Assembly: GCA_017548275.1 (NCBI GenBank)
Contig: JAFZAH010000010.1
Location: forward strand, 1-57,499
Reading direction: 5' to 3'
Length of the DNA: 57,499 nucleotides
DNA from: Prevotella sp.
Lineage (GTDB): Bacteria > Bacteroidota > Bacteroidia > Bacteroidales > Bacteroidaceae
This document shows positions 1-57,499 of this stretch, in pieces; within the stretch, counting starts at the first letter, position 1, and each line of letters begins with the position of its first letter. A program made the translations under genes and the position numbers. The notes under the pieces were generated by a model. It worked only from the letters and a program-made list of their open reading frames with translations, was not told the origin of the DNA and did not search any database.

Positions 1-63
1 AAAAAACTTGCAGAAATCGTCTGCAATACAAAATAATTCCGTAACTTTGTCCTCGGTGATCAT
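1..63 (-). CDS. Transposase, N-terminal fragment cut by the window edge
   Basis: The first 21 codons of a minus-strand gene start with ATG at 63 and run off the left edge. They read M-I-T-E-D-K-V-T-E-L-F-C-I-A-D-D-F-C-K-F-F. From memory this resembles the N-terminus of Bacteroidetes IS982-type transposases (xTxDKVTExFCIxDDFCK). The rest of the gene is outside the window, so its integrity and family cannot be checked. Confidence 0.6.
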   Translation of the reverse strand, partial: MITEDKVTELFCIADDFCKFF

Positions 64-180
64 AGCGATTATTGTTTGTAAAACTTTGTATTTCAACACT
101 ATAAAGTTACAACAATTTTCGCTAATCACCAAATTTTCAGACAGTTATATTTCGTCGAACTCACGTTAGTTAGATTTCTC
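1..180 (-). mobile_element. Upstream end of an insertion sequence (outer boundary not resolved)
   Basis: The transposase start at 63 is preceded on its coding strand by about 100 nt of non-coding DNA, which should contain the promoter side and terminal inverted repeat of the element. A distinctive stretch near 150-172 (TCGTCGAACTCACG) is a candidate terminus. The partner end and any target-site duplication are outside the window, so the boundary is a guess. Confidence 0.35.
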
Positions 181-195
181 GCCGAAGCGATAGAG

Positions 196-236
196 CACCA
201 AACAACCAAACCACCAAACGACTAAACCACCAACTA
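196..236 (+). repeat. CCAAACxA tandem array
   Basis: A run of about five imperfect 8-nt units of the type CCAAACAA/CCAAACCA lies directly after the stop codon of the minus-strand lipoprotein gene. The same unit occurs before the genes starting at 31167 and (reverse strand) 6752. Confidence 0.7.
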
Positions 237-2243
237 TCATTGCGTCAGTTGGAGGGTGATGTCTTTGGTGATGTTGAGGCCGTGCCACTGGTCGTCGATG
301 ACGAGGAGAGTGCCGGTGATGGTGTCACCGGGCTTATAGCCATATTGTGGCAGCAGGTCGCCGTTGAGCCGCCATTTCAGGTTGAAGGGGTTCTTGCCTT
401 TGATGCGGTCTTTGTTGGCGTTAGTGAAGGGCACCCACTCACCGTCGATGTACACCTCCGCGCCGGGTATGCAGAATGCCACACCGTGGTAGTAGCCCGG
501 TTGCAGTTCTGTCTTCGCACCCTCTTTCAGTGAGGCAGGCACAGTGGGCATGAGGTATTTCAGGATGAACCCTGCGGGATTGATGAGGTGAAGGCTCTGC
601 GTCTTCCCGTCTAGATGTGTCTTGTTGGTCAGCGCAGTGGCACGTATCATGTTCATCAGTTGGTCCACATCCGCCACCTCCGCATACATTTGGAAACACA
701 GGTCGGTCATCGCAAGATTGGTGAAGTTGGTGTAGGATGTGCGATAATTACCGTCTTCACCATAGACATTCCCTTCGATCGTGTTAAAAGGAAAGGCTCG
801 CCCCGAGAACAGCACGTCAGGATGGAAGCCAACGGGGAATTTACTGCCACTGGTACTGTTTGAAATATCCACATCACCGTTTTTATTGGTGCCTACGGAA
901 ATCATGATATGTTTATCAATTTGGGCAACGTTCTTGCTGTTGGCATTTGATTGGGGAACGCTATAAACGGAATGTTCATCGGGCAAATCCATGTCTTCCT
1001 GGCAAATTTTGTTCGTCAAAACACCTTGTCTTTTTACTAGATTTGACCCAGACAAGAACCAAAGGAAATTGCTTCTACCTGTATATTTATTTAAGTTGGT
1101 ATAATCGTAATTAGATGAATTATAATCGCTTTTTGAGGTAATTTCTGCACTCCCTGAGGTAGCAAATATATTTATCGCATTTTGTGATTGCTTTTGATAG
1201 AGTTCATCTACCGCATTTCCAAAATCCTTCATTACGATAAAATTGGCATGTTGGACGATGGAACTGAGGATGTCCCAAGTGTCATGACCATGTTCAGTTC
1301 CATCACCAATATCCTTTCCCACCAACTCAAAATTATCAAAGCCCTGTGGTTTCTCGCCAATCATACCCGTATAGAGTCTTTTCATCAGTGCCTGGTATTC
1401 CGATGGGGAATAATTGCCGGCGCCATACTGCCACATCATATCACGAACGCGGGTGCCCTCGGCTATGCGCAGATGCTCAATGTGGTCGTAGGCGCTTCTG
1501 TCGCCGACATTGACTTTACTCACGATGGGCAGAATTTCTTTGGGTTGCAGGTTGCTGATGTCCATGGCCTGATATTCCATGGGATTGACGGTGATGTTGT
1601 CGAACTTCACATCTGCCGTTTTTCCGCTCTTGGTCTGAACCGTAAAGGTGACGGAGGCATTGCCCGCCCGTTCCGGAATAAAATGCTCCGGGTCAGCCAC
1701 CTCAAAACTCTTGCCGTCAATCTCCACCACGGTCTTTACCAGTGTGATGCCGTCGGCGAAAGTGAAATAATCGAGTATATTGATTTCCTGCCCCACCTGA
1801 AAGGTCGCGGATATCGCAGTTGACTTCAACGACACGGCCGAGTTGATAAGCGTGATGTCTTTCGACGTGGAGTTGCCATCGTTGTTGGTGACGGTGAGCG
1901 AAAGCGTCCCTTCTTCTTCGAGGGTGTCGCCGTTGTTCACATTACGTCCGTTGCACTTCATCGCCACTTTACATTGCTGGGTGTTCTCGTCGGTCCACGA
2001 TGCCACGAGGTCACCATCTATCAGCAGTTGCGAGGCCTTGGTCTCTACCTTTGCTCCTCCGAAGACGTTCACGACACTCTTTTCGACGGTCACCGTGGGA
2101 TAACCTTTGGGGGTGGTGGGTGTAGAGGGTGTCGGTGGTGTCGGTTGGGGAGTGGGACCATCATCATCGCCGCCACAACCCGTGATGACGGCCAACAGCA
2201 GACAAACCACTATCAATGGGAAAAAGTGTTTTCTTGTATTCAT
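237..2243 (-). CDS. Surface lipoprotein of unknown function
   Basis: A 668-residue protein with an N-terminal hydrophobic stretch and a lipobox ending in ITGC at about residue 23. The cysteine is followed by GGDDDG, an acidic patch like those associated with surface export of Bacteroidetes lipoproteins, and then a Pro/Thr linker (about residues 30-47). The next ~180 residues look like Ig-like beta domains. The C-terminal half has no family I can name with confidence. Around residues 330-560 the order of short blocks (FATSGSAE, MISVGTNKNGD, RTSYTNF) vaguely recalls subtilases, but no convincing Asp-His-Ser triad is visible. It stands alone with its own probable promoter box at 2345-2352. The start is ATG, immediately before the signal peptide. 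Confidence 0.85.
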   Translation of the reverse strand: MNTRKHFFPLIVVCLLLAVITGCGGDDDGPTPQPTPPTPSTPTTPKGYPTVTVEKSVVNVFGGAKVETKASQLLIDGDLVASWTDENTQQCKVAMKCNGRNVNNGDTLEEEGTLSLTVTNNDGNSTSKDITLINSAVSLKSTAISATFQVGQEINILDYFTFADGITLVKTVVEIDGKSFEVADPEHFIPERAGNASVTFTVQTKSGKTADVKFDNITVNPMEYQAMDISNLQPKEILPIVSKVNVGDRSAYDHIEHLRIAEGTRVRDMMWQYGAGNYSPSEYQALMKRLYTGMIGEKPQGFDNFELVGKDIGDGTEHGHDTWDILSSIVQHANFIVMKDFGNAVDELYQKQSQNAINIFATSGSAEITSKSDYNSSNYDYTNLNKYTGRSNFLWFLSGSNLVKRQGVLTNKICQEDMDLPDEHSVYSVPQSNANSKNVAQIDKHIMISVGTNKNGDVDISNSTSGSKFPVGFHPDVLFSGRAFPFNTIEGNVYGEDGNYRTSYTNFTNLAMTDLCFQMYAEVADVDQLMNMIRATALTNKTHLDGKTQSLHLINPAGFILKYLMPTVPASLKEGAKTELQPGYYHGVAFCIPGAEVYIDGEWVPFTNANKDRIKGKNPFNLKWRLNGDLLPQYGYKPGDTITGTLLVIDDQWHGLNITKDITLQLTQ

Positions 2244-2344
2244 GATATTTCGTTTTTGAGTTTAGTCGTTATTCTATCGATTGCCTCAGGCGACGCGTAA
2301 GCCCCCTGCGTTGTCTATGGATGTAGTATAGATGATATAATTTG

Positions 2345-2352
2345 CAAAGATA
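2345..2352 (-). promoter_or_regulatory. Promoter -7 box for the lipoprotein gene
   Basis: TATCTTTG on the minus strand matches the Bacteroidetes TAnnTTTG box, about 100 nt upstream of the ATG at 2243. No clear -33 TTTG partner is visible at the right distance. Confidence 0.5.
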
Positions 2353-2449
2353 ATACAAATCTTCACTTTTTACCCCCCCATTTGTTAAATAATGTAAAAT
2401 AATTATAAAAGGGTTTTTGTGGGACCAACGGGAAGTAATGTTAGTGCCA

Positions 2450-2552
2450 CTCCGTGGCAGAAATCGTTCAAATCTTCACAATTTTATCAAATCTCTTGTT
2501 ATCTGTTTGATTTGAACTGATTTGCGGAATTTCTGCCCGCAGGGCACTCCAC
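2450..2552. repeat. Inverted repeat, ~100 bp
   Basis: The left arm has GTGCC, GGCAGAAAT and GTTCAAATC in order. The right arm has the complements GATTTGAAC, ATTTCTGC and GGCAC in reverse order, so the two can fold into a long interrupted hairpin. Confidence 0.6.
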
Positions 2553-2595
2553 ATCATTCGCCATCGGCCGTTCTCCGTTCATAGGGAACTGGTTT

Positions 2596-2686
2596 ACATA
2601 CCCCGCCCCTGCCCCGCCCCTTAAAGGGGTGGGGAGTGGGCAGACGCCCTTGAGAAAGTTTGATATCATTTAACGGACACTAATAA
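2596..2686 (+). repeat. GGACAC-tail repeat, copy 1
   Basis: C-rich then G-rich complementary tracts are followed by CGCCCTTGAGAAAGTTTGAT and a tail ending TAACGGACACTAAT. The same order of blocks occurs at 13123-13204, and the tail recurs at 39816-39928. Confidence 0.7.
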
Positions 2687-2692
2687 ATTATA

Positions 2693-2738
2693 AAAGAATT
2701 GATTATAATTTCTGTCCAGATTATTCTAATTTCTTTCC
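2693..2738 (+). repeat. TTTCTTTCCGA palindromic repeat, copy 1 (partial)
   Basis: It contains ATTATTCTAATTTCTTTCCGA-type sequence in one arm and a degenerate partner at its left. Fuller copies are at 9577-9648 and 31700-31797. It ends about 10 nt from the stop codon of the portal gene. Confidence 0.6.
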
Positions 2739-2748
2739 GATACACTTT

Positions 2749-4350
2749 TCACGCCGTTTTTTTTATTTCCACGTCAAAGGACACGTCGCGCATCTGCTCG
2801 GGGATGTAGGAAAGGTAGTCAGGCTTTTCCGAATCACTTGGAGCATCTGCCCAATAACTGCGCGGGCGGTCATAATACTGCTGCATATTACACACATCTT
2901 TGTTGGCCCCGTCGATGAGGAAACCGCGGAAGGTGTCGAGGATGTCGATGAGCGAGCGGGCGGCATTGGCCGTCTGCTGGGCGAAGAGCGTGCCGCTGGT
3001 CACCGCCGATTCGCGCTTTCCCTGCAACACGCCCGACACGCCCGAAATATCCTCGAAGAAATCCAACTGGGTCTGCAACAGTTCCTTGATGCCGATATTC
3101 GTGGCATTGGTGGATATCTGCTGCGGCAACACCGAACCGGCACGCGCACGCACGGCAATGACCCCATTGAACCGCGCCCACTCCTCGGCAATGTCGTCGA
3201 GCGAATAACCGTCGGGGATGCATTCCTCGGGCACGAGCAGGATGCCCTTCGCCGACGAGCGCATCACCCAGTCGTAGAGCGAGATAAGGCGGTTGGTATA
3301 ACGCTGCTGGTCGATGACATCCGCCACAAACGAATGCACCTCGCCGTCGATGAAGGGATATGCCTTGAACACATACGGATGCTGTCCGTGGGCATAGGGT
3401 GAGGCACCCTCCTCAAGCACATCACCGAAGGGGGTGAGGAAATAGTAATGCCACTCCTCGTCGATGAACCACTCGGTGCGGATATGGTCCTTGCCGCCAA
3501 TCATCGTCTCATAGTTGGCGGCATCAATCTTATACACCTCTCCCGTCGAGGTGTCATGACAGATGAGCCGTTCGCGCTCCTCTTTGCGCCACACCTCCAC
3601 CACACGGCACAGACCGTCGGGGGACGTGTAGAAATCCTGATTCGGCGACGACTCGCCAAACGCCTGACACACCAGCGCTACACGCTCGAGATAGTCGGCA
3701 GGGGCGTAGATGGCACGCAGATGCTGGTAATCGGCGGCGCTGCGGGCGAAATCGCGGCACAAGGCCGAGAAGGGGATGTCGTGCAACTCGCCCAGGCACC
3801 GCACATCCCACCCACGGCAGTCGCGCATGGCACTGTCGATGAAGAAATGGTCGGGCATGACGCAGTCGGTCCAGCAGTCTGCCCTACCCTGTCGCACACC
3901 GAACGATTTGCGCTGCACTACCAGTCCGGAAATCAAAAACTCCTCCAGACTGCGCGCGTTCAGTTCCACACTGCGGTTGAGCCGTTGGTTGCTCTGCAAC
4001 GCTTTAGTCATCACCTTCGCCGCCATCCGGTCTTCGGGTTGGCACGCCGTGCAAGCCATCCGGTCATCGGCCTCACGGAAATGCCCGAGCACGTTCTTCA
4101 CCAACCTACGGATAAGGTTGTTTTTCAGCGGTTCATTACCCTGACGGCGGATATAATCCTCCTCCGTCATCCATTGACCGTCAACAAACACACGGTCTTT
4201 CCATTGGTCACCATAGGTATAACGCTTGCAACGCTCACGCTGCTTACGAAACTGCGCCATACCGTTCCAATAACGGGCGGCCTCCATCAGCAAGGAGCCT
4301 CCCACGGAGCCTCTCCCAAAGAGGGATTGTTCATTACTTGTCATTGTCAT
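2749..4350 (-). CDS. Phage portal protein, probably C-terminally truncated
   Basis: This 533-residue protein resembles P22-type portal proteins: a long N-terminal helical segment, a mid region with tyrosine- and tryptophan-rich strands, and a conserved stretch SxVLQGKRESAVTSGTLFAQQ before a helix where portals form the channel (about residues 445-475). Portals are needed for DNA entry into the capsid, and the gene follows a terminase on the same strand, 317 nt downstream. The protein stops soon after SFDVEIKK, where relatives as I remember them continue with a further domain. The codons before the stop contain a run of eight A, and a repeat element begins right after. I read it as a decayed 3' end, with moderate confidence. 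It starts with ATG. Confidence 0.7.
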   Translation of the reverse strand: MTMTSNEQSLFGRGSVGGSLLMEAARYWNGMAQFRKQRERCKRYTYGDQWKDRVFVDGQWMTEEDYIRRQGNEPLKNNLIRRLVKNVLGHFREADDRMACTACQPEDRMAAKVMTKALQSNQRLNRSVELNARSLEEFLISGLVVQRKSFGVRQGRADCWTDCVMPDHFFIDSAMRDCRGWDVRCLGELHDIPFSALCRDFARSAADYQHLRAIYAPADYLERVALVCQAFGESSPNQDFYTSPDGLCRVVEVWRKEERERLICHDTSTGEVYKIDAANYETMIGGKDHIRTEWFIDEEWHYYFLTPFGDVLEEGASPYAHGQHPYVFKAYPFIDGEVHSFVADVIDQQRYTNRLISLYDWVMRSSAKGILLVPEECIPDGYSLDDIAEEWARFNGVIAVRARAGSVLPQQISTNATNIGIKELLQTQLDFFEDISGVSGVLQGKRESAVTSGTLFAQQTANAARSLIDILDTFRGFLIDGANKDVCNMQQYYDRPRSYWADAPSDSEKPDYLSYIPEQMRDVSFDVEIKKTA

Positions 4351-4373
4351 AGTATAATAATTAATTGAACGTT

Positions 4374-4521
4374 AGGAAGTTATGATGGGGAGTTATAAAT
4401 GGAGTTAAAACGAGGAGTTAAGAAGAGCCAAATGTCTTTGAAACATTATTGTTTTGCTTGTTATTATGTAATGGCCCCTCATAACTCCACCTCATAACTC
4501 CACCTCATAACTCCCGAAACT
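4374..4521. repeat. GGAGTTA/TAACTCC palindromic element, copy 1
   Basis: The left arm holds four spaced AGTTA units (GGAAGTTATGATG, GGAGTTATAAAT, GGAGTTAAAACGA, GGAGTTAAGA). The core starts at AGAGCCAAATG and ends at AATGGCC. The right arm has three CCTCATAACTCCA units. Total length is 148 bp. The ATG of the portal gene lies 24 nt to its left, so on the sense strand TAACTCC units precede the start. Confidence 0.85.
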
Positions 4522-4550
4522 TCAGTAATTGATTGATGATTGTGTCTTCA

Positions 4551-4660
4551 GGTTTTAAGGTCCTTAAGGTCGCTAAGGTCCTTAAGGTCTTTAACGACCT
4601 TGTCGAAAACAGACTATTGTCCTTTAACTTCCTTAACTTCTTTAACTTCTTTAACTCCCC
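4551..4660. repeat. Nine-nucleotide arrays AAGGTCCTT and TTAACTTCC
   Basis: Four to five AAGGTCCTTA-like units are followed, after a spacer with ACAGACTATTGTC, by four CTTTAACTT units. The complement of the second block, including the AATAGTC segment, recurs at 18187-18240. Confidence 0.7.
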
Positions 4661-4667
4661 CTTAAAA

Positions 4668-6752
4668 TCACCACACCATCCCCCCTTTCGGGGCGGTGCG
4701 GCGGGGCAAGGTGCGTCGACGCTCGATTCGCCGGGGCAATGGCATCTCGTGATAACAGATATGCAGTCCGATGGCGCGTGTCATCAAAAGGTCGTCGTGA
4801 TGACCGTCAACAGCACCGTACGACCCGTTCTGACGGCGCTCGTAGGTCAGCATCTCATCGAGACACCGGGCATCGCGCTCCTCGTATAACCCGTCGCGGA
4901 CCACGGCGATGAGGGTGGAGATAATCTGCGGTTTGGTGCGCACATTCGTGTGAAAGCCATAGCGCAGAGGCGCTCCCTCGCGTATCTCGTCCGCACTCCG
5001 CGGTCGGGCATAGAGATTGTCATACGCATCGCGTATCTCGCTGAGGATATAATGCGACTGGTCGCCGCCCTCGAGCAGATGCCCCTCGGCATGTGTCTCC
5101 AGCGTGTTGCTCTCGATGACAAGCAGCGCATGGTCGTAATAGCAAGCCACCTGTGCCGCTTTCCATGCCAACAGGTCCATGTCGATATGCCCGTACCACT
5201 GTGCACAGATACGCGGCAAGCCGTCGGCAGCCATCGCCCCGCGGTCGAAGACACAGATGACCGACCAGTCGCTCTGACTGCTGCGCCCGCCGATATCCAC
5301 CACGACCAGATAACGGTCTGTCAGCATCATGGCGGCACTCGTCTCGGGCTGTTCCCATATCCACAACTGCCCGTAAGCCGACGCGATGAACTCGATACCC
5401 GACAACGCGCCACGACCGGTGCGCTCCGCGGCAGCCAAATCGCCCCGATAGGCGGGAGCACAACATGCGGGCCGCAGACGCGCCACCAGATGCTCATCAA
5501 ACACGATGGCACCTGAGTGCTTGAACGCCTCGACATCGTCGCTGGGGTATTCCGACGCGAAATCGCCATGGTCGGCATACTGTTTGCGCGCCATGATGTA
5601 CCACTGGATGGCTTCGAGGGTCGCACCCATTTGCCACAAACGCCAGAGATAACACCCCGGTTCGGCACGGTCAGAGGGTGCCACATCGTCATTGCGCCCC
5701 TCATAAATCATCGTGGCAAAAGCCGCCGGGTCGGCCACCGGGAAGGCATATTGCTCTATCTGCCACCATGCGACGAACAGCGGACGGAACTGCGAGTCGC
5801 CCCGTACGGCCGCGTCGTATTCGCGCTGAAAGAAATTACCTGAACCGTTGGCGGTCGATTCATAGACAATCATCGTATCGGGTTTATAAGCCGCTCCGGC
5901 ACATGCCGAGCGCACTATCTCCTCGGGTGTCTTGCCCTTGGTCCGTCGCCAGAAGGCCACCTCCGTGCAATGCACCAATGCTGCGTCACCGCCACGCGCC
6001 GAATGGGGTGTCTCTGCGCTGCCCACCTTGATTTTGCAGTTGCGCGACGGTATCTGCCGCAACAACGGCGTGTGGCGGTCACCCTTTATCTTCGGCGGCA
6101 CCTTGTCGGGCATCTTCCCTTGTTCATAAAGCATCTCCACAGGATAGGCGTCGAGCATCTTGTCGAACATGCCGCAGACCTCTGCCGACGAGATTTTCAC
6201 ATGGCCCACAATCAGCGAGTTGAGTCCTTGCTGTTGGATGAGTTGCAGCCATGCCATATAGATTTGCGTCACGGTGGAACCGCCCCACTGGCGCGCTTTC
6301 AACACGATGACGCGGACAGGTTGCCCCGCAAGGCGCATCTCCTCAAAGAGCGACACCAACCGCCGTTGCGGACGGTTCAATCGCAGCGGCACATCCTCAC
6401 CGCCAGCCTTGGGCTTGATTCTCACAAAGCGCCAAGCCCAATAGGCGAAATCATAACGGCAACGGAGGCGGCAAAAACGGTCGCGCGCCTGTGCCAAAGG
6501 ATGGTAATGGGGCGAGAAATGCCGTTCGGCAGCCTCGAGCGAACCAGTCCGAATGACCTGCGTAGCATACGGGTCTTGGCACATCGCACACGGCAAGTAC
6601 CAAGTGCGGGGCGTATCGGCCGCGTCGCTGATTTCCACAGCCACACGCTCACCGATGCTCCCCTCGCCTGTCTCAGGGTCGAACAAGGCATTCATCGCCT
6701 CATTCCGCCGTTGGTTTTCAGAGATTATTTCTTCTATTGTTGTGTTGTTCAT
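4668..6752 (-). CDS. Phage terminase large subunit
   Basis: A 694-residue packaging ATPase-nuclease. The N-terminus has Cys pairs (CAMC at 55-58, CRLRC at 94-98). The ATPase domain has a Walker A-like LKARQWGGST (151-160) and a Walker B with Glu in VHCTEVAFW (about 260-268). The RNase H-like nuclease domain has an Asp in VVVDIGGRSS (about 486) and a C-terminal HHDDLL (about 651-656). All key motifs look intact, so the protein may still be functional. I chose the ATG at 6752. An in-frame ATG 20 codons upstream (6812) would only translate a repeat array into a Pro-rich tail. Apart from the portal downstream, no capsid, tail, integrase or lysis gene is nearby, so this is a packaging remnant or a domesticated module. 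Confidence 0.85.
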   Translation of the reverse strand: MNNTTIEEIISENQRRNEAMNALFDPETGEGSIGERVAVEISDAADTPRTWYLPCAMCQDPYATQVIRTGSLEAAERHFSPHYHPLAQARDRFCRLRCRYDFAYWAWRFVRIKPKAGGEDVPLRLNRPQRRLVSLFEEMRLAGQPVRVIVLKARQWGGSTVTQIYMAWLQLIQQQGLNSLIVGHVKISSAEVCGMFDKMLDAYPVEMLYEQGKMPDKVPPKIKGDRHTPLLRQIPSRNCKIKVGSAETPHSARGGDAALVHCTEVAFWRRTKGKTPEEIVRSACAGAAYKPDTMIVYESTANGSGNFFQREYDAAVRGDSQFRPLFVAWWQIEQYAFPVADPAAFATMIYEGRNDDVAPSDRAEPGCYLWRLWQMGATLEAIQWYIMARKQYADHGDFASEYPSDDVEAFKHSGAIVFDEHLVARLRPACCAPAYRGDLAAAERTGRGALSGIEFIASAYGQLWIWEQPETSAAMMLTDRYLVVVDIGGRSSQSDWSVICVFDRGAMAADGLPRICAQWYGHIDMDLLAWKAAQVACYYDHALLVIESNTLETHAEGHLLEGGDQSHYILSEIRDAYDNLYARPRSADEIREGAPLRYGFHTNVRTKPQIISTLIAVVRDGLYEERDARCLDEMLTYERRQNGSYGAVDGHHDDLLMTRAIGLHICYHEMPLPRRIERRRTLPRRTAPKGGMVW

Positions 6753-6818
6753 GGTTGGTTGGTTGTTTGGTCGTTTGGGAGTTATGGGAACTCTGGGAGG
6801 ACTGGGAGTCATGGGAGA
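6753..6818 (-). repeat. CCAAACAA / TCCCATnACTCCC leader array
   Basis: Read on the terminase sense strand, TCTCCCATGACTCCCAG-type units are followed by CCAAACAACCAACCAACC ending exactly at the ATG. The same composite array, in the same orientation to the gene, ends 3 nt before the ATG at 31167. Confidence 0.8.
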
Positions 6819-6944
6819 GATTGACTAACCTATATATAATTTCCGGTTGCGAAGATAATACATCACAACCGAAACAGAGTGGTATCCATTCAAGTCTGGG
6901 AAACCGAAAAAAGGAAAAAAACTGAAGGGGCGAAAAAAACGTAT

Positions 6945-6978
6945 ACGGGGAATCTGACTTTCACATCAGATTCCCCGT
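6945..6978 (-). terminator. Hairpin GGGGAATCTGA, copy 1 (probable terminator)
   Basis: A 13-bp perfect stem (ACGGGGAATCTGA with its complement) has an 8-nt loop CTTTCACA. On the minus strand it lies just after the stop of the 6993-7703 gene and is followed by ATACG and a T run, which fits an intrinsic terminator. The same hairpin recurs at 7813-7856. Confidence 0.75.
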
Positions 6979-6992
6979 TATTACTAAACCGT

Positions 6993-7703
6993 TCATCTAT
7001 CACTAATATCCTTTTTGTCCCCAAGGACGATAAACGGTTTAGTATCGAGTGTGGAGATACACTTTAAGAATTTCTTTTTAGCCTCTACAAGAATGCCATT
7101 GTTGCTGTCAAAAGTATTGAGTGGCGCAGTGGCTTCTTCAAAACGCCCAGTCTCACGCAACAACTCTCGTTTGAGTAATTCGTCAACATCATCAAGCAAT
7201 AGAAGGTCATCAACAATAATCTTAAAGTAAGTTTTTTCCTCATCGGGTATTGGGATGTCTTTTCCACGAGTGTATTTATCGTTGTATGCCCACACTTGCA
7301 TCATCAACACCGCAGTCTTTTCATTTTGGGTCAAATCAGGGAGTGATTTCAATTTGGCCCATGCTTCTTTCAGTTCTTGATATGATAATTCACCCTTTTC
7401 ACTTGACGGATTCCCACTGAATTCATCGTTTTTCTGTCGCGACATCATGTAATAACCCCCACATTGAGGACATTTCTGAACAAATGACACTCTTGGGAGC
7501 ATCGGAGCGATGGTCTTGTTGTCAGACCACACAACCTGTCCAAGGTTGTTGCCTGACAACAAATTAAGGACTTCTTTCTTAGCACCACAATATGGACATG
7601 TCAAGATTCTCGAACCATCGATTTTTGTGTTCGTTTCTTCTGTCTTTGATAAAACTTGAAATGTCACAAGTAGCATCAATATGCCTATAAGAGTTTTTCT
7701 CAT
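6993..7703 (-). CDS. Exported protein with a CxxC zinc ribbon, unknown function
   Basis: A 236-residue protein with an N-terminal signal peptide (MRKTLIGILMLLVTFQVLS). Two cysteine pairs, CPYCG at about 35-39 and CPQCG at about 78-82, are spaced like a zinc ribbon. A helical region rich in Leu, Glu and Lys follows, with a DDLLLLDDVDELLKRELL stretch around residues 165-185. Zinc ribbons of this kind are mostly cytoplasmic, so export is notable. It is a single-gene unit flanked on both sides by copies of one hairpin (6945-6978 and 7813-7856). No named family is recognised. Confidence 0.8.
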   Translation of the reverse strand: MRKTLIGILMLLVTFQVLSKTEETNTKIDGSRILTCPYCGAKKEVLNLLSGNNLGQVVWSDNKTIAPMLPRVSFVQKCPQCGGYYMMSRQKNDEFSGNPSSEKGELSYQELKEAWAKLKSLPDLTQNEKTAVLMMQVWAYNDKYTRGKDIPIPDEEKTYFKIIVDDLLLLDDVDELLKRELLRETGRFEEATAPLNTFDSNNGILVEAKKKFLKCISTLDTKPFIVLGDKKDISDR

Positions 7704-7812
7704 CAGGATTATTTCTTATTATATTTGTTTCGATGTTGCAAAGATATAAAAAAGTAAGAAAAAGTACAAATAATCAACGTACTATTTTCACAATGGAAAA
7801 ACACAGAAATCA

Positions 7813-7856
7813 CTTTGACGGGGAATCTGACTTTCATATCAGATTCCCCGTCAAAG
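7813..7856 (-). terminator. Hairpin GGGGAATCTGA, copy 2 (probable terminator)
   Basis: A perfect 18-bp stem (CTTTGACGGGGAATCTGA and its complement) has loop CTTTCATA. It lies downstream of the transporter gene ending at 7941 and upstream of the gene starting at 7703. Stem core, loop sequence and orientation match the copy at 6945-6978. Confidence 0.75.
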
Positions 7857-7904
7857 TATAACAAAGGAGGATATTCAGTGTAAGTGTCCGATACGTGACA
7901 CGAC

Positions 7905-7940
7905 CAGAACACTAAACCCTCTACCCTAAACACTAAACCA
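7905..7940 (+). repeat. CTAAACCC array
   Basis: Units of ACTAAACCCT/CTACCCTAAACA directly follow the stop codon of the minus-strand transporter gene. The unit resembles those in the leaders before 31843 and 39380. Confidence 0.6.
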
Positions 7941-9446
7941 TTACAGCATCTTCGCCGTACCCAAGAGATACAGCAGGCCATAACCGAGCAGCATGGTGAC
8001 GACACCCATGATGATGCCAATTTTCGCCATCTGTTTCTGTGTGACGAGATTGGTTGAGAATGCCAGCGCATTCGGGGGTGTGGAGATGGGCAGAATCATC
8101 GCGCTCGAAGCAGCCACAGCCACACCGATGAGTACGGTAGGCGTGCCGCCGATGGCTTCCAATTTGTCGCCCATGGCTGCGCATACCACTGTCAGGATGG
8201 GCATGAGCAGAGCCGCAGTGGCACTGTTGCTGATGAAATTGGAAAGCAGATAGCACAACAAACCCGACAGCACCAAAATCAATACAGGCGAGAAGTCACC
8301 GAAGGGGATGCTCTTCACCGCATTCTCGGCAAGTCCGGAACCGTTGAGCGCATAACCCAAGGCAAAACCGCCGGCAACCATCCACAGCACACTCCAGTTC
8401 AACTCCTCCAAATCGCGGCGATCGATGACACCGGTCATGGAGAACACCATGAAGGGAATGAGCGCCACTGTGTTACAGTTGATGCCGGTCAATGAGTCAG
8501 ACACCCACAACAACACGGTGATGATGAACGTGAAGATGACAATCTTTGTCTTCTTGTCTTTCTTCATCTTGCTCTCAATCTCCAGTTCCACGGTCTTCTG
8601 TGTGAAGGGGAACAACTTCGAGAGAATGCCCCAACTGATGAACAACAACACGATGACCAACGGGAACATAAACAGCATCCACTCGCCGAAGCCCAGTCCC
8701 ATATTCAGGCCTTCAGGGTCATTGAGGTATTTCAGTGCGATGTTGTTCGGCGGTGTGCCGATAGGTGTGCCCATGCCGCCCAAATTGGCTGCCACAGGAA
8801 TAGACAGGGCCATGGCGATGCGGCCCTTTCCCTCAGGAGGCAACTGACGGAACACCGGGGTCAGAAACGTGAGCATCATAGCCGCCGTGGCGGTGTTGCT
8901 GACAAACATCGAGAACAAACCCGTGATAAGGATGAAGCCCAACAACACACTGCTGCTTTTCGTGCCGAAGGGTTTGATCAGCACCTTCGCCAACTGCGAG
9001 TCAAGACCCGTCTTCGTGGCGGCAATGGCAAGGATAAATCCGCCGATAAACAACATGATGACGGGGTCGGCAAAAGACGCCATGATACTCTTATGAGAGA
9101 GCAACGTGCCCACTTCGTCAGGCTGAACCATCCATTTCAAACCGCTGTCGGACGTGAAAATCAATAACAGCACCATGATGGAGATGGATGTGGCCCAAGC
9201 CGGCACCACCTCAAACACCCACATGAGGGCGGCATACACGAAAATGGCCATGATACGCTGTTGCACCACCGTCAACCCCTCAATGCCGAAAGCCGACGCG
9301 GGCAGATTCCACACCACAAGGGTCAACAAGAGAATGATAACAGCCTGAATGGCCTTTTTCATCACATGATTGGGATGAAACCACTTGGTGAGGTTGGCAT
9401 GATGCAACGCCTCAACCATGTGATAACCATTAAAATTTTTAAACAT
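7941..9446 (-). CDS. SLC13/DASS-family anion symporter
   Basis: A 501-residue integral membrane protein with about 11-12 hydrophobic segments. It has both signature motifs of the divalent anion:Na+ symporter family: SNTATAA around residue 183 and, in the second half, SNSATAALLMP. Each is preceded by a hairpin-like hydrophobic stretch and followed by a Pro-rich turn (GTPIGTPPN). The family takes up dicarboxylates such as succinate, or sulfate, with sodium; the substrate cannot be read from the sequence. It is monocistronic, with a strong promoter box at 9497-9504 and a hairpin downstream (7813-7856). The ATG at 9446 is used, and a second Met at residue 29 is possible. Confidence 0.9.
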   Translation of the reverse strand: MFKNFNGYHMVEALHHANLTKWFHPNHVMKKAIQAVIILLLTLVVWNLPASAFGIEGLTVVQQRIMAIFVYAALMWVFEVVPAWATSISIMVLLLIFTSDSGLKWMVQPDEVGTLLSHKSIMASFADPVIMLFIGGFILAIAATKTGLDSQLAKVLIKPFGTKSSSVLLGFILITGLFSMFVSNTATAAMMLTFLTPVFRQLPPEGKGRIAMALSIPVAANLGGMGTPIGTPPNNIALKYLNDPEGLNMGLGFGEWMLFMFPLVIVLLFISWGILSKLFPFTQKTVELEIESKMKKDKKTKIVIFTFIITVLLWVSDSLTGINCNTVALIPFMVFSMTGVIDRRDLEELNWSVLWMVAGGFALGYALNGSGLAENAVKSIPFGDFSPVLILVLSGLLCYLLSNFISNSATAALLMPILTVVCAAMGDKLEAIGGTPTVLIGVAVAASSAMILPISTPPNALAFSTNLVTQKQMAKIGIIMGVVTMLLGYGLLYLLGTAKML

Positions 9447-9496
9447 AAATAAGCAATATGACTATTAATATTTCTCGCATTTCCTGAAATCGGGTG

Positions 9497-9545
9497 CAAA
9501 GGTAGTAAATAAATACGAAATAAGAAATACGAAATAAGAAATATA
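9497..9545 (-). promoter_or_regulatory. Promoter with TATTTCGT/TTATTTCT repeats, transporter copy
   Basis: The minus strand carries the -7 box TACCTTTG at 9497-9504. It is preceded by TATTTATTTAC and then alternating TTATTTCGT and TTATTTCT units. Almost the same module precedes the nitroreductase at 38533-38584. Confidence 0.65.
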
Positions 9546-9576
9546 GGAAAGAAATAAGATTATTAAGAATATTTGG

Positions 9577-9648
9577 AAAAGAAATTGGAACAATTGACCA
9601 AAAAGGAAAGTGAATTTCTGACCAATTATTCCAATTTCTTTCCGAGAA
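9577..9648. repeat. TTTCTTTCCGA palindromic repeat, copy 2
   Basis: The left arm GGAAAAGAAATTGGAAcAATTG pairs with the right arm CAATTATTCCAATTTCTTTCC, around a central segment. It sits between two minus-strand genes, downstream of a start and 79 nt from the next stop. Confidence 0.65.
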
Positions 9649-9726
9649 TACAACTCGTCAGAAATTTTGACAAACAACTTGTTGGGATATACTTTATGTA
9701 TATCCGCCCACCATCATCTGTCGTTG

Positions 9727-11919
9727 TTATAGTGCCTCCAACAACAGGACGCGGCTCGACCAGTCGTTTTTCTTGTTCCACTCCACATCGTTGCGGTAGG
9801 GCATCTCCAGTCCGCGGGTCATGAGGTACTCACCCGAATAGACCTGACCTTCGCAGTCGAGCGGACGCACGTCGATGCGGTTCAACTCGTGCACCTTATA
9901 GCGGCGCGAAGCATCCAATCCTGCCATCTTCACCCGCGGCAGGTGCTCGTTTTGGAACGACTCGGTCTTCCACCAGTAGAACACGGCCTTGTCTTTCTGC
10001 TCCGACACATACATCATCGACGCCACGCCCTTCTTCTCATAGGGAGAAAGCAGACGGTAGATGTCGCCGAACTGCACCACTGGGCGTATCTGCTTATACT
10101 CTGCGATGGCTTTGCGGCAGAGGTCTTTCTCCTCGTCGGTCATGTTCTTCGGCTGTATCTCCATACCCAAGCGACCGCTCATGGCCACGTCGATGCGGTA
10201 TTTCAGCGATGTGGTGCGGAACACGGTGTGGTTGGGTGTGGCGGAGATGTGTGAAGCCATGGCGATGGCAGGGAAGAAATACGAGGTGCCCCACTGCATG
10301 TAGATGCGCTGCAGGGCGTCGGTGTTGTCGCTCACCCAGAACTCGTCAAACCACGGCAGCACGCCCCAGTTGGCACGCCCGCCGCCGCTGGCACACGCCT
10401 GGATGGTCAGGTCGGGATATTTGTTGCGGACACGCTTGCACACAGCCTCGAATCCACGGTGGTAAGCGATGTAGAGGTGGCTCTGCTCGGCCATGGGCAG
10501 GTATTGGCTGCCGTGATTCATCACCGGCATGTTGGCATCCCATTTGATGTAATCAATCTCGGGATACTGCGTCATCAGACGGTCCACCACACCAAACACG
10601 AAATCCTGCACCTTCGGATTGCCCAAGTCGAGCACCAACTGTGTGCCGCCGCGTCCGAGCACGGGGTCGCGCTCCGGGGCTTTGATAATCCAGTCGGGAT
10701 GCTTCTCGTAGAGTTCGCTCACGCTGTTGGTCATCTCTGGCTCTATCCAGATGCCGAACTTGATGCCGTGCTTCTTCGCGTCGCGCAACAGTCCGTCGAT
10801 GCCCTCAGGCAGTTTGTTGCGGTCCACCTCCCAGTCGCCGAGCGATGAGTTGTCAGTCTTACGCGGATATTTCACGCCAAACCATCCGTCGTCCATCACG
10901 AACAATTCTCCGCCCATGTCAGCGATGTCGCCCATCATTTGATCCATACCCTCCTGGTTAATGTCGAAATAGACGCCTTCCCACGAGTTGAGCAGAATCT
11001 TACGTTCTTTGTTGCCGTGCATCAGTTGGTATTTGCGGCCCCATTTGTGGAAGTTACGCGAGGCACCGCTCAAGCCCTCGCGGCTATAGGTCAGTGCCAG
11101 GTGGGGCGTGACGAACTTCTCGCCTTTCTTCAGGTGATATTCCGAGTTGTCCTCGTTGATGCCCGCATAGAAATAGTGGTATTCGGTGTCGTCGGTATCG
11201 ATTTTCAGGCGGAAATTGCCACTGTAGCAGAGTGCCGCGCCAATCACATCGCCTTGATTCTCTCGTCCCTTTCCATCGAGCGAGAACATCACCTCAGCAT
11301 GGTCGGTATGGGAGTTGCGCACTCCGTCTTTGTTTCTGATAATGGTCTGTCCCGGCTGCAAGGGCTCTTCCACCAACCGCGCCTCATTGCCCCACGAACC
11401 ATAGAGATGCGACAGCCACACGTCGCCGCGGCGGACAGGCAGCATGGCAGAGGCAAACTGCGTCAGTGTGACGGTCGATTTCTCGTTGTTGGTGATTTCC
11501 GTCCATGCCTCGATCATATCCACGTCTTTATACTCCATGTAGCAGAGGTCCAGAGTGACGGCATAGACCTTGTCTTTCATGTGTATCACGGTGATAGTGT
11601 TGCCGTCATTCTTCAGGCGGTCCACACCTGTAACCACCATTTCCGACGACATGTTGCCGTCGGCATGGCGTATGGCGAGAGCGGCCTCGGCGGGACAGTT
11701 CATGCCATAGACGGGATAGGCGTTCATACGTCCCTCGGCATGGCGTTGCACATGGTCGGCGTCGCTCCGGTCGAGACGCGGGCCGAAATACACATATTCC
11801 GGTTGTTTGCCCGTATCGGCATTCAACAAGAGTGTCATGTTCTTGGTTTCAATGGTCACGGGGCCAGCCCACACGGCTGTCGCCACCGCCGACATCAACA
11901 GTATTAGCAGTTTCTTCAT
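9727..11919 (-). CDS. GH36 alpha-galactosidase, secreted
   Basis: A 730-residue glycoside hydrolase with a signal peptide (MKKLLILLMSAVATAVWA), so periplasmic or exported. It has the usual order of an N-terminal beta-supersandwich, a TIM barrel and a C-terminal beta domain. The barrel shows DDGWFG, WIEPEM, the nucleophile Asp461 in YIKWDAN, CASGGGR, and the acid/base Asp531 in WVSDNTD. These fit retaining alpha-galactosidases of family 36, which remove terminal alpha-galactose from raffinose-type sugars or galactomannan. The neighbour upstream is an FGE-like protein; no SusC/D pair is adjacent, so this is not a typical polysaccharide utilisation locus. The start is ATG at the signal peptide. 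Confidence 0.93.
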   Translation of the reverse strand: MKKLLILLMSAVATAVWAGPVTIETKNMTLLLNADTGKQPEYVYFGPRLDRSDADHVQRHAEGRMNAYPVYGMNCPAEAALAIRHADGNMSSEMVVTGVDRLKNDGNTITVIHMKDKVYAVTLDLCYMEYKDVDMIEAWTEITNNEKSTVTLTQFASAMLPVRRGDVWLSHLYGSWGNEARLVEEPLQPGQTIIRNKDGVRNSHTDHAEVMFSLDGKGRENQGDVIGAALCYSGNFRLKIDTDDTEYHYFYAGINEDNSEYHLKKGEKFVTPHLALTYSREGLSGASRNFHKWGRKYQLMHGNKERKILLNSWEGVYFDINQEGMDQMMGDIADMGGELFVMDDGWFGVKYPRKTDNSSLGDWEVDRNKLPEGIDGLLRDAKKHGIKFGIWIEPEMTNSVSELYEKHPDWIIKAPERDPVLGRGGTQLVLDLGNPKVQDFVFGVVDRLMTQYPEIDYIKWDANMPVMNHGSQYLPMAEQSHLYIAYHRGFEAVCKRVRNKYPDLTIQACASGGGRANWGVLPWFDEFWVSDNTDALQRIYMQWGTSYFFPAIAMASHISATPNHTVFRTTSLKYRIDVAMSGRLGMEIQPKNMTDEEKDLCRKAIAEYKQIRPVVQFGDIYRLLSPYEKKGVASMMYVSEQKDKAVFYWWKTESFQNEHLPRVKMAGLDASRRYKVHELNRIDVRPLDCEGQVYSGEYLMTRGLEMPYRNDVEWNKKNDWSSRVLLLEAL

Positions 11920-11944
11920 AGGTTTTATTGGTTTGATTTGTTTT

Positions 11945-12031
11945 ATTTGATTGTTATTTTCTCATTTCAGAGACTCCGTGCCTTCCAACTATTCCGCGCT
12001 TTCCGGGTTCTCCGTAGATTCCGGTTCTTCT
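11945..12031. repeat. TTCCGGGTT/CTCCGTAGA 9-nt array entering a coding 3' end
   Basis: Imperfect 9-nt units (TTCCGCGCT, TTCCGGGTT, CTCCGTAGA, TTCCGGTTC) span the stop codon of the 11989-12801 gene. They encode its last ~14 residues, EEPESTENPESAE. Confidence 0.6.
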
Positions 12032-12801
12032 GTCACAGGGAAGTCCATGGCCAGACGCAGACCGATGTAACTAGTGGCATCGGAGATTTGGCCGTGCGAG
12101 CGGTGATAGACGGGCGAGAACCGCTCGTCGGTATAATAAGCGCCACCGCGATAGACGAAGCGGTAACCGCCGTCGGTGGGCTGCAGTTTCGGCTGTTTGC
12201 CATATCGCGCGAAACCGCTGCTAGTCCATTCCCACACATTGCCCGTCATGTCATACAGTCCCAATTCATTAGGCGTTTTCTGCTTCACGGGATGGGTATG
12301 CTCGCCGCTGTTGTGATGCACCCAAGCCACCTCCTCCAAGTCATTGCCGCCGGCATAGGTGTACCCGTGCGAATATTTACCGCCACGCGCGGCATATTCC
12401 CACTCCTCCTCAGTCAGGAAACGGAAATTGCGACCCGTCATCTCATTTAGTTTTGCGATAAACTGTCGGCAGTTCATCACGTTCACATGCTCAACGGGAT
12501 TCATGTCGTGGCCTGCGAATTTCGAGGGGTTGTCGCCCATCACCTCCGTCCACAACGCCTGAGTGACAGGGGTCTCGCCGATATAGAAATCACCGACAGT
12601 GACTTCATGTGCCGGACCGTCGGCAGAGAAGTCGTCGTCGGTCTTCGCATCGTGTCCCAACATAAACGTGCCTCCTTCGACGGGCACCATCGTAAATTTC
12701 ACTGAACCAATCAGAAACGACTCATTAGGTATCATATCTTGTCCGTGCACCGCTGTCACGGTTATCAGTGCTATCAAGGCACAAAAGAGTGACTTTTTCA
12801 T
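11989..12801 (-). CDS. FGE/SUMF1-fold protein, likely non-catalytic
   Basis: A 270-residue secreted protein (signal peptide MKKSLFCALIALITVTAVHG). It has the formylglycine-generating-enzyme fold: FxMGxD-type start, HEVTVGDFYIGETPVTQALW, FRFLTEEEWEYAARGG, DMTGNVWEWT and YRGGAYYTDERFSPVYHRSH near the end. True sulfatase activators carry active-site cysteines in the segment after RGG. Here that segment has none, so sulfatase maturation is unlikely; Bacteroidetes relatives serve other roles such as envelope or gliding/secretion accessories. Its last ~14 residues are encoded by a short tandem array (see 11945-12031). It lies 69 nt upstream of the alpha-galactosidase and may share its transcript. 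Confidence 0.85.
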   Translation of the reverse strand: MKKSLFCALIALITVTAVHGQDMIPNESFLIGSVKFTMVPVEGGTFMLGHDAKTDDDFSADGPAHEVTVGDFYIGETPVTQALWTEVMGDNPSKFAGHDMNPVEHVNVMNCRQFIAKLNEMTGRNFRFLTEEEWEYAARGGKYSHGYTYAGGNDLEEVAWVHHNSGEHTHPVKQKTPNELGLYDMTGNVWEWTSSGFARYGKQPKLQPTDGGYRFVYRGGAYYTDERFSPVYHRSHGQISDATSYIGLRLAMDFPVTEEPESTENPESAE

Positions 12802-13033
12802 TTCTTGTTTGTTCTTGCATTAAAATAATGTGCAAAATTAATGCAAAAAAAACAATCCGCCGAATAATTAACAGCAAATAACAAAATAGTATCAACAATC
12901 AACAAGAAAAGAACAGAATACAACTTTCGCAAGTGTCGCTTGCGATGTAGATAGAAGAAGATAAAAGACAAGAGTTCTTCTACAAAAATGCCGCAGGGCG
13001 TCAGCCAACTCCCCTCCCATGTAGGGGCGATTT

Positions 13034-13049
13034 AGTCCTTAAGCGGACA
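13034..13049. repeat. AGTCCTTAAGCGGACA mini-hairpin
   Basis: GTCC and GGAC enclose TTAAGC. The same unit, with a longer stem, is at 26821-26844, and a degenerate one is at 37530-37546. Confidence 0.5.
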
Positions 13050-13122
13050 AAATCTTCAAGAAGGGGTGGAACCAGTAATATTACCATAAGATTAAAATCT
13101 TCATACTCAACAATTTACAAAC

Positions 13123-13204
13123 CCCAACCCTACCCCGTCTCTTGAGGAGCGGGGAACTGGCTGGCGCCCTTGAGATAATTTAATGTTATTTACCGGACAC
13201 CAAT
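13123..13204 (+). repeat. GGACAC-tail repeat, copy 2
   Basis: ACCCCGTCTC and GAGGAGCGGGG tracts are followed by GGCGCCCTTGAGATAATTTA and TACCGGACACCAATT. Block order matches copy 1 at 2596-2686. Confidence 0.7.
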
Positions 13205-13228
13205 TATTGCAATTATTCGTAAATCTAT

Positions 13229-13257
13229 ACGAGGTATCTTCGGTGAAGATACCTCGT
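13229..13257. terminator. Perfect hairpin after the small ORF and secreted-protein unit
   Basis: ACGAGGTATCTTC and its exact complement are separated by GGT, a 13-bp stem with a 3-nt loop. It lies 76 nt past the stop at 13333. The T run expected of a classical terminator is weak, so the role is inferred from position. Confidence 0.55.
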
Positions 13258-13332
13258 TCAATGGTTATGGAAAAAGGATGCCCTTCTGGTTAGGAGAGAC
13301 ACTACTAAGAGGTTACGCACTGATTCGTAACC

Positions 13333-13536
13333 TTAGTCCAAATCCAGGAAGAAACCATCTTCGTCCTGCTGGGAGCCATCGCCCTCGTAATATTCGTCGC
13401 CGAAATCGTTTTCCTCCTGCAAGACAGTCGTGGGCGGGTTGCCGTCCTTGGCCCAACCCCGACTGGACTGAATCGGATTATACGGGTTCACGCTGATGAC
13501 CTCCACGAAGGGCTGTTGATATTCTCTTTTCTTCAT
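13333..13536 (-). CDS. Small protein of unknown function (67 aa)
   Basis: It starts MKKREYQQPFVEVISVNPYN and ends in an acidic tail (GSQQDEDGFFLDLD). Short proteins starting MKK-x-Y-xxP-xxEV are common next to secreted-protein genes in Prevotella and Bacteroides; their role is unknown. It begins 15 nt after the stop of the 13552 gene, so the two are almost certainly co-transcribed. No signal peptide or membrane segment is visible. Confidence 0.65.
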   Translation of the reverse strand: MKKREYQQPFVEVISVNPYNPIQSSRGWAKDGNPPTTVLQEENDFGDEYYEGDGSQQDEDGFFLDLD

Positions 13537-13551
13537 AGCCTCTATACGTTG

Positions 13552-16176
13552 TTATTTCACCAGGAGTTTCTTCCCATTCACAATATATAATCCTTTAGGA
13601 AGTTTATCTACAGGAATATCAAGCCGCCGTCCGGACAAATCGTAAACGCCTGTGATAGCAGCAGGGTTGACAGGTATGAGAGTATTGGGTTCGATGCCGT
13701 CGGTAGAACCGTCGTCAATGATGCCATCGATGGCAATCCGGGCGCCATCAGCCGCTGCTGTTTCATCATCGAAGATGCTGTGACTCAGCGTAATCCATCC
13801 ACGGAAGCCTTTGATGCGCGTGTCTTTGGCCAATTCATACATCTTGCCGCCACTCATCGCATAAGAGCCTTTAGGGGCATAACTGTGCTCAGGTGCCGCC
13901 ACCCCGGTATAGTCACCGTCTTTATTGACACGGAACGAACTGAATCCCGGAGTTTGGGTATAGACGACGTGGGCCGTTCCGTCGTTGAGACCAAGATACG
14001 AGTCGACAGTCTGCTCTCCTTTCCATACGCTCAGGTCGAGAACCGGGAGAGAGGAGTCGGGCATCGGGTTCGACGCATCGGTAGAGAAGTACATACGACC
14101 CAAGTCGTAATAATATTCCATTCCGCCACGGGGTGTCACACCGAATGATGGGTCTTTCGACGGTTTCAACAGATAGATATTACCCGGAGCGACCACGTTG
14201 TCGGTTGTGAGAAGGTCTACGGTCTGGAAATCGATGATGCAGTCGTTGTTCGACAACAGACCTACACTGTGGAACCTCAGCAATTCGCTCGTGTCGCCAA
14301 AAGCGGAGCGTATCTGTTCGCCCGTGAGATCCATAGGGAACGAGAATGTGTTCCACTCGTTTTTTGTGAATTTGCGCAACAGGTTGGTTGCACCGCCATA
14401 GTGCCCGTTGTAGGCGGCGGGTTTATACTCATTGGCATCGAACCGGCTTCTATTTTCAGGGGCATGGCTCAAGTAATTAAGGTCCTCCTCGTCATCATAG
14501 AAGAATATGGGCGACATGCCCATGTACGAGACCCGGATATCATCCACGCACGCCCAGTCGGTGTCGTAGAAGGCATTCGTCTTCATTTCTTGGCTCTGCG
14601 TGGCCTGGTCTTTTCCTATCCCCACGCGGACGGTACGTTCGTTATTGTCCCAATCGGCTTGTGTAATCAGCACCCAAACTTTTTGCTTGTGGTCGTTAGC
14701 ATTAAAGAGCAACTCCTTTCCCACTTCAAGACAAGCGGGGTAAGTATTTTTTGAATAGGTGCCAAATGGCAGTTTTTGCAACGTCACCCTACCGTAATGC
14801 GGCTGCTCGGTTGTGGGCACCTCAAAGGTGCTCTCCAAATCGTTAGCATGATCGTTTGGAATGACGCGCGCAAAAAGATAAGCATCGTGGTCTTCGCTGC
14901 TCATGCTGAACCCCACGCATTCTATCTGATACCAACCAGGCTTAGGGGCCAAGAAGTTGGTAGAGATGGTGCCAACGCCCTCAAAAGGCAAGAAGCCGAA
15001 CTTGGCATTCTTCATTCCATCTGACTGATTGTCAGCAACGACATTGTCATCCACGGTACCGGCTTTTATCGTGTTGATTTTTCTGTCAAAGACGACTTTC
15101 AACATGACGGGTGAGTCCCATGCCTCATTGACTGTACGACTACCGATTGACCGCTGGTTGTTAAGCCATTGATTGTTATTGGGTTGTGTCTTCTTCTGAT
15201 AATCTGCACTGGTATAGGTATATCGATTGGTACCCGTCGCATAGGTATAACCGTTCAACGGGGAAATCGTCCAGTGGTCATAAGCATCGTTACCTTCGTA
15301 AAAGTCATCTGAGTTGCGGGTGAAGTCGCGGTCGGGAACAAGCGAGGAGGCACTAGGGTTCAATCCCACACCATCTTCGTTCAGCACCCGTATAAACTCA
15401 TCGACCGATATCAGGCGCCACTGGTAGAGTTTCTGTATCTCTACCTCGTCGCCGCTTTCCAATGCCAATTTATTCGTATTGCCTATCACGTTGGCCGTCG
15501 TCCAGCACGAGCGGTCGTCATCAAGGAAGACGAATTCCCCATCGCCTTTCCCGCTCGGAACGTGCCATTCTCCATAAGCCGCGCCAAGATAAAAATTCTT
15601 GCTGGCATATTTTTGGCCATTATAACTTGAGCCTGGAGCATTTATCGTAAATTGCGTGCTAGAAGTCAAATACATATAATAGGTGAAAGTCTCTGTATTT
15701 GATGGGTCCTCCACACGCACAAAATGCCATTGCAAATTAAAGTTGGTCTTTTTTTCACCATCCATCAGCGTGGTCAGATTGGCGGATTTATAGTCGCTCC
15801 ATTTTTTACTAAATGGCTCGGGTGGGCGGCAACAGAAACTGTTCTTTGAGGCTGAGACACCATTCTCGGTCAAACCGCTGTTGATTCGTCCGTTGTTGTA
15901 AAGGTACATCGTACGGCCAAATTCAGAATAGAAAAGACGTCCTTCCATACCCCAGTCACCGCCTTGCACGACAAAGCGCCCTGTTCCAACATTAAAAAGG
16001 ATAAAAGGGTAGCCACTTGTCCAGTTGTTATCATCAGGGTACGCTGAATTGCCCAACACATCTTCGACCTTGAAACCCTTCCATTCCTGACTTGTGGCGT
16101 CTGCATGAGTCTGTGCGTCTATATTTACCACACAAGACACAAGTAAAAGGATTACTATATAAAGCCTAGTCAACAT
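13552..16176 (-). CDS. Large secreted protein with a type IX-style C-terminus
   Basis: An 874-residue protein starting MLTRLYIVILLLVSCVVNIDAQ (signal peptide). Most of it is beta-rich with many Tyr, Asn and Gly, without a recognised catalytic motif. The C-terminus reads GVYDLSGRRLDIPVDKLPKG then LYIVNGKKLLVK, typical of the type A sorting domain used by the type IX secretion system in Prevotella, so surface attachment or release is expected. I chose the ATG at 16176. A GTG nine codons earlier (16203) overlaps the promoter box TAAATTTG and is therefore unlikely. It is followed after 15 nt by a 67-aa ORF. Confidence 0.85.
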   Translation of the reverse strand: MLTRLYIVILLLVSCVVNIDAQTHADATSQEWKGFKVEDVLGNSAYPDDNNWTSGYPFILFNVGTGRFVVQGGDWGMEGRLFYSEFGRTMYLYNNGRINSGLTENGVSASKNSFCCRPPEPFSKKWSDYKSANLTTLMDGEKKTNFNLQWHFVRVEDPSNTETFTYYMYLTSSTQFTINAPGSSYNGQKYASKNFYLGAAYGEWHVPSGKGDGEFVFLDDDRSCWTTANVIGNTNKLALESGDEVEIQKLYQWRLISVDEFIRVLNEDGVGLNPSASSLVPDRDFTRNSDDFYEGNDAYDHWTISPLNGYTYATGTNRYTYTSADYQKKTQPNNNQWLNNQRSIGSRTVNEAWDSPVMLKVVFDRKINTIKAGTVDDNVVADNQSDGMKNAKFGFLPFEGVGTISTNFLAPKPGWYQIECVGFSMSSEDHDAYLFARVIPNDHANDLESTFEVPTTEQPHYGRVTLQKLPFGTYSKNTYPACLEVGKELLFNANDHKQKVWVLITQADWDNNERTVRVGIGKDQATQSQEMKTNAFYDTDWACVDDIRVSYMGMSPIFFYDDEEDLNYLSHAPENRSRFDANEYKPAAYNGHYGGATNLLRKFTKNEWNTFSFPMDLTGEQIRSAFGDTSELLRFHSVGLLSNNDCIIDFQTVDLLTTDNVVAPGNIYLLKPSKDPSFGVTPRGGMEYYYDLGRMYFSTDASNPMPDSSLPVLDLSVWKGEQTVDSYLGLNDGTAHVVYTQTPGFSSFRVNKDGDYTGVAAPEHSYAPKGSYAMSGGKMYELAKDTRIKGFRGWITLSHSIFDDETAAADGARIAIDGIIDDGSTDGIEPNTLIPVNPAAITGVYDLSGRRLDIPVDKLPKGLYIVNGKKLLVK

Positions 16177-16202
16177 AGATAAATATTTAGAGTAAAAACG
16201 CA

Positions 16203-16210
16203 CAAATTTA
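16203..16210 (-). promoter_or_regulatory. Promoter -7 box for the large secreted protein
   Basis: TAAATTTG on the minus strand lies 27 nt before the ATG at 16176. It rules against the upstream GTG as the start. Confidence 0.5.
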
Positions 16211-16333
16211 CGATTATATCATGAAAAATGAAAAAACACAATCAAACCATTAACGTATTTTGTCTGATTTTAATGAATTTTAATAAACTAAAGGGCTTAT
16301 TCGTTTTTCTAATGCAGTTAAGTCCCTAAACCA

Positions 16334-16837
16334 TTAAACTCTTCCGGACTCTTCCGCCGCTCTGTCCATCCGGTTCTCTTCGTCGAATTCGGGATAGGTC
16401 ATGCGGGCGTGGTCTTGCAGGAAGATACGGTTGAGGGTGAACGCCAAGGACTGTAGGGTCTGTTCACGCCGTGGTTTGGACAATTCACATTCCCAGACGG
16501 TTAGGCAATGCCACCCCATCGCGGCCAACTGCTCTTGCACACGCTCGTCGCGTGTGCGGTTGCGCAGGATTTTCGCCTCCCAGAAGTCGGTGTTGGTTTT
16601 GGGAACGCGGTATGCCCCGCACCCCTCATGACCATGCCAGAAACAGCCGTTGACAAAGATACACGTGCGGTATTTCCGCAACACGAGGTCGGGATGACCC
16701 GGCAAACGCGGATTGTTCAACCGATAACGGAACCCCTGTCCGAAGAGATAACGGCGCACCAGCATCTCAGGGCGCGTATTCTTCGATTTCACCGCCGCCA
16801 TATTGCGGTGGCGCTGTTCAGGGGTTAGTTTGTCCAT
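16334..16837 (-). CDS. vsr: Very-short-patch repair endonuclease Vsr
   Basis: A 167-residue protein with the full Vsr pattern: MDKLTPEQRHRNMAAVKSKN at the start, GHPDLVL with the catalytic Asp at about residue 50, FVNGCFWHGHEGC (residues 61-73) with catalytic His and zinc-ligand Cys, and the LTVWECEL block near residue 130. Vsr nicks 5' of the T in T:G mismatches produced by deamination of 5-methylcytosine. The usual partner, a cytosine-5 methyltransferase, is not in the window, so it is an orphan here. The leader from the promoter at 17014 to the ATG would contain the entire palindromic element 16853-17006. Confidence 0.93.
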   Translation of the reverse strand: MDKLTPEQRHRNMAAVKSKNTRPEMLVRRYLFGQGFRYRLNNPRLPGHPDLVLRKYRTCIFVNGCFWHGHEGCGAYRVPKTNTDFWEAKILRNRTRDERVQEQLAAMGWHCLTVWECELSKPRREQTLQSLAFTLNRIFLQDHARMTYPEFDEENRMDRAAEESGRV

Positions 16838-16852
16838 ACAATCTGTTGTTTT

Positions 16853-17006
16853 AGGAGTTAAGAGGTGGAGTTAAGAGGTGGAGTTAAGAGGTGGAGTCAT
16901 GAGGAGCCATTACCTGTATGGGGGAGTAAAGACCTGTCACGGGAACATTTGGCTCATTTTAACTCCTCATCATAACTCCTCATTATAACTCCTCATTATA
17001 ACTCCT
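16853..17006. repeat. GGAGTTA/TAACTCC palindromic element, copy 2
   Basis: The left arm is three exact units of GGAGTTAAGAGGT plus GGAGTCATGA. The core is bounded by GGAGCCATTAC and AACATTTGGCTC. The right arm has three units of AACTCCTCATNAT plus a final AACTCC. At 154 bp it is the most regular of the three copies and lies between divergent promoters and the vsr start. Confidence 0.9.
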
Positions 17007-17013
17007 TCCGCCG

Positions 17014-17045
17014 CAAAAATAGCCAAAAATCATTATTTGCACAAA
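17014..17045 (-). promoter_or_regulatory. Divergent promoter reading toward vsr
   Basis: The minus strand shows TATTTTTG at 17014-17021 and TTTG at 17042-17045 with 20 nt between them, the expected Bacteroidetes spacing. A transcript from here would carry the whole palindromic element as its leader. Confidence 0.6.
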
Positions 17046-17049
17046 TAAA

Positions 17050-17081
17050 TTTGCACAAATCGCAGAAAACGTTTATTTTTG
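17050..17081 (+). promoter_or_regulatory. Promoter for the 17106 gene
   Basis: TTTG at 17050-17053 and TATTTTTG at 17074-17081 are 20 nt apart. The ATG at 17106 follows after 24 nt, which excludes the TTG at 17079 as the start. Confidence 0.65.
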
Positions 17082-17105
17082 TCATATCATTACGAAAAAC
17101 CCGCC

Positions 17106-18173
17106 ATGATGAAAAAGATGATATTTGCCTGGCTGTTGTGCATGGCACTGCCCATGACTCTGGCTGCCGCTGCTACCCTGCCCCAATTGCGTTTCACCAC
17201 AGACGAGGCAAGATTGGAACAATACTATAATGAGACCAAAGCGGCCTATAATGATTCTGAGATAACGTTCATCTCCGACGATGCCAAAAAGGTGAAAGGC
17301 ACGGAGCGTGAACGCATGGTGCTACGCCTGATGCAATGCACCACTTATCTGCGCAGTAATAAAGGTTATACTCTCTTTGAATGGGCGCGACTGAACACGA
17401 AAATCATCCAAAATCAGTTTTTCAGAACCAAACGCGGCGAGACCGACATCGCTCACATCGAGCGGTTTGACGACGTGAAAAAAACGGCTGCCCACATCCT
17501 CGAAAGCATCGATGACATGAAAGCCGGCTCACAAATGGAGATGAACGGCTACTCCTATGCCGACAACATCGTCAGTGAATATCTCGCCGTGCTGAAAAGT
17601 TGGATGATTACAAACATAAAAACGCGCGATGAGAGGGGCAACGTTTCGCCTCTGTCTGTGCGGGCCAAGAAAGCCATTGAGGAAGAGAATGACGCATGGT
17701 GGAAACTGACAGAGGCGGCGGTGGATTATTACGACAAATGCGCTACCGACGGTGAATGGTACAGCATGAAACCGCTGGAATATGCTTGGGTAATAGAGAG
17801 GATGTGCACACGGCGCATCAACTCGCTCGACCTGACACTGGGGTATTACCTGCCGGGCTCTCCTGCCGCCGAGATGTTGAGGGCATACGGCAAAGAACCA
17901 CTCGATGAGGAGGAGACACCTCAACAGCACTTTCTGAGTCAGGGGAAAAAACTGATGGACGGGATTGCCGAATACGACACCGACGAACATTCAGAAGGTG
18001 CACGCGAGGCTGCCCTAAACCTACGTGAGGCATGGAAAGCATTCGTCAGTCGCTACAATAACACTGATTCTTTGGAAGAAAACTCATACGTCATCAACAG
18101 AGCCTTCGCCAATGACCTCAGCCTCTATATCGACACCCTCTTGAACATCAGCCAAGGACATGCATGGGAATAG
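17106..18173 (+). CDS. Secreted helical protein of unknown function
   Basis: A 355-residue protein starting MMKKMIFAWLLCMALPMTLA, a clear signal peptide. The mature part is rich in Glu, Lys and Ala, predicted mostly helical, with several Trp/Tyr positions (AWWKLTEAAVDYYDKC, DGEWYSMKPLEYAWVIERMC). It recalls periplasmic LprI-like helical domains, but no diagnostic motif supports that name. The start was chosen from the promoter at 17050-17081. The next gene is convergent, so this is a monocistronic unit. Confidence 0.8.
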   Translation: MMKKMIFAWLLCMALPMTLAAAATLPQLRFTTDEARLEQYYNETKAAYNDSEITFISDDAKKVKGTERERMVLRLMQCTTYLRSNKGYTLFEWARLNTKIIQNQFFRTKRGETDIAHIERFDDVKKTAAHILESIDDMKAGSQMEMNGYSYADNIVSEYLAVLKSWMITNIKTRDERGNVSPLSVRAKKAIEEENDAWWKLTEAAVDYYDKCATDGEWYSMKPLEYAWVIERMCTRRINSLDLTLGYYLPGSPAAEMLRAYGKEPLDEEETPQQHFLSQGKKLMDGIAEYDTDEHSEGAREAALNLREAWKAFVSRYNNTDSLEENSYVINRAFANDLSLYIDTLLNISQGHAWE

Positions 18174-18186
18174 GAGAAGGTCTGGT

Positions 18187-18240
18187 GATTAGGAGTTAAG
18201 GAAGTTAAAGGAGTTAAGGAAGTTAAAGCCAATAGTCTTA
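18187..18240 (+). repeat. GGAGTTAAGGAAGTTAAAG array
   Basis: Four 9-10-nt units (GGAGTTAAG, GAAGTTAAA, GGAGTTAAG, GAAGTTAAAG) are followed by CCAATAGTC. The complement occurs at 4597-4660. It lies just past the stop at 18173. Confidence 0.7.
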
Positions 18241-18244
18241 GTAT

Positions 18245-18275
18245 TACTAGGTGCTTCTAGATATTCCTAGGCTCT
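18245..18275. repeat. CTAGG array phased at 10 bp, site 1
   Basis: CTAGG, CTAGA and CTAGG start at 18247, 18257 and 18267, exactly 10 bp apart, in the gap between two convergent genes. Confidence 0.65.
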
Positions 18276-18276
18276 C

Positions 18277-18963
18277 TTAAATAAATAATTTCAGCAATTC
18301 TTCGAAACGTTCGATCTGATACAAGCGGTCATGATCGAACGTTTCTGCGTGTTCCAATGCCCATGTGATGTGGAAGGGGATATACACCGCCGACGCACCG
18401 ATGGACAACGCCGGCACAATGTCGCTCTTGAACGAATTGCCCACCATCACCACGTCTTCGGGCATGACACGACAATCGGCACACATCTGCCGGTAGGCCT
18501 CCTTGGTCTTATCGCTCACGATAAACACACGTTCAAAATACCGGTTCAGTCCCGAACGGTGCATTTTCGCCTGTTGGTCGAGCAGTTCACCTTTCGTGAA
18601 CACCACCATGCGGTAGCGACCGTCGTCGGCCAACACGCGGAGTGTCTGTTCCACGCCCGGCAACGGGGTGGCGGGCAGGTGCAACAGTTCACGTCCCATC
18701 ATCTGTATCTGCAAGACGGTGTCGGCACTGATGGCGCCACCGGTTACCTTGACTGCATTCTCGACCAAAGAGAGAGTGAACGCCTTAGTGCCGAAGCCCA
18801 AATCGGCCATATTGGCGGTCTCGGTCTGATACAGGCTGTCGCGCACCGTCTGCTCGTCAGCATACGGCGACAATATCTCACAACATCGGTCGATGACTTT
18901 CTCAAAATGCGACTGGCAGTCCCACAAGGTGTCATCGGCATCAAAAGCAATCAGTCGGGACAT
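18277..18963 (-). CDS. HAD-family phosphatase (YjjG-like)
   Basis: A 228-residue haloacid dehalogenase-type hydrolase. Motif I is FDADDTLWD (Asp8 and Asp10), motif II is VVFTKGE around residue 120, the Lys of motif III is in SDKTKEAY, and motif IV is GNSFKSDIVPA around residues 173-183. The helical cap lies between motifs I and II. This arrangement fits subfamily IA enzymes such as 5'-nucleotidases or phosphoglycolate-type phosphatases; the substrate is not readable. It is convergent with the gene at left. Its leader contains an AGGAGTTC array. Confidence 0.88.
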   Translation of the reverse strand: MSRLIAFDADDTLWDCQSHFEKVIDRCCEILSPYADEQTVRDSLYQTETANMADLGFGTKAFTLSLVENAVKVTGGAISADTVLQIQMMGRELLHLPATPLPGVEQTLRVLADDGRYRMVVFTKGELLDQQAKMHRSGLNRYFERVFIVSDKTKEAYRQMCADCRVMPEDVVMVGNSFKSDIVPALSIGASAVYIPFHITWALEHAETFDHDRLYQIERFEELLKLFI

Positions 18964-18969
18964 TTATTA

Positions 18970-19008
18970 ATTAGGAGTTCAGGAGTTCAGGAGTTACAGT
19001 AGTTCAGA
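18970..19008. repeat. AGGAGTTC 8-nt array, copy 1
   Basis: Three AGGAGTTC-like units are followed by CAGTAGTTCAGACATTAG. The same array and ending are found at 35868-35906, where it is coding. Confidence 0.7.
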
Positions 19009-19084
19009 CATTAGCCCATTTGTTGGTATCCTCGCGACGCAAGAGGCGGGTACGGGCACCGGGGACAACCTCATTCCACATTCC

Positions 19085-19762
19085 TCATTCGTCATTCAAA
19101 ATCGGCTCGTCCACCAAACTGGAAGGCTCGGTGGAAAGGCTCTCGTCGAAGGGGAACAAACCGTAGAGCAACGAGTCGATGCGGTCGGTCACCTGTTCGA
19201 AGTCGGAGGGGTTCTCACCAAACTTACAGGTGTCGCCGTCGATGATGAGCAGTTTGCCCTTGTAACCCGCAATCCAGTCCTCATAGCGTTTATTCAGCCC
19301 TTGCAGGTAGTCGATGCGGATGCTCTGCTCGTAGTCGCGGCCGCGCTTGGCTATCTGTGCGATGAGGTTAGGCACCGTGCTGCGGATATATATCATCAGG
19401 TCGGGGAGATTCACCAGCGACATCATCAGGCCGAACAGGTCGGTGTAGTTGTCGAAATCGCGGTCGCTCATCATGCCCATGCCGTGCAGGTTGGGCGCGA
19501 AGATGCAAGCGTCCTCGAAGATGGTGCGGTCCTGGATAATCACATCCTTCGACTTGGAAATCTCCACCACCTCGCGGAAACGCTTATTGAGGAAGTAGAT
19601 TTGCAGATTAAATGACCACCGCTCCATGTCGGCATAGAAATCACTCAGATAGGGGTTGTTGTCCACCGGCTCGTATCGGGGTATCCAACCGTAACGTTTC
19701 GACAGCATACGTGTCAGTGTCGTCTTGCCGCTGCCTATGTTTCCTGCTACTGCTATGTGCAT
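19085..19762 (-). CDS. Deoxynucleoside kinase, paralogue 1
   Basis: A 225-residue enzyme of the dNK/dGK-dAK family. The P-loop is GNIGSGKTTL (residues 7-16). The substrate Glu and the WSF block are in RYEPVDNNPYL and MERWSFNLQIYFL, the DR motif is in IIQDRTIFEDA, and the LID has KRGRDYEQSI. It phosphorylates deoxynucleosides for salvage into dNTPs. A close paralogue lies immediately upstream, 156 nt away on the same strand. The leader has about 70 nt with no G on the mRNA strand (19763-19832). The last residues (VDEPILNDE) look like a repeat-derived extension. Confidence 0.92.
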   Translation of the reverse strand: MHIAVAGNIGSGKTTLTRMLSKRYGWIPRYEPVDNNPYLSDFYADMERWSFNLQIYFLNKRFREVVEISKSKDVIIQDRTIFEDACIFAPNLHGMGMMSDRDFDNYTDLFGLMMSLVNLPDLMIYIRSTVPNLIAQIAKRGRDYEQSIRIDYLQGLNKRYEDWIAGYKGKLLIIDGDTCKFGENPSDFEQVTDRIDSLLYGLFPFDESLSTEPSSLVDEPILNDE

Positions 19763-19832
19763 ATATTGTAGGTTTGAGGTTTGAGATTTGAGGTTTTTGA
19801 TGGGAAGTTAAAGAAGTTAAGGAAGTTAAAGA
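19763..19832 (-). repeat. G-free repetitive leader of deoxynucleoside kinase 1
   Basis: The mRNA strand reads CTTTAACTTCC-type units, then AACCTCAAATCTCAAACCTC units, ending ACAATAT before the ATG. No G occurs in 70 nt. Confidence 0.8.
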
Positions 19833-19850
19833 CATTACTCCACTAATCAT

Positions 19851-19918
19851 GCCCTCCCCTCAGGGTTGCCCTCCCCCCGACAAACGGGGTAGCATGGAGG
19901 GAGGGTCAGGGAGGAGGC
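19851..19918. repeat. CCCC/GGGG hairpin cluster between the kinase genes
   Basis: CCCTCCCC, CCCCCCGACAAACGGGG and GGAGGGAGGG tracts can pair in several registers. They lie between the stop of paralogue 2 and the leader of paralogue 1. Confidence 0.6.
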
Positions 19919-20590
19919 TTAAGGCTCTATGCATATCTCTTGCTCCTTGCTCCTTGCCCCCTGCTCCTTAGGATTCGCAAACAACCCGAACAGCCGTGAG
20001 TCGATGCGGTCGATGATGGAGGCGAAATCTTTCGGACGGTGCAGGAAATCCAACTCATCCACATCCACGACCAGCACGTCGCCTTTATACTGACGGAAGA
20101 TGAAATCCTCGTAACGGCGGTTCAGATTCTCCAGATAGTCGATTTTCATCGTCTGCTCGTAGTCACGCCCGCGTTTTTGGATGTTTCCCACGAGATGGGG
20201 CACCGAGGCCCGCAGATAAATCATCAGTTCGGGATAGCGCACCATCGTCATCATCGACTCAAACAGTTCCATGTACGTCTCGAAGTCGCGGTCTGACAGG
20301 TTGCCCATGTCGTAATTGTTTGCCGTGAACACATACACGCCCTCGAAGATGCTGCGGTCCTGGATGATGGTCTTATCTGATTTTGATATTTCTATCAGGT
20401 TGCGGAAACGCTGTTTGAGGAAATACACCTCAAGATTGAACGACCACCGCGCGATGTCCTTGTAGTAATCGTCGAGGTAGGGGTTGTAGTCCACCGCCTC
20501 GAACTGCGGCTCCCAACCGTAATGGCGGGCGAGCATCGTCGTCAGGGTCGTCTTTCCGCTTCCTATATTTCCTGCTATGGCAATATGCAT
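19919..20590 (-). CDS. Deoxynucleoside kinase, paralogue 2
   Basis: A 223-residue paralogue of the kinase at 19085. The P-loop is GNIGSGKTTL and the equivalent blocks are FEAVDYNPYL, IARWSFNLEVYFL, IIQDRSIFEG and QKRGRDYEQTM. In some bacteria two such subunits form a heterodimer with different base preferences, so a pair is plausible; that is inference. The start is ATG at 20590, because an upstream ATG (20641) precedes the promoter box at 20609-20616. The C-terminus NPKEQGARSKEQEICIEP is encoded by a CTTGCTCC/CTTGCCCC array and looks acquired. Confidence 0.92.
   Translation of the reverse strand: MHIAIAGNIGSGKTTLTTMLARHYGWEPQFEAVDYNPYLDDYYKDIARWSFNLEVYFLKQRFRNLIEISKSDKTIIQDRSIFEGVYVFTANNYDMGNLSDRDFETYMELFESMMTMVRYPELMIYLRASVPHLVGNIQKRGRDYEQTMKIDYLENLNRRYEDFIFRQYKGDVLVVDVDELDFLHRPKDFASIIDRIDSRLFGLFANPKEQGARSKEQEICIEP
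19926..19972. repeat. CTTGCTCC/CTTGCCCC array coding the C-terminus of kinase 2
   Basis: About five 7-nt units (TTGCTCC, TTGCTCC, TTGCCCC, TGCTCCT) are read in frame as KEQGARSKEQ. The same units occur at 43622-43708 and 52350-52400. Confidence 0.75.
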
Positions 20591-20608
20591 GGTTACATGA
20601 TTTGGGCA

Positions 20609-20616
20609 CAAATTTA
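20609..20616 (-). promoter_or_regulatory. Promoter -7 box of the deoxynucleoside kinase pair
   Basis: TAAATTTG on the minus strand, 18 nt before the ATG at 20590. It decides the start of paralogue 2. Confidence 0.55.
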
Positions 20617-20800
20617 ACAAAAAAAACCGAATGACGGGCAAAAATCACGAAAAAACTATCGGCGAGTTTGAGAATTGGCATTAAAAACTCCCTTCAATTT
20701 TACTTCTCGCCCTGTGGTGCGTCTAAAGAGAAAGAGCCGTTCTTAAAAGTACTTTAACGAAAGTATAAGCATGTTAAAAATCGACAATTATCTTGACACA

Positions 20801-20833
20801 TTGTTGTTTTTTCATAAAGAATGAGTATATTTG
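20801..20833 (+). promoter_or_regulatory. Promoter of the DUF1573 gene
   Basis: A TTGTTG block at 20801-20806 and TATATTTG at 20826-20833 are 19 nt apart, close to the Bacteroidetes -33/-7 arrangement. The leader to 20922 is about 85 nt. Confidence 0.65.
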
Positions 20834-20921
20834 CAACATCAAGGGAGGGAAGAGGTCATCAATGATGGCCGACAACCGACTGAATATCAACCGATTAAAC
20901 ACATATTAAACAGATAAAACG

Positions 20922-21311
20922 ATGAAAAAGTACATTCTGATGACATTGCTGCTCATTTGCGGCGTCACATTCGCCTCGGCTCAGAAGCCCGCGGAAATCA
21001 AGTTCGACAAAACCGTGCATAACTTCGGCACATTCACCGATAAGAATCCCGTGCAGGAATGCACCTTCACTTTCACCAATGTGGGCGAGGCTCCGCTGGT
21101 TATCAACCAGGCTGTGGCCAGTTGCGGATGCACCGTGCCCTCTTACACCAAGACTCCCATCGCTCCGGGCGAGAAGGGCACCATCAAGGTGACCTATAAC
21201 GGCACAGGCAAGATGGCAGGACACTTCAAGAAGTCCGTTACCGTGCGAACCAATGGCGCCGTGGAACTGACCCGCATCTATATCGAAGGCGACATGAAAG
21301 AGGCGGAGTAA
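20922..21311 (+). CDS. DUF1573 periplasmic protein
   Basis: A 129-residue protein with a signal peptide (MKKYILMTLLLICGVTFASA) and one Ig-like DUF1573 domain. It shows the FDKTVHNFGTF start, CTFTFTNVGEAPLVI, the ASCGCTVPSY loop and PGEKGTIKVTY. Such single-domain proteins are abundant in Bacteroidetes and of unknown function. It has its own promoter and a good terminator (21336-21375), so it is a monocistronic gene. Confidence 0.93.
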   Translation: MKKYILMTLLLICGVTFASAQKPAEIKFDKTVHNFGTFTDKNPVQECTFTFTNVGEAPLVINQAVASCGCTVPSYTKTPIAPGEKGTIKVTYNGTGKMAGHFKKSVTVRTNGAVELTRIYIEGDMKEAE

Positions 21312-21335
21312 TCACAACAAAACAAATAATAACTT

Positions 21336-21375
21336 GGGGATGTGTCAGCGATTTGACTCATCCCCTTTGTTTTTT
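21336..21375 (+). terminator. Rho-independent terminator after the DUF1573 gene
   Basis: GGGGATGTGTCA and TGACTCATCCCC pair with one mismatch around GCGATT and are followed by TTTGTTTTTT. Confidence 0.85.
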
Positions 21376-21476
21376 CCAGACAACAATGAAATTGTAATAG
21401 CATTCGTCATAACATAAAAAACTGTAATCTTGAACTTTTTAGTTACAATGATTACGTTACTTATAGTATTATAACC

Positions 21477-21632
21477 TTAATCCCACTCGTTGCTGAAAAC
21501 CTTGTACTTGGCTTCCAGTTCCTCTCCTGTCAGATTCTTGTCCTCCTCTATTGTTTGGTTGAGCGTCTTTAGCCAAGTCTGAAACTCCGTTGAGGAGAAG
21601 TCGTTTTCTTTCTTCTTTGACTCCATTGTCAT
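21477..21632 (-). CDS. Small hydrophilic protein (51 aa)
   Basis: Translated from the minus strand it starts MTMESKKKENDFSSTEF, continues with an amphipathic stretch (QTWLKTLNQTIEEDKNLT), and ends KYKVFSNEWD. The composition is charged and codon use looks coding. The second Met (21626) is an equally good start. It is isolated between a terminator and the GNAT gene. No family is recognised. Confidence 0.55.
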   Translation of the reverse strand: MTMESKKKENDFSSTEFQTWLKTLNQTIEEDKNLTGEELEAKYKVFSNEWD

Positions 21633-21828
21633 TAACAATTAAAGTTTAAAATGGTTCTGTTGCCAATAGTATTTTAGCCACAAAATTCGGAAACTATTGA
21701 TAATCAACAATTTCCGAATTCATTATGCATGTTACGCTTGTTACAATGTGAAATATATCTTCGTATGCGCGATTTTTTCTTTTGTTGCCCAGACTTAAAT
21801 TAAATGTGATTTGTGTTTGGGCTTTTAG

Positions 21829-22380
21829 TTATTCAATGGTTTTTCTGAAAAGGAACATCTCGTCATCCTCGCCCCAATTGCCTTCCTCTTCATTAGGGAT
21901 GGACTTACCATGAAAATACTTGTTCCAATACTCTACGATATGGAATCCGCATCGATTGACATAGAAATGGATGTTGCGCTTCTCGAAATATGGGGTGATT
22001 GTTTCCCATATCTTGATTTCGGGGTGCATTCGTTCAACGGCTTGCCATGCAGCCTGACCGATTCCTTTACTGTGGACATGGGGATTCACAAAGAGCAATT
22101 CCAATTCTCCTTTTTGAGTTTCCTTATCGATAGACAGTACAAGTCCTCCAACTATTTCCTCGTTAAGGACAATACGGAAAGTTTCAGCATGTTCCCCGTC
22201 AATCGAACGCTCAATAGTGTCACTGGATATTATTTCATCATCATCCTCAAAATGGTCGTCACGAACTCCAAACTCTTCCAACGCACCATACTTGAACGCA
22301 CGCTGGTTATCGTAAATAAAATTTACTCTATCTTCTTCTTGAAGAGGAACGAGTTTCAAACCATCTAAATTCTCTTTCAT
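21829..22380 (-). CDS. GNAT-family N-acetyltransferase
   Basis: A 183-residue acetyltransferase with the GNAT core: VLNEEIVGGLVLS strand, GELELLFVNPHVHSKGIG with the acetyl-CoA loop (HSKGIGQAA), and the C-terminal ETITPYFEKRNIHFYVNRCG block. The acceptor is unknown. I chose the ATG at 22380 because the next upstream Met (22467) adds 29 residues that do not look like a GNAT. However, 22467 overlaps the fic stop as TGATG, which would fit translational coupling, so the start is open. Confidence 0.85.
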   Translation of the reverse strand: MKENLDGLKLVPLQEEDRVNFIYDNQRAFKYGALEEFGVRDDHFEDDDEIISSDTIERSIDGEHAETFRIVLNEEIVGGLVLSIDKETQKGELELLFVNPHVHSKGIGQAAWQAVERMHPEIKIWETITPYFEKRNIHFYVNRCGFHIVEYWNKYFHGKSIPNEEEGNWGEDDEMFLFRKTIE

Positions 22381-22466
22381 GTCAATATTGAATTCATGTA
22401 GATAATTTACAAAGCGCCCTACAGGGGCAAAAGCATTTGGCCGATTATTCGTTTGGGGTCGAAACA

Positions 22467-23246
22467 TCAGAAAAACATCATTATTCTGGAGTTATGGGCT
22501 TTCTGCTCCACCTCCGACCGCAGGCGCTCAATGGCTGTTTTAAAGAAGAAATGAACCAGATGTTCATCTGTCCCTTCCGAACCAATCATTTTTAGCGCAG
22601 TGATGAAGGCCGACCTGTCTTTGATGTCGATAATCAGCATCGGATGTCCTTTCTTGAGAAGTATGAAATTGGAAAGCAACCTGCCCGTCCTGCCGTTCCC
22701 GTCACGGAACGGGTGCAAATGCTCAAAATATCCATGAAACTTCGCCGCGACGACCATAGGATGCTGTTCTGAAGCCATCGCGCGTTCGGTAGATGCCATG
22801 AGACGGGGCACTTGTGCCACCAGTTTCTCATGGTCGCCGAAAACAGTGTCGCCAGCGGCCATGTCCTCCGTTGTATATTCACCCGCCACGGCATCTTTGG
22901 CCTTATATGAGATGGTATGTTCGGTAACAAGACGGTTGATTTCCTTGAGCAGACTCTCGTCGAAAGGTGACCCCAAATGGTGAATCATATAATCGAAAGC
23001 GCGAAAATGGTCGGCCATCTCAACACATTCAAACAACGAACGGCCTGAAGGCACCATCGACAAACCTTTCTCACGGAGTATGCGCGTATCGTCAACGGTA
23101 AATGAGTTACCTTCAATAGCGCATGAATGGGCGGAGAACAATATCTCATTGTACTCCATATAATCAGCGGTATTCATCTTACTGACGACAGTCTGCTGAT
23201 ATTCATCCCTGAGGCGCTCGTACTCCTCTATCTCTTTGGTAAACAT
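22467..23246 (-). CDS. Fic-domain protein with N-terminal inhibitory helix
   Basis: A 259-residue protein with the complete Fic motif HPFRDGNGRTGRLLSN (His178 to about 193), which normally transfers AMP or another NMP to Ser, Thr or Tyr. Near the N-terminus SCAIEG (41-46) fits the inhibitory signature [S/T]xxxE[G/N], so it should be an autoinhibited class II Fic. A flap region is around 120-135. It lies 5 nt downstream of the DUF3078 gene, and its stop overlaps an ATG in the GNAT gene. No separate antitoxin gene is adjacent, as expected for an in-cis inhibitor. Confidence 0.93.
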   Translation of the reverse strand: MFTKEIEEYERLRDEYQQTVVSKMNTADYMEYNEILFSAHSCAIEGNSFTVDDTRILREKGLSMVPSGRSLFECVEMADHFRAFDYMIHHLGSPFDESLLKEINRLVTEHTISYKAKDAVAGEYTTEDMAAGDTVFGDHEKLVAQVPRLMASTERAMASEQHPMVVAAKFHGYFEHLHPFRDGNGRTGRLLSNFILLKKGHPMLIIDIKDRSAFITALKMIGSEGTDEHLVHFFFKTAIERLRSEVEQKAHNSRIMMFF

Positions 23247-23251
23247 ACCTT

Positions 23252-24568
23252 CTAAAACGAATAGTTAAATCCCAGCGAGGCGAACTCTTTGAACTGGAAG
23301 TAGCCGTGGTGGTCGTCGCGACGGGTGTTGTCATCGAAACGGGGATAGATAAACAGGTTTGACGAGATGTATTTGTTGAACTTAAACGTGAACGTGTTCT
23401 CCCACTCCATCTCCACGCGTTTATAAGAGGTGAAGGCGTAGAAACGCGTCTTCCACTTGATATTGTCGCAGAAAGCCCACTCGAGTTCCACCGTCGTCTG
23501 CGAACCGAAGTCATGCAGTGTGTAATGGCCCTCATCCAGTCCGAACACCGTCTGCAAGGGGCGGCGGTCCACATACCGGAAATTATATGCCAACGGGGCA
23601 AGGTGAATGTTACCCGTCAATTTCTTGTTGAATGCCTCGACCGTGTAGTCCATACCGAGCGAGAGGTTGAGGTTGAACGGCGAGAAGAAGTCGGAATAGA
23701 CCATGATGTCGTTGTTCTTGTAGCCGCGCGCAAACTGCGTGTAAGCCAACAACTGCACGGTGTAATACCATCTTTTCGAGGCTTGCAAACCCAATTTACT
23801 GGTCAGGCGGAGCAGGTCCTCCGTCGTTTTGAATGAGTGCAGACTGTCGGCCTTCGAGGTCTGGAAACCGATTTTCGTCTCCAGTTTATTGTCCCATTTC
23901 ACCTTCTGTTTGTTGTTGTAATTGGCTTCGATGGTGGCAGAGGCAAGCATTGAGTAATAACTTTCGCCGGCCTTGTACCAGTTGCTGGAGATATAGTTTT
24001 GCATGAACTGCAAATAATAGTCGCCTTTGAACGTCCAGAAATTCGGTTTCGTCACCATCACATCCACCGGTGTGTCCTCGGGCACCTGGGGTTCGTCTTT
24101 CACTTTTTCCACCAGTTCCACCTCCTGCTTCACGGGCGTGTCGACCTCCACGTTCACCGTACCCACTTGCTGCAACTTGTTCTCGCTGTTGACCACCAGG
24201 TCGGGACGATTGAGGTAAACATTCATCAACGCATCGTAAACACTTTGATTATCAGCACCTTGTATATTATCAGGCGAAGAGCCGAGATGCAACTGCTGAC
24301 CAGCCACATCATGGTAGAAGGTGGCGGGGGCGAACAGACGGTAATAGAACGGATTTCCCGTCATATACCCCTGCTGTTCCGTCAACCGTTCATTGACACG
24401 TTGCAACGAGTCTAACTTCGCCTTATAATACGCCAGCGAATCGGTGTATTCATTGACGAGTTGCGTTTGGGCAGAAGGTCTCACATATCGTGGAAACGAA
24501 CGCCTCACCTGAGCGTTGACCGTCATGACAGCCAACAGCAACAATATGATTAAACCGTATTTTTTCAT
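23252..24568 (-). CDS. DUF3078 outer-membrane protein
   Basis: A 438-residue protein with a signal peptide (MKKYGLIILLLLAVMTVNA), a coiled-coil-like N-terminal part (residues 35-65) and a C-terminal beta-rich domain. WTFKGDYYLQFMQNYISSNWYKAG is typical of DUF3078. It ends in GFNYSF, with a terminal Phe like outer-membrane barrels. The function is unknown. It is first in a run with fic, 5 nt apart. Confidence 0.85.
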   Translation of the reverse strand: MKKYGLIILLLLAVMTVNAQVRRSFPRYVRPSAQTQLVNEYTDSLAYYKAKLDSLQRVNERLTEQQGYMTGNPFYYRLFAPATFYHDVAGQQLHLGSSPDNIQGADNQSVYDALMNVYLNRPDLVVNSENKLQQVGTVNVEVDTPVKQEVELVEKVKDEPQVPEDTPVDVMVTKPNFWTFKGDYYLQFMQNYISSNWYKAGESYYSMLASATIEANYNNKQKVKWDNKLETKIGFQTSKADSLHSFKTTEDLLRLTSKLGLQASKRWYYTVQLLAYTQFARGYKNNDIMVYSDFFSPFNLNLSLGMDYTVEAFNKKLTGNIHLAPLAYNFRYVDRRPLQTVFGLDEGHYTLHDFGSQTTVELEWAFCDNIKWKTRFYAFTSYKRVEMEWENTFTFKFNKYISSNLFIYPRFDDNTRRDDHHGYFQFKEFASLGFNYSF

Positions 24569-24693
24569 CTTTCTTGACTGTTGATAAAAAAATTATGATA
24601 TAATTTTTCGGCAAATATAGACAAAATATCCGAAATGATAAGACTATTGGGATAAAAAAAGAAAATAATGCCGCTTTATCAATAAATATTTGT

Positions 24694-24701
24694 TACCTTT
24701 G
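24694..24701 (+). promoter_or_regulatory. Promoter -7 box upstream of yidC
   Basis: TACCTTTG followed by CACCC. From here the leader would be about 170 nt and would include the G-free tract 24804-24872. Confidence 0.55.
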
Positions 24702-24803
24702 CACCCATAATTAAAAAACAAAAATAATTAACAATTAAAAAGGAAAACAGGGAACAAAAAGAGATTTTGAAGAGGAAATAAAAGGAAACAGCAAGGTGTC
24801 AGG

Positions 24804-24872
24804 ACCATCAACCCTTAACCCTAAAACCTCAACTTTCATACTTCCTCCCTCATCCCTCAACCTTCAAAAAAC
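24804..24872 (+). repeat. G-free repetitive leader of yidC
   Basis: Units such as CAACCCTTAACCCTAAAACC and CTCATCCCTCAACC run for 69 nt without a single G, ending 5 nt before the ATG at 24878. Confidence 0.8.
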
Positions 24873-24877
24873 GACTC

Positions 24878-26800
24878 ATGGATAAAAATACAGTCATCGG
24901 GTTTGTGCTCATTGCAGCCGTGCTGATAGGTTTCAGTTGGTGGAGCAAACCCTCTGAGGAACAGATTAAAGCCCAGCAGGAACAGGCTGAGAAACTTGCC
25001 GCAGAGCAGAAAAAAGCCAAAGAGGCACGTAAACTGGAAGAAGAGAAACAGGCACAAGCCATCGAAGAGGCGAAAAAAGACACTACCGCCATTTTCCACA
25101 GCGCACTCTCAGGCACCGCACAAGATATCGTGCTTGAAAACGACAGTCTGCAACTTACCATCAGCTCCAAGGGCGGAACGGTAACCAAGGCATTCATCAA
25201 AAACCATAAGAACAACTATGCGCTCATCAAAGGCAGCAAGCCCTCGACGAGCGACATGGGCGTGACCCTCTTCGACGAGACCGAGCAAAGTCTCGGCATG
25301 GAAATCGACGGCAAAGAAGGTAACATCCGCACCGAGGAACTGTTCTTCACGCCCTCGGAGGTGACCAAACAGTCTGTCACCCTCACCGCCAATGACGGGC
25401 AGGGTGGAAAACTGGTGTTCAACTACCGTCTGGGCGACACCTACATGCTACACTTCACCATGACCGCCGAAGGCATGGACAAACTGTTCTCGACCAAGAC
25501 CAACACCATGCGCATCGACTGGAAAGACAAGTGCCGGCAGCAGGAGCGCGGATTCTCGTTTGAGAACCGTTATGCGTCGCTCACCTACAAAGAGAAAAAC
25601 GGCAGCACTGACAACATCAGCGAGGCGAAAGACAAGATAGACGAAGACATTGAGGAGGCACTCGACTGGGTGGCATTCAAAAACCAGTTCTTCAGCGCCA
25701 TGATGATTGCGAAGACAGACTTCGCCGCCCACAGCAAACTTACCAGCCGTCTGCAGCAGAAAGAGTCGGGCTACCTGAAAGAATACCACGCAGTGCTCGA
25801 CACCTCTTTCGACCCCACGGGCAAGACACCCACGGAACTGGAGTTCTACTACGGCCCCAACGACTTCCAACTGCTCAAGGACGTGGAGAAAGAGAGCACC
25901 TTCGGCAAAGACCTCGAAATGGAGCGCCTGGTTTATCTCGGATGGCCCCTCTTCCGTGTCATCAACCGCTGGTTCACGCTCTATGTCTTCGACTGGCTCA
26001 CCGGTCTGCATCTCAATATGGGTATCGTGCTCATCATCATCACACTGCTGTTGAAGTTCATCACCTACCCGCTGGTCAAGAAGAGTTACATGAACTCCGC
26101 CAAGATGCGTGTGCTCAAACCCAAACTCGACGAGGCCACCAAGCAGTATGACAAGCCCGAAGACCAGATGCAGAAACAGCAGGCCATGATGCAGATGTAT
26201 TCGCAGTACGGTGTCAGCCCCATGGGCGGCTGTCTGCCCATGCTCATACAGATGCCTATCTGGATTGCGATGTTTAACTTCGTGCCGAATGCCATCCAAC
26301 TGCGCGGCGAGAGTTTCCTTTGGATTAACGACCTGTCCACATATGACCCCGTTTTTGAGTGGAACAACAACGTATGGCTCATCGGCGACCACCTCTCGCT
26401 GACCTGTATCCTCTTCTGCGTATCCAACCTGCTTTACTCATGGATGACCATGCGCCAGCAGCACGACCAGATGGTGGGCAACCAGGCACAGCAGATGAAG
26501 ATGTTCCAGTGGATGATGTTCCTCATGCCTGTCATGTTCTTCTTTATCTTCAACGACTACTCAGCAGGTCTGAATTTCTATTACTTCATCTCGCTCTTCT
26601 TCAGTGCCGCCATCATGTGGACACTGCGCAAGACCACCAACGACGAAAAACTCCTCGCCATACTCGAAGCCAACTACAAGGCCAACAAAGCCAACCCGAA
26701 GAAAACGGGCGGACTGGCCGCGCGCCTCGAAGCCATGCAGAAACAGCAGCAGGAGATGCAGCGCCGTCGCGAGGAACTGGAAAAGAGAAAGAGGAGATAA
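24878..26800 (+). CDS. yidC: Membrane protein insertase YidC
   Basis: A 640-residue YidC of the Gram-negative type: an N-terminal membrane anchor (residues 5-22), a Glu/Lys/Ala-rich helical linker (30-75), a beta-rich periplasmic domain (about 80-350), then five transmembrane segments with the conserved block WGVxxLIxI-like GIVLIIITLLLKFITYPLVK, MQMYSQYGVSPMGGCLPMLI and FNFVPNAIQLRG. The tail is long and basic (LEKRKRR end), as in Bacteroidetes, where it may contact ribosomes. It inserts membrane proteins alone or with Sec. The leader is unusual (24804-24872). Confidence 0.96.
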   Translation: MDKNTVIGFVLIAAVLIGFSWWSKPSEEQIKAQQEQAEKLAAEQKKAKEARKLEEEKQAQAIEEAKKDTTAIFHSALSGTAQDIVLENDSLQLTISSKGGTVTKAFIKNHKNNYALIKGSKPSTSDMGVTLFDETEQSLGMEIDGKEGNIRTEELFFTPSEVTKQSVTLTANDGQGGKLVFNYRLGDTYMLHFTMTAEGMDKLFSTKTNTMRIDWKDKCRQQERGFSFENRYASLTYKEKNGSTDNISEAKDKIDEDIEEALDWVAFKNQFFSAMMIAKTDFAAHSKLTSRLQQKESGYLKEYHAVLDTSFDPTGKTPTELEFYYGPNDFQLLKDVEKESTFGKDLEMERLVYLGWPLFRVINRWFTLYVFDWLTGLHLNMGIVLIIITLLLKFITYPLVKKSYMNSAKMRVLKPKLDEATKQYDKPEDQMQKQQAMMQMYSQYGVSPMGGCLPMLIQMPIWIAMFNFVPNAIQLRGESFLWINDLSTYDPVFEWNNNVWLIGDHLSLTCILFCVSNLLYSWMTMRQQHDQMVGNQAQQMKMFQWMMFLMPVMFFFIFNDYSAGLNFYYFISLFFSAAIMWTLRKTTNDEKLLAILEANYKANKANPKKTGGLAARLEAMQKQQQEMQRRREELEKRKRR

Positions 26801-26820
26801 AGAACTGCCCCTGTATGAAG

Positions 26821-26844
26821 ATATTGTCCTTAAGCGGACAATAT
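26821..26844. repeat. ATATTGTCC-TTAAGC-GGACAATAT hairpin
   Basis: A perfect 9-bp stem with a 6-nt loop, 20 nt after the yidC stop. Related units are at 13034-13049 and 37530-37546. Confidence 0.65.
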
Positions 26845-26945
26845 CGCCTCCAGAGGGAGGGAATCATTGGCAGGGGGGATTTAACGATAATCCGATTACA
26901 ACGACATATTTATTAACTATAAAACTCACCCTCAGACATACTACA

Positions 26946-26963
26946 CCTCCCCTTCGGGGGAGG
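26946..26963. repeat. CCTCCCC-TTC-GGGGGAGG hairpin
   Basis: A 7-bp GC stem with a 3-nt loop, 20 nt before the peptidase start. It may act as a terminator/attenuator or be a relic of the CCCC/GGGG family. Confidence 0.6.
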
Positions 26964-26983
26964 ATGGGTAGAGGGCTCATCCC

Positions 26984-29149
26984 ATGAAAAAAAACATCAT
27001 CGCCGCCGCACTGTTGGTTCTTTGCGGCACTATTCAAACACAAGCGCAAGAAGTGAACATCGGTAAGAACAACATCACGCTGTCGAGCGACCTCATGACC
27101 CCGGAAGCACTTTGGGCCATGGGGCGTATTGGCGCTTACGCGGCATCACCCGACGGCAAACAGGTTGTTTATACAGTGGCATATTATAGCGTCAAGGAGA
27201 ACAAGAGTCACCATGTCATCTGCATGATGGACGCCGACGGCAAGAACAACCGACGGTTGACCAAGAGTGCCAAGAGCGAGACCGACCCCGCATGGATTGA
27301 GGGCGGACAACGCGTGGCGTTCCTCTTCGACGGACAGGTATGGTCGATGAACCCTGACGGTTCCGACCGCCGCCAACTCTCGCACGATGACACCGAGATT
27401 GAAGGTTTCAAATTCTCGCCCGACGGAAAGCGCGTCATCCTCATCAAGTCACTGCCCTATCACGGAAGCATACAGGCCAACCCCGACGACCTGCCCAAAG
27501 CCACAGGACGTCTGGTCACCGACCTCAATTACCGCCACTGGGACCACTATGTGGAGAGTATCCCCCACCCCTTCGTGGCTGACGTCAATGCAAGTGGCAT
27601 CACCGCAGGCAAAGACATCATGGAAGGCGAGCCTTATGAGTGCCCCACGGCTCCCTTTGGCGGCGTGGAGCAACTCGACTGGAGTACCGACTCGAAACAG
27701 ATAGCATACACCTGCCGCAAGAAAGAGGGTGTGGAATACGCCATCTCCACCGACACCGACATCTTCCTATATGATGTCGAGAGCGGCAAGACGAGAAATC
27801 TCTGTAAACCAGAAGGTTACAAGGCTCCCAAGTCAGACCCCACCAAGACGATGAAAGACCAGCCGGTCAACGCTCCCGCCAACCTGAAAAACAACCCCGG
27901 TTACGACACCAATCCGCAGTTCTCGCCCGACGGCCGTTATGTGGCATGGCTCAGCATGGAGCGCGACGGATATGAGAGCGACCGCAACCGCCTGTGCGTC
28001 TATGAACTGAGCACCGGCGAGAAACGCTACATCACCGAGTCGTTCGACTCGAATGTCGATGAGTTCTGCTGGTCCGACACTAAAGACGCCATAATTTACT
28101 TCATCGGCGTATGGCACGCCACGGAGAATCTCTACGCAATCACATGGAAAGGCGAGGTGAAACAACTGACCGACGACTGGGCCGACTTCGGCTCACTGCA
28201 GATGATGAACGACGGCAAGCGCATCCTCGCCGAGCGTCACAGTTACAAGACCCCGGCCGACCTCTATGTCGTCACCCCCGGCAAGGACATCAAGAAGACA
28301 AAGACCGAGCAAATCACCACTGAAAACAAACATATCCTCGACCAACTGGGCGACATCACCGTCATGCAGCGTTGGGTGAAGACTACCGACGGAGGCGACA
28401 TGCTTTATTGGATTATCGCACCGCCACACTTCGACGAGACGAAGAAATACCCCACCCTGCTCTTCTGTGAGGGCGGTCCGCAAAGTCCCGTCAGCCAGTT
28501 CTGGAGTTACCGTTGGAACTTCAGGATTATGGCCTCACAGGGTTACGTCATCATCGCGCCCAACCGCCACGGACTGCCTGGATTCGGTAGCAAGTGGTGC
28601 GAGGAAATCTCCGGCGACTGGACCGGACAATGCATGAGCGATTACCTCACAGCCATCGACGACGCCTGCGACGTACTGCCCTACGTTGACCGCGACCGTC
28701 TCGGAGCCGTCGGCGCATCTTTCGGCGGATTCTCCGTCTATTATCTGGCAGGACATCACGACAAGCGCTTCAAGTGCTTCATCGCCCATGACGGCGCCTT
28801 CAACCTTGAGTCGATGTACACCGACACCGAAGAGGTGTGGTTCTCCAACTGGGAGTACGATGATGCTTACTGGAACAAGGACCAGACGGCCAATGCCCGC
28901 AAGACCTACGACAACTCGCCCCATCGCTTTGTAGATAAATGGGACACCCCCATCCTCTGCATCCACGGCGAGAAAGACTACCGCATCAATGCCAACCAAG
29001 GCATGGGCGCATTCAACTCTGCCCGTCTGCGCGGCATCGAGGCACAACTGCTCATCTTCCCCGATGAAAACCACTGGGTGCTCAAACCCCAAAACGGCAT
29101 TCTCTGGCAGCGCACCTATTTCAACTGGCTCGACCGCTGGCTGAAATAG
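26984..29149 (+). CDS. S9 prolyl-oligopeptidase family peptidase (DPP5-like)
   Basis: A 721-residue exported serine peptidase (signal peptide MKKNIIAAALLVLCGTIQTQA). The N-terminal half is a beta-propeller with repeated SPDGK blocks (ASPDGKQVVY, FSPDGKRVIL, FSPDGRYVAW). The C-terminal alpha/beta-hydrolase has GASFGG (Ser579), HGEKD (Asp665) and ENHW (His697). Size and layout match dipeptidyl-peptidase 5, which removes dipeptides from peptides in the periplasm of Bacteroidales that live on protein. It follows yidC after 183 nt with hairpins between, so probably a separate transcript. Confidence 0.9.
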   Translation: MKKNIIAAALLVLCGTIQTQAQEVNIGKNNITLSSDLMTPEALWAMGRIGAYAASPDGKQVVYTVAYYSVKENKSHHVICMMDADGKNNRRLTKSAKSETDPAWIEGGQRVAFLFDGQVWSMNPDGSDRRQLSHDDTEIEGFKFSPDGKRVILIKSLPYHGSIQANPDDLPKATGRLVTDLNYRHWDHYVESIPHPFVADVNASGITAGKDIMEGEPYECPTAPFGGVEQLDWSTDSKQIAYTCRKKEGVEYAISTDTDIFLYDVESGKTRNLCKPEGYKAPKSDPTKTMKDQPVNAPANLKNNPGYDTNPQFSPDGRYVAWLSMERDGYESDRNRLCVYELSTGEKRYITESFDSNVDEFCWSDTKDAIIYFIGVWHATENLYAITWKGEVKQLTDDWADFGSLQMMNDGKRILAERHSYKTPADLYVVTPGKDIKKTKTEQITTENKHILDQLGDITVMQRWVKTTDGGDMLYWIIAPPHFDETKKYPTLLFCEGGPQSPVSQFWSYRWNFRIMASQGYVIIAPNRHGLPGFGSKWCEEISGDWTGQCMSDYLTAIDDACDVLPYVDRDRLGAVGASFGGFSVYYLAGHHDKRFKCFIAHDGAFNLESMYTDTEEVWFSNWEYDDAYWNKDQTANARKTYDNSPHRFVDKWDTPILCIHGEKDYRINANQGMGAFNSARLRGIEAQLLIFPDENHWVLKPQNGILWQRTYFNWLDRWLK

Positions 29150-29162
29150 AGGCCCCACCCCT

Positions 29163-29183
29163 ACCCCCCTCCTGAGGGAGGGG
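29163..29183. terminator. CCCTCC-GGGAGG hairpin after the S9 peptidase
   Basis: CCCCCCTCCTGAGGGAGGGG lies 14 nt beyond the stop codon, followed by AATCTTT. It belongs to the CCCC/GGGG class seen at many gene ends here. Confidence 0.55.
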
Positions 29184-29287
29184 AATCTTTAGCAGATTTC
29201 TTCAAAAGAAGTAAGGTCTCATCATTAACATTCGCTTTTCACGACACTATTATTTAACAACGACCTCAATTTCCCAAGCATATTATT

Positions 29288-29305
29288 CCCTTCCCTCGGG
29301 AAGGG
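29288..29305. repeat. CCCTTCCC-TC-GGGAAGGG hairpin
   Basis: A perfect 8-bp stem 28 nt before the ATG chosen for the MFS gene. Confidence 0.55.
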
Positions 29306-29332
29306 TCAGGGATGGGGCAAATTTCATTAAAT

Positions 29333-30955
29333 ATGTCTGACACAATCAAAAAAACGCTACGCGACTCTGCCGGCATGCGGTGGACCGCCCTGCTGCTCTT
29401 GGCTCTCGCCATGTTCTGCAGTTACATTTTCATGGACATCCTCTCGCCCATCAAAGACCTGATGCAAGAGACACGCGGATGGGACTCCGCAGCCTTCGGC
29501 ACCATGCAAGGTTCTGAGGTGTTCCTCAATGTGTTTGTCTTCTTCCTCATCTTCGCAGGTATCATCCTCGACAAGATGGGCGTGCGTTTCACGGCTGTCC
29601 TCTCAGGTGCCGTCATGCTCATCGGCGCCATCATCAAATGGTATGCCGTGACCGACTCCTTTGCCGGCAGCGGACTGGAACAGTGGTTCACCGACAATCT
29701 GAACTACATCCCCCTGTTTGATGAGCTGGGCGTGTCGCCCTTCTACGAGGGAATGCCCGCCTCGGCCAAGTTTGCCGCCTGCGGATTCATGATTTTCGGT
29801 TGCGGTTGCGAGATGGCCGGTATTACCGTATCACGTGGTATTGTGAAATGGTTCAAGGGCCGCGAGATGGCGTTGGCTATGGGTTCTGAGATGGCACTGG
29901 CACGCCTCGGTGTCGCCACCTGTATGATTTTCTCGCCCTTCTTCGCCAAATTGGGCGGTCATGTCAGCGTGAGCCGCTCGGTGGCTTTCGGTGTGGTGCT
30001 GTTGATGATCGCCCTTATCATGTTCATCGTCTATTTCTTCATGGACAAGAAATTGGACAGCCAGACAGGCGAGGCCGAAGAGAAAGACGACCCCTTCAAA
30101 ATCAGCGATCTTGGTCAGATTCTCACATCGAGCGGTTTCTGGCTCGTGGCATTGCTCTGCGTACTCTACTATTCCGCAATTTTCCCCTTCCAGAAATATG
30201 CGGTCAATATGCTGCAATGCAACCTGACACTTAACCCGCCGGCAGAAGGCTCGTTCTGGGCCAGCCAGTCGGTCACCATCTATCAGTTCATCATCATGCT
30301 GATAGTGGCTGCCACGGCTTTCGCCAGCAATTTCCAGAAGAAAAAGAACCTGAAATACGGACTGCTCTGCGTGTCGGTCGTCGCACTGATTGTCTATTGC
30401 TACATGGGCTACATGCGCCAGTCGGCAGAGGCTATTTTTGCGGTCTTCCCGCTCCTTGCCATGGGCATCACCCCCATCTTGGGCAGTTATGTGGACCACA
30501 AGGGCAAAGCCGCGACCATGCTCGTGCTCGGTTCGCTGCTGCTCATCGGTTGCCACCTGACCTTCGCGTTCATCCTGCCGATGTTCAAAGGCAGCACCGT
30601 CGGAGGCATCATCATCGCTTATATCACCATTCTGGTGCTCGGTTCGTCGTTCTCGCTCGTACCCGCATCACTTTGGCCCAGCGTGCCAAAACTGGTTGAC
30701 TCGAAGATTATCGGTTCGGCTTATGCCCTGATATTCTGGATTCAGAACATCGGTCTGTGGCTCTTCCCGTTGCTTATCGGAAAGGTGCTCGACAGCACCA
30801 ACCCGGGAGTCACTGACCCGACAGCCCTCGACTACACATGGCCGCTCATCATGCTCGCATGTCTCGGTGTGGCAGCCTTGGTGCTCGGCCTGGTGCTGAA
30901 AGTGGTTGACCGCAAGAAGGGCATCGGACTCGAGGAGCCGAATATTAAAGATTAA
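29333..30955 (+). CDS. MFS transporter
   Basis: A 540-residue membrane protein with about 12 hydrophobic segments and a large cytoplasmic loop with DKKLDSQTGEAEEKDD near the middle. It has the MFS layout (long helices in two sets of six) and DKMGVRFTAVLSG, which resembles the loop 2-3 signature. The substrate is not readable; Bacteroidetes relatives are often annotated nitrate/nitrite or oligopeptide-like MFS, but I would not name one. I use the ATG at 29333. An ATG seven codons upstream (29312) lies next to a hairpin and is less likely. Confidence 0.85.
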   Translation: MSDTIKKTLRDSAGMRWTALLLLALAMFCSYIFMDILSPIKDLMQETRGWDSAAFGTMQGSEVFLNVFVFFLIFAGIILDKMGVRFTAVLSGAVMLIGAIIKWYAVTDSFAGSGLEQWFTDNLNYIPLFDELGVSPFYEGMPASAKFAACGFMIFGCGCEMAGITVSRGIVKWFKGREMALAMGSEMALARLGVATCMIFSPFFAKLGGHVSVSRSVAFGVVLLMIALIMFIVYFFMDKKLDSQTGEAEEKDDPFKISDLGQILTSSGFWLVALLCVLYYSAIFPFQKYAVNMLQCNLTLNPPAEGSFWASQSVTIYQFIIMLIVAATAFASNFQKKKNLKYGLLCVSVVALIVYCYMGYMRQSAEAIFAVFPLLAMGITPILGSYVDHKGKAATMLVLGSLLLIGCHLTFAFILPMFKGSTVGGIIIAYITILVLGSSFSLVPASLWPSVPKLVDSKIIGSAYALIFWIQNIGLWLFPLLIGKVLDSTNPGVTDPTALDYTWPLIMLACLGVAALVLGLVLKVVDRKKGIGLEEPNIKD

Positions 30956-30965
30956 CCCACCCCGC

Positions 30966-30982
30966 CCCTCCCAAAGGGAGGG
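30966..30982. terminator. CCCTCCC-AAA-GGGAGGG hairpin after the MFS gene
   Basis: A perfect 7-bp GC stem with an AAA loop, 10 nt after the stop codon. The downstream run is A/G-rich rather than T-rich, so termination is inferred from position. Confidence 0.55.
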
Positions 30983-31072
30983 AGTAGGGGGATATTTTAG
31001 AGGCTGGAGGTGAGTGGTGAGAGGTTGGAGATTACATCATCCGCCTGTCTCTTCTCCGTAAGCAGCGGCTCC

Positions 31073-31163
31073 GCCGCCTCCCATCACTCTCTGTTCTCCC
31101 ATCACTCCCAGTTCTCCCAGCCCTCCCATACCCCCAAACAACCAAACAACCAAAAAAACAAAC
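31073..31163 (+). repeat. CTCCCATCACTCCCAG / CCAAACAA leader array
   Basis: TCTCCCATCACTCCCAGTTC-type units are followed by CCCAAACAACCAAACAACC and end AACGAT before the ATG at 31167. The composite equals that upstream of the terminase start at 6752 on the opposite strand. Confidence 0.8.
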
Positions 31164-31166
31164 GAT

Positions 31167-31679
31167 ATGAAAAAAATTCTGTTATTATTCGTACTAGTCT
31201 TGTCGGCAACCAAGATGTCAGCAATAGACTTGGAAGGCCAATGGGTCACCACCATGATTGATGACGAACAGTCTGTGGCCTTCACATTAAGTTTCAACGA
31301 TGACGGCAAACTCGAGTACCGCGTGGTTGTCGATATGAAAGACCCAGAAATCGGCAGCATGACCATCCGCGTGGAAGGTGACGGCACATGGGCCTTGGAC
31401 CGCGACCAACTGGCCCTGACCTGTGACCCGAAGAAAAGCACGCTGAAACTGATAGGCATGAAACTGTCAGGTGAGATGGGTGACCAAGTGAAAGGCAACC
31501 CTGAGGCAGAGAAGATGATACGCGGCATGATTGAGCAGCAACTGAAATCCTCGAAGACCGAGATGCTTTCAGATTTACCTCTCAACACCGTGCTCACCGT
31601 TGTGAACCAAACCGCTGACAAACTGTTTCTGCAAGAAGGTGATGCCGCAGACAGTCAGTTGGAATTCACAAAAATTTGA
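31167..31679 (+). CDS. Secreted small beta-rich protein (lipocalin-like)
   Basis: A 170-residue protein with signal peptide MKKILLLFVLVLSATKMSA. The mature part starts DLEGQWVTTM and alternates short strands (VAFTLSFNDDGKLEYRVVV, GDGTWALDRDQLALTC), which suggests a lipocalin-type barrel like many LxGxW Bacteroidetes proteins. A helical insert lies at about residues 105-135. Function unknown. It is preceded directly by a CAA-rich repetitive leader. Confidence 0.8.
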   Translation: MKKILLLFVLVLSATKMSAIDLEGQWVTTMIDDEQSVAFTLSFNDDGKLEYRVVVDMKDPEIGSMTIRVEGDGTWALDRDQLALTCDPKKSTLKLIGMKLSGEMGDQVKGNPEAEKMIRGMIEQQLKSSKTEMLSDLPLNTVLTVVNQTADKLFLQEGDAADSQLEFTKI

Positions 31680-31699
31680 TTTTTGAAAAGATATTTGAT

Positions 31700-31797
31700 T
31701 TTTTCGGAAAGAAATTAGTATTTTTTTAGTAATTTTACGAGAATTATTGTATCTTTGTAACAATTATTCTCATGATACTAATTTCTTTCCGAAATAC
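31700..31797. repeat. TTTCTTTCCGA palindromic repeat, copy 3 (nested)
   Basis: The outer arms TCGGAAAGAAATTAGTA and TACTAATTTCTTTCCGA are perfect complements. Inner arms GAGAATTATTGT and ACAATTATTCTC flank TATCTTTG, the promoter box of the dcu gene. Confidence 0.8.
31750..31757 (+). promoter_or_regulatory. Promoter -7 box of the first dcu gene, in a palindrome loop
   Basis: TATCTTTG sits in the loop of the nested palindrome 31700-31797. If the DNA or an antisense RNA folds, the box would be in the unpaired tip. Confidence 0.6.
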
Positions 31798-31801
31798 TCG
31801 G

Positions 31802-31838
31802 TCTAAACCCTATACCTTAAACCCTATAAACCTTTTAC
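31802..31838 (+). repeat. G-free TAAACCCTATACC leader
   Basis: TCTAAACCCTATACC and TTAAACCCTATAAACC units give 37 nt without G, ending 4 nt before the ATG at 31843. Confidence 0.7.
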
Positions 31839-31842
31839 GCCT

Positions 31843-33288
31843 ATGACCTTTCTCATGATTATCCAGTTGCTTATTGTGCTGCTGGCTCTTTGGGTGGGAT
31901 CACGCTACGGCAGTCTCGCGCTCGGTGCCATCTCCGGCATCGGTCTTGCGATATTGGTCTTCGGTTTCTGCATGAAGCCGGGAACACCGCCTACCGACGT
32001 GATTTACATCATCATCGCTGCCGTGACCTGCGCAGGCATTATGCAGGCCTCGGGCGGCATGGACTGGCTCATACAGATAGCCGAGAAGATGCTGCGCAAG
32101 CATCCCGACCGCATCACCTTCCTCGCCCCACTGTGCACCTTCTTCCTGACTGTGCTGGTAGGTACGGGCCACGTCGTCTATACCCTGATGCCGATTATCT
32201 GCGACATCTCTATCAAGAAGGGCATACGCCCTGAGCGTCCCTGCGGTGTGGCGTCTATCGCCTCGCAGGTGGGTATCACCTGTTCGCCCATTGCCGCTGC
32301 CGTGGTGGCCTTCGTCACTATCTCTAACGCCAACGGTTTTGAAGTGACCATCCCGCAAGTGCTCATGGTCAGTTTCCCGGCTTGTCTCTGCGGACTGATG
32401 GCCGCCGCCGCCGCCTCATACCATCGCGGTAAGGACCTGGACAAAGACCCCGAGTTCCAAGCCAAACTGAAAGACCCCGTGCAGTATGAGTATATCTACG
32501 GCAGTTCAGCCACGACACTCGACAAGGAGATACCGCAGTCGGCAAAAAATGCCGTCTTCGTGTTCCTCGGCGCACTGATTATCATCGTGCTCTTCGCTAT
32601 CTTCCAAGACGTTCTGCCCGGCTACAACACCATCAAAGCTGTGAAGGACGCGCCCGATTTCACCTTCCCTGACGGGACCGTGGCCACGGCGGCCGAACTG
32701 GTAAAAGCGAAGGTGCTCATCCCCGGCATCACGGAAATGGGAACCGTGCAACTGAAGATGAATGTGGTGATTCAGATTGTCATGATTTCCGCAGCCGCCA
32801 TCATGATTCTCTTCTGCAAGGCATCGCCGGTGAAAGCCGTGAAGGGCGCCGTATGGCAGTCGGGCATGGTGGCCGTGGTTGCCATCTTCGGCATCGCATG
32901 GCTCGCCGACACCTATTTCTCGAACTACACCAATGAGATGCAGGCCATGTTGGGCGACATCGTGGCCAAGTACAATTGGTCCATCGCCTTCGTCTTCTTC
33001 CTCGTCTCAGTGCTGATCAACTCACAGGGCGCCGTGGTCGTTTCCATGCTGCCCTTGGCCTATTCCCTCGGCATACCCGGCCCCGTGCTGCTCGGTGTGC
33101 TGCCTTCTGTGTATGGTTATTTCTTCATCCCCAACTACCCCAGCGATATTGCCACAGTCAACTTCGACCGCTCGGGCACGACTGTCATCGGTAAGTACCT
33201 GCTCAACCACTCGTTCATGATGCCGGGTCTGGTGCATATCGTCACTGCCACGCTGGTGGCTTACGGGTTGTCTATGCTTTTCTTCTAA
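31843..33288 (+). CDS. Anaerobic C4-dicarboxylate transporter, Dcu family, copy 1
   Basis: A 481-residue membrane protein with about 10-12 hydrophobic segments. It has Dcu blocks near the N-terminus (LGAISGIGLAILVFGF, KPGTPPTDVIYIIIAAVTC, ASGGMDWLIQIAEKMLRKHP) and GTGHVVYTLMPII at about residue 105. The C-terminus has SINSQGAVVVSML-like and NYPSDIATVNFDRSGTT. DcuA/DcuB proteins exchange fumarate, aspartate or malate for succinate during fumarate respiration, which suits a succinate-producing anaerobe. A paralogue of identical length follows after 21 nt. Confidence 0.93.
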   Translation: MTFLMIIQLLIVLLALWVGSRYGSLALGAISGIGLAILVFGFCMKPGTPPTDVIYIIIAAVTCAGIMQASGGMDWLIQIAEKMLRKHPDRITFLAPLCTFFLTVLVGTGHVVYTLMPIICDISIKKGIRPERPCGVASIASQVGITCSPIAAAVVAFVTISNANGFEVTIPQVLMVSFPACLCGLMAAAAASYHRGKDLDKDPEFQAKLKDPVQYEYIYGSSATTLDKEIPQSAKNAVFVFLGALIIIVLFAIFQDVLPGYNTIKAVKDAPDFTFPDGTVATAAELVKAKVLIPGITEMGTVQLKMNVVIQIVMISAAAIMILFCKASPVKAVKGAVWQSGMVAVVAIFGIAWLADTYFSNYTNEMQAMLGDIVAKYNWSIAFVFFLVSVLINSQGAVVVSMLPLAYSLGIPGPVLLGVLPSVYGYFFIPNYPSDIATVNFDRSGTTVIGKYLLNHSFMMPGLVHIVTATLVAYGLSMLFF

Positions 33289-33309
33289 ACACTTAAAACA
33301 CAGACGATT

Positions 33310-34755
33310 ATGTTGATTACCATCATAGAATTACTGATAGTACTGCTCGCCCTTTATCTGGGTTCGAAATTCGGCAGTCTGGCATTGGGAGCCATCGCCG
33401 GACTTGGTCTGGCGCTGCTTGTCTTCGACCACGGTTTGAAGCCCGGCACCCCTCCCACCGATGTCATCTATATCATTGTGGCAGCCATCACATGCGCCGG
33501 CATCTTACAGGCGTCGGGCGGTATGGACTGGCTCATACAAGTGGCGGAGAGACAATTGCGCAAGCACCCGGGACGCATCACATTCTATGCCCCCCTCTCC
33601 ACGTTCTTCCTCACCATCCTCGTGGGTACGGGTCATGTCATGTACACCCTCATGCCTATCATCACCGATGTGGCCATCAAGAAAGGCATACGCCCCGAGC
33701 GTCCCTGCGCCGTGGCCAGCGTCGCCTCGATGATTGCCATCGTCTGCTCGCCCATCTCTGCTGCCGTCGTGGCTTTCTCTACCATTTCCGCACTCAACGG
33801 GTTCCCCATCTCCATCCTGCAAATCGTGTCGGTTACCATACCCGCATGCCTGGTGGGTATTCTCATCGCTGCGGCATGGAGCACACGAAGGGGATTGGAC
33901 CTCGACAAAGACCCTGAGTTTCAGGCATGCATTGCCGATCCCGAACAGCGTGAGATGATTTACGGCAACACGCAGACCGTGCTCGACAAGAAGATTGACA
34001 AGAAAGCGAAAATCGCCGTGGGCATCTTTGTCGGTGCCATTATCCTCATCGCCCTGTTGGCTTTGTTCCAGCAGATTCTGCCCTCATGGGACAGCGTCAA
34101 GGCTGTCGAAGGCGCAAAAGATGTGGTGCTGCCTACAGGTAAGACCGTATCGCCAGGGAATCTGGCCAATGCCGGCATCGTCATGGCGGGCGTGACGGAG
34201 AAAGTGTCTGTCACCATCAAGATGTACCTCGTAATACAGATTATTCTCATCTCTGCCGCCGCACTGATGATTATCGTATGCGGGGCTAAGCCGAAGAACG
34301 CCGTGGCCGACAACGTATGGCAGTCGGGCATGGTGGCTGTCGTGGCCATATATGGTATCGCATGGCTTGCCAACACTTTCTTTAATGCGCATCTGGGCGA
34401 GATACAGTCGATGTTGGGAACAATGGTCGAGAATCACAAGTGGACCATCGCACTGATGTTCTTCATCTTCTCCGTGCTCATCAACTCACAGGCGGCGGTT
34501 GTCGTATCACTGTTGCCCGTGGCTTACGCCTTGGGCATCCCCGGATGGGTGCTGCTCGGTGTGCTGCCTTGCGCCTACGGCTATTTCTTCATCCCCAACT
34601 ATCCTACCGACATCGCCACGGTGAACATGGACCGGACGGGCACCACCCGCATAGGCAAATACGTGTTCAACCACTCGTTCATGATACCGGGCCTCATCGC
34701 TGTCGTCGTCAGCACCATCATCGCTTACGGCCTCAGTTACATGTTCTATCATTGA
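33310..34755 (+). CDS. Anaerobic C4-dicarboxylate transporter, Dcu family, copy 2
   Basis: This 481-residue paralogue of the preceding gene has the same blocks (KPGTPPTDVIYIIVAAITC, ASGGMDWLIQVAERQLRKHP, GTGHVMYTLMPIITDVAIKK, NYPTDIATVNMDRTGTT) with many substitutions between them. Identical length and 21-nt spacing indicate tandem duplication and co-transcription. The two may differ in direction or substrate (exchange versus aspartate uptake); that is inference. Both share one strong terminator at 34772-34812. Confidence 0.93.
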   Translation: MLITIIELLIVLLALYLGSKFGSLALGAIAGLGLALLVFDHGLKPGTPPTDVIYIIVAAITCAGILQASGGMDWLIQVAERQLRKHPGRITFYAPLSTFFLTILVGTGHVMYTLMPIITDVAIKKGIRPERPCAVASVASMIAIVCSPISAAVVAFSTISALNGFPISILQIVSVTIPACLVGILIAAAWSTRRGLDLDKDPEFQACIADPEQREMIYGNTQTVLDKKIDKKAKIAVGIFVGAIILIALLALFQQILPSWDSVKAVEGAKDVVLPTGKTVSPGNLANAGIVMAGVTEKVSVTIKMYLVIQIILISAAALMIIVCGAKPKNAVADNVWQSGMVAVVAIYGIAWLANTFFNAHLGEIQSMLGTMVENHKWTIALMFFIFSVLINSQAAVVVSLLPVAYALGIPGWVLLGVLPCAYGYFFIPNYPTDIATVNMDRTGTTRIGKYVFNHSFMIPGLIAVVVSTIIAYGLSYMFYH

Positions 34756-34771
34756 AAATAAGTAACAATCC

Positions 34772-34812
34772 ATAAAACAAGACACCCCGGAATTCGGGGT
34801 GTCTTGTTTTAT
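34772..34812. terminator. Bidirectional terminator between convergent genes
   Basis: A perfect 18-bp stem from ATAAAACAAGACACCCCG to its complement has loop GAATT. A A/T flank on both sides gives U runs in both directions. It serves dcu copy 2 and the LD-carboxypeptidase gene. Confidence 0.95.
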
Positions 34813-34821
34813 AAGGGTTTT

Positions 34822-34886
34822 CTAGGATATCTTAGGTTGTTCTAGGTCTCCTAACATATATAGGACATTCTAAGATTCTCCCTAAA
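34822..34886. repeat. CTAGG array phased at ~10 bp, site 2
   Basis: CTAGG, TTAGG, CTAGG, CTAAC, TAGGA, CTAAG and CTAAA begin about 10 bp apart from 34822 to 34882, next to the convergent terminator. Confidence 0.65.
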
Positions 34887-34889
34887 TCC

Positions 34890-35906
34890 TCAATGAAAAG
34901 ATAATCGTGTGGAGTCGCGCCCCACCTTGAGCACCGCCTGTGAGCCCACCACCATCGGGAAATTATTGAGGTGGGAATGGCCCGTGGGGAAGTCGTAACA
35001 CACCGGCACATCGGGATAACGGCTCATGTAAGTGTGTATCATGTGGTACATATCCTCAAACCCGTTCTCCGGTTTTTTGTATTTGGTGAACTTCCCCACA
35101 ATCAGCCCCCGCAGACGTCCGAGCACACCGCGCAATTCCATCAGATGAAGCATACGGTCCACATGGCTCATGTTCTCGCCCACATCCTCAATGAAAAGAA
35201 TGATGTCGGGCAGGGAGAGGATATCATACTGCGAACCCGCCAACCCGCATAAGACCGACATGTTGCCGCCTACGAGCGTGCCCCGCCCTGTGCCGGGATT
35301 GTTATATGGATTTCGCGGCACCACATATTCGGGCCACTGCCCCATGAGCACTCCATGCAAGGCACGGCTCACCGTGTCGGTCGCACCCTCATATCCCAGT
35401 GCCTCGCACATGCTGGCATGGACGCTCATCACCCCCGCGCGCGCCTCGGCACACAACAGGGCGGTGACATCACTGAAGCCGATAATCCATTTGGGATATT
35501 GGGCAAACGTATCTACGGGTATGCGGGCAAGCACATGAGGCGCACCGTCGCCGCCTCGGGTGGCGATAATCGCTTTGATGGAGGGGTCGCGCAGAGCCTG
35601 AAGCACATCGGCAGCCCGTTCCTCAGGTGTACCGCCATAACCATGCCATGACCGCAACACATTCGGCATCGGCACAGGTACCAATCCCCATTTCCGCAGA
35701 GCCACACACCCCGTATCAACCATGGCCTGCGTGGCTTTCCCCGATGGAGAGATAATCGCCACGCTGTCGCCGGGATGCAACAACGGCGGCATCCGAAACG
35801 TCTGTTGCGCCAAACTTACGAATGGCTGTAAGAAAAGAAAAAGGAAAAGCAAAACACCCCATCTCCGCAGGAGTTCAGGAGTTCGGAAGTTCAGGAGTTC
35901 AGACAT
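34890..35906 (-). CDS. LD-carboxypeptidase (peptidase family S66)
   Basis: A 338-residue exported peptidoglycan hydrolase. The S66 triad is visible: Ser145 in IIGFSDVTALL, Glu in FIEDVGENMSH, and His in FPTGHSHLNNFPM near the C-terminus. The N-terminal domain has GDSVAIISPSGKA. These enzymes remove the terminal D-Ala from murein tetrapeptides in cell-wall recycling; the family is often cytoplasmic, but here WGVLLFLFLFLQPFVSLAQQ forms a signal peptide. I use the ATG at 35906. The alternative upstream start is GTG. The n-region SELLNFRTPELLRR is encoded by an AGGAGTTC array. Confidence 0.92.
   Translation of the reverse strand: MSELLNFRTPELLRRWGVLLFLFLFLQPFVSLAQQTFRMPPLLHPGDSVAIISPSGKATQAMVDTGCVALRKWGLVPVPMPNVLRSWHGYGGTPEERAADVLQALRDPSIKAIIATRGGDGAPHVLARIPVDTFAQYPKWIIGFSDVTALLCAEARAGVMSVHASMCEALGYEGATDTVSRALHGVLMGQWPEYVVPRNPYNNPGTGRGTLVGGNMSVLCGLAGSQYDILSLPDIILFIEDVGENMSHVDRMLHLMELRGVLGRLRGLIVGKFTKYKKPENGFEDMYHMIHTYMSRYPDVPVCYDFPTGHSHLNNFPMVVGSQAVLKVGRDSTRLSFH
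35868..35906. repeat. AGGAGTTC 8-nt array, copy 2 (coding)
   Basis: AGGAGTTC, AGGAGTTC, GGAAGTTC and AGGAGTTC are followed by AGACATTAG. On the minus strand this includes the ATG and codes for the first 13 residues of the S66 peptidase. Copy 1 is at 18970-19008. Confidence 0.75.
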
Positions 35907-35950
35907 TAGTTTTCTATTTGAAATCCTCACAATGTAGGGGTGATGACTTT

Positions 35951-35971
35951 CCTCCCCTGCCTGAGGGGAGG
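35951..35971. repeat. CCTCCCC-GGGGAGG hairpin
   Basis: A 7-bp GC stem with loop TGCCTGA lies between the S66 peptidase start and the next minus-strand stop at 36035. Confidence 0.55.
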
Positions 35972-36034
35972 CAGCCGGAGGTCGGAGAGCAGGATAACCC
36001 CGCGGAGCATCAGATTGTTTTGTCCGTCTAGAGG

Positions 36035-36532
36035 CTAGTATTTCAAAATCTCGTCGGCCTGGCGAAGCGTGCTGCGATAAGCGTTTTGTGCGACATCCAC
36101 GTCGAGGGAACCCTCCGACATACCAATCCTGACACGTTGCGCGCGTGCTATGCGGTCGATATCAGTCTTGTCGATACGGTAACTGCTGTTACTGTAATAC
36201 ACATGTCCCGACTGCGAGAACTGGCTGTTGTCCTGTGCCGTGTATTTCAGCACATCGCGCTCGCCCACCTTGAGCAACAATTTGTCGCCGGCGTTCACCT
36301 TCGAGATGGGTTGTGTGCTCTTGATGCCCACGGTGAGATAATACACGTGGTTCTTTCCCTCAATCTGCACGGAATAGCCGATATACACCAACGGGCTCTT
36401 CCCTTGCGGGGTGAGCATAGCGGCATGGGTGGACACCATACGGCGACCGTTTTGTTTTTTGTCAATCAGTACCTGTGAGAAGGCTGTCTGAGCCACAGCC
36501 AACCACAATATCATTAAAAACCACTTTTTCAT
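36035..36532 (-). CDS. Secreted protein of unknown function
   Basis: A 165-residue protein starting MKKWFLMILWLAVAQTAFSQ, a signal peptide. The mature part has alternating strands (GKSPLVYIGYSVQIEGKNHVY then YLTVGIKS) and a run SGHVYYSNSSYRIDKTDIDRI, and ends with a short helix. It has no motif I can name. I use the ATG at 36532; the upstream alternative is a TTG two codons earlier. It is monocistronic in appearance, 169 nt downstream of the next gene's stop with a terminator between. Confidence 0.75.
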   Translation of the reverse strand: MKKWFLMILWLAVAQTAFSQVLIDKKQNGRRMVSTHAAMLTPQGKSPLVYIGYSVQIEGKNHVYYLTVGIKSTQPISKVNAGDKLLLKVGERDVLKYTAQDNSQFSQSGHVYYSNSSYRIDKTDIDRIARAQRVRIGMSEGSLDVDVAQNAYRSTLRQADEILKY

Positions 36533-36618
36533 TGTCAATATTTTACCTCCATATTACCACTAACTCAAATAACGCCGATTTATTGTGTCAGTGACCCGTT
36601 AATTGGCGTTAATCTAAG

Positions 36619-36644
36619 AAAGAGCCCCCTTAAAGAGGCTCTTT
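36619..36644 (-). terminator. Terminator after the zinc-ribbon membrane protein
   Basis: AAAGAGCC and GGCTCTTT enclose CCCTTAAAGA. On the minus strand the hairpin is followed by CTTAGATT, and it lies 58 nt after the stop at 36702. Confidence 0.65.
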
Positions 36645-36700
36645 AGGTATCACAGGATTCCTCGGGTATTCCTAGGACTTTCAGGGATTCCAGGGCGATT
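36642..36700. repeat. CTAGG/CAGGG array phased at ~10 bp, site 3
   Basis: TTAGG, CAGGA, TCGGG, CTAGG, CAGGG and CAGGG start about 10 bp apart, between the stop at 36702 and the hairpin. Confidence 0.6.
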
Positions 36701-36701
36701 T

Positions 36702-37376
36702 TTAATCAGCATACATCGAGAAATCGAGCACGGTGCCGTTGGTGCTGATGAACTTGCCGCCATACGACTGTCCGTAGTGGTGCTCGCCCTGGTCGTCCTC
36801 GACATCAACCTCGTTGAACGTGCCGTCGAACCGTCCGATGCTTTTGCCGTTGGAGAAGGCTTCAATCACACAATGCCCTGTGCGCTTGTCGTACGAGAGC
36901 AGTCGGAGTGTACGACGCCCGCTGCCCTGGCCTTGACGATTATAACTGTAATAGCCCGTGGTGCCGTTCATCTCGAAATCCACGTCGTTGGAGTCGCCGA
37001 TTTGTCCCCACAGACCCATATACACGCCCTTGGAGTCAGAGGCGTTCGATGGTACCGCTTCGGTTTGCGCCTCCATGTCCTTTTCGCTTGTGTCGGCAGT
37101 TGTTTCTTTCCGGGCCTCGTCTTTCTGCTCCGCTTTTGTTTCAGTCACTGTCACGGGGGTTGCCTCGGCCGTTTTATCTTTGTCGTTGAAAAGGAAAAGC
37201 CATGCCGCCAAGCCTAAACAGGCGGCCACCAACACTCCGATAATCGCATAAAGCACAGCGTTGCTCTTGGGTTTCTCTGCGGGTTGCGTCCGTTGGACAG
37301 GAGCACCGCATCGGGGGCAGAACGTTGCCGTTTCCGGTATCTGCGCCCCACATTTGTTGCAAGTGAAATAGGTCAT
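36702..37376 (-). CDS. Zinc-ribbon membrane protein
   Basis: A 224-residue protein. The N-terminal CNKCG and CPRCG pairs (residues 5-22) form a zinc ribbon of the zinc_ribbon_2 type. Then come a Pro/Lys linker, one transmembrane segment (about residues 40-62), an acidic Thr/Glu/Lys-rich stretch (70-112), and a C-terminal domain with GYYSYNRQGQGSGRRTLRLL and GSIGRFDGTFNEV-like strands. Topology suggests the ribbon in the cytoplasm and the C-terminal domain outside. Function unknown. A promoter box is at 37403-37410. Confidence 0.8.
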   Translation of the reverse strand: MTYFTCNKCGAQIPETATFCPRCGAPVQRTQPAEKPKSNAVLYAIIGVLVAACLGLAAWLFLFNDKDKTAEATPVTVTETKAEQKDEARKETTADTSEKDMEAQTEAVPSNASDSKGVYMGLWGQIGDSNDVDFEMNGTTGYYSYNRQGQGSGRRTLRLLSYDKRTGHCVIEAFSNGKSIGRFDGTFNEVDVEDDQGEHHYGQSYGGKFISTNGTVLDFSMYAD

Positions 37377-37402
37377 GATTCAGAATTTTTAGTTATTTAC
37401 GG

Positions 37403-37410
37403 CAAAGATA
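37403..37410 (-). promoter_or_regulatory. Promoter -7 box of the zinc-ribbon protein
   Basis: TATCTTTG on the minus strand, 27 nt before the ATG at 37376. Confidence 0.55.
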
Positions 37411-37621
37411 AAAACTTTTCCCGACATAAGAACCATATTTTTGAAAAAAGAACAGATTTTTATAGACATAAGGACAAAAGTACGTAATAATCAAGGAATT
37501 ATTAGGAGTGAAGGAGTGAAGACAAATGTACTCCTTTAGCGGACTAATTGTTCCCTTCGCACGAAACGTAGGGCGGCACACCTTCAAACTCAACCATCGC
37601 AATAGGACGGACTCCCCCCGC

Positions 37622-37637
37622 CCCTCTAATTAGAGGG
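37622..37637. repeat. CCCTCTAATTAGAGGG palindrome
   Basis: A perfect 16-bp palindrome of the CCCC/GGGG hairpin class, with no loop. Confidence 0.6.
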
Positions 37638-37693
37638 AGAATCGTCGCTAATGTATTTGATAGAGATACGCTTTTATAGCAGTAATCATTCAC

Positions 37694-37725
37694 TCCCCTC
37701 GCCCTTCGGAGAAGGGGGCGGGGGT
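37694..37725. repeat. CCCTCGCCCTT / AAGGGGGCGGGG hairpin
   Basis: An imperfect GC-rich stem of about 11 bp around CGGAG, in the same class as the hairpins at 19851, 26946, 29163, 30966 and 35951. Confidence 0.6.
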
Positions 37726-37742
37726 GAGGCTTTCGTATCCTT

Positions 37743-37802
37743 TTTCGGACACATTTTGAAGGGATTTTGTTGTTTGTCCGAGAAACGGGTGTGTGTCCGA
37801 AA
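37743..37802. repeat. TTTCGGACACA inverted pair
   Basis: TTTCGGACACA at 37743-37753 and its exact complement TGTGTCCGAAA at 37792-37802 lie 50 nt upstream of the promoter box of the PepSY-like gene, with a third TGTCCGA inside. Confidence 0.6.
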
Positions 37803-37853
37803 CAAAAAACATCATTCTTCGTATTATTCTTGGACGCAGGCATTTTTACGCCG

Positions 37854-37861
37854 TATCTTTG
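37854..37861 (+). promoter_or_regulatory. Promoter -7 box of the PepSY-like gene
   Basis: TATCTTTG, 47 nt upstream of the ATG at 37908. This excludes longer in-frame starts at 37767. Confidence 0.6.
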
Positions 37862-37907
37862 CAATGTCAAAAGACAAAAACAAAAAAAACAATACAAAAA
37901 AAACATT

Positions 37908-38336
37908 ATGACACAGAAAAGATTTTTCCTCACCGCACTGATATGCTTGATGATGTCCGTATCCTCTTTCGCAACGGACAAAGTGATAACAGCCAACCAA
38001 CTTCCCGAGGCAGCACAGACATTTGTTAAGGAGATGTTCCCCAATGCCGCCATCATCTACGTAGAGATAGATGACGGAAAATACGAAGTGTACCTGAACA
38101 ACGGAACAGAAATCAAATTCGACCTAAAGGGCAACTGGAATAAGGTTAACTGCGAGTTGAATGCCGTGCCCGCCCGTCTCGTGCCCGCCTCCATTGCCGA
38201 CTGCGTGGAAGGACAGTTCCCCGAAGCAGTGATTACGAAAATTGACAAGGAGCACTACGGTTACGACATTGAACTCTCCAACGGTTTCGACCTGAAATTT
38301 GACCGAAAGTACATGACGTTTGGAATAGACAACTGA
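37908..38336 (+). CDS. Periplasmic PepSY-like (DUF2874) protein
   Basis: A 142-residue protein with signal peptide MTQKRFFLTALICLMMSVSSFA. Two repeats of the PepSY-like fold follow: LPEAAQTFVKEMFPNAAIIY with YEVYLNNGTEIKFDLKGNW, and IADCVEGQFPEAVITKID with YDIELSNGFDLKFD. Such proteins are common in Bacteroidetes and are thought to bind or inhibit in the periplasm; the role is unknown. The start is fixed by the promoter box at 37854-37861. Confidence 0.88.
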   Translation: MTQKRFFLTALICLMMSVSSFATDKVITANQLPEAAQTFVKEMFPNAAIIYVEIDDGKYEVYLNNGTEIKFDLKGNWNKVNCELNAVPARLVPASIADCVEGQFPEAVITKIDKEHYGYDIELSNGFDLKFDRKYMTFGIDN

Positions 38337-38532
38337 GATTTAATAACATACTTGCTTTATCATTGAAAAGGCTGTGCCAGTGATGGTACAGTTTTTTTCT
38401 GCCTCTACGACCCGCCCAGGCACCCACAAAAAAGTGTGACAGTGATGAGAGGACACATCATCTGCGAACCAATGTCTAGACACCCGAACTCCCGAACATA
38501 CCCCTTATCGATTGCGTATTTCACAAAAGCGA

Positions 38533-38584
38533 CGATATTTCGTATTTCATATTTCGTATTTCGTATTTATTTACTACCTTTGCA
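38533..38584 (+). promoter_or_regulatory. Promoter with TATTTCGT repeats, nitroreductase copy
   Basis: ATATTTCGTATTTC-type units are followed by TATTTATTTAC and the box TACCTTTG at 38575-38582. The ATG at 38587 is only 4 nt beyond the box. The module repeats the one at 9497-9545. Confidence 0.65.
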
Positions 38585-38586
38585 AC

Positions 38587-39255
38587 ATGACAATAAAAGA
38601 AGCGATAGAACGGCGCCACAGCGTGAGAATCTATGACGAGCGGCCGCTGAACATTGAGCAAATCAGGGAATTGCAGTCGGAGATTAACGAATGCAACCAC
38701 GACACGGGCATGCACATCCAACTGGTGGTGGATGACCCGAAGGCGTTCAAATCGAAATGGGTGCATTACGGCAGGTTCCAAAATGTGCGCAACTATCTGG
38801 TCATCGCAGGGAAGAAATCGCGCTACCTGAAGATGAAAGCGGGCTATTATGGCGAGCGGCTGGTGCTGAAAGCGCAGATGATGGGTCTGAACACCTGTTG
38901 GGTGGCATTGACCTACTCGAAAAACCACGAGGTGATGAGCATCGCCGACGACGAGGAATTGGTCTGCGTCATTGCTATCGGCTACGGCGCCAATCCCGGC
39001 GTAGCACATAAAATCAAGGAGCGCGAAAAGGTGATGAAGGTGAAAGGCGAAGCCCCCGAGTGGTTTCTGCGCGGTGTGGATGCTGCACTGCTCGCCCCGA
39101 CAGCCCTGAACCAACAGCGCTTCACCCTGACGTTGAAGAAAGGCAACCGCGTGAAAGCCAAGGCCGGCATCGGTCCATGGACAAAAATCGACCTCGGTAT
39201 CGTGCGTTACCACTTTGAAATCGGCGCTGGCCTCGATAACTTTAAGTGGGAGTAA
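38587..39255 (+). CDS. Nitroreductase-family FMN oxidoreductase
   Basis: A 222-residue protein starting MTIKEAIERRHSVRIYDERP, the FMN-phosphate block of nitroreductases. The central part has LKAQMMGLNTCWVALTYSK, and LLAPTALNQQRFTLTL near residue 175 is the second flavin segment. The family reduces nitro compounds or quinones with NAD(P)H; the physiological substrate is unknown. The chosen ATG lies 4 nt downstream of the promoter box, so the transcript may be leaderless. The longer in-frame start at 38512 would translate the promoter and is rejected. Confidence 0.9.
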   Translation: MTIKEAIERRHSVRIYDERPLNIEQIRELQSEINECNHDTGMHIQLVVDDPKAFKSKWVHYGRFQNVRNYLVIAGKKSRYLKMKAGYYGERLVLKAQMMGLNTCWVALTYSKNHEVMSIADDEELVCVIAIGYGANPGVAHKIKEREKVMKVKGEAPEWFLRGVDAALLAPTALNQQRFTLTLKKGNRVKAKAGIGPWTKIDLGIVRYHFEIGAGLDNFKWE

Positions 39256-39277
39256 AGCCCTCAACCTGACCAGGTTT

Positions 39278-39345
39278 TTCCAAAGGACTCCCTGACTTAC
39301 CTAGATCCTTCTATGCTTTCCCAAGTTCTCCTAATCATCCTGAAA
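39278..39345. repeat. CCTAGATCC array phased at ~10 bp, site 4
   Basis: On the minus strand CAGGA, TTAGGA, TTGGGA, TAGAAGGA, CTAGG and CAGGGA follow at about 10-nt steps, between the nitroreductase stop and the leader of the next gene. Confidence 0.55.
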
Positions 39346-39346
39346 G

Positions 39347-39379
39347 AACCCTAAACACTCAACCCTAATCCCTAAACCC
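39347..39379 (+). repeat. G-free AACCCTAAAC leader
   Basis: ACCCTAAACACTCAACC and CTAATCCCTAAACCC run 33 nt without a G directly up to the TTG start at 39380. Confidence 0.7.
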
Positions 39380-39790
39380 TTGAAAACAGTTTGTCCGAAA
39401 TGCAAGAAGAAACAACGCCCGCAAAATGTGTATTGCGAGCGCTGTGGGGCGTTGCTCCATCCGCAGCAGTTTTGCGAGAAATGCGGCACGTTGCAGCAAA
39501 ACGGCGAAAAGAAATGCAAGAAATGCGGCACGCCCTATCCCAAGACTGCGACGGGCATCATGGACAAACCTGTAAGATTGTGGAAGAGTGCGTTGGTGTT
39601 CTTTTTCATCATCGTGGCGCTGGGCACTTTCAGCCTGCTGAAGTCACGCAGCAACCGCCCCTATTCCGAACAACTGGAGCGGCAATACACCGAATGGCGC
39701 GACAGCATGAAACAAGTGCAAGCAAAGGCTGCCAAAACCTCTAAAAAAGGAAACACCAAACAGACAACAAAAAGGGGAAACAAGCGTTAA
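39380..39790 (+). CDS. Double zinc-ribbon membrane protein
   Basis: A 136-residue protein with four CxxC pairs in the first 52 residues (CPKCKKK, CERCG, CEKCG, CKKCG), i.e. two zinc ribbons. One transmembrane segment follows (about residues 68-86), then a basic helical tail (KAAKTSKKGNTKQTTKRGNKR end). No in-frame ATG precedes the first Cys, so the start is TTG at 39380, directly after a G-free leader. Function unknown. Its last codons fall inside the GGGAAAC hairpin 39767-39809. Confidence 0.78.
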   Translation: MKTVCPKCKKKQRPQNVYCERCGALLHPQQFCEKCGTLQQNGEKKCKKCGTPYPKTATGIMDKPVRLWKSALVFFFIIVALGTFSLLKSRSNRPYSEQLERQYTEWRDSMKQVQAKAAKTSKKGNTKQTTKRGNKR

Positions 39791-39809
39791 TGCTCGTTTC
39801 CCTTTTGTT
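39767..39809 (+). terminator. AAGGGAAAC hairpin, copy 1
   Basis: AACAAAAAGGGGAAACAAGC pairs with GCTCGTTTCCCTTTTGTT around GTTAAT, with one mismatch and one bulge. The 5' arm codes for the last residues of the zinc-ribbon protein. The same hairpin is at 42484-42527. Confidence 0.8.
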
Positions 39810-39815
39810 ATTATT

Positions 39816-39928
39816 GGTGTCCGGATAATAACATCAAATGATTCCAAGCCTACAGGATAGCAAAACTCTCAAACTACAAGTTTATATTCATCATTCCTGA
39901 GGGTTGAGATAATTTTAGCGGACACCAA
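39816..39928. repeat. GGACAC-tail repeat, copy 3 (inverted pair)
   Basis: The left end TATTGGTGTCCGGATAATAA and the right end GATAATTTTAGCGGACACCA are inverted copies of the tail found at 2596-2686 and 13123-13204. Here two tails face each other. Confidence 0.7.
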
Positions 39929-39972
39929 AAACAAAATCACAGGCTCTAGGCTCAATTGTATGTTTTTTTTAT

Positions 39973-39980
39973 TACCTTTG
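39973..39980 (+). promoter_or_regulatory. Promoter -7 box of the TonB-dependent receptor
   Basis: TACCTTTG followed by CATG, 66 nt before the ATG at 40047. Confidence 0.6.
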
Positions 39981-40046
39981 CATGATTTTTTTCATACAGA
40001 TACAAATAATCTGTTTTAAGTATATTATCAACTATTCAATGATTCA

Positions 40047-42428
40047 ATGAAAAGATTGTTCTATGGGGCAGCATTTACAATGATGTTGCTATTCCCCTCA
40101 ACTGTGGGGGCACAAATCACATCAGATGAACAGACACAACAAAAAGAGCAGGCCACACAGACCATTCGCGGACAAGTATGCGACATCGCTTCCGGGGAGC
40201 CAATGATTGGCGTGACAATTACAGTGGAAAACGGAATTTCCCTGGGTACGGTATCGGATATCAGCGGTATTTTTGAGATAAGAAACGTACCCGTAGGACG
40301 ACACTCCGTAAGGGCTACATACGTCGGTTATGAGCCTGTAGTGCTCAAGGAGCAGTTGCTTTCTTCAGGCAAGGAACTGGTATTGAACCTGCGCATGCGT
40401 GAGAACATATCAGAGTTGGACGAGGTTGTCGTTAAGCCCCGTGTCAACAAGCAGATGCCACTCAACGAAATGGCCCAAGTTGGCGCCCGCATGTTCAGCG
40501 TGGAGGAAGCAACACGTTATGCCGGAGGTATGGCCGACCCTGCCCGAACAGCCTCCATGTTTGCAGGAGTGGCAGCAGGCGGTGTAACCAACGGCATCAG
40601 CATCCACGGCAATTCACCGCAAATGCTGCAATGGCGTGTGGAGGGTGTGGAGGTGAATAACCCCAATCACTTTGCAGAGATAACCGAGGCCGGCGGCGGC
40701 ATCTTCACCTCGCTTAATGGTACGGTATTGGCCAACAGCGATTTTCTTACAGGTGCCATGCCGGCTGAATTTGGCAATGCCCTCTCTGGTGCTTTCGATA
40801 TGAAGATGCGTGCCGGCAACAACTCAAAATACGAGCACGCAGTGCAGGTGGGAACATTAGGTGTCGATTTCGCCTCTGAGGGACCGTTGGGCAAGGGCTC
40901 GAAAGGGTCATACTTGGTGAACTATCGTTACAGTGTCCTCGAGATAGCAAAGAAACTGCACGCCATCAACATGGAAAACGAGACGCTCGACTATCAAGAC
41001 CTAAGTTTCAAACTGAATATGCCTACCCAAAATGCCGGCACCTTCGCAGTATGGTTTACAGGTCTTGTGGACAACTACGAGAACAAGGCGCCCGACGTAT
41101 CGGAATGGGAGACATTGTGGGACATGAACGACTCGTGGTCGCGCCAGCGCAGTTGTGCCGGCGGCCTGACTCACACCTATCGTTTCGTAAATGGCGGCAC
41201 GCTCCGTTCCAACGTGGCCTTTACCGGCGTCTATCGCAAACTTGGCATCAGCAACTACGATGAGCAAATGGTGGAGACACCTGATATGGCAGGCCGCAAC
41301 GCCCAATGGAGCATCATCTTCAGCACACAGCATCAGCATAAGTTCTCATCGCGCTATACGATGTTGAACGGCATTGAGCATCAGTACCTCGACTTCAACA
41401 CGTGGCTCGATTGGATTCATGAGACTGGCGGTCCGTTGTATCGCGTCTATGACTCTAAGGGCAACACAGGTCTGACCCGTTTCTTCAGCAGTCACAAACT
41501 GGCACTGAACCGCCGTTTCTCCACCGTGGCGGGCATCAATGTGATGTGGTTTCACCTGAATAACCAATGGCTCGTGGAACCCCGCATCAGCATACAATAC
41601 AAAATCACGCCGTCGAGCACATTCTCCTTGGCTTATGCCCTCAACAGTCGTAAGGAAACGACAGACACCTATTTCGTCACGATGACAGGCTTCAATCCGA
41701 ACAAAGACCTTGGTCTCACCCGCTCACACCACATCTCCGCCTCTTTCGCCAAACGCTTTAACGAGAATGCCATGTTGAAAATCGAGCCTTATTGGCAATG
41801 GCTCTTCGACGTGCCTGTGGAACAGGGGACAACCTATTCCATTCTCAATCACAACATGTTCTTCCAGGACCGCGCTTTGGTAAACGATGGTGTGGGCCGC
41901 AACTACGGCATCGACCTTACTCTGGAACGTTATCTGAAGGACGGTTTCTATGGTATGCTTACCGCGACGCTCTTCAAGTCGGAATATCGTGACGCCCAAG
42001 GCGAATGGCACCACTCACGCCACGACCGCGGCTTCATCACGAACATCTTAGGTGGCAAGGAATGGATGGTTGGACACGCCAAGAAAAACGTCTTTGGATG
42101 CAACGGCCGTCTTACATTGATGGGTGGTGACCGCTATACACCCATCCCCGAGGGCACTACCTTTGAGGACATCATGCAACGGCCCGACAAATCGATTCCG
42201 ATGGACGACGGCCTTGACCCGTTCTGCAAACAGAAAGGACTCAATGTGGGCTATGCTTTCTCTGTGAAATACACCATCAACAAGAAGCACACCTCACACC
42301 ACTTCATCCTGGAGTACCTTCAATTGCGCACTTTTCAAGGTCAGACCTTCAACTTGGAAACTCATGAGATTGTCGATCAGTTCACCTCACTCACCTTCCC
42401 CAACATCGCATATCGAGTGGAATTTTGA
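40047..42428 (+). CDS. TonB-dependent outer-membrane receptor
   Basis: A 793-residue protein with a signal peptide (MKRLFYGAAFTMMLLFPSTVGA) and a carboxypeptidase regulatory-like domain at residues 38-120 (IRGQVCDIASGEPMIGVTIT, SDISGIFEIRNVPVGRHSVRA). A plug domain (SISIHGNSPQMLQWRVEGVEVN-like, about 190-260) and a C-terminal beta-barrel ending NIAYRVEF with terminal Phe follow. It imports a large ligand using TonB energy. There is no SusD partner and no lipoprotein next to it, so it is not a glycan SusC; the ligand is unknown. Confidence 0.9.
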   Translation: MKRLFYGAAFTMMLLFPSTVGAQITSDEQTQQKEQATQTIRGQVCDIASGEPMIGVTITVENGISLGTVSDISGIFEIRNVPVGRHSVRATYVGYEPVVLKEQLLSSGKELVLNLRMRENISELDEVVVKPRVNKQMPLNEMAQVGARMFSVEEATRYAGGMADPARTASMFAGVAAGGVTNGISIHGNSPQMLQWRVEGVEVNNPNHFAEITEAGGGIFTSLNGTVLANSDFLTGAMPAEFGNALSGAFDMKMRAGNNSKYEHAVQVGTLGVDFASEGPLGKGSKGSYLVNYRYSVLEIAKKLHAINMENETLDYQDLSFKLNMPTQNAGTFAVWFTGLVDNYENKAPDVSEWETLWDMNDSWSRQRSCAGGLTHTYRFVNGGTLRSNVAFTGVYRKLGISNYDEQMVETPDMAGRNAQWSIIFSTQHQHKFSSRYTMLNGIEHQYLDFNTWLDWIHETGGPLYRVYDSKGNTGLTRFFSSHKLALNRRFSTVAGINVMWFHLNNQWLVEPRISIQYKITPSSTFSLAYALNSRKETTDTYFVTMTGFNPNKDLGLTRSHHISASFAKRFNENAMLKIEPYWQWLFDVPVEQGTTYSILNHNMFFQDRALVNDGVGRNYGIDLTLERYLKDGFYGMLTATLFKSEYRDAQGEWHHSRHDRGFITNILGGKEWMVGHAKKNVFGCNGRLTLMGGDRYTPIPEGTTFEDIMQRPDKSIPMDDGLDPFCKQKGLNVGYAFSVKYTINKKHTSHHFILEYLQLRTFQGQTFNLETHEIVDQFTSLTFPNIAYRVEF

Positions 42429-42483
42429 ATTATCCCGAATTGGTCTGGACCAACTCGGGATAATGACATAAGGATTGAAGCGA

Positions 42484-42527
42484 CAAAAAAGGGAAACAAG
42501 CGTTAGGACTCGTTTCCCTTTTGTTTT
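42484..42527 (-). terminator. AAGGGAAAC hairpin, copy 2
   Basis: ACAAAAAAGGGAAACAAG and CTCGTTTCCCTTTTGTTTT pair around the GCGTTAGGA loop. On the minus strand it covers the last codons of the gene ending at 42503. Stem and loop GCGTTA match copy 1 at 39767-39809. Confidence 0.8.
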
Positions 42528-43618
42528 AATATCCTGGCTTTTCGTCTCAGGCGCCATTTGTAATACATGTGATACCACCGTGACACTGGGCGGCCCCAGA
42601 TGGTTTCGGAGGGGAACTGCCACGCGAAATGGAGGTTGCGGTATATCTCGACGAAATATTGCGTATAGACCGACAAGCCCTTGAAGTGATAACGGTCGTC
42701 GTGATGGCCGAAATTACCGGCCTTCATCACTTCGTCGAGCAGCATCCGTCCCACTTTCTCATTGGGTTTGACCAACAGATACCTCTCGTCGAGCCCCAAG
42801 GTATCGTGCAGCAGCCACATCAGTCCGGCGGCAAACTTATGCATGTTGAGCCGTTTGAGCAGTTGTTCGTCGGCGGCACGCTCCTCCTCGGTGAACCCAC
42901 GGCGCAGGAGGTAGTAATAATCGATGATCTGGCGCAGGCCTACCCCCTCGAAGAAGAAATGGTGCATGACATGCGACAGTTGGAAGATGCGGTTGAAACT
43001 GTCGGTCGGCACACAGATTTTCCCCGCTCCCTCGGGCAGGCTGACTATCTGGCGGAACTGTTCGGCCTTTACCTGCTCAAAGTATTTTTTCAGACGGCGC
43101 TCATAGAACAGATTGCCCATGAACGAAGGGATGATATGAATCTCTGTGACGGCATCATCGAATACGGGAAAATCGATGTGATGATACTCGATGCCTGATT
43201 CCGGCGATACCCTCATGACAAAACTCAACAACTCGTCGGTCGTGAGCGATGTCCACAAATCAATGTCACCCGAGGTGCGCATCATCGGGTCGGGATACAT
43301 CAGCGCGTTGCCCTGTCCTTTGAGCACACATGCCTTAATCCCGTCTTTCTTATAAAGCAGATAAGTGACTTTCGCCGAAGCCCGATTCAACTTGCGGTTG
43401 TCATTCACAATCTCCTCATTGGCACTGTACCACTCTATGATTTTGTACTTGTCGGGCCGTTCGGGTCTGCCCTCCAAGCGTTTCAATCCATGGTAGAGCA
43501 CCCCCACGATGGTCTGCTTCATGCCAAACTCCAAAAGCCCGTCCCAGTCCATCTCATCGAGATGCTCCGGCACAGGGCAATTGTCATCGAGTGAAAAACG
43601 GAGGAAAGAGAGAAACAT
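42503..43618 (-). CDS. Nucleotidyltransferase-fold protein (NTP_transf_5 type)
   Basis: A 371-residue protein. It has the block ACVLKGQGNALMYPDPMMRT then SGDIDLW at about residues 95-122, the GxxD-D pattern of the PF14907 nucleotidyltransferase-like family found in polysaccharide loci. Further His-rich helices follow (LSHVMHHFFFEGVGLRQIID). Its substrate is unknown. It lies at the downstream end of the glycan locus on the same strand. The upstream leader is a CTTGCCCC-type array (43622-43708), and the 3' end overlaps a hairpin. Confidence 0.85.
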   Translation of the reverse strand: MFLSFLRFSLDDNCPVPEHLDEMDWDGLLEFGMKQTIVGVLYHGLKRLEGRPERPDKYKIIEWYSANEEIVNDNRKLNRASAKVTYLLYKKDGIKACVLKGQGNALMYPDPMMRTSGDIDLWTSLTTDELLSFVMRVSPESGIEYHHIDFPVFDDAVTEIHIIPSFMGNLFYERRLKKYFEQVKAEQFRQIVSLPEGAGKICVPTDSFNRIFQLSHVMHHFFFEGVGLRQIIDYYYLLRRGFTEEERAADEQLLKRLNMHKFAAGLMWLLHDTLGLDERYLLVKPNEKVGRMLLDEVMKAGNFGHHDDRYHFKGLSVYTQYFVEIYRNLHFAWQFPSETIWGRPVSRWYHMYYKWRLRRKARILKQKGNES

Positions 43619-43621
43619 AAT

Positions 43622-43708
43622 TGTTGGGGGCAGGGAGCAAGGGGCAGGAGATTAGTTTAAGGGGCAGAGGACTATTCTCTTACTCCTTGCCCCCTGCCCC
43701 TTGCTTCT
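43622..43708. repeat. GGGGCAAG/CTTGCCCC inverted arrays
   Basis: GGGGGCAGGGAGCAAGGGGCAG on the left and CTTGCCCCCTGCCCCTTGC on the right are inverted copies of 7-nt units. They fill the gap between two glycan genes and form the leader of the 42503-43618 gene. Confidence 0.8.
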
Positions 43709-45626
43709 ATTTTTCATCCAATTCTGCAAAGACCGAATTTTTGGAGATATACTCAGGCACAATCTCCTTCATCTTCGCCACGATGCGCATATCGTCGAAA
43801 GAGTCGGCGATGGTGATGAGTTCGTCTATATCGCGGCTGACGGAATCGAAGTCGTATTCACGCACGCAGGCGATACGTATCTTCTGATGGAACGACGGTT
43901 TGGTGTTCTCATCATTCGACAGCACCTCCTCATAGAGTTTCTCGCCGGGACGCAGACCTGTGTAACTGATTTCCACACCTTTGGCACCGCTCAACTGAAT
44001 CATACGTCGCGCCAGATCGGCGATGCGCACGGGTTTGCCCATGTCGAAGACAAAAATCTCACCGCCCTTGCCGTGCGTACCTGCCTCGAGCACCAGTTTA
44101 CATGCTTCGGGAATGAGCATGAAATAACGGATGATATTGGGATCGGTGACGGTAACGGGACCGCCTGCCTTGATTTGACGTTCAAACAGTGGTATGACCG
44201 AGCCGTTTGAACCTAAGACATTGCCGAAACGGGTGGTGACAAACTGCGTCACACCCTTGACCTTCCCTTCCTTGATGGCCTGGTCCAGACTCTGCACATA
44301 AATCTCGCAGATACGTTTCGAGCAACCCATGACATTGGTTGGATTGACCGCCTTGTCTGTAGAAAGCATGACGAATTTTTTCACCCCGTACTTTATGCTC
44401 AGGTCGGCTATCACCTTGGTGCCATATACATTATTTTGGATGCTCTCCGAGGGGTTGTCCTCCATCATCGGCACATGTTTATAAGCAGCGGCATGGAAGA
44501 CGTAATCGGGTTTGAAACGGCGGAAAATCATTTCCATGCGGTCGCGGTTGGATATAGAGCCTACCACTGTCGTGGTCTTGATTTCCGGCCATCTCTGACT
44601 CATCATCAGGCGGATGTCATGCTGCGGCGTCTCGGCTATGTCGATAAGCATCAGTTCTGCGGGATGATAATCTGAAATCTGACGCAGAATTTCGCTGCCG
44701 ATACTGCCAGCCGAACCCGTGAGCAGGATTTTCTTGCCCGTGAGCATCTCGCCCACTTTTTCCATATCGACCTCAATCTCATTGCGCGGCAAAAGATCCT
44801 CGATGCTGATTTCCTTCAACTTTGACGGTTCAAACTCCTCATCTGCCTGCCATTCCTTCATGCTCTCCGACATGTAAATCTTCACACCCGCATCGATGAG
44901 ATAGTCTTGCAGGCGCTGGTTATCACGGAACGACTCATTTTGCAGCGGCGACACCAGCACCGCCCCAATGTTCATCTCCTTCAGCAGTTCAGGAAAGTCC
45001 TCTTTCACAGCAAGCACTTTCACGCCCATGAGCAGATTGTTGACCATGCTGTCATCATGAGAGATGAAGCCCTTGAGTTGGAATTTCGAATGTTTGTTGT
45101 TTCGGATGTTTTTCGCCAAGCCCACGCCGCCGTCGGCCACGCCGTAAATCAGCGTCCGCGCCCCTTTCTCGGAACTGAACACCACATCGTAGAGCACCTT
45201 GACAAGCACTCTCATGGCCCACATCAAGATGGTAGCCACCACATACATGGCAATAATCTGCCGCCCTTGCAAACGGACAAAATGCCAATCAGTGTAAAAA
45301 ACCGGATAATGGAAGATGAGCGCAAGCACACACGAGAGGGCCATAGCATAACCCACCCGCTGCAAATCGACAAACGATGAATAGCGCAACACCCCGCTAT
45401 AGGTATGGAACACGCGGAAACCGATCAGATTGAAACACATATACAATCCGATGGTCTTCGATAAGATGCCGATATTGCCCAATGTGACGGCACCATTGTA
45501 GTACATCCAAAAGACGAACAACCCTGACAAATAACATATCAGGCAGTCCATGATAAACACCACCCAATAGGGCAATGCATTTTTGGAGAAATACCAGTTG
45601 AGGATTTTATCTAACAGTTTTTTCAT
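43707..45626 (-). CDS. pglF: PglF-like UDP-GlcNAc C4,6-dehydratase, membrane-bound
   Basis: A 639-residue protein with four N-terminal transmembrane segments (about 18-145), a first Rossmann domain (155-255), and an SDR domain with GSAGSIGSE (304-312), AAYKHVPMMEDNPSE (380-394) and LSTDKAVNPTNVMGCSKR (421-438). The T-D-K catalytic set with Met in place of the usual Tyr is the PglF/FlaA1-long pattern. The reaction is UDP-GlcNAc to UDP-4-keto-6-deoxy-GlcNAc, the first step of diNAc-bacillosamine synthesis. The aminotransferase is next, 58 nt upstream. Confidence 0.92.
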   Translation of the reverse strand: MKKLLDKILNWYFSKNALPYWVVFIMDCLICYLSGLFVFWMYYNGAVTLGNIGILSKTIGLYMCFNLIGFRVFHTYSGVLRYSSFVDLQRVGYAMALSCVLALIFHYPVFYTDWHFVRLQGRQIIAMYVVATILMWAMRVLVKVLYDVVFSSEKGARTLIYGVADGGVGLAKNIRNNKHSKFQLKGFISHDDSMVNNLLMGVKVLAVKEDFPELLKEMNIGAVLVSPLQNESFRDNQRLQDYLIDAGVKIYMSESMKEWQADEEFEPSKLKEISIEDLLPRNEIEVDMEKVGEMLTGKKILLTGSAGSIGSEILRQISDYHPAELMLIDIAETPQHDIRLMMSQRWPEIKTTTVVGSISNRDRMEMIFRRFKPDYVFHAAAYKHVPMMEDNPSESIQNNVYGTKVIADLSIKYGVKKFVMLSTDKAVNPTNVMGCSKRICEIYVQSLDQAIKEGKVKGVTQFVTTRFGNVLGSNGSVIPLFERQIKAGGPVTVTDPNIIRYFMLIPEACKLVLEAGTHGKGGEIFVFDMGKPVRIADLARRMIQLSGAKGVEISYTGLRPGEKLYEEVLSNDENTKPSFHQKIRIACVREYDFDSVSRDIDELITIADSFDDMRIVAKMKEIVPEYISKNSVFAELDEK

Positions 45627-45684
45627 TTGCTAAGAGGTCGTTAAGGACTTAAAGGTCATAATGACATTATGGTCGTGAGGGGCG

Positions 45685-46821
45685 TTATGATTGTTGTAAT
45701 GCTTTGATTTCGGTGATGATGCGGTTGAAGTCGTCGTCGATGACCATGGGGCCTGAAGGTAGACACAAACCTTTGGCAAAAAGCCGCTCGGATACTCCGT
45801 TGACGTATGCGGGCGCATCCTTATACACGGGTTGTGTGTGCATGGGTTTCCACAGGGGGCGGCTCTCCACGCCCGCTTCATCCAGACGCAAACGCAGTTG
45901 GTCAAAATCGAAACCGGCCTTCTCGGGGTCAACGGTAATGGTGTTGAGCCAGTAGTTTGGCTCCATATAGTCCTCGGGGGCAAGATGTACCTCTATGCCC
46001 TCGACATCAGCCAACGCCCCGGCATACATCTTCGCCAACCGCTGGTGATGACGGATGTGGTCGTCGGCCACGGTCATCTGTCCACGTCCGATGCCCGCGC
46101 ATACATTGCTCAGACGGTAGTTGTAGCCTATCTCCTTGTGCAGATAGTATGGCAGGGGTTCGCGCGCCTGTGTGGCATAGAAAAGGATTTTGCGCTTCAC
46201 GTCCTCGTCAGGGCAAATCAGCGCACCACCGCCAGAAGTGGTAATCATCTTATTGCCGTTGAACGACATGACACCAAACATACCAAACGTGCCTGTCATC
46301 TGTCCACGGTAACGTGAGCCAAAGCCCTCGGCGGCATCCTCTATCACGGGTATCTCATAGCGATTGGCCACTTCCATAATCTCGTCGATATAAGCAGGCA
46401 TACCATAAAGATAGACGGGTACGATGGCCTTCGGTTTGCGGCCCGTCTTAGCGATACGGTCGCGGATGGCCTCCTCGAGAAGGTTGGGATCCATGTTCCA
46501 CGTCTTTTCCTCAGAATCGACGAATACGGGGGTCGCTCCCTGATAGACGATAGGATTACATGATGCCGCAAACGTGAACGACTGACAGATGACCTCATCG
46601 CCAGGCTTGATGCCTAGATAAACCATGGAGAGATGGACGGCGGCCGTTCCAGCGGAAAGGGCCACAACGTGTTTGCCCTCGCCCACGAAACTCTCCAAGT
46701 CCTCCTCAAAGGCATTGACATTGGGTCCGAGAGGCACCACCCAGTTGGTGTCGAACGCCTCTTGGATATATTTCATCTCATTGCCGCTCATGTGAGCCAG
46801 ACATAAATAAATACGTTTCAT
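45685..46821 (-). CDS. pglE: PglE-like UDP-sugar 4-aminotransferase (DegT/DnrJ)
   Basis: A 378-residue PLP enzyme. MKRIYLCLAHMSGNEMKYIQ matches the PglE N-terminus. The PLP-binding Lys191 is in SFNGNKMITTSGGG, and SAGTAAVHL (56-64), SFTFAASC (81-88) and EDAAEGFGS (161-169) are the usual contacts. RPLWKPMHTQ is near the C-terminus. It should add an amino group to the 4-keto sugar made by PglF. It lies between pglF and a glycosyltransferase on the minus strand. A TAAATTTG box lies at 46859-46866, so it may have its own promoter. Confidence 0.92.
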   Translation of the reverse strand: MKRIYLCLAHMSGNEMKYIQEAFDTNWVVPLGPNVNAFEEDLESFVGEGKHVVALSAGTAAVHLSMVYLGIKPGDEVICQSFTFAASCNPIVYQGATPVFVDSEEKTWNMDPNLLEEAIRDRIAKTGRKPKAIVPVYLYGMPAYIDEIMEVANRYEIPVIEDAAEGFGSRYRGQMTGTFGMFGVMSFNGNKMITTSGGGALICPDEDVKRKILFYATQAREPLPYYLHKEIGYNYRLSNVCAGIGRGQMTVADDHIRHHQRLAKMYAGALADVEGIEVHLAPEDYMEPNYWLNTITVDPEKAGFDFDQLRLRLDEAGVESRPLWKPMHTQPVYKDAPAYVNGVSERLFAKGLCLPSGPMVIDDDFNRIITEIKALQQS

Positions 46822-46863
46822 GAATATATGTATTTTAAGTTTTGTTCTTTCCGAAATGCAAAT

Positions 46864-47859
46864 TTAGTATTTTTTGCGGAACAGCGCATGAATTTTGGCA
46901 AAGAAATTCCTAACAGCAACGACGGGATACAACAACCAAGGTCGGTTGGCAAGCATGAGGAAACGGTCAGGATTCTTACGGCCTGTTTTTCGTATAGGAT
47001 GCAACGCCATCTTTTGATACTTACCGATAACCGCACGAAAATCCTTAGCCGGAAAATGGTCGAGAAACATTCCCCAAAAGAAGCCCATCGTGCTGTAATT
47101 GAGCGCCCGCTGCAAGAGCCGTTTTTTCTCCGGGTCATCCTGACGCTGCATCTCCTCCCACACTAACCGATGCATCAGTTGGGAGTCTTCGGCATTTTTA
47201 CGGAGACTTTCCCGTGAGCGATTGCGGAGCGTGGAATAGGGATTATCACTGGTATAATAATAGCCGTTTTCGGGTATGCACTCCACATGTTGCAGGCGGA
47301 TGAACACCACGAGGTCGAAATACCAGTCCTCCGTGTTGCGTGTGCCGACGGGAAAACGAGTGTCACCAATGGCGGAACGGCGGAAAATGCGGTTCCAGAG
47401 ATAGAGATAAGGTCCTGAGCGCAACAATCCGCAACCGTCGGTGGATAAGCGTTTCTGATATCTCACCATGGGTTTCTGCTCATCAAGCGAGCAGTTGGTG
47501 TGATTAAAACCGAACATCTCCGTTTTGGGCTTCTCCTGATAGATTTGCCACACCGTGTCAAGAATCTTCGGTTCAATGCGGTCATCGGCATCCACAAACC
47601 AGATGAACTCTCCCCGAGCCACCTCAATGCCTTTATTCCTTGCCGCTGACGCCCCGCTGTTCGCCTGCTGAATCAGCCTCAGGTTATCGTGCCGGGCGGC
47701 ATATTCTTTCACCACCTCCGCCCCGCCATCGGTGCTCCCGTCATCAATGACAATGACCTCGTACTCGCACTTGTCTAAAGCAACAGCGAATATGGAGTCG
47801 AGGCAAGAAGATATAAGGGCTTGGCAGTTATATAAAGGCGTAACAAAAGACAAGAACAT
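46864..47859 (-). CDS. Family 2 glycosyltransferase (1)
   Basis: A 331-residue GT2 enzyme. FLSFVTPLYNCQALISSCLD starts the nucleotide-binding domain, DDGSTDGG comes at about residue 40, and the metal-binding DADD at about 92-95 (WFVDADDRI). EDWYFDL around 180 is the usual acceptor-side block. The C-terminus is basic. It transfers a sugar onto the lipid-linked glycan; donor and acceptor are unknown. ATG at 47859 lies 2 nt after the pglD stop; a TTG at 47865 would overlap it. Confidence 0.88.
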   Translation of the reverse strand: MFLSFVTPLYNCQALISSCLDSIFAVALDKCEYEVIVIDDGSTDGGAEVVKEYAARHDNLRLIQQANSGASAARNKGIEVARGEFIWFVDADDRIEPKILDTVWQIYQEKPKTEMFGFNHTNCSLDEQKPMVRYQKRLSTDGCGLLRSGPYLYLWNRIFRRSAIGDTRFPVGTRNTEDWYFDLVVFIRLQHVECIPENGYYYTSDNPYSTLRNRSRESLRKNAEDSQLMHRLVWEEMQRQDDPEKKRLLQRALNYSTMGFFWGMFLDHFPAKDFRAVIGKYQKMALHPIRKTGRKNPDRFLMLANRPWLLYPVVAVRNFFAKIHALFRKKY

Positions 47860-47861
47860 CC

Positions 47862-48452
47862 TCAACCATTTATTTTTCTGATAATACGAGCAGGATTACC
47901 AACCGCTAACACTCCATCGGGAATATCATTGATAACCACCGAACCTGCACCAATAACGCTCCACTTGCCCACTTTCACACATTGTATTACAACTGCACCA
48001 GCACCTACCCAAGTACCCTCTCCTATTTCGGAACCGCCACAAATGGTTGAATGTGGTGAGAGGTGGACATAATCCCCTATCTTGCACTCATGATCTATGC
48101 TTGCCCCAGTATTCACGATACAATGTCGCCCAACCTTCACTTCTGTTTGTAATATAGCACCTTGCATGACTACCGATCCTTCGCCGATAATAGCACTTGA
48201 TGAGACGATAGAGCATGGAGAAATGGCTTGGGCAAACGAAACGACCAATTGCTCATCCAACATTTTTCTAACTCGATTACTACCTATACTCAAAATAAGC
48301 GGTGACTCCCCAGAATATGCATGGAGTACAGGTTTCCCCTGTAATTCGTTAACCCCGGGATTATCATCAATCAGTGCATTAACCTCTATCCCATTTTCTC
48401 TGAGAATGTCCATGATGACCTTCGCATGTCCGCTGGCTCCGTACAAATACAT
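47862..48452 (-). CDS. pglD: PglD/NeuD-like acetyltransferase
   Basis: A 196-residue left-handed beta-helix acetyltransferase. The N-terminal Rossmann-like part has YLYGASGHAKVIMDIL; the helix has hexapeptide-type repeats from residue 80 on, with the catalytic His121 in GASIDHECKIGD and an H-S-T loop. It ends NPARIIRKI. PglD uses acetyl-CoA to make UDP-N,N'-diacetylbacillosamine from the PglE product. The gene sits 11 nt downstream of pglC and just before a GT2. Confidence 0.92.
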   Translation of the reverse strand: MYLYGASGHAKVIMDILRENGIEVNALIDDNPGVNELQGKPVLHAYSGESPLILSIGSNRVRKMLDEQLVVSFAQAISPCSIVSSSAIIGEGSVVMQGAILQTEVKVGRHCIVNTGASIDHECKIGDYVHLSPHSTICGGSEIGEGTWVGAGAVVIQCVKVGKWSVIGAGSVVINDIPDGVLAVGNPARIIRKING

Positions 48453-48463
48453 AGTGTTACTAT

Positions 48464-49072
48464 TTAATTATTTCCATTGAATGGTTCCATGGTAGCAGAA
48501 CCCTCATGCACAATACCGTCACGTTTTACGACCGTCTTGATTGTGTACCATATTACCTTCAAATCTGTGATGAATGACAAATGGTCTACGTACCACACAT
48601 CATATTTAAATTTTTGAGTCCAAGTGATGGCGTTTCTTCCATGACATTGTGCCCATCCAGTAATACCTGGGCGCACGTCGTGACGTCGAGCCTGTTCGGG
48701 CGAATAAAGGGGAAGATATTGCACTAACAGCGGTCTGGGACCGATAAGAGCCATATCGCCTTTCAAGACATTGACAAGTTGCGGCAATTCATCAATAGAT
48801 GTCGAACGGACAAATTTCCCCACTTTCGTCAACCGCACTTCATCTGGCAACAACAATCCGTTTTCGTCGCGCTCGTCGGTCATGGTCTTAAACTTCATCA
48901 CCTTAAAGATTTTTGCCTTTCGCCCCGGCCTTTCTTGAAAGAAAAACACTCCAGCCCCTTTATTGGCGAAATGCAGCCATACTGTTACGACGAGCAAGAC
49001 AGGGGAGAGACAAATCAACGCAATCAATGCGATGAAGAAATCGAGAACACGTTTGAAAAAATGCTTATACAT
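48464..49072 (-). CDS. pglC: PglC-like phosphoglycosyl transferase
   Basis: A 202-residue monotopic transferase. The reentrant membrane helix is at residues 5-30 (KRVLDFFIALIALICLSPVL), and KVMKFKTMTDERDENG, RSTSIDELPQL, GDMALIGPRPLL and RPGITGWAQCHGRN are the catalytic and membrane blocks. The C-terminus EGSATMEPFNGNN is close to the Campylobacter PglC ending. It transfers phospho-diNAcBac to undecaprenyl phosphate and starts the glycan. It is 15 nt downstream of a GT4 gene. Confidence 0.93.
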   Translation of the reverse strand: MYKHFFKRVLDFFIALIALICLSPVLLVVTVWLHFANKGAGVFFFQERPGRKAKIFKVMKFKTMTDERDENGLLLPDEVRLTKVGKFVRSTSIDELPQLVNVLKGDMALIGPRPLLVQYLPLYSPEQARRHDVRPGITGWAQCHGRNAITWTQKFKYDVWYVDHLSFITDLKVIWYTIKTVVKRDGIVHEGSATMEPFNGNN

Positions 49073-49087
49073 CTATTATGAGTAATT

Positions 49088-50266
49088 TTAGGCCGTCACC
49101 TGTGTTTCACCGATTTCTTCACGATACATCTCCAGCAATGCCGCCCACACATCCTCTTGTTTATATCGTGACACAATCATGGGACGGGATTTCTCGGCCA
49201 TTTGTTTCACGTTTTCAGGATGGGACAGAAAGAAAGACATTGCTTCTGTCAATCGTTCAGCGTTTTTGGGAGGGATAATAATACCATTCTCACCCTCAAT
49301 AATGATCTCATTACACCCGTTGATGTCGGTCACGATGGCAGGTAGGCCTAAACTTCCTGCCTCTAACACCACATTGGGAAAACCTTCCCTATATGACGGG
49401 AAGACAAGAGCGTCAGCCACCATCAGATATGGACGAACATCCATTTGTTCACCGACAAGGACTACAGAGGGACTATTTTTAAAGAAATCCTCAGTTTCAG
49501 GAGAAAGCGGGTCAAGTTCGGGTTCAAATGGTCCGACCAACAGGATTTTAATTTGCGGATATGTCTTTATCAAGGACTGTGTCGCTAAGGCCAACTCGTC
49601 CATGCCTTTATCACTGACTATCCGACCGACAAACACGAAGATAAAGTCATCAGAAGAGAATCCTAAAGATGTGCGGAAATCGTCTCTTTTACCATATTTC
49701 TTCTCGGTTGCTTCAACGGAATAATAGGTTACGTCCTTGCCGTTGATGTTTCCATTATGAATGACTTGAAGTGGTTTCTTAGTAATATGATCCTCCAGCA
49801 GTGCTTTTTTTACGCCCTGTCCTTCAGGTATCACCTTATTGGCAGCCCAACATGTGATCTTCTCCATGGTTTTCAACAGTGTACGAAATTTACCCTCCGC
49901 CCCCTGATAGCGCAGTCCTGTGACAAGGTAAATCCTGTGGGGAACCCGTGCCACCTTTGCGGCCACCATCGCCAAAAGACTTCCTTTTGGAGTATTGGCA
50001 TGAACAATCTCAGGTTTTTCTTTGTGGAAAAAGCGATACAGTTTCCACAATGATTTCAAATCCGACCACAGACTGATTTCCCTTGCAATATGAATCTCCT
50101 CAACCCGTATTCCCTCACGGTCGCGCACGGTTTGAATATATCCATCCTCGCTTGTAACGCCCACCACATCAAAATACTGATTGAGATAATTGAGTTGACC
50201 AGACAACAAAAGAGCCAAACTCTGCGAGACGGTTGTCACACGGATTAGTTTTTTCTTCTTTTCCAT
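49088..50266 (-). CDS. Family 4 glycosyltransferase (PglA-like)
   Basis: A 392-residue GT-B enzyme starting MEKKKKLIRVTTVSQSLALL. It shows the GT4 hallmarks: HANTPKGSLLAMVAAKVARV in the N-domain, FVGRIVSDKGMDELA at about 222-236, and the E-x7-E motif in PSYREGFPNVVLEAGSLGLP (about 305-325). In Campylobacter the PglA step adds GalNAc to bacillosamine; an analogous second-sugar step is inferred from position. I reject an ATG 20 codons upstream (50326) because it translates leader-like sequence. Confidence 0.88.
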   Translation of the reverse strand: MEKKKKLIRVTTVSQSLALLLSGQLNYLNQYFDVVGVTSEDGYIQTVRDREGIRVEEIHIAREISLWSDLKSLWKLYRFFHKEKPEIVHANTPKGSLLAMVAAKVARVPHRIYLVTGLRYQGAEGKFRTLLKTMEKITCWAANKVIPEGQGVKKALLEDHITKKPLQVIHNGNINGKDVTYYSVEATEKKYGKRDDFRTSLGFSSDDFIFVFVGRIVSDKGMDELALATQSLIKTYPQIKILLVGPFEPELDPLSPETEDFFKNSPSVVLVGEQMDVRPYLMVADALVFPSYREGFPNVVLEAGSLGLPAIVTDINGCNEIIIEGENGIIIPPKNAERLTEAMSFFLSHPENVKQMAEKSRPMIVSRYKQEDVWAALLEMYREEIGETQVTA

Positions 50267-50353
50267 ATAGATAAGGGGCAAAGGGACACGTTTTGAAATA
50301 TGAAACCCAGACAAGAAGGTTACCAACTCTTTCTAAATAGGCAGGGCGCTCCT

Positions 50354-51418
50354 TTACAACGCCTTCCTGATTCTCGGCATCACATAGGGAACGACGATGC
50401 GGTTGAAGACGAAACTGGCGGGTTTGTAGAGCCATCCGTGGCGCATCACGCTGTTCATCACGCCGACGGTCAGGCGGTGCTTCATGCCTTGGGCAGTGCG
50501 GATGACAGGATAAAAACCCGTCTCACGGCATTTCTGCATCGCGGCTTTATATTGTTTGCGCGTATATTCCGCAGAGAGGATGCGGCTGAAGCCGAACATC
50601 TTCTTTGAGTTGACCGAACGGATACAAGCGTCGTAGAGGTCTGTTCCCTCATGAATGCCATATTTCTTCATGCACGCCATGATGTCGGCATATGAGTCGA
50701 GATAATCGTCCACGCACCGGCGTGTATGCACCACGGAGCGGCGTGTTGTGGCGCTGCCCTCATGGATGACGTAACGATAGAACCGTGCCTTGGTCGAGAC
50801 GACACGCGGATTGGCAATATAGACCGACGATGAGAACAACTGGTCCTCGCCCACGATATACTTTTTGAACCGCAACTCATGTTTGTCGAGGAACTCCTTG
50901 CTATAAAAACAAAGCCAGCAGAAAGAGGGAAGACCACCTTGCATAATCAACTCATGGCCCGTGCCGTCGAAGTCGATGGTGTTGTCTATCTCGTTCTTCT
51001 CCCAGTTGTCGTAACTGCTGTAATAGTGGATGACATCGATGTCGTCACGGTCGCGGAAATGCTCAAAGGCGAGATTGAGGCCATTGTCCAACAGGTAATC
51101 GTCGGCGTCGGCAAAGACGATGTATTTGCCATGCGCATGGTCTATACCGTTATTGCGGGCGGCAGAAACGCCTTGGTTCTCTTGTTGTATGAGCCGGAAA
51201 TGAGGATTTTTCTGACAATACTCCTCACAGATAGCCACAGACCCGTCCTTCGAACCGTCACTTACAAGTATCACCTCATACTCCCCGTCACGAAGACCTT
51301 GACGGAGTATGGAGTCGAGACACTTGCGGAGATATTGCTCGACGTTATAGACGGGGATAATGATGGAAATCAGAGGGTTCAATTGTGAATTGTGAATTAT
51401 GAATTGTGATTCTTTCAA
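50354..51418 (-). CDS. Family 2 glycosyltransferase (2)
   Basis: An up to 354-residue GT2 enzyme: PLISIIIPVYNVEQYLRKC, SDGSKDGSV and FADADDYLL in the nucleotide-binding domain, and GEDQLFSSSVYI near 190. No ATG is available: the longest start is TTG at 51418, and TTG at 51382 starts directly before NPLISIII. The residues in between (KESQFIIHNSQ) are encoded by a GAATTGT array that overlaps the end of the next gene. The shorter start is at least as likely. It is downstream of an odd glycosyltransferase-like gene. Confidence 0.82.
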   Translation of the reverse strand: MKESQFIIHNSQLNPLISIIIPVYNVEQYLRKCLDSILRQGLRDGEYEVILVSDGSKDGSVAICEEYCQKNPHFRLIQQENQGVSAARNNGIDHAHGKYIVFADADDYLLDNGLNLAFEHFRDRDDIDVIHYYSSYDNWEKNEIDNTIDFDGTGHELIMQGGLPSFCWLCFYSKEFLDKHELRFKKYIVGEDQLFSSSVYIANPRVVSTKARFYRYVIHEGSATTRRSVVHTRRCVDDYLDSYADIMACMKKYGIHEGTDLYDACIRSVNSKKMFGFSRILSAEYTRKQYKAAMQKCRETGFYPVIRTAQGMKHRLTVGVMNSVMRHGWLYKPASFVFNRIVVPYVMPRIRKAL

Positions 51419-52478
51419 ACTCCGTTTGCCCTATTTTCGCCGCATATTCGGGGAAGGCAGATGGCCACATGCCCGGACCAACGATATTATAGACCTTCTT
51501 CGCCCCACCTATCAGGTAATAGTCCAAGAACATCTTGATATTTTCACCGTCGTCTGTCTGTCCGGCGGTATCGATATGCTTCACCTTTCCGGGAACAACA
51601 TACACATCGGGAATCTGGTGCTTAACATATTCAATAAACGTCATGCTGTCGGAGGCAATCATTATACGGTTGAGGGTTGATGGTTGAGGATTGATGGTTC
51701 TATGCACATCTCCAGTCTCACGTTCCTTGCTCTTTGCCCCTATAAACGTCTTTATTTCCTCCACTATTCGTTGCATATAAGGTTCGCGCTCCTTAACAGG
51801 CAACTCTGGGTTGATGGCCGTTTCGGTCTTATCGCCGAGCAGATTGAGGAAACGGGTGTGGATGACGATATAGTTTGTGCCTATCTCCCGCTGATGACGG
51901 TCGATGAACTCCTGCAGGTATGGCGTCGGGCGGAACAACTCATGATACAACTTGCCCCAATCATAATCCGTGCCAAAGCGCTCGTTGATTTTATCCAATG
52001 AGTTGTAGCCGTAATAGAAATGCGTCTGACGATGGCGGTCTTTCAACAATCGTGTTGGATGATAACATTCGCCATAGATAAACAACGGTCGCGATTGCGG
52101 GAAGTGCTCCACCAGTTCGCCATCTTTCAAACGCCAGTCATAATCACGAGGCTCCAAGTATTTTTCCAACGGGAAGGGATAGGTGAAATATATACGGAAT
52201 GCTTTGCCTTGTGCTTTTGCCACAGCATAGACGGATATCATTCCCTTCAACCGGTCGAACATACCCCCATGCCCCACCCTGCCATCAACGCGGAAGACGT
52301 ATAGAGGGGTTTGAGGTTTGAGGTTTGAGGTTTGAGGTTTTGGATTACTCGAGGCCCCTTGCCCCTTGCCCCTTGCCCCTTGCTCCTTGCTCCTTGCTCC
52401 TAAATAATACTTACATATCAACTTCGGCTCGCGCCAAAGAACATCATAAAGACGGACGAAGAATTGCCGGAAAGACAT
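51345..52478 (-). CDS. Putative glycosyltransferase with repeat-derived insertions
   Basis: A 377-residue protein. Conserved-looking blocks are VDGRVGHGGMFDRLKGMIS (64-82), a basic TRF motif in YIVIHTRFLNLLGD (203-216), IASDSMTFIEYV (273-284) and YLIGGAKKVYNIVGPG (321-336). These suggest a GT-B fold such as a fucosyltransferase, but I cannot name the family. Three stretches are clearly short-repeat arrays read in frame: residues 27-58 (SKEQGARGKGQGASSNPKPQ and on), 247-271 (GAKSKERETG to PSTLNRI) and about 358-366 (TIHNSQFTI). The stop lies 74 nt inside the start region of the next gene, probably because the last array moved it. The protein may be impaired. Confidence 0.7.
   Translation of the reverse strand: MSFRQFFVRLYDVLWREPKLICKYYLGARSKEQGARGKGQGASSNPKPQTSNLKPQTPLYVFRVDGRVGHGGMFDRLKGMISVYAVAKAQGKAFRIYFTYPFPLEKYLEPRDYDWRLKDGELVEHFPQSRPLFIYGECYHPTRLLKDRHRQTHFYYGYNSLDKINERFGTDYDWGKLYHELFRPTPYLQEFIDRHQREIGTNYIVIHTRFLNLLGDKTETAINPELPVKEREPYMQRIVEEIKTFIGAKSKERETGDVHRTINPQPSTLNRIMIASDSMTFIEYVKHQIPDVYVVPGKVKHIDTAGQTDDGENIKMFLDYYLIGGAKKVYNIVGPGMWPSAFPEYAAKIGQTEFERITIHNSQFTIEPSDFHHYPRL
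51379..51412. repeat. GAATTGT array across a gene junction
   Basis: AATTGTGAATTGTGAATTATG-like units, four in total, lie where the ends of two glycosyltransferase genes overlap. They are read as HNSQ in both. Confidence 0.75.
51666..51740. repeat. Coding array GGTTGAGGGTTGATGG plus CCTTGCTCTTTGCCCC
   Basis: Two array types are adjacent, both in frame in the 51345-52478 gene (residues 247-271). Confidence 0.75.
52305..52402. repeat. Coding arrays TTTGAGG x4 and TTGCCCC/TTGCTCC x6
   Basis: Four 7-nt TTTGAGG units are followed, after a short spacer, by about six 7-nt TTGCCCC/TTGCTCC units. Both are in frame in the 51345-52478 gene (residues 27-58). The second type recurs at 19926-19972 and 43622-43708; the first recurs before 19762. 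Confidence 0.85.
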
Positions 52479-52504
52479 CTATTGAATAATTAACTATAGT
52501 TTCT

Positions 52505-52655
52505 GGAGTTATGAGGGGGAGTTAATAATAGGAGTTATGAGGGGGAGTTATAAAGAGCCATCACTAAATAATGTGCATAAAGCCTTGTAAAGGGTGCATT
52601 TGGCTCTTCTTAACTCCTCTTTTTAACTCCAACAAATAACTCCTCATCATAACTT
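52505..52655. repeat. GGAGTTA/TAACTCC palindromic element, copy 3
   Basis: The left arm is GGAGTTATGAGGG, GGAGTTAATAATA, GGAGTTATGAGGG and GGAGTTATAA. The core runs from AGAGCCATC to CATTTGGCTCTT. The right arm is TAACTCCTCTTTT, TAACTCCAACAAA, TAACTCCTCATCA and TAACTTC. It is 151 bp and separates an acyltransferase gene from the glycosyltransferase starting at 52478. Confidence 0.88.
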
Positions 52656-52670
52656 CAGAAAAATAAACAA

Positions 52671-53729
52671 TTAATTCTTTATCGGAGAGAACTTCACCAA
52701 CCACCAACGATGATAAAGAAACGCCGCGATGACAGTGAAGAGAGAAAAAATGAGGAGTTCTGTATGCGGTGCGCTCACAAAATGGAGTTTGGCAAAACAG
52801 ATAGCCCTTGTCGTGGGATGTATTACAAACAATGCCGCAGAAATGCCTCCCAGCCATTGGAACGGCTTTGACAACAACCGTGGCATGACTTTCACCAGAC
52901 ATAACGAAAACACGACGACGAAAACTGGTGCCACTGACCATAACACGAGATTCACATTAGAGAAAAAGAGCAACACTCCGCTGACAGCACCAGCAATGAG
53001 CAGGTATGGTGTTTTTATATAGTTTGACAAACGTTTCCCGTAAAGCGCTGCTGTCACGCCCATCGTAAACGGCAACATACCTATAAAGAAATTATCACGT
53101 AGCAACCTGACAACATCACTGTCGGGAGCAAATACGAACTGGGGCATCAAAGAGACAACGGTCATCACCGACAGAACAGTAACGATTTGCCTATTGCTTT
53201 GTGCCCGATAAACCAGCAGATAAAACAGCAGGTACATCTGCATCGTCAGTCCGAAATACCAATAGGGTTTTGGCCAAATATCAATACTAAAGAAATTGTT
53301 GGTCATGGTCAGCATCGACAACCAATCAAGTACTCCTCCCGAAAATGACTTCGTTCCGACGAAAATCACCACTTGGTACAACACGTATCCTCCCACCAAC
53401 AACCACAGCAGTTTCTTGTAATGACGCCAAACGAAGGGCAAGAATGCTATCGATTCCGTATTTTGCAATTTATATTTTACTGTTAGTCCGTATCCGGTCA
53501 AAAACAAGAACACACAAATGCCGTAATGTCCGAAGAATGAGAAGAATTGAAGGAAAGCATTGCCGTCGGGATGAAATGCATAGGCATAAAATGCATCGCT
53601 CCGCTCCTGCACAAAAGTCAGTTCATTCTCCATCAATGCCCCCTCCAACCAATGACAGTAGTTGTGCAGCAAGATGGCTAAAATACCCATGCCTCGCAAT
53701 ATGGTACATTCATTTTTGGAGAGTGGCAT
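52671..53729 (-). CDS. Acyltransferase-3 family membrane protein (1)
   Basis: A 352-residue protein with about 10 transmembrane segments. The N-terminus LRGMGILAILLHNYCHW has the conserved His of the RGxAxxxVxxxH motif, and FGHYGICVFLFLTGYGLTVKY is the second block. Members O-acetylate sugars or other envelope molecules. It is the downstream member of three such genes on the minus strand, and the palindromic element lies between it and the glycosyltransferases. Confidence 0.88.
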   Translation of the reverse strand: MPLSKNECTILRGMGILAILLHNYCHWLEGALMENELTFVQERSDAFYAYAFHPDGNAFLQFFSFFGHYGICVFLFLTGYGLTVKYKLQNTESIAFLPFVWRHYKKLLWLLVGGYVLYQVVIFVGTKSFSGGVLDWLSMLTMTNNFFSIDIWPKPYWYFGLTMQMYLLFYLLVYRAQSNRQIVTVLSVMTVVSLMPQFVFAPDSDVVRLLRDNFFIGMLPFTMGVTAALYGKRLSNYIKTPYLLIAGAVSGVLLFFSNVNLVLWSVAPVFVVVFSLCLVKVMPRLLSKPFQWLGGISAALFVIHPTTRAICFAKLHFVSAPHTELLIFSLFTVIAAFLYHRWWLVKFSPIKN

Positions 53730-53782
53730 GAGAGAATATTTATTAACAAGGATGTGTTCTTGCGTCCAAGTGCGAGAATCTT

Positions 53783-54796
53783 TTAATGCTTTACACCAAC
53801 GATGTTGAAGAAAAATGACACCATATAACCGATAATGACTGCGACGGCATAACTGATACAGATTAACACCGCATATATGATGACAGGATACTTAAACCCA
53901 TAAATAAAATCATGAAAGAGATAAACGGAGAAAAAGGTATGTACCATCCACATTACCATAGACTTTTTTCCCAATGTCTCCAAAATCCGATCCAACCACT
54001 TGGGCCTTTTTGTGTTGATGAACAGTAAAACCACAAGAGCCGTGTAAAAAGCAGCCCAAGGGATGGTTATTAGACACCTCAATAAAACCAATGCGAAAAA
54101 TAGAATCACACCCAAATAAATTGGTGATTTACGCTCCTGTTCTTTCTGATATTTGTCCGCCAATTGCATCATGCAAGCACCAATCACGAACTCTAACAAT
54201 AATCCAGCGGTGACGACAATAAAAACAAGAAAAACATTATCCAGAATACCTGGTGTTATATATCTGCTTACTACGAAAGATGCTCCATAAGAAATAAAGA
54301 AAGACACTACCAAAGATTGCCACGGTTTCACCTTATCCATTATCCTGAACAACAGTGGAGCCAAAAGACTCAGCACCACATACGGTAATAAAAACCATGT
54401 TTCGTAATTATAAGTACATTTTATGCCTGTCACATTATTAACCACATCTTTCCAATCGCCTAGATAATGGTCTGGAGCGACAAAAATGCCGATGCTCACA
54501 AATATCAATAATACAAACCAATAATGAGCATACAGCTTGAAGGTCCTTTTTGCCGTTGTTAGAGTACTTAATCTTTGCTGTTTATAGGTGTAAAACAACC
54601 CATATCCGCTCATCATCAAGAAAAAAGGCACAGGATATGCTGCTGTGGACAAAAATTTAGTCAGAGGTTGTTCACCAAACCAAACATACTCCACACCCTC
54701 CGTCACACGATTGAACAAATGGTAAAACAACATCAAGAGTATTGCTACGCCCTTAATGGCATTCGACTCGTCTTTTGAAATATAAGTGCTTATCAT
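53783..54796 (-). CDS. Acyltransferase-3 family membrane protein (2)
   Basis: A 337-residue protein with about 10 transmembrane segments: IKGVAILLMLFYHLFNRV with the conserved His, and PVPFFLMMSGYGLFYTYKQQRL. A long extracytoplasmic loop with Tyr and Trp residues (GIKCTYNYETWFLLPYV) is typical. The gene is visibly richer in A/T than the genes before 51 kb, as are the following ones. It is probably involved in O-acetylating the glycan made by this locus. Confidence 0.85.
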   Translation of the reverse strand: MISTYISKDESNAIKGVAILLMLFYHLFNRVTEGVEYVWFGEQPLTKFLSTAAYPVPFFLMMSGYGLFYTYKQQRLSTLTTAKRTFKLYAHYWFVLLIFVSIGIFVAPDHYLGDWKDVVNNVTGIKCTYNYETWFLLPYVVLSLLAPLLFRIMDKVKPWQSLVVSFFISYGASFVVSRYITPGILDNVFLVFIVVTAGLLLEFVIGACMMQLADKYQKEQERKSPIYLGVILFFALVLLRCLITIPWAAFYTALVVLLFINTKRPKWLDRILETLGKKSMVMWMVHTFFSVYLFHDFIYGFKYPVIIYAVLICISYAVAVIIGYMVSFFFNIVGVKH

Positions 54797-54917
54797 AACT
54801 TATATACTTCCTCATACTTCGCAAATTCCCCAAAAGACCTACAGAATTATAGATCTAGGAATTAACATTACTTCTCTTCAAACTGTCCAGCCAAAAACCT
54901 CCTGAAAAAGGTCACAA

Positions 54918-55979
54918 TCAACGTCCCCCTATCAATACTGACATCAATTTTGGCGATATACCCTTTAAACCGATAAAAATCCAAAATAACAACACAGAGA
55001 CCAATATAGGTATCAACCATTGCATCAATGAAGCGGTAATCCCACTTGGAGTAAAGAACAATACCCATAGTTTGTTTGGTATATTGATAATAAACATGTG
55101 GGCAACAAAAACAAAAAAAGAACTATCTGCCAGTTTCTTATTTACACCCACATATTTTTTCCTTAACAAATAGTTGAAATCCGCAAATAGCGTAAAAATG
55201 CCGATTAGCAATTCGACTTGCTGCAAAGGCCAACATGCTATACCATGAAAATGAAAGATAGTCACCACAAAAACCAAAGCCCCAAAAAGCACGTTCATCA
55301 ATAAAAGATTTGTGTTCTTCTCAACGATAAAACTAATATGATTAACAGCAAACCATGCACCTAAAAAAAATGGGACAACACTTCTAAATCCTATGTAAGG
55401 TAAATAATATCCAATACCCATAGAAAACAACAAAACAAAAATGGGCAGCAACCAATAACCTGTTTTTTTTATGATGTAATATGCGGGAAGTGACAGAACA
55501 TTTAGAACCATCAAATCACGTATAAACCATAAAGGAGACAAAAAAGGGCTCTCATTAAAGCCTAAATATGCATTCAAATAAACTGATGCTCCTTGTCCTT
55601 TAACGCCCCAAGATAAATCCATAAACCTTGACAACACAAGATAATACAAAAGAAAGAGAGTGTTCCATATTAGATAGGGAACAAGCAATGTATGAACGCG
55701 TTTTCTCAATTTTCCTTTCCATAAATAGACATCCATTTTCCCCATGCCAAAGAACAAAAAACCCGAGATGAAGAAAAAAGCCGGAACGCCCAAATCACCA
55801 ATTTCTCTTTGAGACACAAACTGCACGACATCTAATAGTACATATTTACCTGCAGGTATATCAATCCCTCTCGGATACGTCTGTCCTAAAACTATTGTAT
55901 GTAATAATACTATCAGGAAAATAAGTGGAAACCTACTAAACGTAATGGTTTTCGATATGTTATCGTTAATATGACTCAT
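54918..55979 (-). CDS. Acyltransferase-3 family membrane protein (3)
   Basis: A 353-residue protein with about 10 transmembrane segments: FSRFPLIFLIVLLHTIVLGQ with the conserved His, VPAFFFISGFLFFGMGKMD and KRVHTLLVPYLIWNTLF. This is the layout of Bacteroidetes glycan O-acetyltransferases. It is A/T-rich. It is 22 nt downstream of the AlgJ-like gene, so these two are likely co-transcribed. Confidence 0.88.
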   Translation of the reverse strand: MSHINDNISKTITFSRFPLIFLIVLLHTIVLGQTYPRGIDIPAGKYVLLDVVQFVSQREIGDLGVPAFFFISGFLFFGMGKMDVYLWKGKLRKRVHTLLVPYLIWNTLFLLYYLVLSRFMDLSWGVKGQGASVYLNAYLGFNESPFLSPLWFIRDLMVLNVLSLPAYYIIKKTGYWLLPIFVLLFSMGIGYYLPYIGFRSVVPFFLGAWFAVNHISFIVEKNTNLLLMNVLFGALVFVVTIFHFHGIACWPLQQVELLIGIFTLFADFNYLLRKKYVGVNKKLADSSFFVFVAHMFIINIPNKLWVLFFTPSGITASLMQWLIPILVSVLLFWIFIGLKGISPKLMSVLIGGR

Positions 55980-56001
55980 TTTATCATCAAAAGACTAATT
56001 C

Positions 56002-57000
56002 CTAATTAGATGCATTTATCACTGAATACAAGTAATTACCAACTATTTTTGCAGACTTATATGTCCAATGTGAATCACAAAAATGAAACAAATCTTTTTC
56101 ACCTTTTTCTAAATATGGAATCAATACTTCTTTTGCTATCACCACATTTTTATTATGCGGGAATAATATTCGTAAATCCTCATTGATGGTTTTCCGTTTA
56201 TATGGATTAGATATGATATAGTTCTGATAAAAATCATACTTATCTGGACAAAGAAGAAAAATTAAACGAATCCCCGTCTTTTCTGCCTTCTGAAACAAAA
56301 TATTCAATTTATTTTGAACAACACTTTCATTGTCATGCTCAATTGAAAAAGAATTGAAATCTTTTTGATAAAAAAACAACCGATCCCCCTCTTCTCCAGA
56401 GAAAGCATTAACTGAAAGTCTACAATCTCTTACGGGTTTTTCAAGACCTAATCTCAGTAACAAAAAATTTTTAGCTTCAGTTAAAGACCAAGGTTCTTCT
56501 GTCGTTGGAGTTTGTCTTACCTCATTTTTAATGATTTTCACATTGTTCTTATTTACATCAAAATAAGATAAAACATTTATAAAATCTCTTTCTATTGACT
56601 CTACAATGATTGTTTTGACATGTGTAGAATCAACAATCCCTAAATTCATCAAATCATATGCTGTTTGAAACATATTTTGCCTCGGAAAGAAATTCAACAC
56701 TTTCAAACCATTATGAGCCAAATAGTTTTGAAAACCATCTTCACCTTGCCTTGAGAAAGAGTCACCTATAGTAATCACATCAACAATAGTATCTTTCAAA
56801 TCTTTTTCATCAAACAATTCGGAATATTGTCTCTTTAGTCCTTCACTCGGTATACTATCTGCGAGACGCATTTTCCCCAATATGCCCAAATCTCCATTCA
56901 TCTCTGGACGGATATAACCATTATAAAAAATCATAAGGACCATGGTTCCTAACCATAGTGGGATAATAGTAAAACTTAATTTCTTTAAGAAGGATTTCAT
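56002..57000 (-). CDS. AlgJ/AlgX-like SGNH O-acetylation protein
   Basis: A 332-residue protein with one N-terminal membrane anchor (residues 8-27). The catalytic Ser is in ITIGDSFSRQG (about residue 81), and the Asp-His pair is in FCDSHWTYKSA near the C-terminus. This is the SGNH-like fold of AlgJ/AlgX, which acetylates a polysaccharide outside the membrane with acetyl supplied by an MBOAT partner. I use the ATG at 57000, which overlaps the stop of the upstream MBOAT fragment by one base (TAATG). An ATG 30 codons upstream (57090) would run inside that gene. The gene is A/T-rich. Confidence 0.85.
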   Translation of the reverse strand: MKSFLKKLSFTIIPLWLGTMVLMIFYNGYIRPEMNGDLGILGKMRLADSIPSEGLKRQYSELFDEKDLKDTIVDVITIGDSFSRQGEDGFQNYLAHNGLKVLNFFPRQNMFQTAYDLMNLGIVDSTHVKTIIVESIERDFINVLSYFDVNKNNVKIIKNEVRQTPTTEEPWSLTEAKNFLLLRLGLEKPVRDCRLSVNAFSGEEGDRLFFYQKDFNSFSIEHDNESVVQNKLNILFQKAEKTGIRLIFLLCPDKYDFYQNYIISNPYKRKTINEDLRILFPHNKNVVIAKEVLIPYLEKGEKDLFHFCDSHWTYKSAKIVGNYLYSVINASN

Positions 57001-57437
57001 TAAAACTGGAAATATATGAACGTCTGGACTTCGCCAGTTTTTAAGACTATAAGAATAAATAGGCCAGCATATAATAAATACCTCACCCAAGTACTCTTAA
57101 ATATACCTGTTGAAGGAAGTTGCAGGACGTGTTGTTTATTTCTTTGCACCCATTCAATTATAAGAAGAATAACACATAACACAAATGGTTCAAAATATGA
57201 TCCAAGCCCTCCGACATGACCTATATGTGTAAACATTCTATATAAATAATCAACTGCTTGCGACATACTCTCTGCCCTAAAAATAATCCAACCAATTACA
57301 GCAAGAAAAAAAGTTAACATCAGTTGTCCTATTTCTTTCATATTGGGCAATTTATGTCCATATGCTACGACATTAGTATGTTTCGTGTTGACACCAATAA
57401 TATTACTAAAGTTTCGCAAGTGATGGTGCACTTGCAT
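57000..57437 (-). pseudogene. MBOAT O-acyltransferase (AlgI-like), 3' remnant
   Basis: A 145-residue open frame that matches only the last third of AlgI/DltB-type MBOAT proteins: LMLTFFLAVIGWIIFRAESM (about 40-58) followed by two or three transmembrane segments. Full-length members have about 470 residues. An in-frame stop lies two codons before the first Met, still within the window, so the loss of the N-terminal part is not due to the window edge. A frame shift or rearrangement just upstream is likely. Its last base overlaps the AlgJ-like start. Confidence 0.7.
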
Positions 57438-57482
57438 AATTTAACATAAAATAGGAATAAAAATAGCTTCGAAGTTTGCTCA

Positions 57483-57499
57483 ACTCATTAGAAATGAGT
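57483..57499. repeat. ACTCATT-AGA-AATGAGT hairpin at the right edge
   Basis: A perfect 7-bp inverted repeat occupies the last 17 bases. Its continuation, and whether it belongs to a terminator or a mobile element, cannot be seen. Confidence 0.5.

Follow-up and report, generated by a model that had tools for sequence, protein, structure and literature searches.

Three palindromes in one contig

Are the palindromes that recur at three places in this Prevotella contig copies of a mobile element, or are they kept where they stand for gene control or for their folding? The window, meaning the whole stretch of 57,499 nucleotides analysed here, is one entire contig (C6) of the source genome (G000; assembly of 3.22 Mb, 87% complete). 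Other genomes, and the loci read in any genome, carry our own G and L numbers.

Copy 1 (4369–4525, reverse strand) is a complete tandem-armed palindromic MITE, with a terminal repeat, arms of ~13-nt period, the heads GAGCCAAATG/GTAATGGCC and a variable core. It is bordered by a target-site duplication, TAATTGA, at 4362–4368 on the left and 4526–4532 on the right, recognized from the sequence, from comparison of the flanks and from the syntenic locus of the relative G328, which reads CATAGTAATTGATTG in that place and lacks the element. Copy 2 (16853–17006, forward strand) was assigned to the same family by alignment to copy 1, and no target duplication was found for it. It sits between a divergent vsr mismatch endonuclease gene (16334–16837, reverse strand), which it adjoins, and 17106–18173 (forward strand). 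Copy 3 (52493–52668, forward strand), of the same family, has a left terminal repeat ACTATAGTTTC at 52493 and a weak duplication, AATTAA; its right end is uncertain (52657–52668). An earlier note, made from the sequence alone, had placed all three palindromes correctly, with the true ends lying slightly outside its intervals (4369–4525 being best for copy 1).

The build described in that note, a left arm of GGAGTTA units, a bounded core and a right arm of TAACTCC units, was present in all three palindromes when the sequence was read directly. Copy 1 is indeed turned, its reverse complement aligning with copies 2 and 3; in this alignment the core ends and the arms match across the three copies, and the middle is divergent. 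GGAGTTAT occurred 13 times in the window against a shuffle mean of 1.35, with 13 or more in none of 100 shuffles. Genome-wide, the unit pair TAACTCCN6TAACTCC had 90 matches and its reversed control one. These two comparisons rule out chance or low complexity.

The palindromes encode no protein, as had been proposed: no ORF of at least 100 aa is contained in any window copy, although one from a mechanical ORF list (52564–52941, reverse strand) runs into copy 3. The –33/–7 boxes are promoter elements of Bacteroidota; by eye the cores held no consistent match to them, and a promoter core was rejected.

Predicted single-strand folding of each copy was stronger than that of all its 200 shuffles (z = −8.4, −3.7 and −10.5 for copies 1, 2 and 3; the folded sequence of copies 2 and 3 stopped a few bases short of the end). 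Shifting the arms by one 13-nt unit left 30–31 of 44 matches in copies 2 and 3, compared with 42 and 44 of 57 in register, and 22–24 of 41–42 in copy 1, compared with 31 of 54. The matched part of the overlap is then ~70% in copies 2 and 3 and ~55% in copy 1, which on paper would allow the arms to pair in more than one register. The sliding hairpin suggested earlier is possible in the same sense, from the arithmetic of matches.

Several other features of the window were recorded. Copy 1 adjoins a gene (2749–4350) matching the Pfam P22-type phage portal family. Two more tandem arrays, of GGTTTGA and GCCCCTT with 7-nt periods, adjoin copy 3 (52308–52401); they are likely intergenic if the neighboring gene starts at 52262, where a simple gene caller put it, and not at 52478. 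Two pairs of duplicated short hairpins (39767–39814 and 42483–42530, 88% alike; 6934–6978 and 7807–7851, 87% alike) look like repeated terminators. A dispersed short palindrome around CCTTAAGCGGAC has three copies (13029–13054, 26820–26845 and 37525–37550).

Copies, target duplications and empty loci

The family is much larger than the three copies first counted, with at least 31 loci in the 3.2-Mb genome. The unit-pair matches were grouped by hand into 32 clusters, and L034 and L041 were merged as one copy on overlapping contig ends (overlap checked). The figure is a lower bound, missing eroded copies that lack an exact unit pair, such as an array in L126 at 5681. Nineteen loci were two-armed, some of them eroded (e.g., L037 and L040), and twelve were one-armed (L031, L032 twice, L033, L036, L039, L043, L045, L046, L048, L050 and L054). 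The canonical order is a terminal repeat, three to four units of GGAGTTA N6, GAGCCATTAC, the variable core, CATTTGGCTC, three to four units of TAACTCC N6 and a terminal repeat, giving a two-armed element of ~150–175 bp. Short, non-coding, multi-copy and dispersed, the family has the general properties of MITEs.

Two copies at unrelated loci, L047 and L053a, shared 94.8% identity over 173 bp, and their 860-bp flanks gave no BLASTN match to one another. The flank pairs that did match were the right flank of L053a and the left flank of L053b, which are the same stretch, and short repeats common to the flanks of L055 and copy 3, within L051, and of L051 and L053b.

Target duplications were assessed from the longest word common to the two flanks of an element. 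For 18 of the 19 two-armed copies (L035, at a contig end, was dropped) this word had a mean of 5.78 nt in a copy's own flanks and 4.70 nt in crossed flanks, a difference with p = 6e-5 by permutation. Taken separately, the nine copies with the best ends gave p = 0.0026 and the other nine p = 0.09. For 22 terminal-repeat pairs, which include an insertion sequence (L172), MITEs of 106–463 bp without such arms, and tandem-armed elements, a flank match of at least 7 nt was found in 10 of 22, compared with 3.5% of crossed pairs, and none of 20,000 permutations reached the observed sum. Own-flank matches included ATAGTTTA (L042a), AATAAATGAC (L055), AAAAATA (L053b), AAATAGA (L056) and, for copy 1, TCAATTA, the reverse strand of TAATTGA. 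AAGTTAA in the flanks of L053a is arm-like and probably not a duplication. Where seen, duplications varied in length, mostly between 6 and 10 nt; they were above chance overall, with a common word of at most 4 nt in 6 of the 18 copies (copy 2, L034, L037, L040, L042b and L047).

Two loci lacked the element in G328. We compared a 2.4-kb stretch around L055 with 398 genomes of the genus, and 375 of them gave some match. G328 had both flanks in order (87% and 84% identity) with 20 nt between them, compared with 183 in the source genome; there GTCATTTATT stands on both sides of the element, which is absent from G328. At the copy 1 locus the G328 flanks were also in order (88% and 86%), and the gap was 123 nt as against 315, with no arms; the corresponding gaps in G386 and G245 had no arms either. 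At the copy 2 locus the G328 gap was 152 nt and had no arms, and it could not be aligned base to base. The halves of L032 met a differing gene order or no match in G328, G386 and G245. The exact unit pair was absent from G328 (67% complete) and from G245. The earlier note would have given up mobility had the family been confined to three copies without empty sites; at least 31 loci and two empty ones were found. Of its wording "actively maintained", these data bear out recent spread and nothing beyond it.

Terminal repeats and an IS4-family transposase

The outer 16–18 bp of the elements form a terminal repeat that is plain to the eye in about half the copies and reads CTGAAGTTTCGGGAGTTATG in the best of them. 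The outer ends, CTGAAGTTTCGGGAGT, agree in 14 of 16 bases with both ends of an IS4-family insertion sequence of the genus. In the source genome, AAGTTTCNGGAGTTATGA with up to two mismatches had nine matches at eight element copies, and the control one.

We searched 150 genomes of the genus for CTGAASTTTCGGAAGT with at most one mismatch. Matches occurred in 51, single matches being at the level of the reversed control, which never exceeded four per genome; the source genome itself had three against three in the control, i.e., no excess. Five or more matches were found in twelve genomes (G002, G015, G044, G046, G061, G065, G088, G095, G096, G103, G146 and G151), most of all in G065 (67), G103 (59) and G096 (20). 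In G096 we found a 1.6-kb element (L172) whose 16-bp ends are identical and whose flanks carry the 8-nt duplication TTAGGTAA. It encodes a transposase of 479 aa, which scored 374 bits on the IS4-family model NF049925 of NCBIfam (cut-off 250), stayed below the cut-offs of the IS701 models, and matched Pfam DDE_5 and DDE_Tnp_1 above cut-off. Near its C-terminus there is a Y-R-E-K arrangement, which we take to fit the IS4 signature.

Relatives of the transposase were present in 29 of the 150 genomes, and in four of the twelve end-rich ones (G065, G096, G103 and G146); the matches in G065 and G146 are fragments and that in G103 has 32% identity. Draft assemblies may hide multi-copy insertion sequences in end-rich genomes without a transposase match. 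Around the 29 transposase loci, among which L323 is the L172 element again, the end was found exactly in 13 and within one substitution in 19, compared with 0 and 1 on the reversed sequences; its position relative to the gene was checked for a subset of these loci. The one-substitution test was used since two substitutions were too loose (19 of 29 against 8 of 29 reversed). No such end was found at L331–L334, whose transposases have 32–35% identity.

Nearest to the palindromic element was L326 in G043, with full ends TTTAAGTTTCGGGAGTTCC and TTGAAGTTTCGGGTGTTAAT; within these, TTTAAGTTTCGGGAGT and TTGAAGTTTCGGGTGT each share 14 of 16 bases with copy 1. The source genome has two transposase relatives, L189 (C11, 43293–43664) and L190 (C13, 20946–21281), of 69 and 71% identity. 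Both are fragments that stop at contig ends, which is what the collapse of a multi-copy insertion sequence in assembly would give, and the assembly contains no intact IS4 copy with the same ends. Both begin CTAAAGTTTCGCAAGTGAATATTC, in which CTAAAGTTTCGCAAGT shares 13 of 16 bases with the element end. The palindromes share their terminal inverted repeats with an autonomous insertion sequence, at 14 of 16 bases for L326 in another genome and 13 of 16 for the genome's own truncated relative.

By copy number, near-identical dispersed copies, target duplications above chance in AT-rich intergenic DNA, empty loci in a relative and IS4-like terminal repeats, the two-armed copies are MITEs, and the mobile, MITE-like nature proposed in the earlier note is upheld. 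We put at about 85% the probability that they form a non-autonomous family mobilised by an IS4-type transposase acting in trans, a reading drawn from sequence comparison in which the trans step is the conjectural part. Several results weigh against it: the source genome has no assembled intact partner and no excess of the general end pattern, few end-rich genomes have a transposase match, and a part of the copies have no clear terminal repeat or flank duplication. The outer repeat would be a terminal inverted repeat such as IS4-family insertion sequences have at their ends. A transposase supplied in trans would excise the element and insert it into intergenic DNA. The inner part of the repeat, GGAGTTA plus spacer, may have been amplified in tandem into arms of three to four units, as their resemblance suggests; such arms would perhaps offer several transposase-binding or pairing registers. 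The one-armed copies would be, at least in part, older and of another history.

Other MITE-like elements carry the same terminal repeat: L174, L183, L175 and L185 (in G095, G103 and G146) and L173, L161 and L176 (in G065). They include elements of ~250 bp with CACAGAG/TAAAGAG repeats and one of 463 bp in G065. Many of the terminal-repeat matches in G065 lie near contig ends.

Single arrays, related palindromes and known elements

The window also contains five single arrays that share the core-end motif with the palindromes and have no second arm. They lie at 4614–4658 (forward strand; head CTATTGTC, 9-nt period) and, on the reverse strand, at 18192–18235 (head CTATTGGC, 9-nt period), 18974–19014 (head CTAATGTC, 8-nt period), 19804–19838 (head GTAATGTC, 9-nt period) and 35870–35909 (head CTAATGTC, 8-nt period). 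The array at 18192–18235 has four units; its counterpart at the corresponding position in G328 has one that is clear and one that is eroded.

Core-end motifs border tandem arrays of differing spacing (periods of 8, 9, 10 or 13 nt) on their inner side, clearly in the source genome and G069, more weakly in G245, and not in G061; palindromes in which no IS4-type ends were detected are among these arrays. In a 457-kb sample of the source genome, the head [CG]TA[AT]TG[GT]C had a density of 0.58/kb in intergenic and 0.17/kb in genic DNA. The 45 nt after it were periodic for 23 of 54 intergenic heads and the 45 nt before it for 2 of 54, with an intergenic background of 3%; for six scrambled motifs the corresponding figures were 1 and 3 of 99. 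The other head, CATTTG[GT]C, was followed by periodic sequence in 3 of 13 cases. In G069 (220 kb) the first head gave 8 of 27 after and 2 before, and CATTTG[GT]C 8 of 29 after and 4 before, at 0.51/kb intergenic against 0.02/kb genic; scrambled motifs gave 1 of 89. In G245 (180 kb) the first head gave 5 of 12 after, at least one of the five being another kind of array, and 2 before; CATTTG[GT]C gave 0 of 6 and scrambled motifs 1 of 37. G061 (400 kb) had no link between head and array, with 0 of 18 and 1 of 8. Arrays of at least three units numbered 26 with the first head and 4 with the CATTTG head in the sample of the source genome, a count made without a control and including the two-armed copies. 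Extrapolated by length, there would be ~180 first-head arrays in the genome.

Both the head motif and the one-armed arrays are genuine, and in part they are old. Two accounts of the one-armed copies were rejected. They are not the two ends of one long transposon, as the halves read do not pair in orientation. Nor are the arrays 5′ leaders only, which is true of seven left-head copies of the 13-nt class and not of all arrays (14 of 22 facing a start). A wider reading, which we offer tentatively and think rather unlikely to hold as a whole, is that the IS4-ended palindromes are one captured form of a Prevotella element in which a head, STAWTGKC on one side or CATTTGKC on the other, anchors a tandem array of CTYC-ending units at 8, 9, 10 or 13 nt. 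In some species a genome would have such elements at well over 100 sites near gene boundaries; they would gain and lose units where they stand and pair head-to-head into palindromes, and a protein or RNA process would recognise the head and the spacing, not the letters of the array.

The single arrays also bear on a regulatory reading, by which TAACTCC-type arrays in 5′ untranslated regions or as operators are host elements kept for gene control. All seven left-head one-armed copies of the 13-nt class (L031, the first in L032, L039, L045, L046, L048 and L050) face an ATG and end 10–28 nt before it. These ATGs open frames of 140–474 aa, and six of the seven genes have a Pfam match above cut-off, e.g., rRNA adenine dimethylase and nitroreductases. 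In the arm-agnostic sample 17 of 22 arrays lay on the side of the closer gene boundary (p = 0.017), and one single array, as described above, is in the same place in G328. However, the same sample faced a start in 14 cases and a stop in 8, and at least 4 of the 19 two-armed copies (L037, L049, L053a and L056) lie between convergent ORFs, as judged from a greedy ORF list that, like the gene starts of the simple caller, is unreliable at single loci. The recent insertion of two-armed copies also misfits old regulation. We regard gene control as an unlikely explanation of the palindromes.

Palindromes of this build occur in other genomes. In an even draw of 100 genomes of the genus, source genome included, twelve had the unit pair, six of them with three or more matches (G000 90, G096 16, G103 8, G015 7, G069 4 and G114 3). 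Two of twelve chosen relatives had it as well (G386 27 and G253 1). No two-armed palindrome of the 13-nt class was seen in the 14 G386 loci read; in one of the G386 loci, L236, the array is faced by another of a different kind. Named genomes, from which the source genome may have been left out, were scanned as well and gave 32 stretches in Prevotella and in Bacteroidaceae/Prevotellaceae MAGs. Several of these come from water buffalo, sheep, goat and red deer, and the unit pair was also present in Prevotella sp. P2-180 and P3-122. Many of the stretches show the whole palindrome, alike in ends, arms and heads, and others are one-armed. The head pattern GACAATAG-N15-45-CATTTGTC matched in 17 of 100 genomes of the genus (reversed control, 2 in total), with most matches in G081 (13), G061 (8), G069 (7) and G004 (4). 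Reading one strand at 11 of 30 loci, we found GGAGTTA-type arms on both sides in L084, L101, L102, L108, L110 and L112, on one side in L098, and on neither in L085, L090, L092 and L104. G069, G004 and G081 have palindromes built in this way but no match to the end pattern CTGAASTTTCGGAAGT, so a claim of IS4 movement does not extend to this wider class.

Two side observations were made. L076 and L112 (G069) and L108 (G004) are near-perfect palindromes with the same kind of heads and closely matching arms, in which no IS4-type ends were found. A GC-rich insert of ~20 nt (TCGCT..CGCT, e.g., TTCGCTTCGCTCATGG) recurs inside arms in several species (L131 at 8761–8803, L084, L064, L098, L095, L099 and L154).

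The likeness of the arms bears on a local origin, in which template switching turns a single head-plus-array into a palindrome and slippage grows the arrays. We compared copies fitting the exact head pattern (7 in the source genome, 6 in RGIG7581, 3 in G061, 2 in G081, 5 in G069 and 2 in G004). In the first four genomes the same arm was better conserved between copies (0.76–0.97) than were the two arms of one copy (0.44–0.67); the values for the source genome were 0.76–0.78 and 0.67. G069 was reversed, with 0.86 within a copy (two of the five at 0.97–1.0) compared with 0.73 and 0.80 across copies, and G004 was mixed. The G069 result, with no end-pattern match there, and the differing unit number at the orthologous array in G328 speak for local making. 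Against it stand the four genomes with better conservation across copies, and the duplications and empty loci of the source genome, and we consider it quite improbable for the copies described here. Still less probable is a structural hairpin, REP- or terminator-like and valued as RNA or DNA between genes: it would fit the strong predicted folding and the placement in convergent, tandem and divergent settings, but no Rfam family reached the gathering cut-off anywhere in the window, no GTAG/CGTC REP tag was seen by eye, and in the source genome the same arm is more alike across copies than are the two arms of one copy, which indicates copying and not a pairing constraint.

The preferred reading, a MITE family moved by an IS4-type transposase, has partial precedents. 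The earlier note knew of no described element of this form; our searches of open-licence literature gave no description of these tandem-armed palindromes, but a relative in general form exists. BrickBuilt of Porphyromonas gingivalis is, in the part of its description available to us, an intergenic non-coding MITE in 19 copies with a minisatellite inside (PMC4596501). It resembles the present family in its IS-like terminal repeats, in the minisatellite within a MITE and in uneven duplication length, and differs, on the same partial text, in having a single array of 23-nt repeats inside, with leader and tail on either side of it, in its IS5-type ends and in its length of 84–991 nt (PMC4596501). 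The elements here have two inverted end arrays of 13-nt period, IS4-type ends and a palindromic build of 150–175 bp overall, and so do not belong to BrickBuilt. TAACTGA repeats are described, in the portion seen, as intergenic tandem heptamers of Bacteroidetes and other groups, often near start codons, with a gene-control role suggested for those of Beggiatoaceae (PMC4679880). They are another heptamer, arranged head to tail, and appear in that portion without inverted partner, heads or terminal repeats (PMC4679880); the heptamer here is TAACTCC with 6-nt spacers, yet the seven left-head one-armed copies all face a start. PINSR of Prevotella intermedia and P. nigrescens, according to the sections available, is a 188-bp intergenic repeat in 177–184 copies, restricted to Prevotella and held to be non-coding, about three-quarters of whose regions are conserved between two strains; its authors describe it as lacking terminal inverted repeats and distinguish it from MITEs (PMC4755523). 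Described REPs carry a GTAG/CGTC tag, as far as the text seen goes (PMC3733652).

IS4-family insertion sequences (NF049925) share with the palindromes the terminal repeats, CTGAACTTTCGCAAGT in L172 or TTTAAGTTTCGGGAGT in L326, and have an 8-nt duplication in L172, but the palindromes have no transposase gene. REP elements mobilised by RAYT are palindromes of 20–40 bp linked to a RAYT gene, a size that argues against membership here. Foldback elements of eukaryotes have long inverted repeats built of tandem subrepeats; this likeness stands beside differences in length (they are longer), host and transposases. The arms of the present family look like minisatellites grown from the terminal repeat, and being tandem-built they would make it a new variant among MITEs.

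If this reading is right, it links one class of palindromes between genes of gut and rumen Prevotella to a named transposase family, so that their mobility would be testable with a single transposase gene and a marked element. The family would also be a bacterial example of terminal repeats that seem to have grown into minisatellite arms. The head-anchored arrays point to a pattern at gene boundaries in a common gut genus, and since such repeats lie at contig ends in several assemblies, they matter for reading these genomes.
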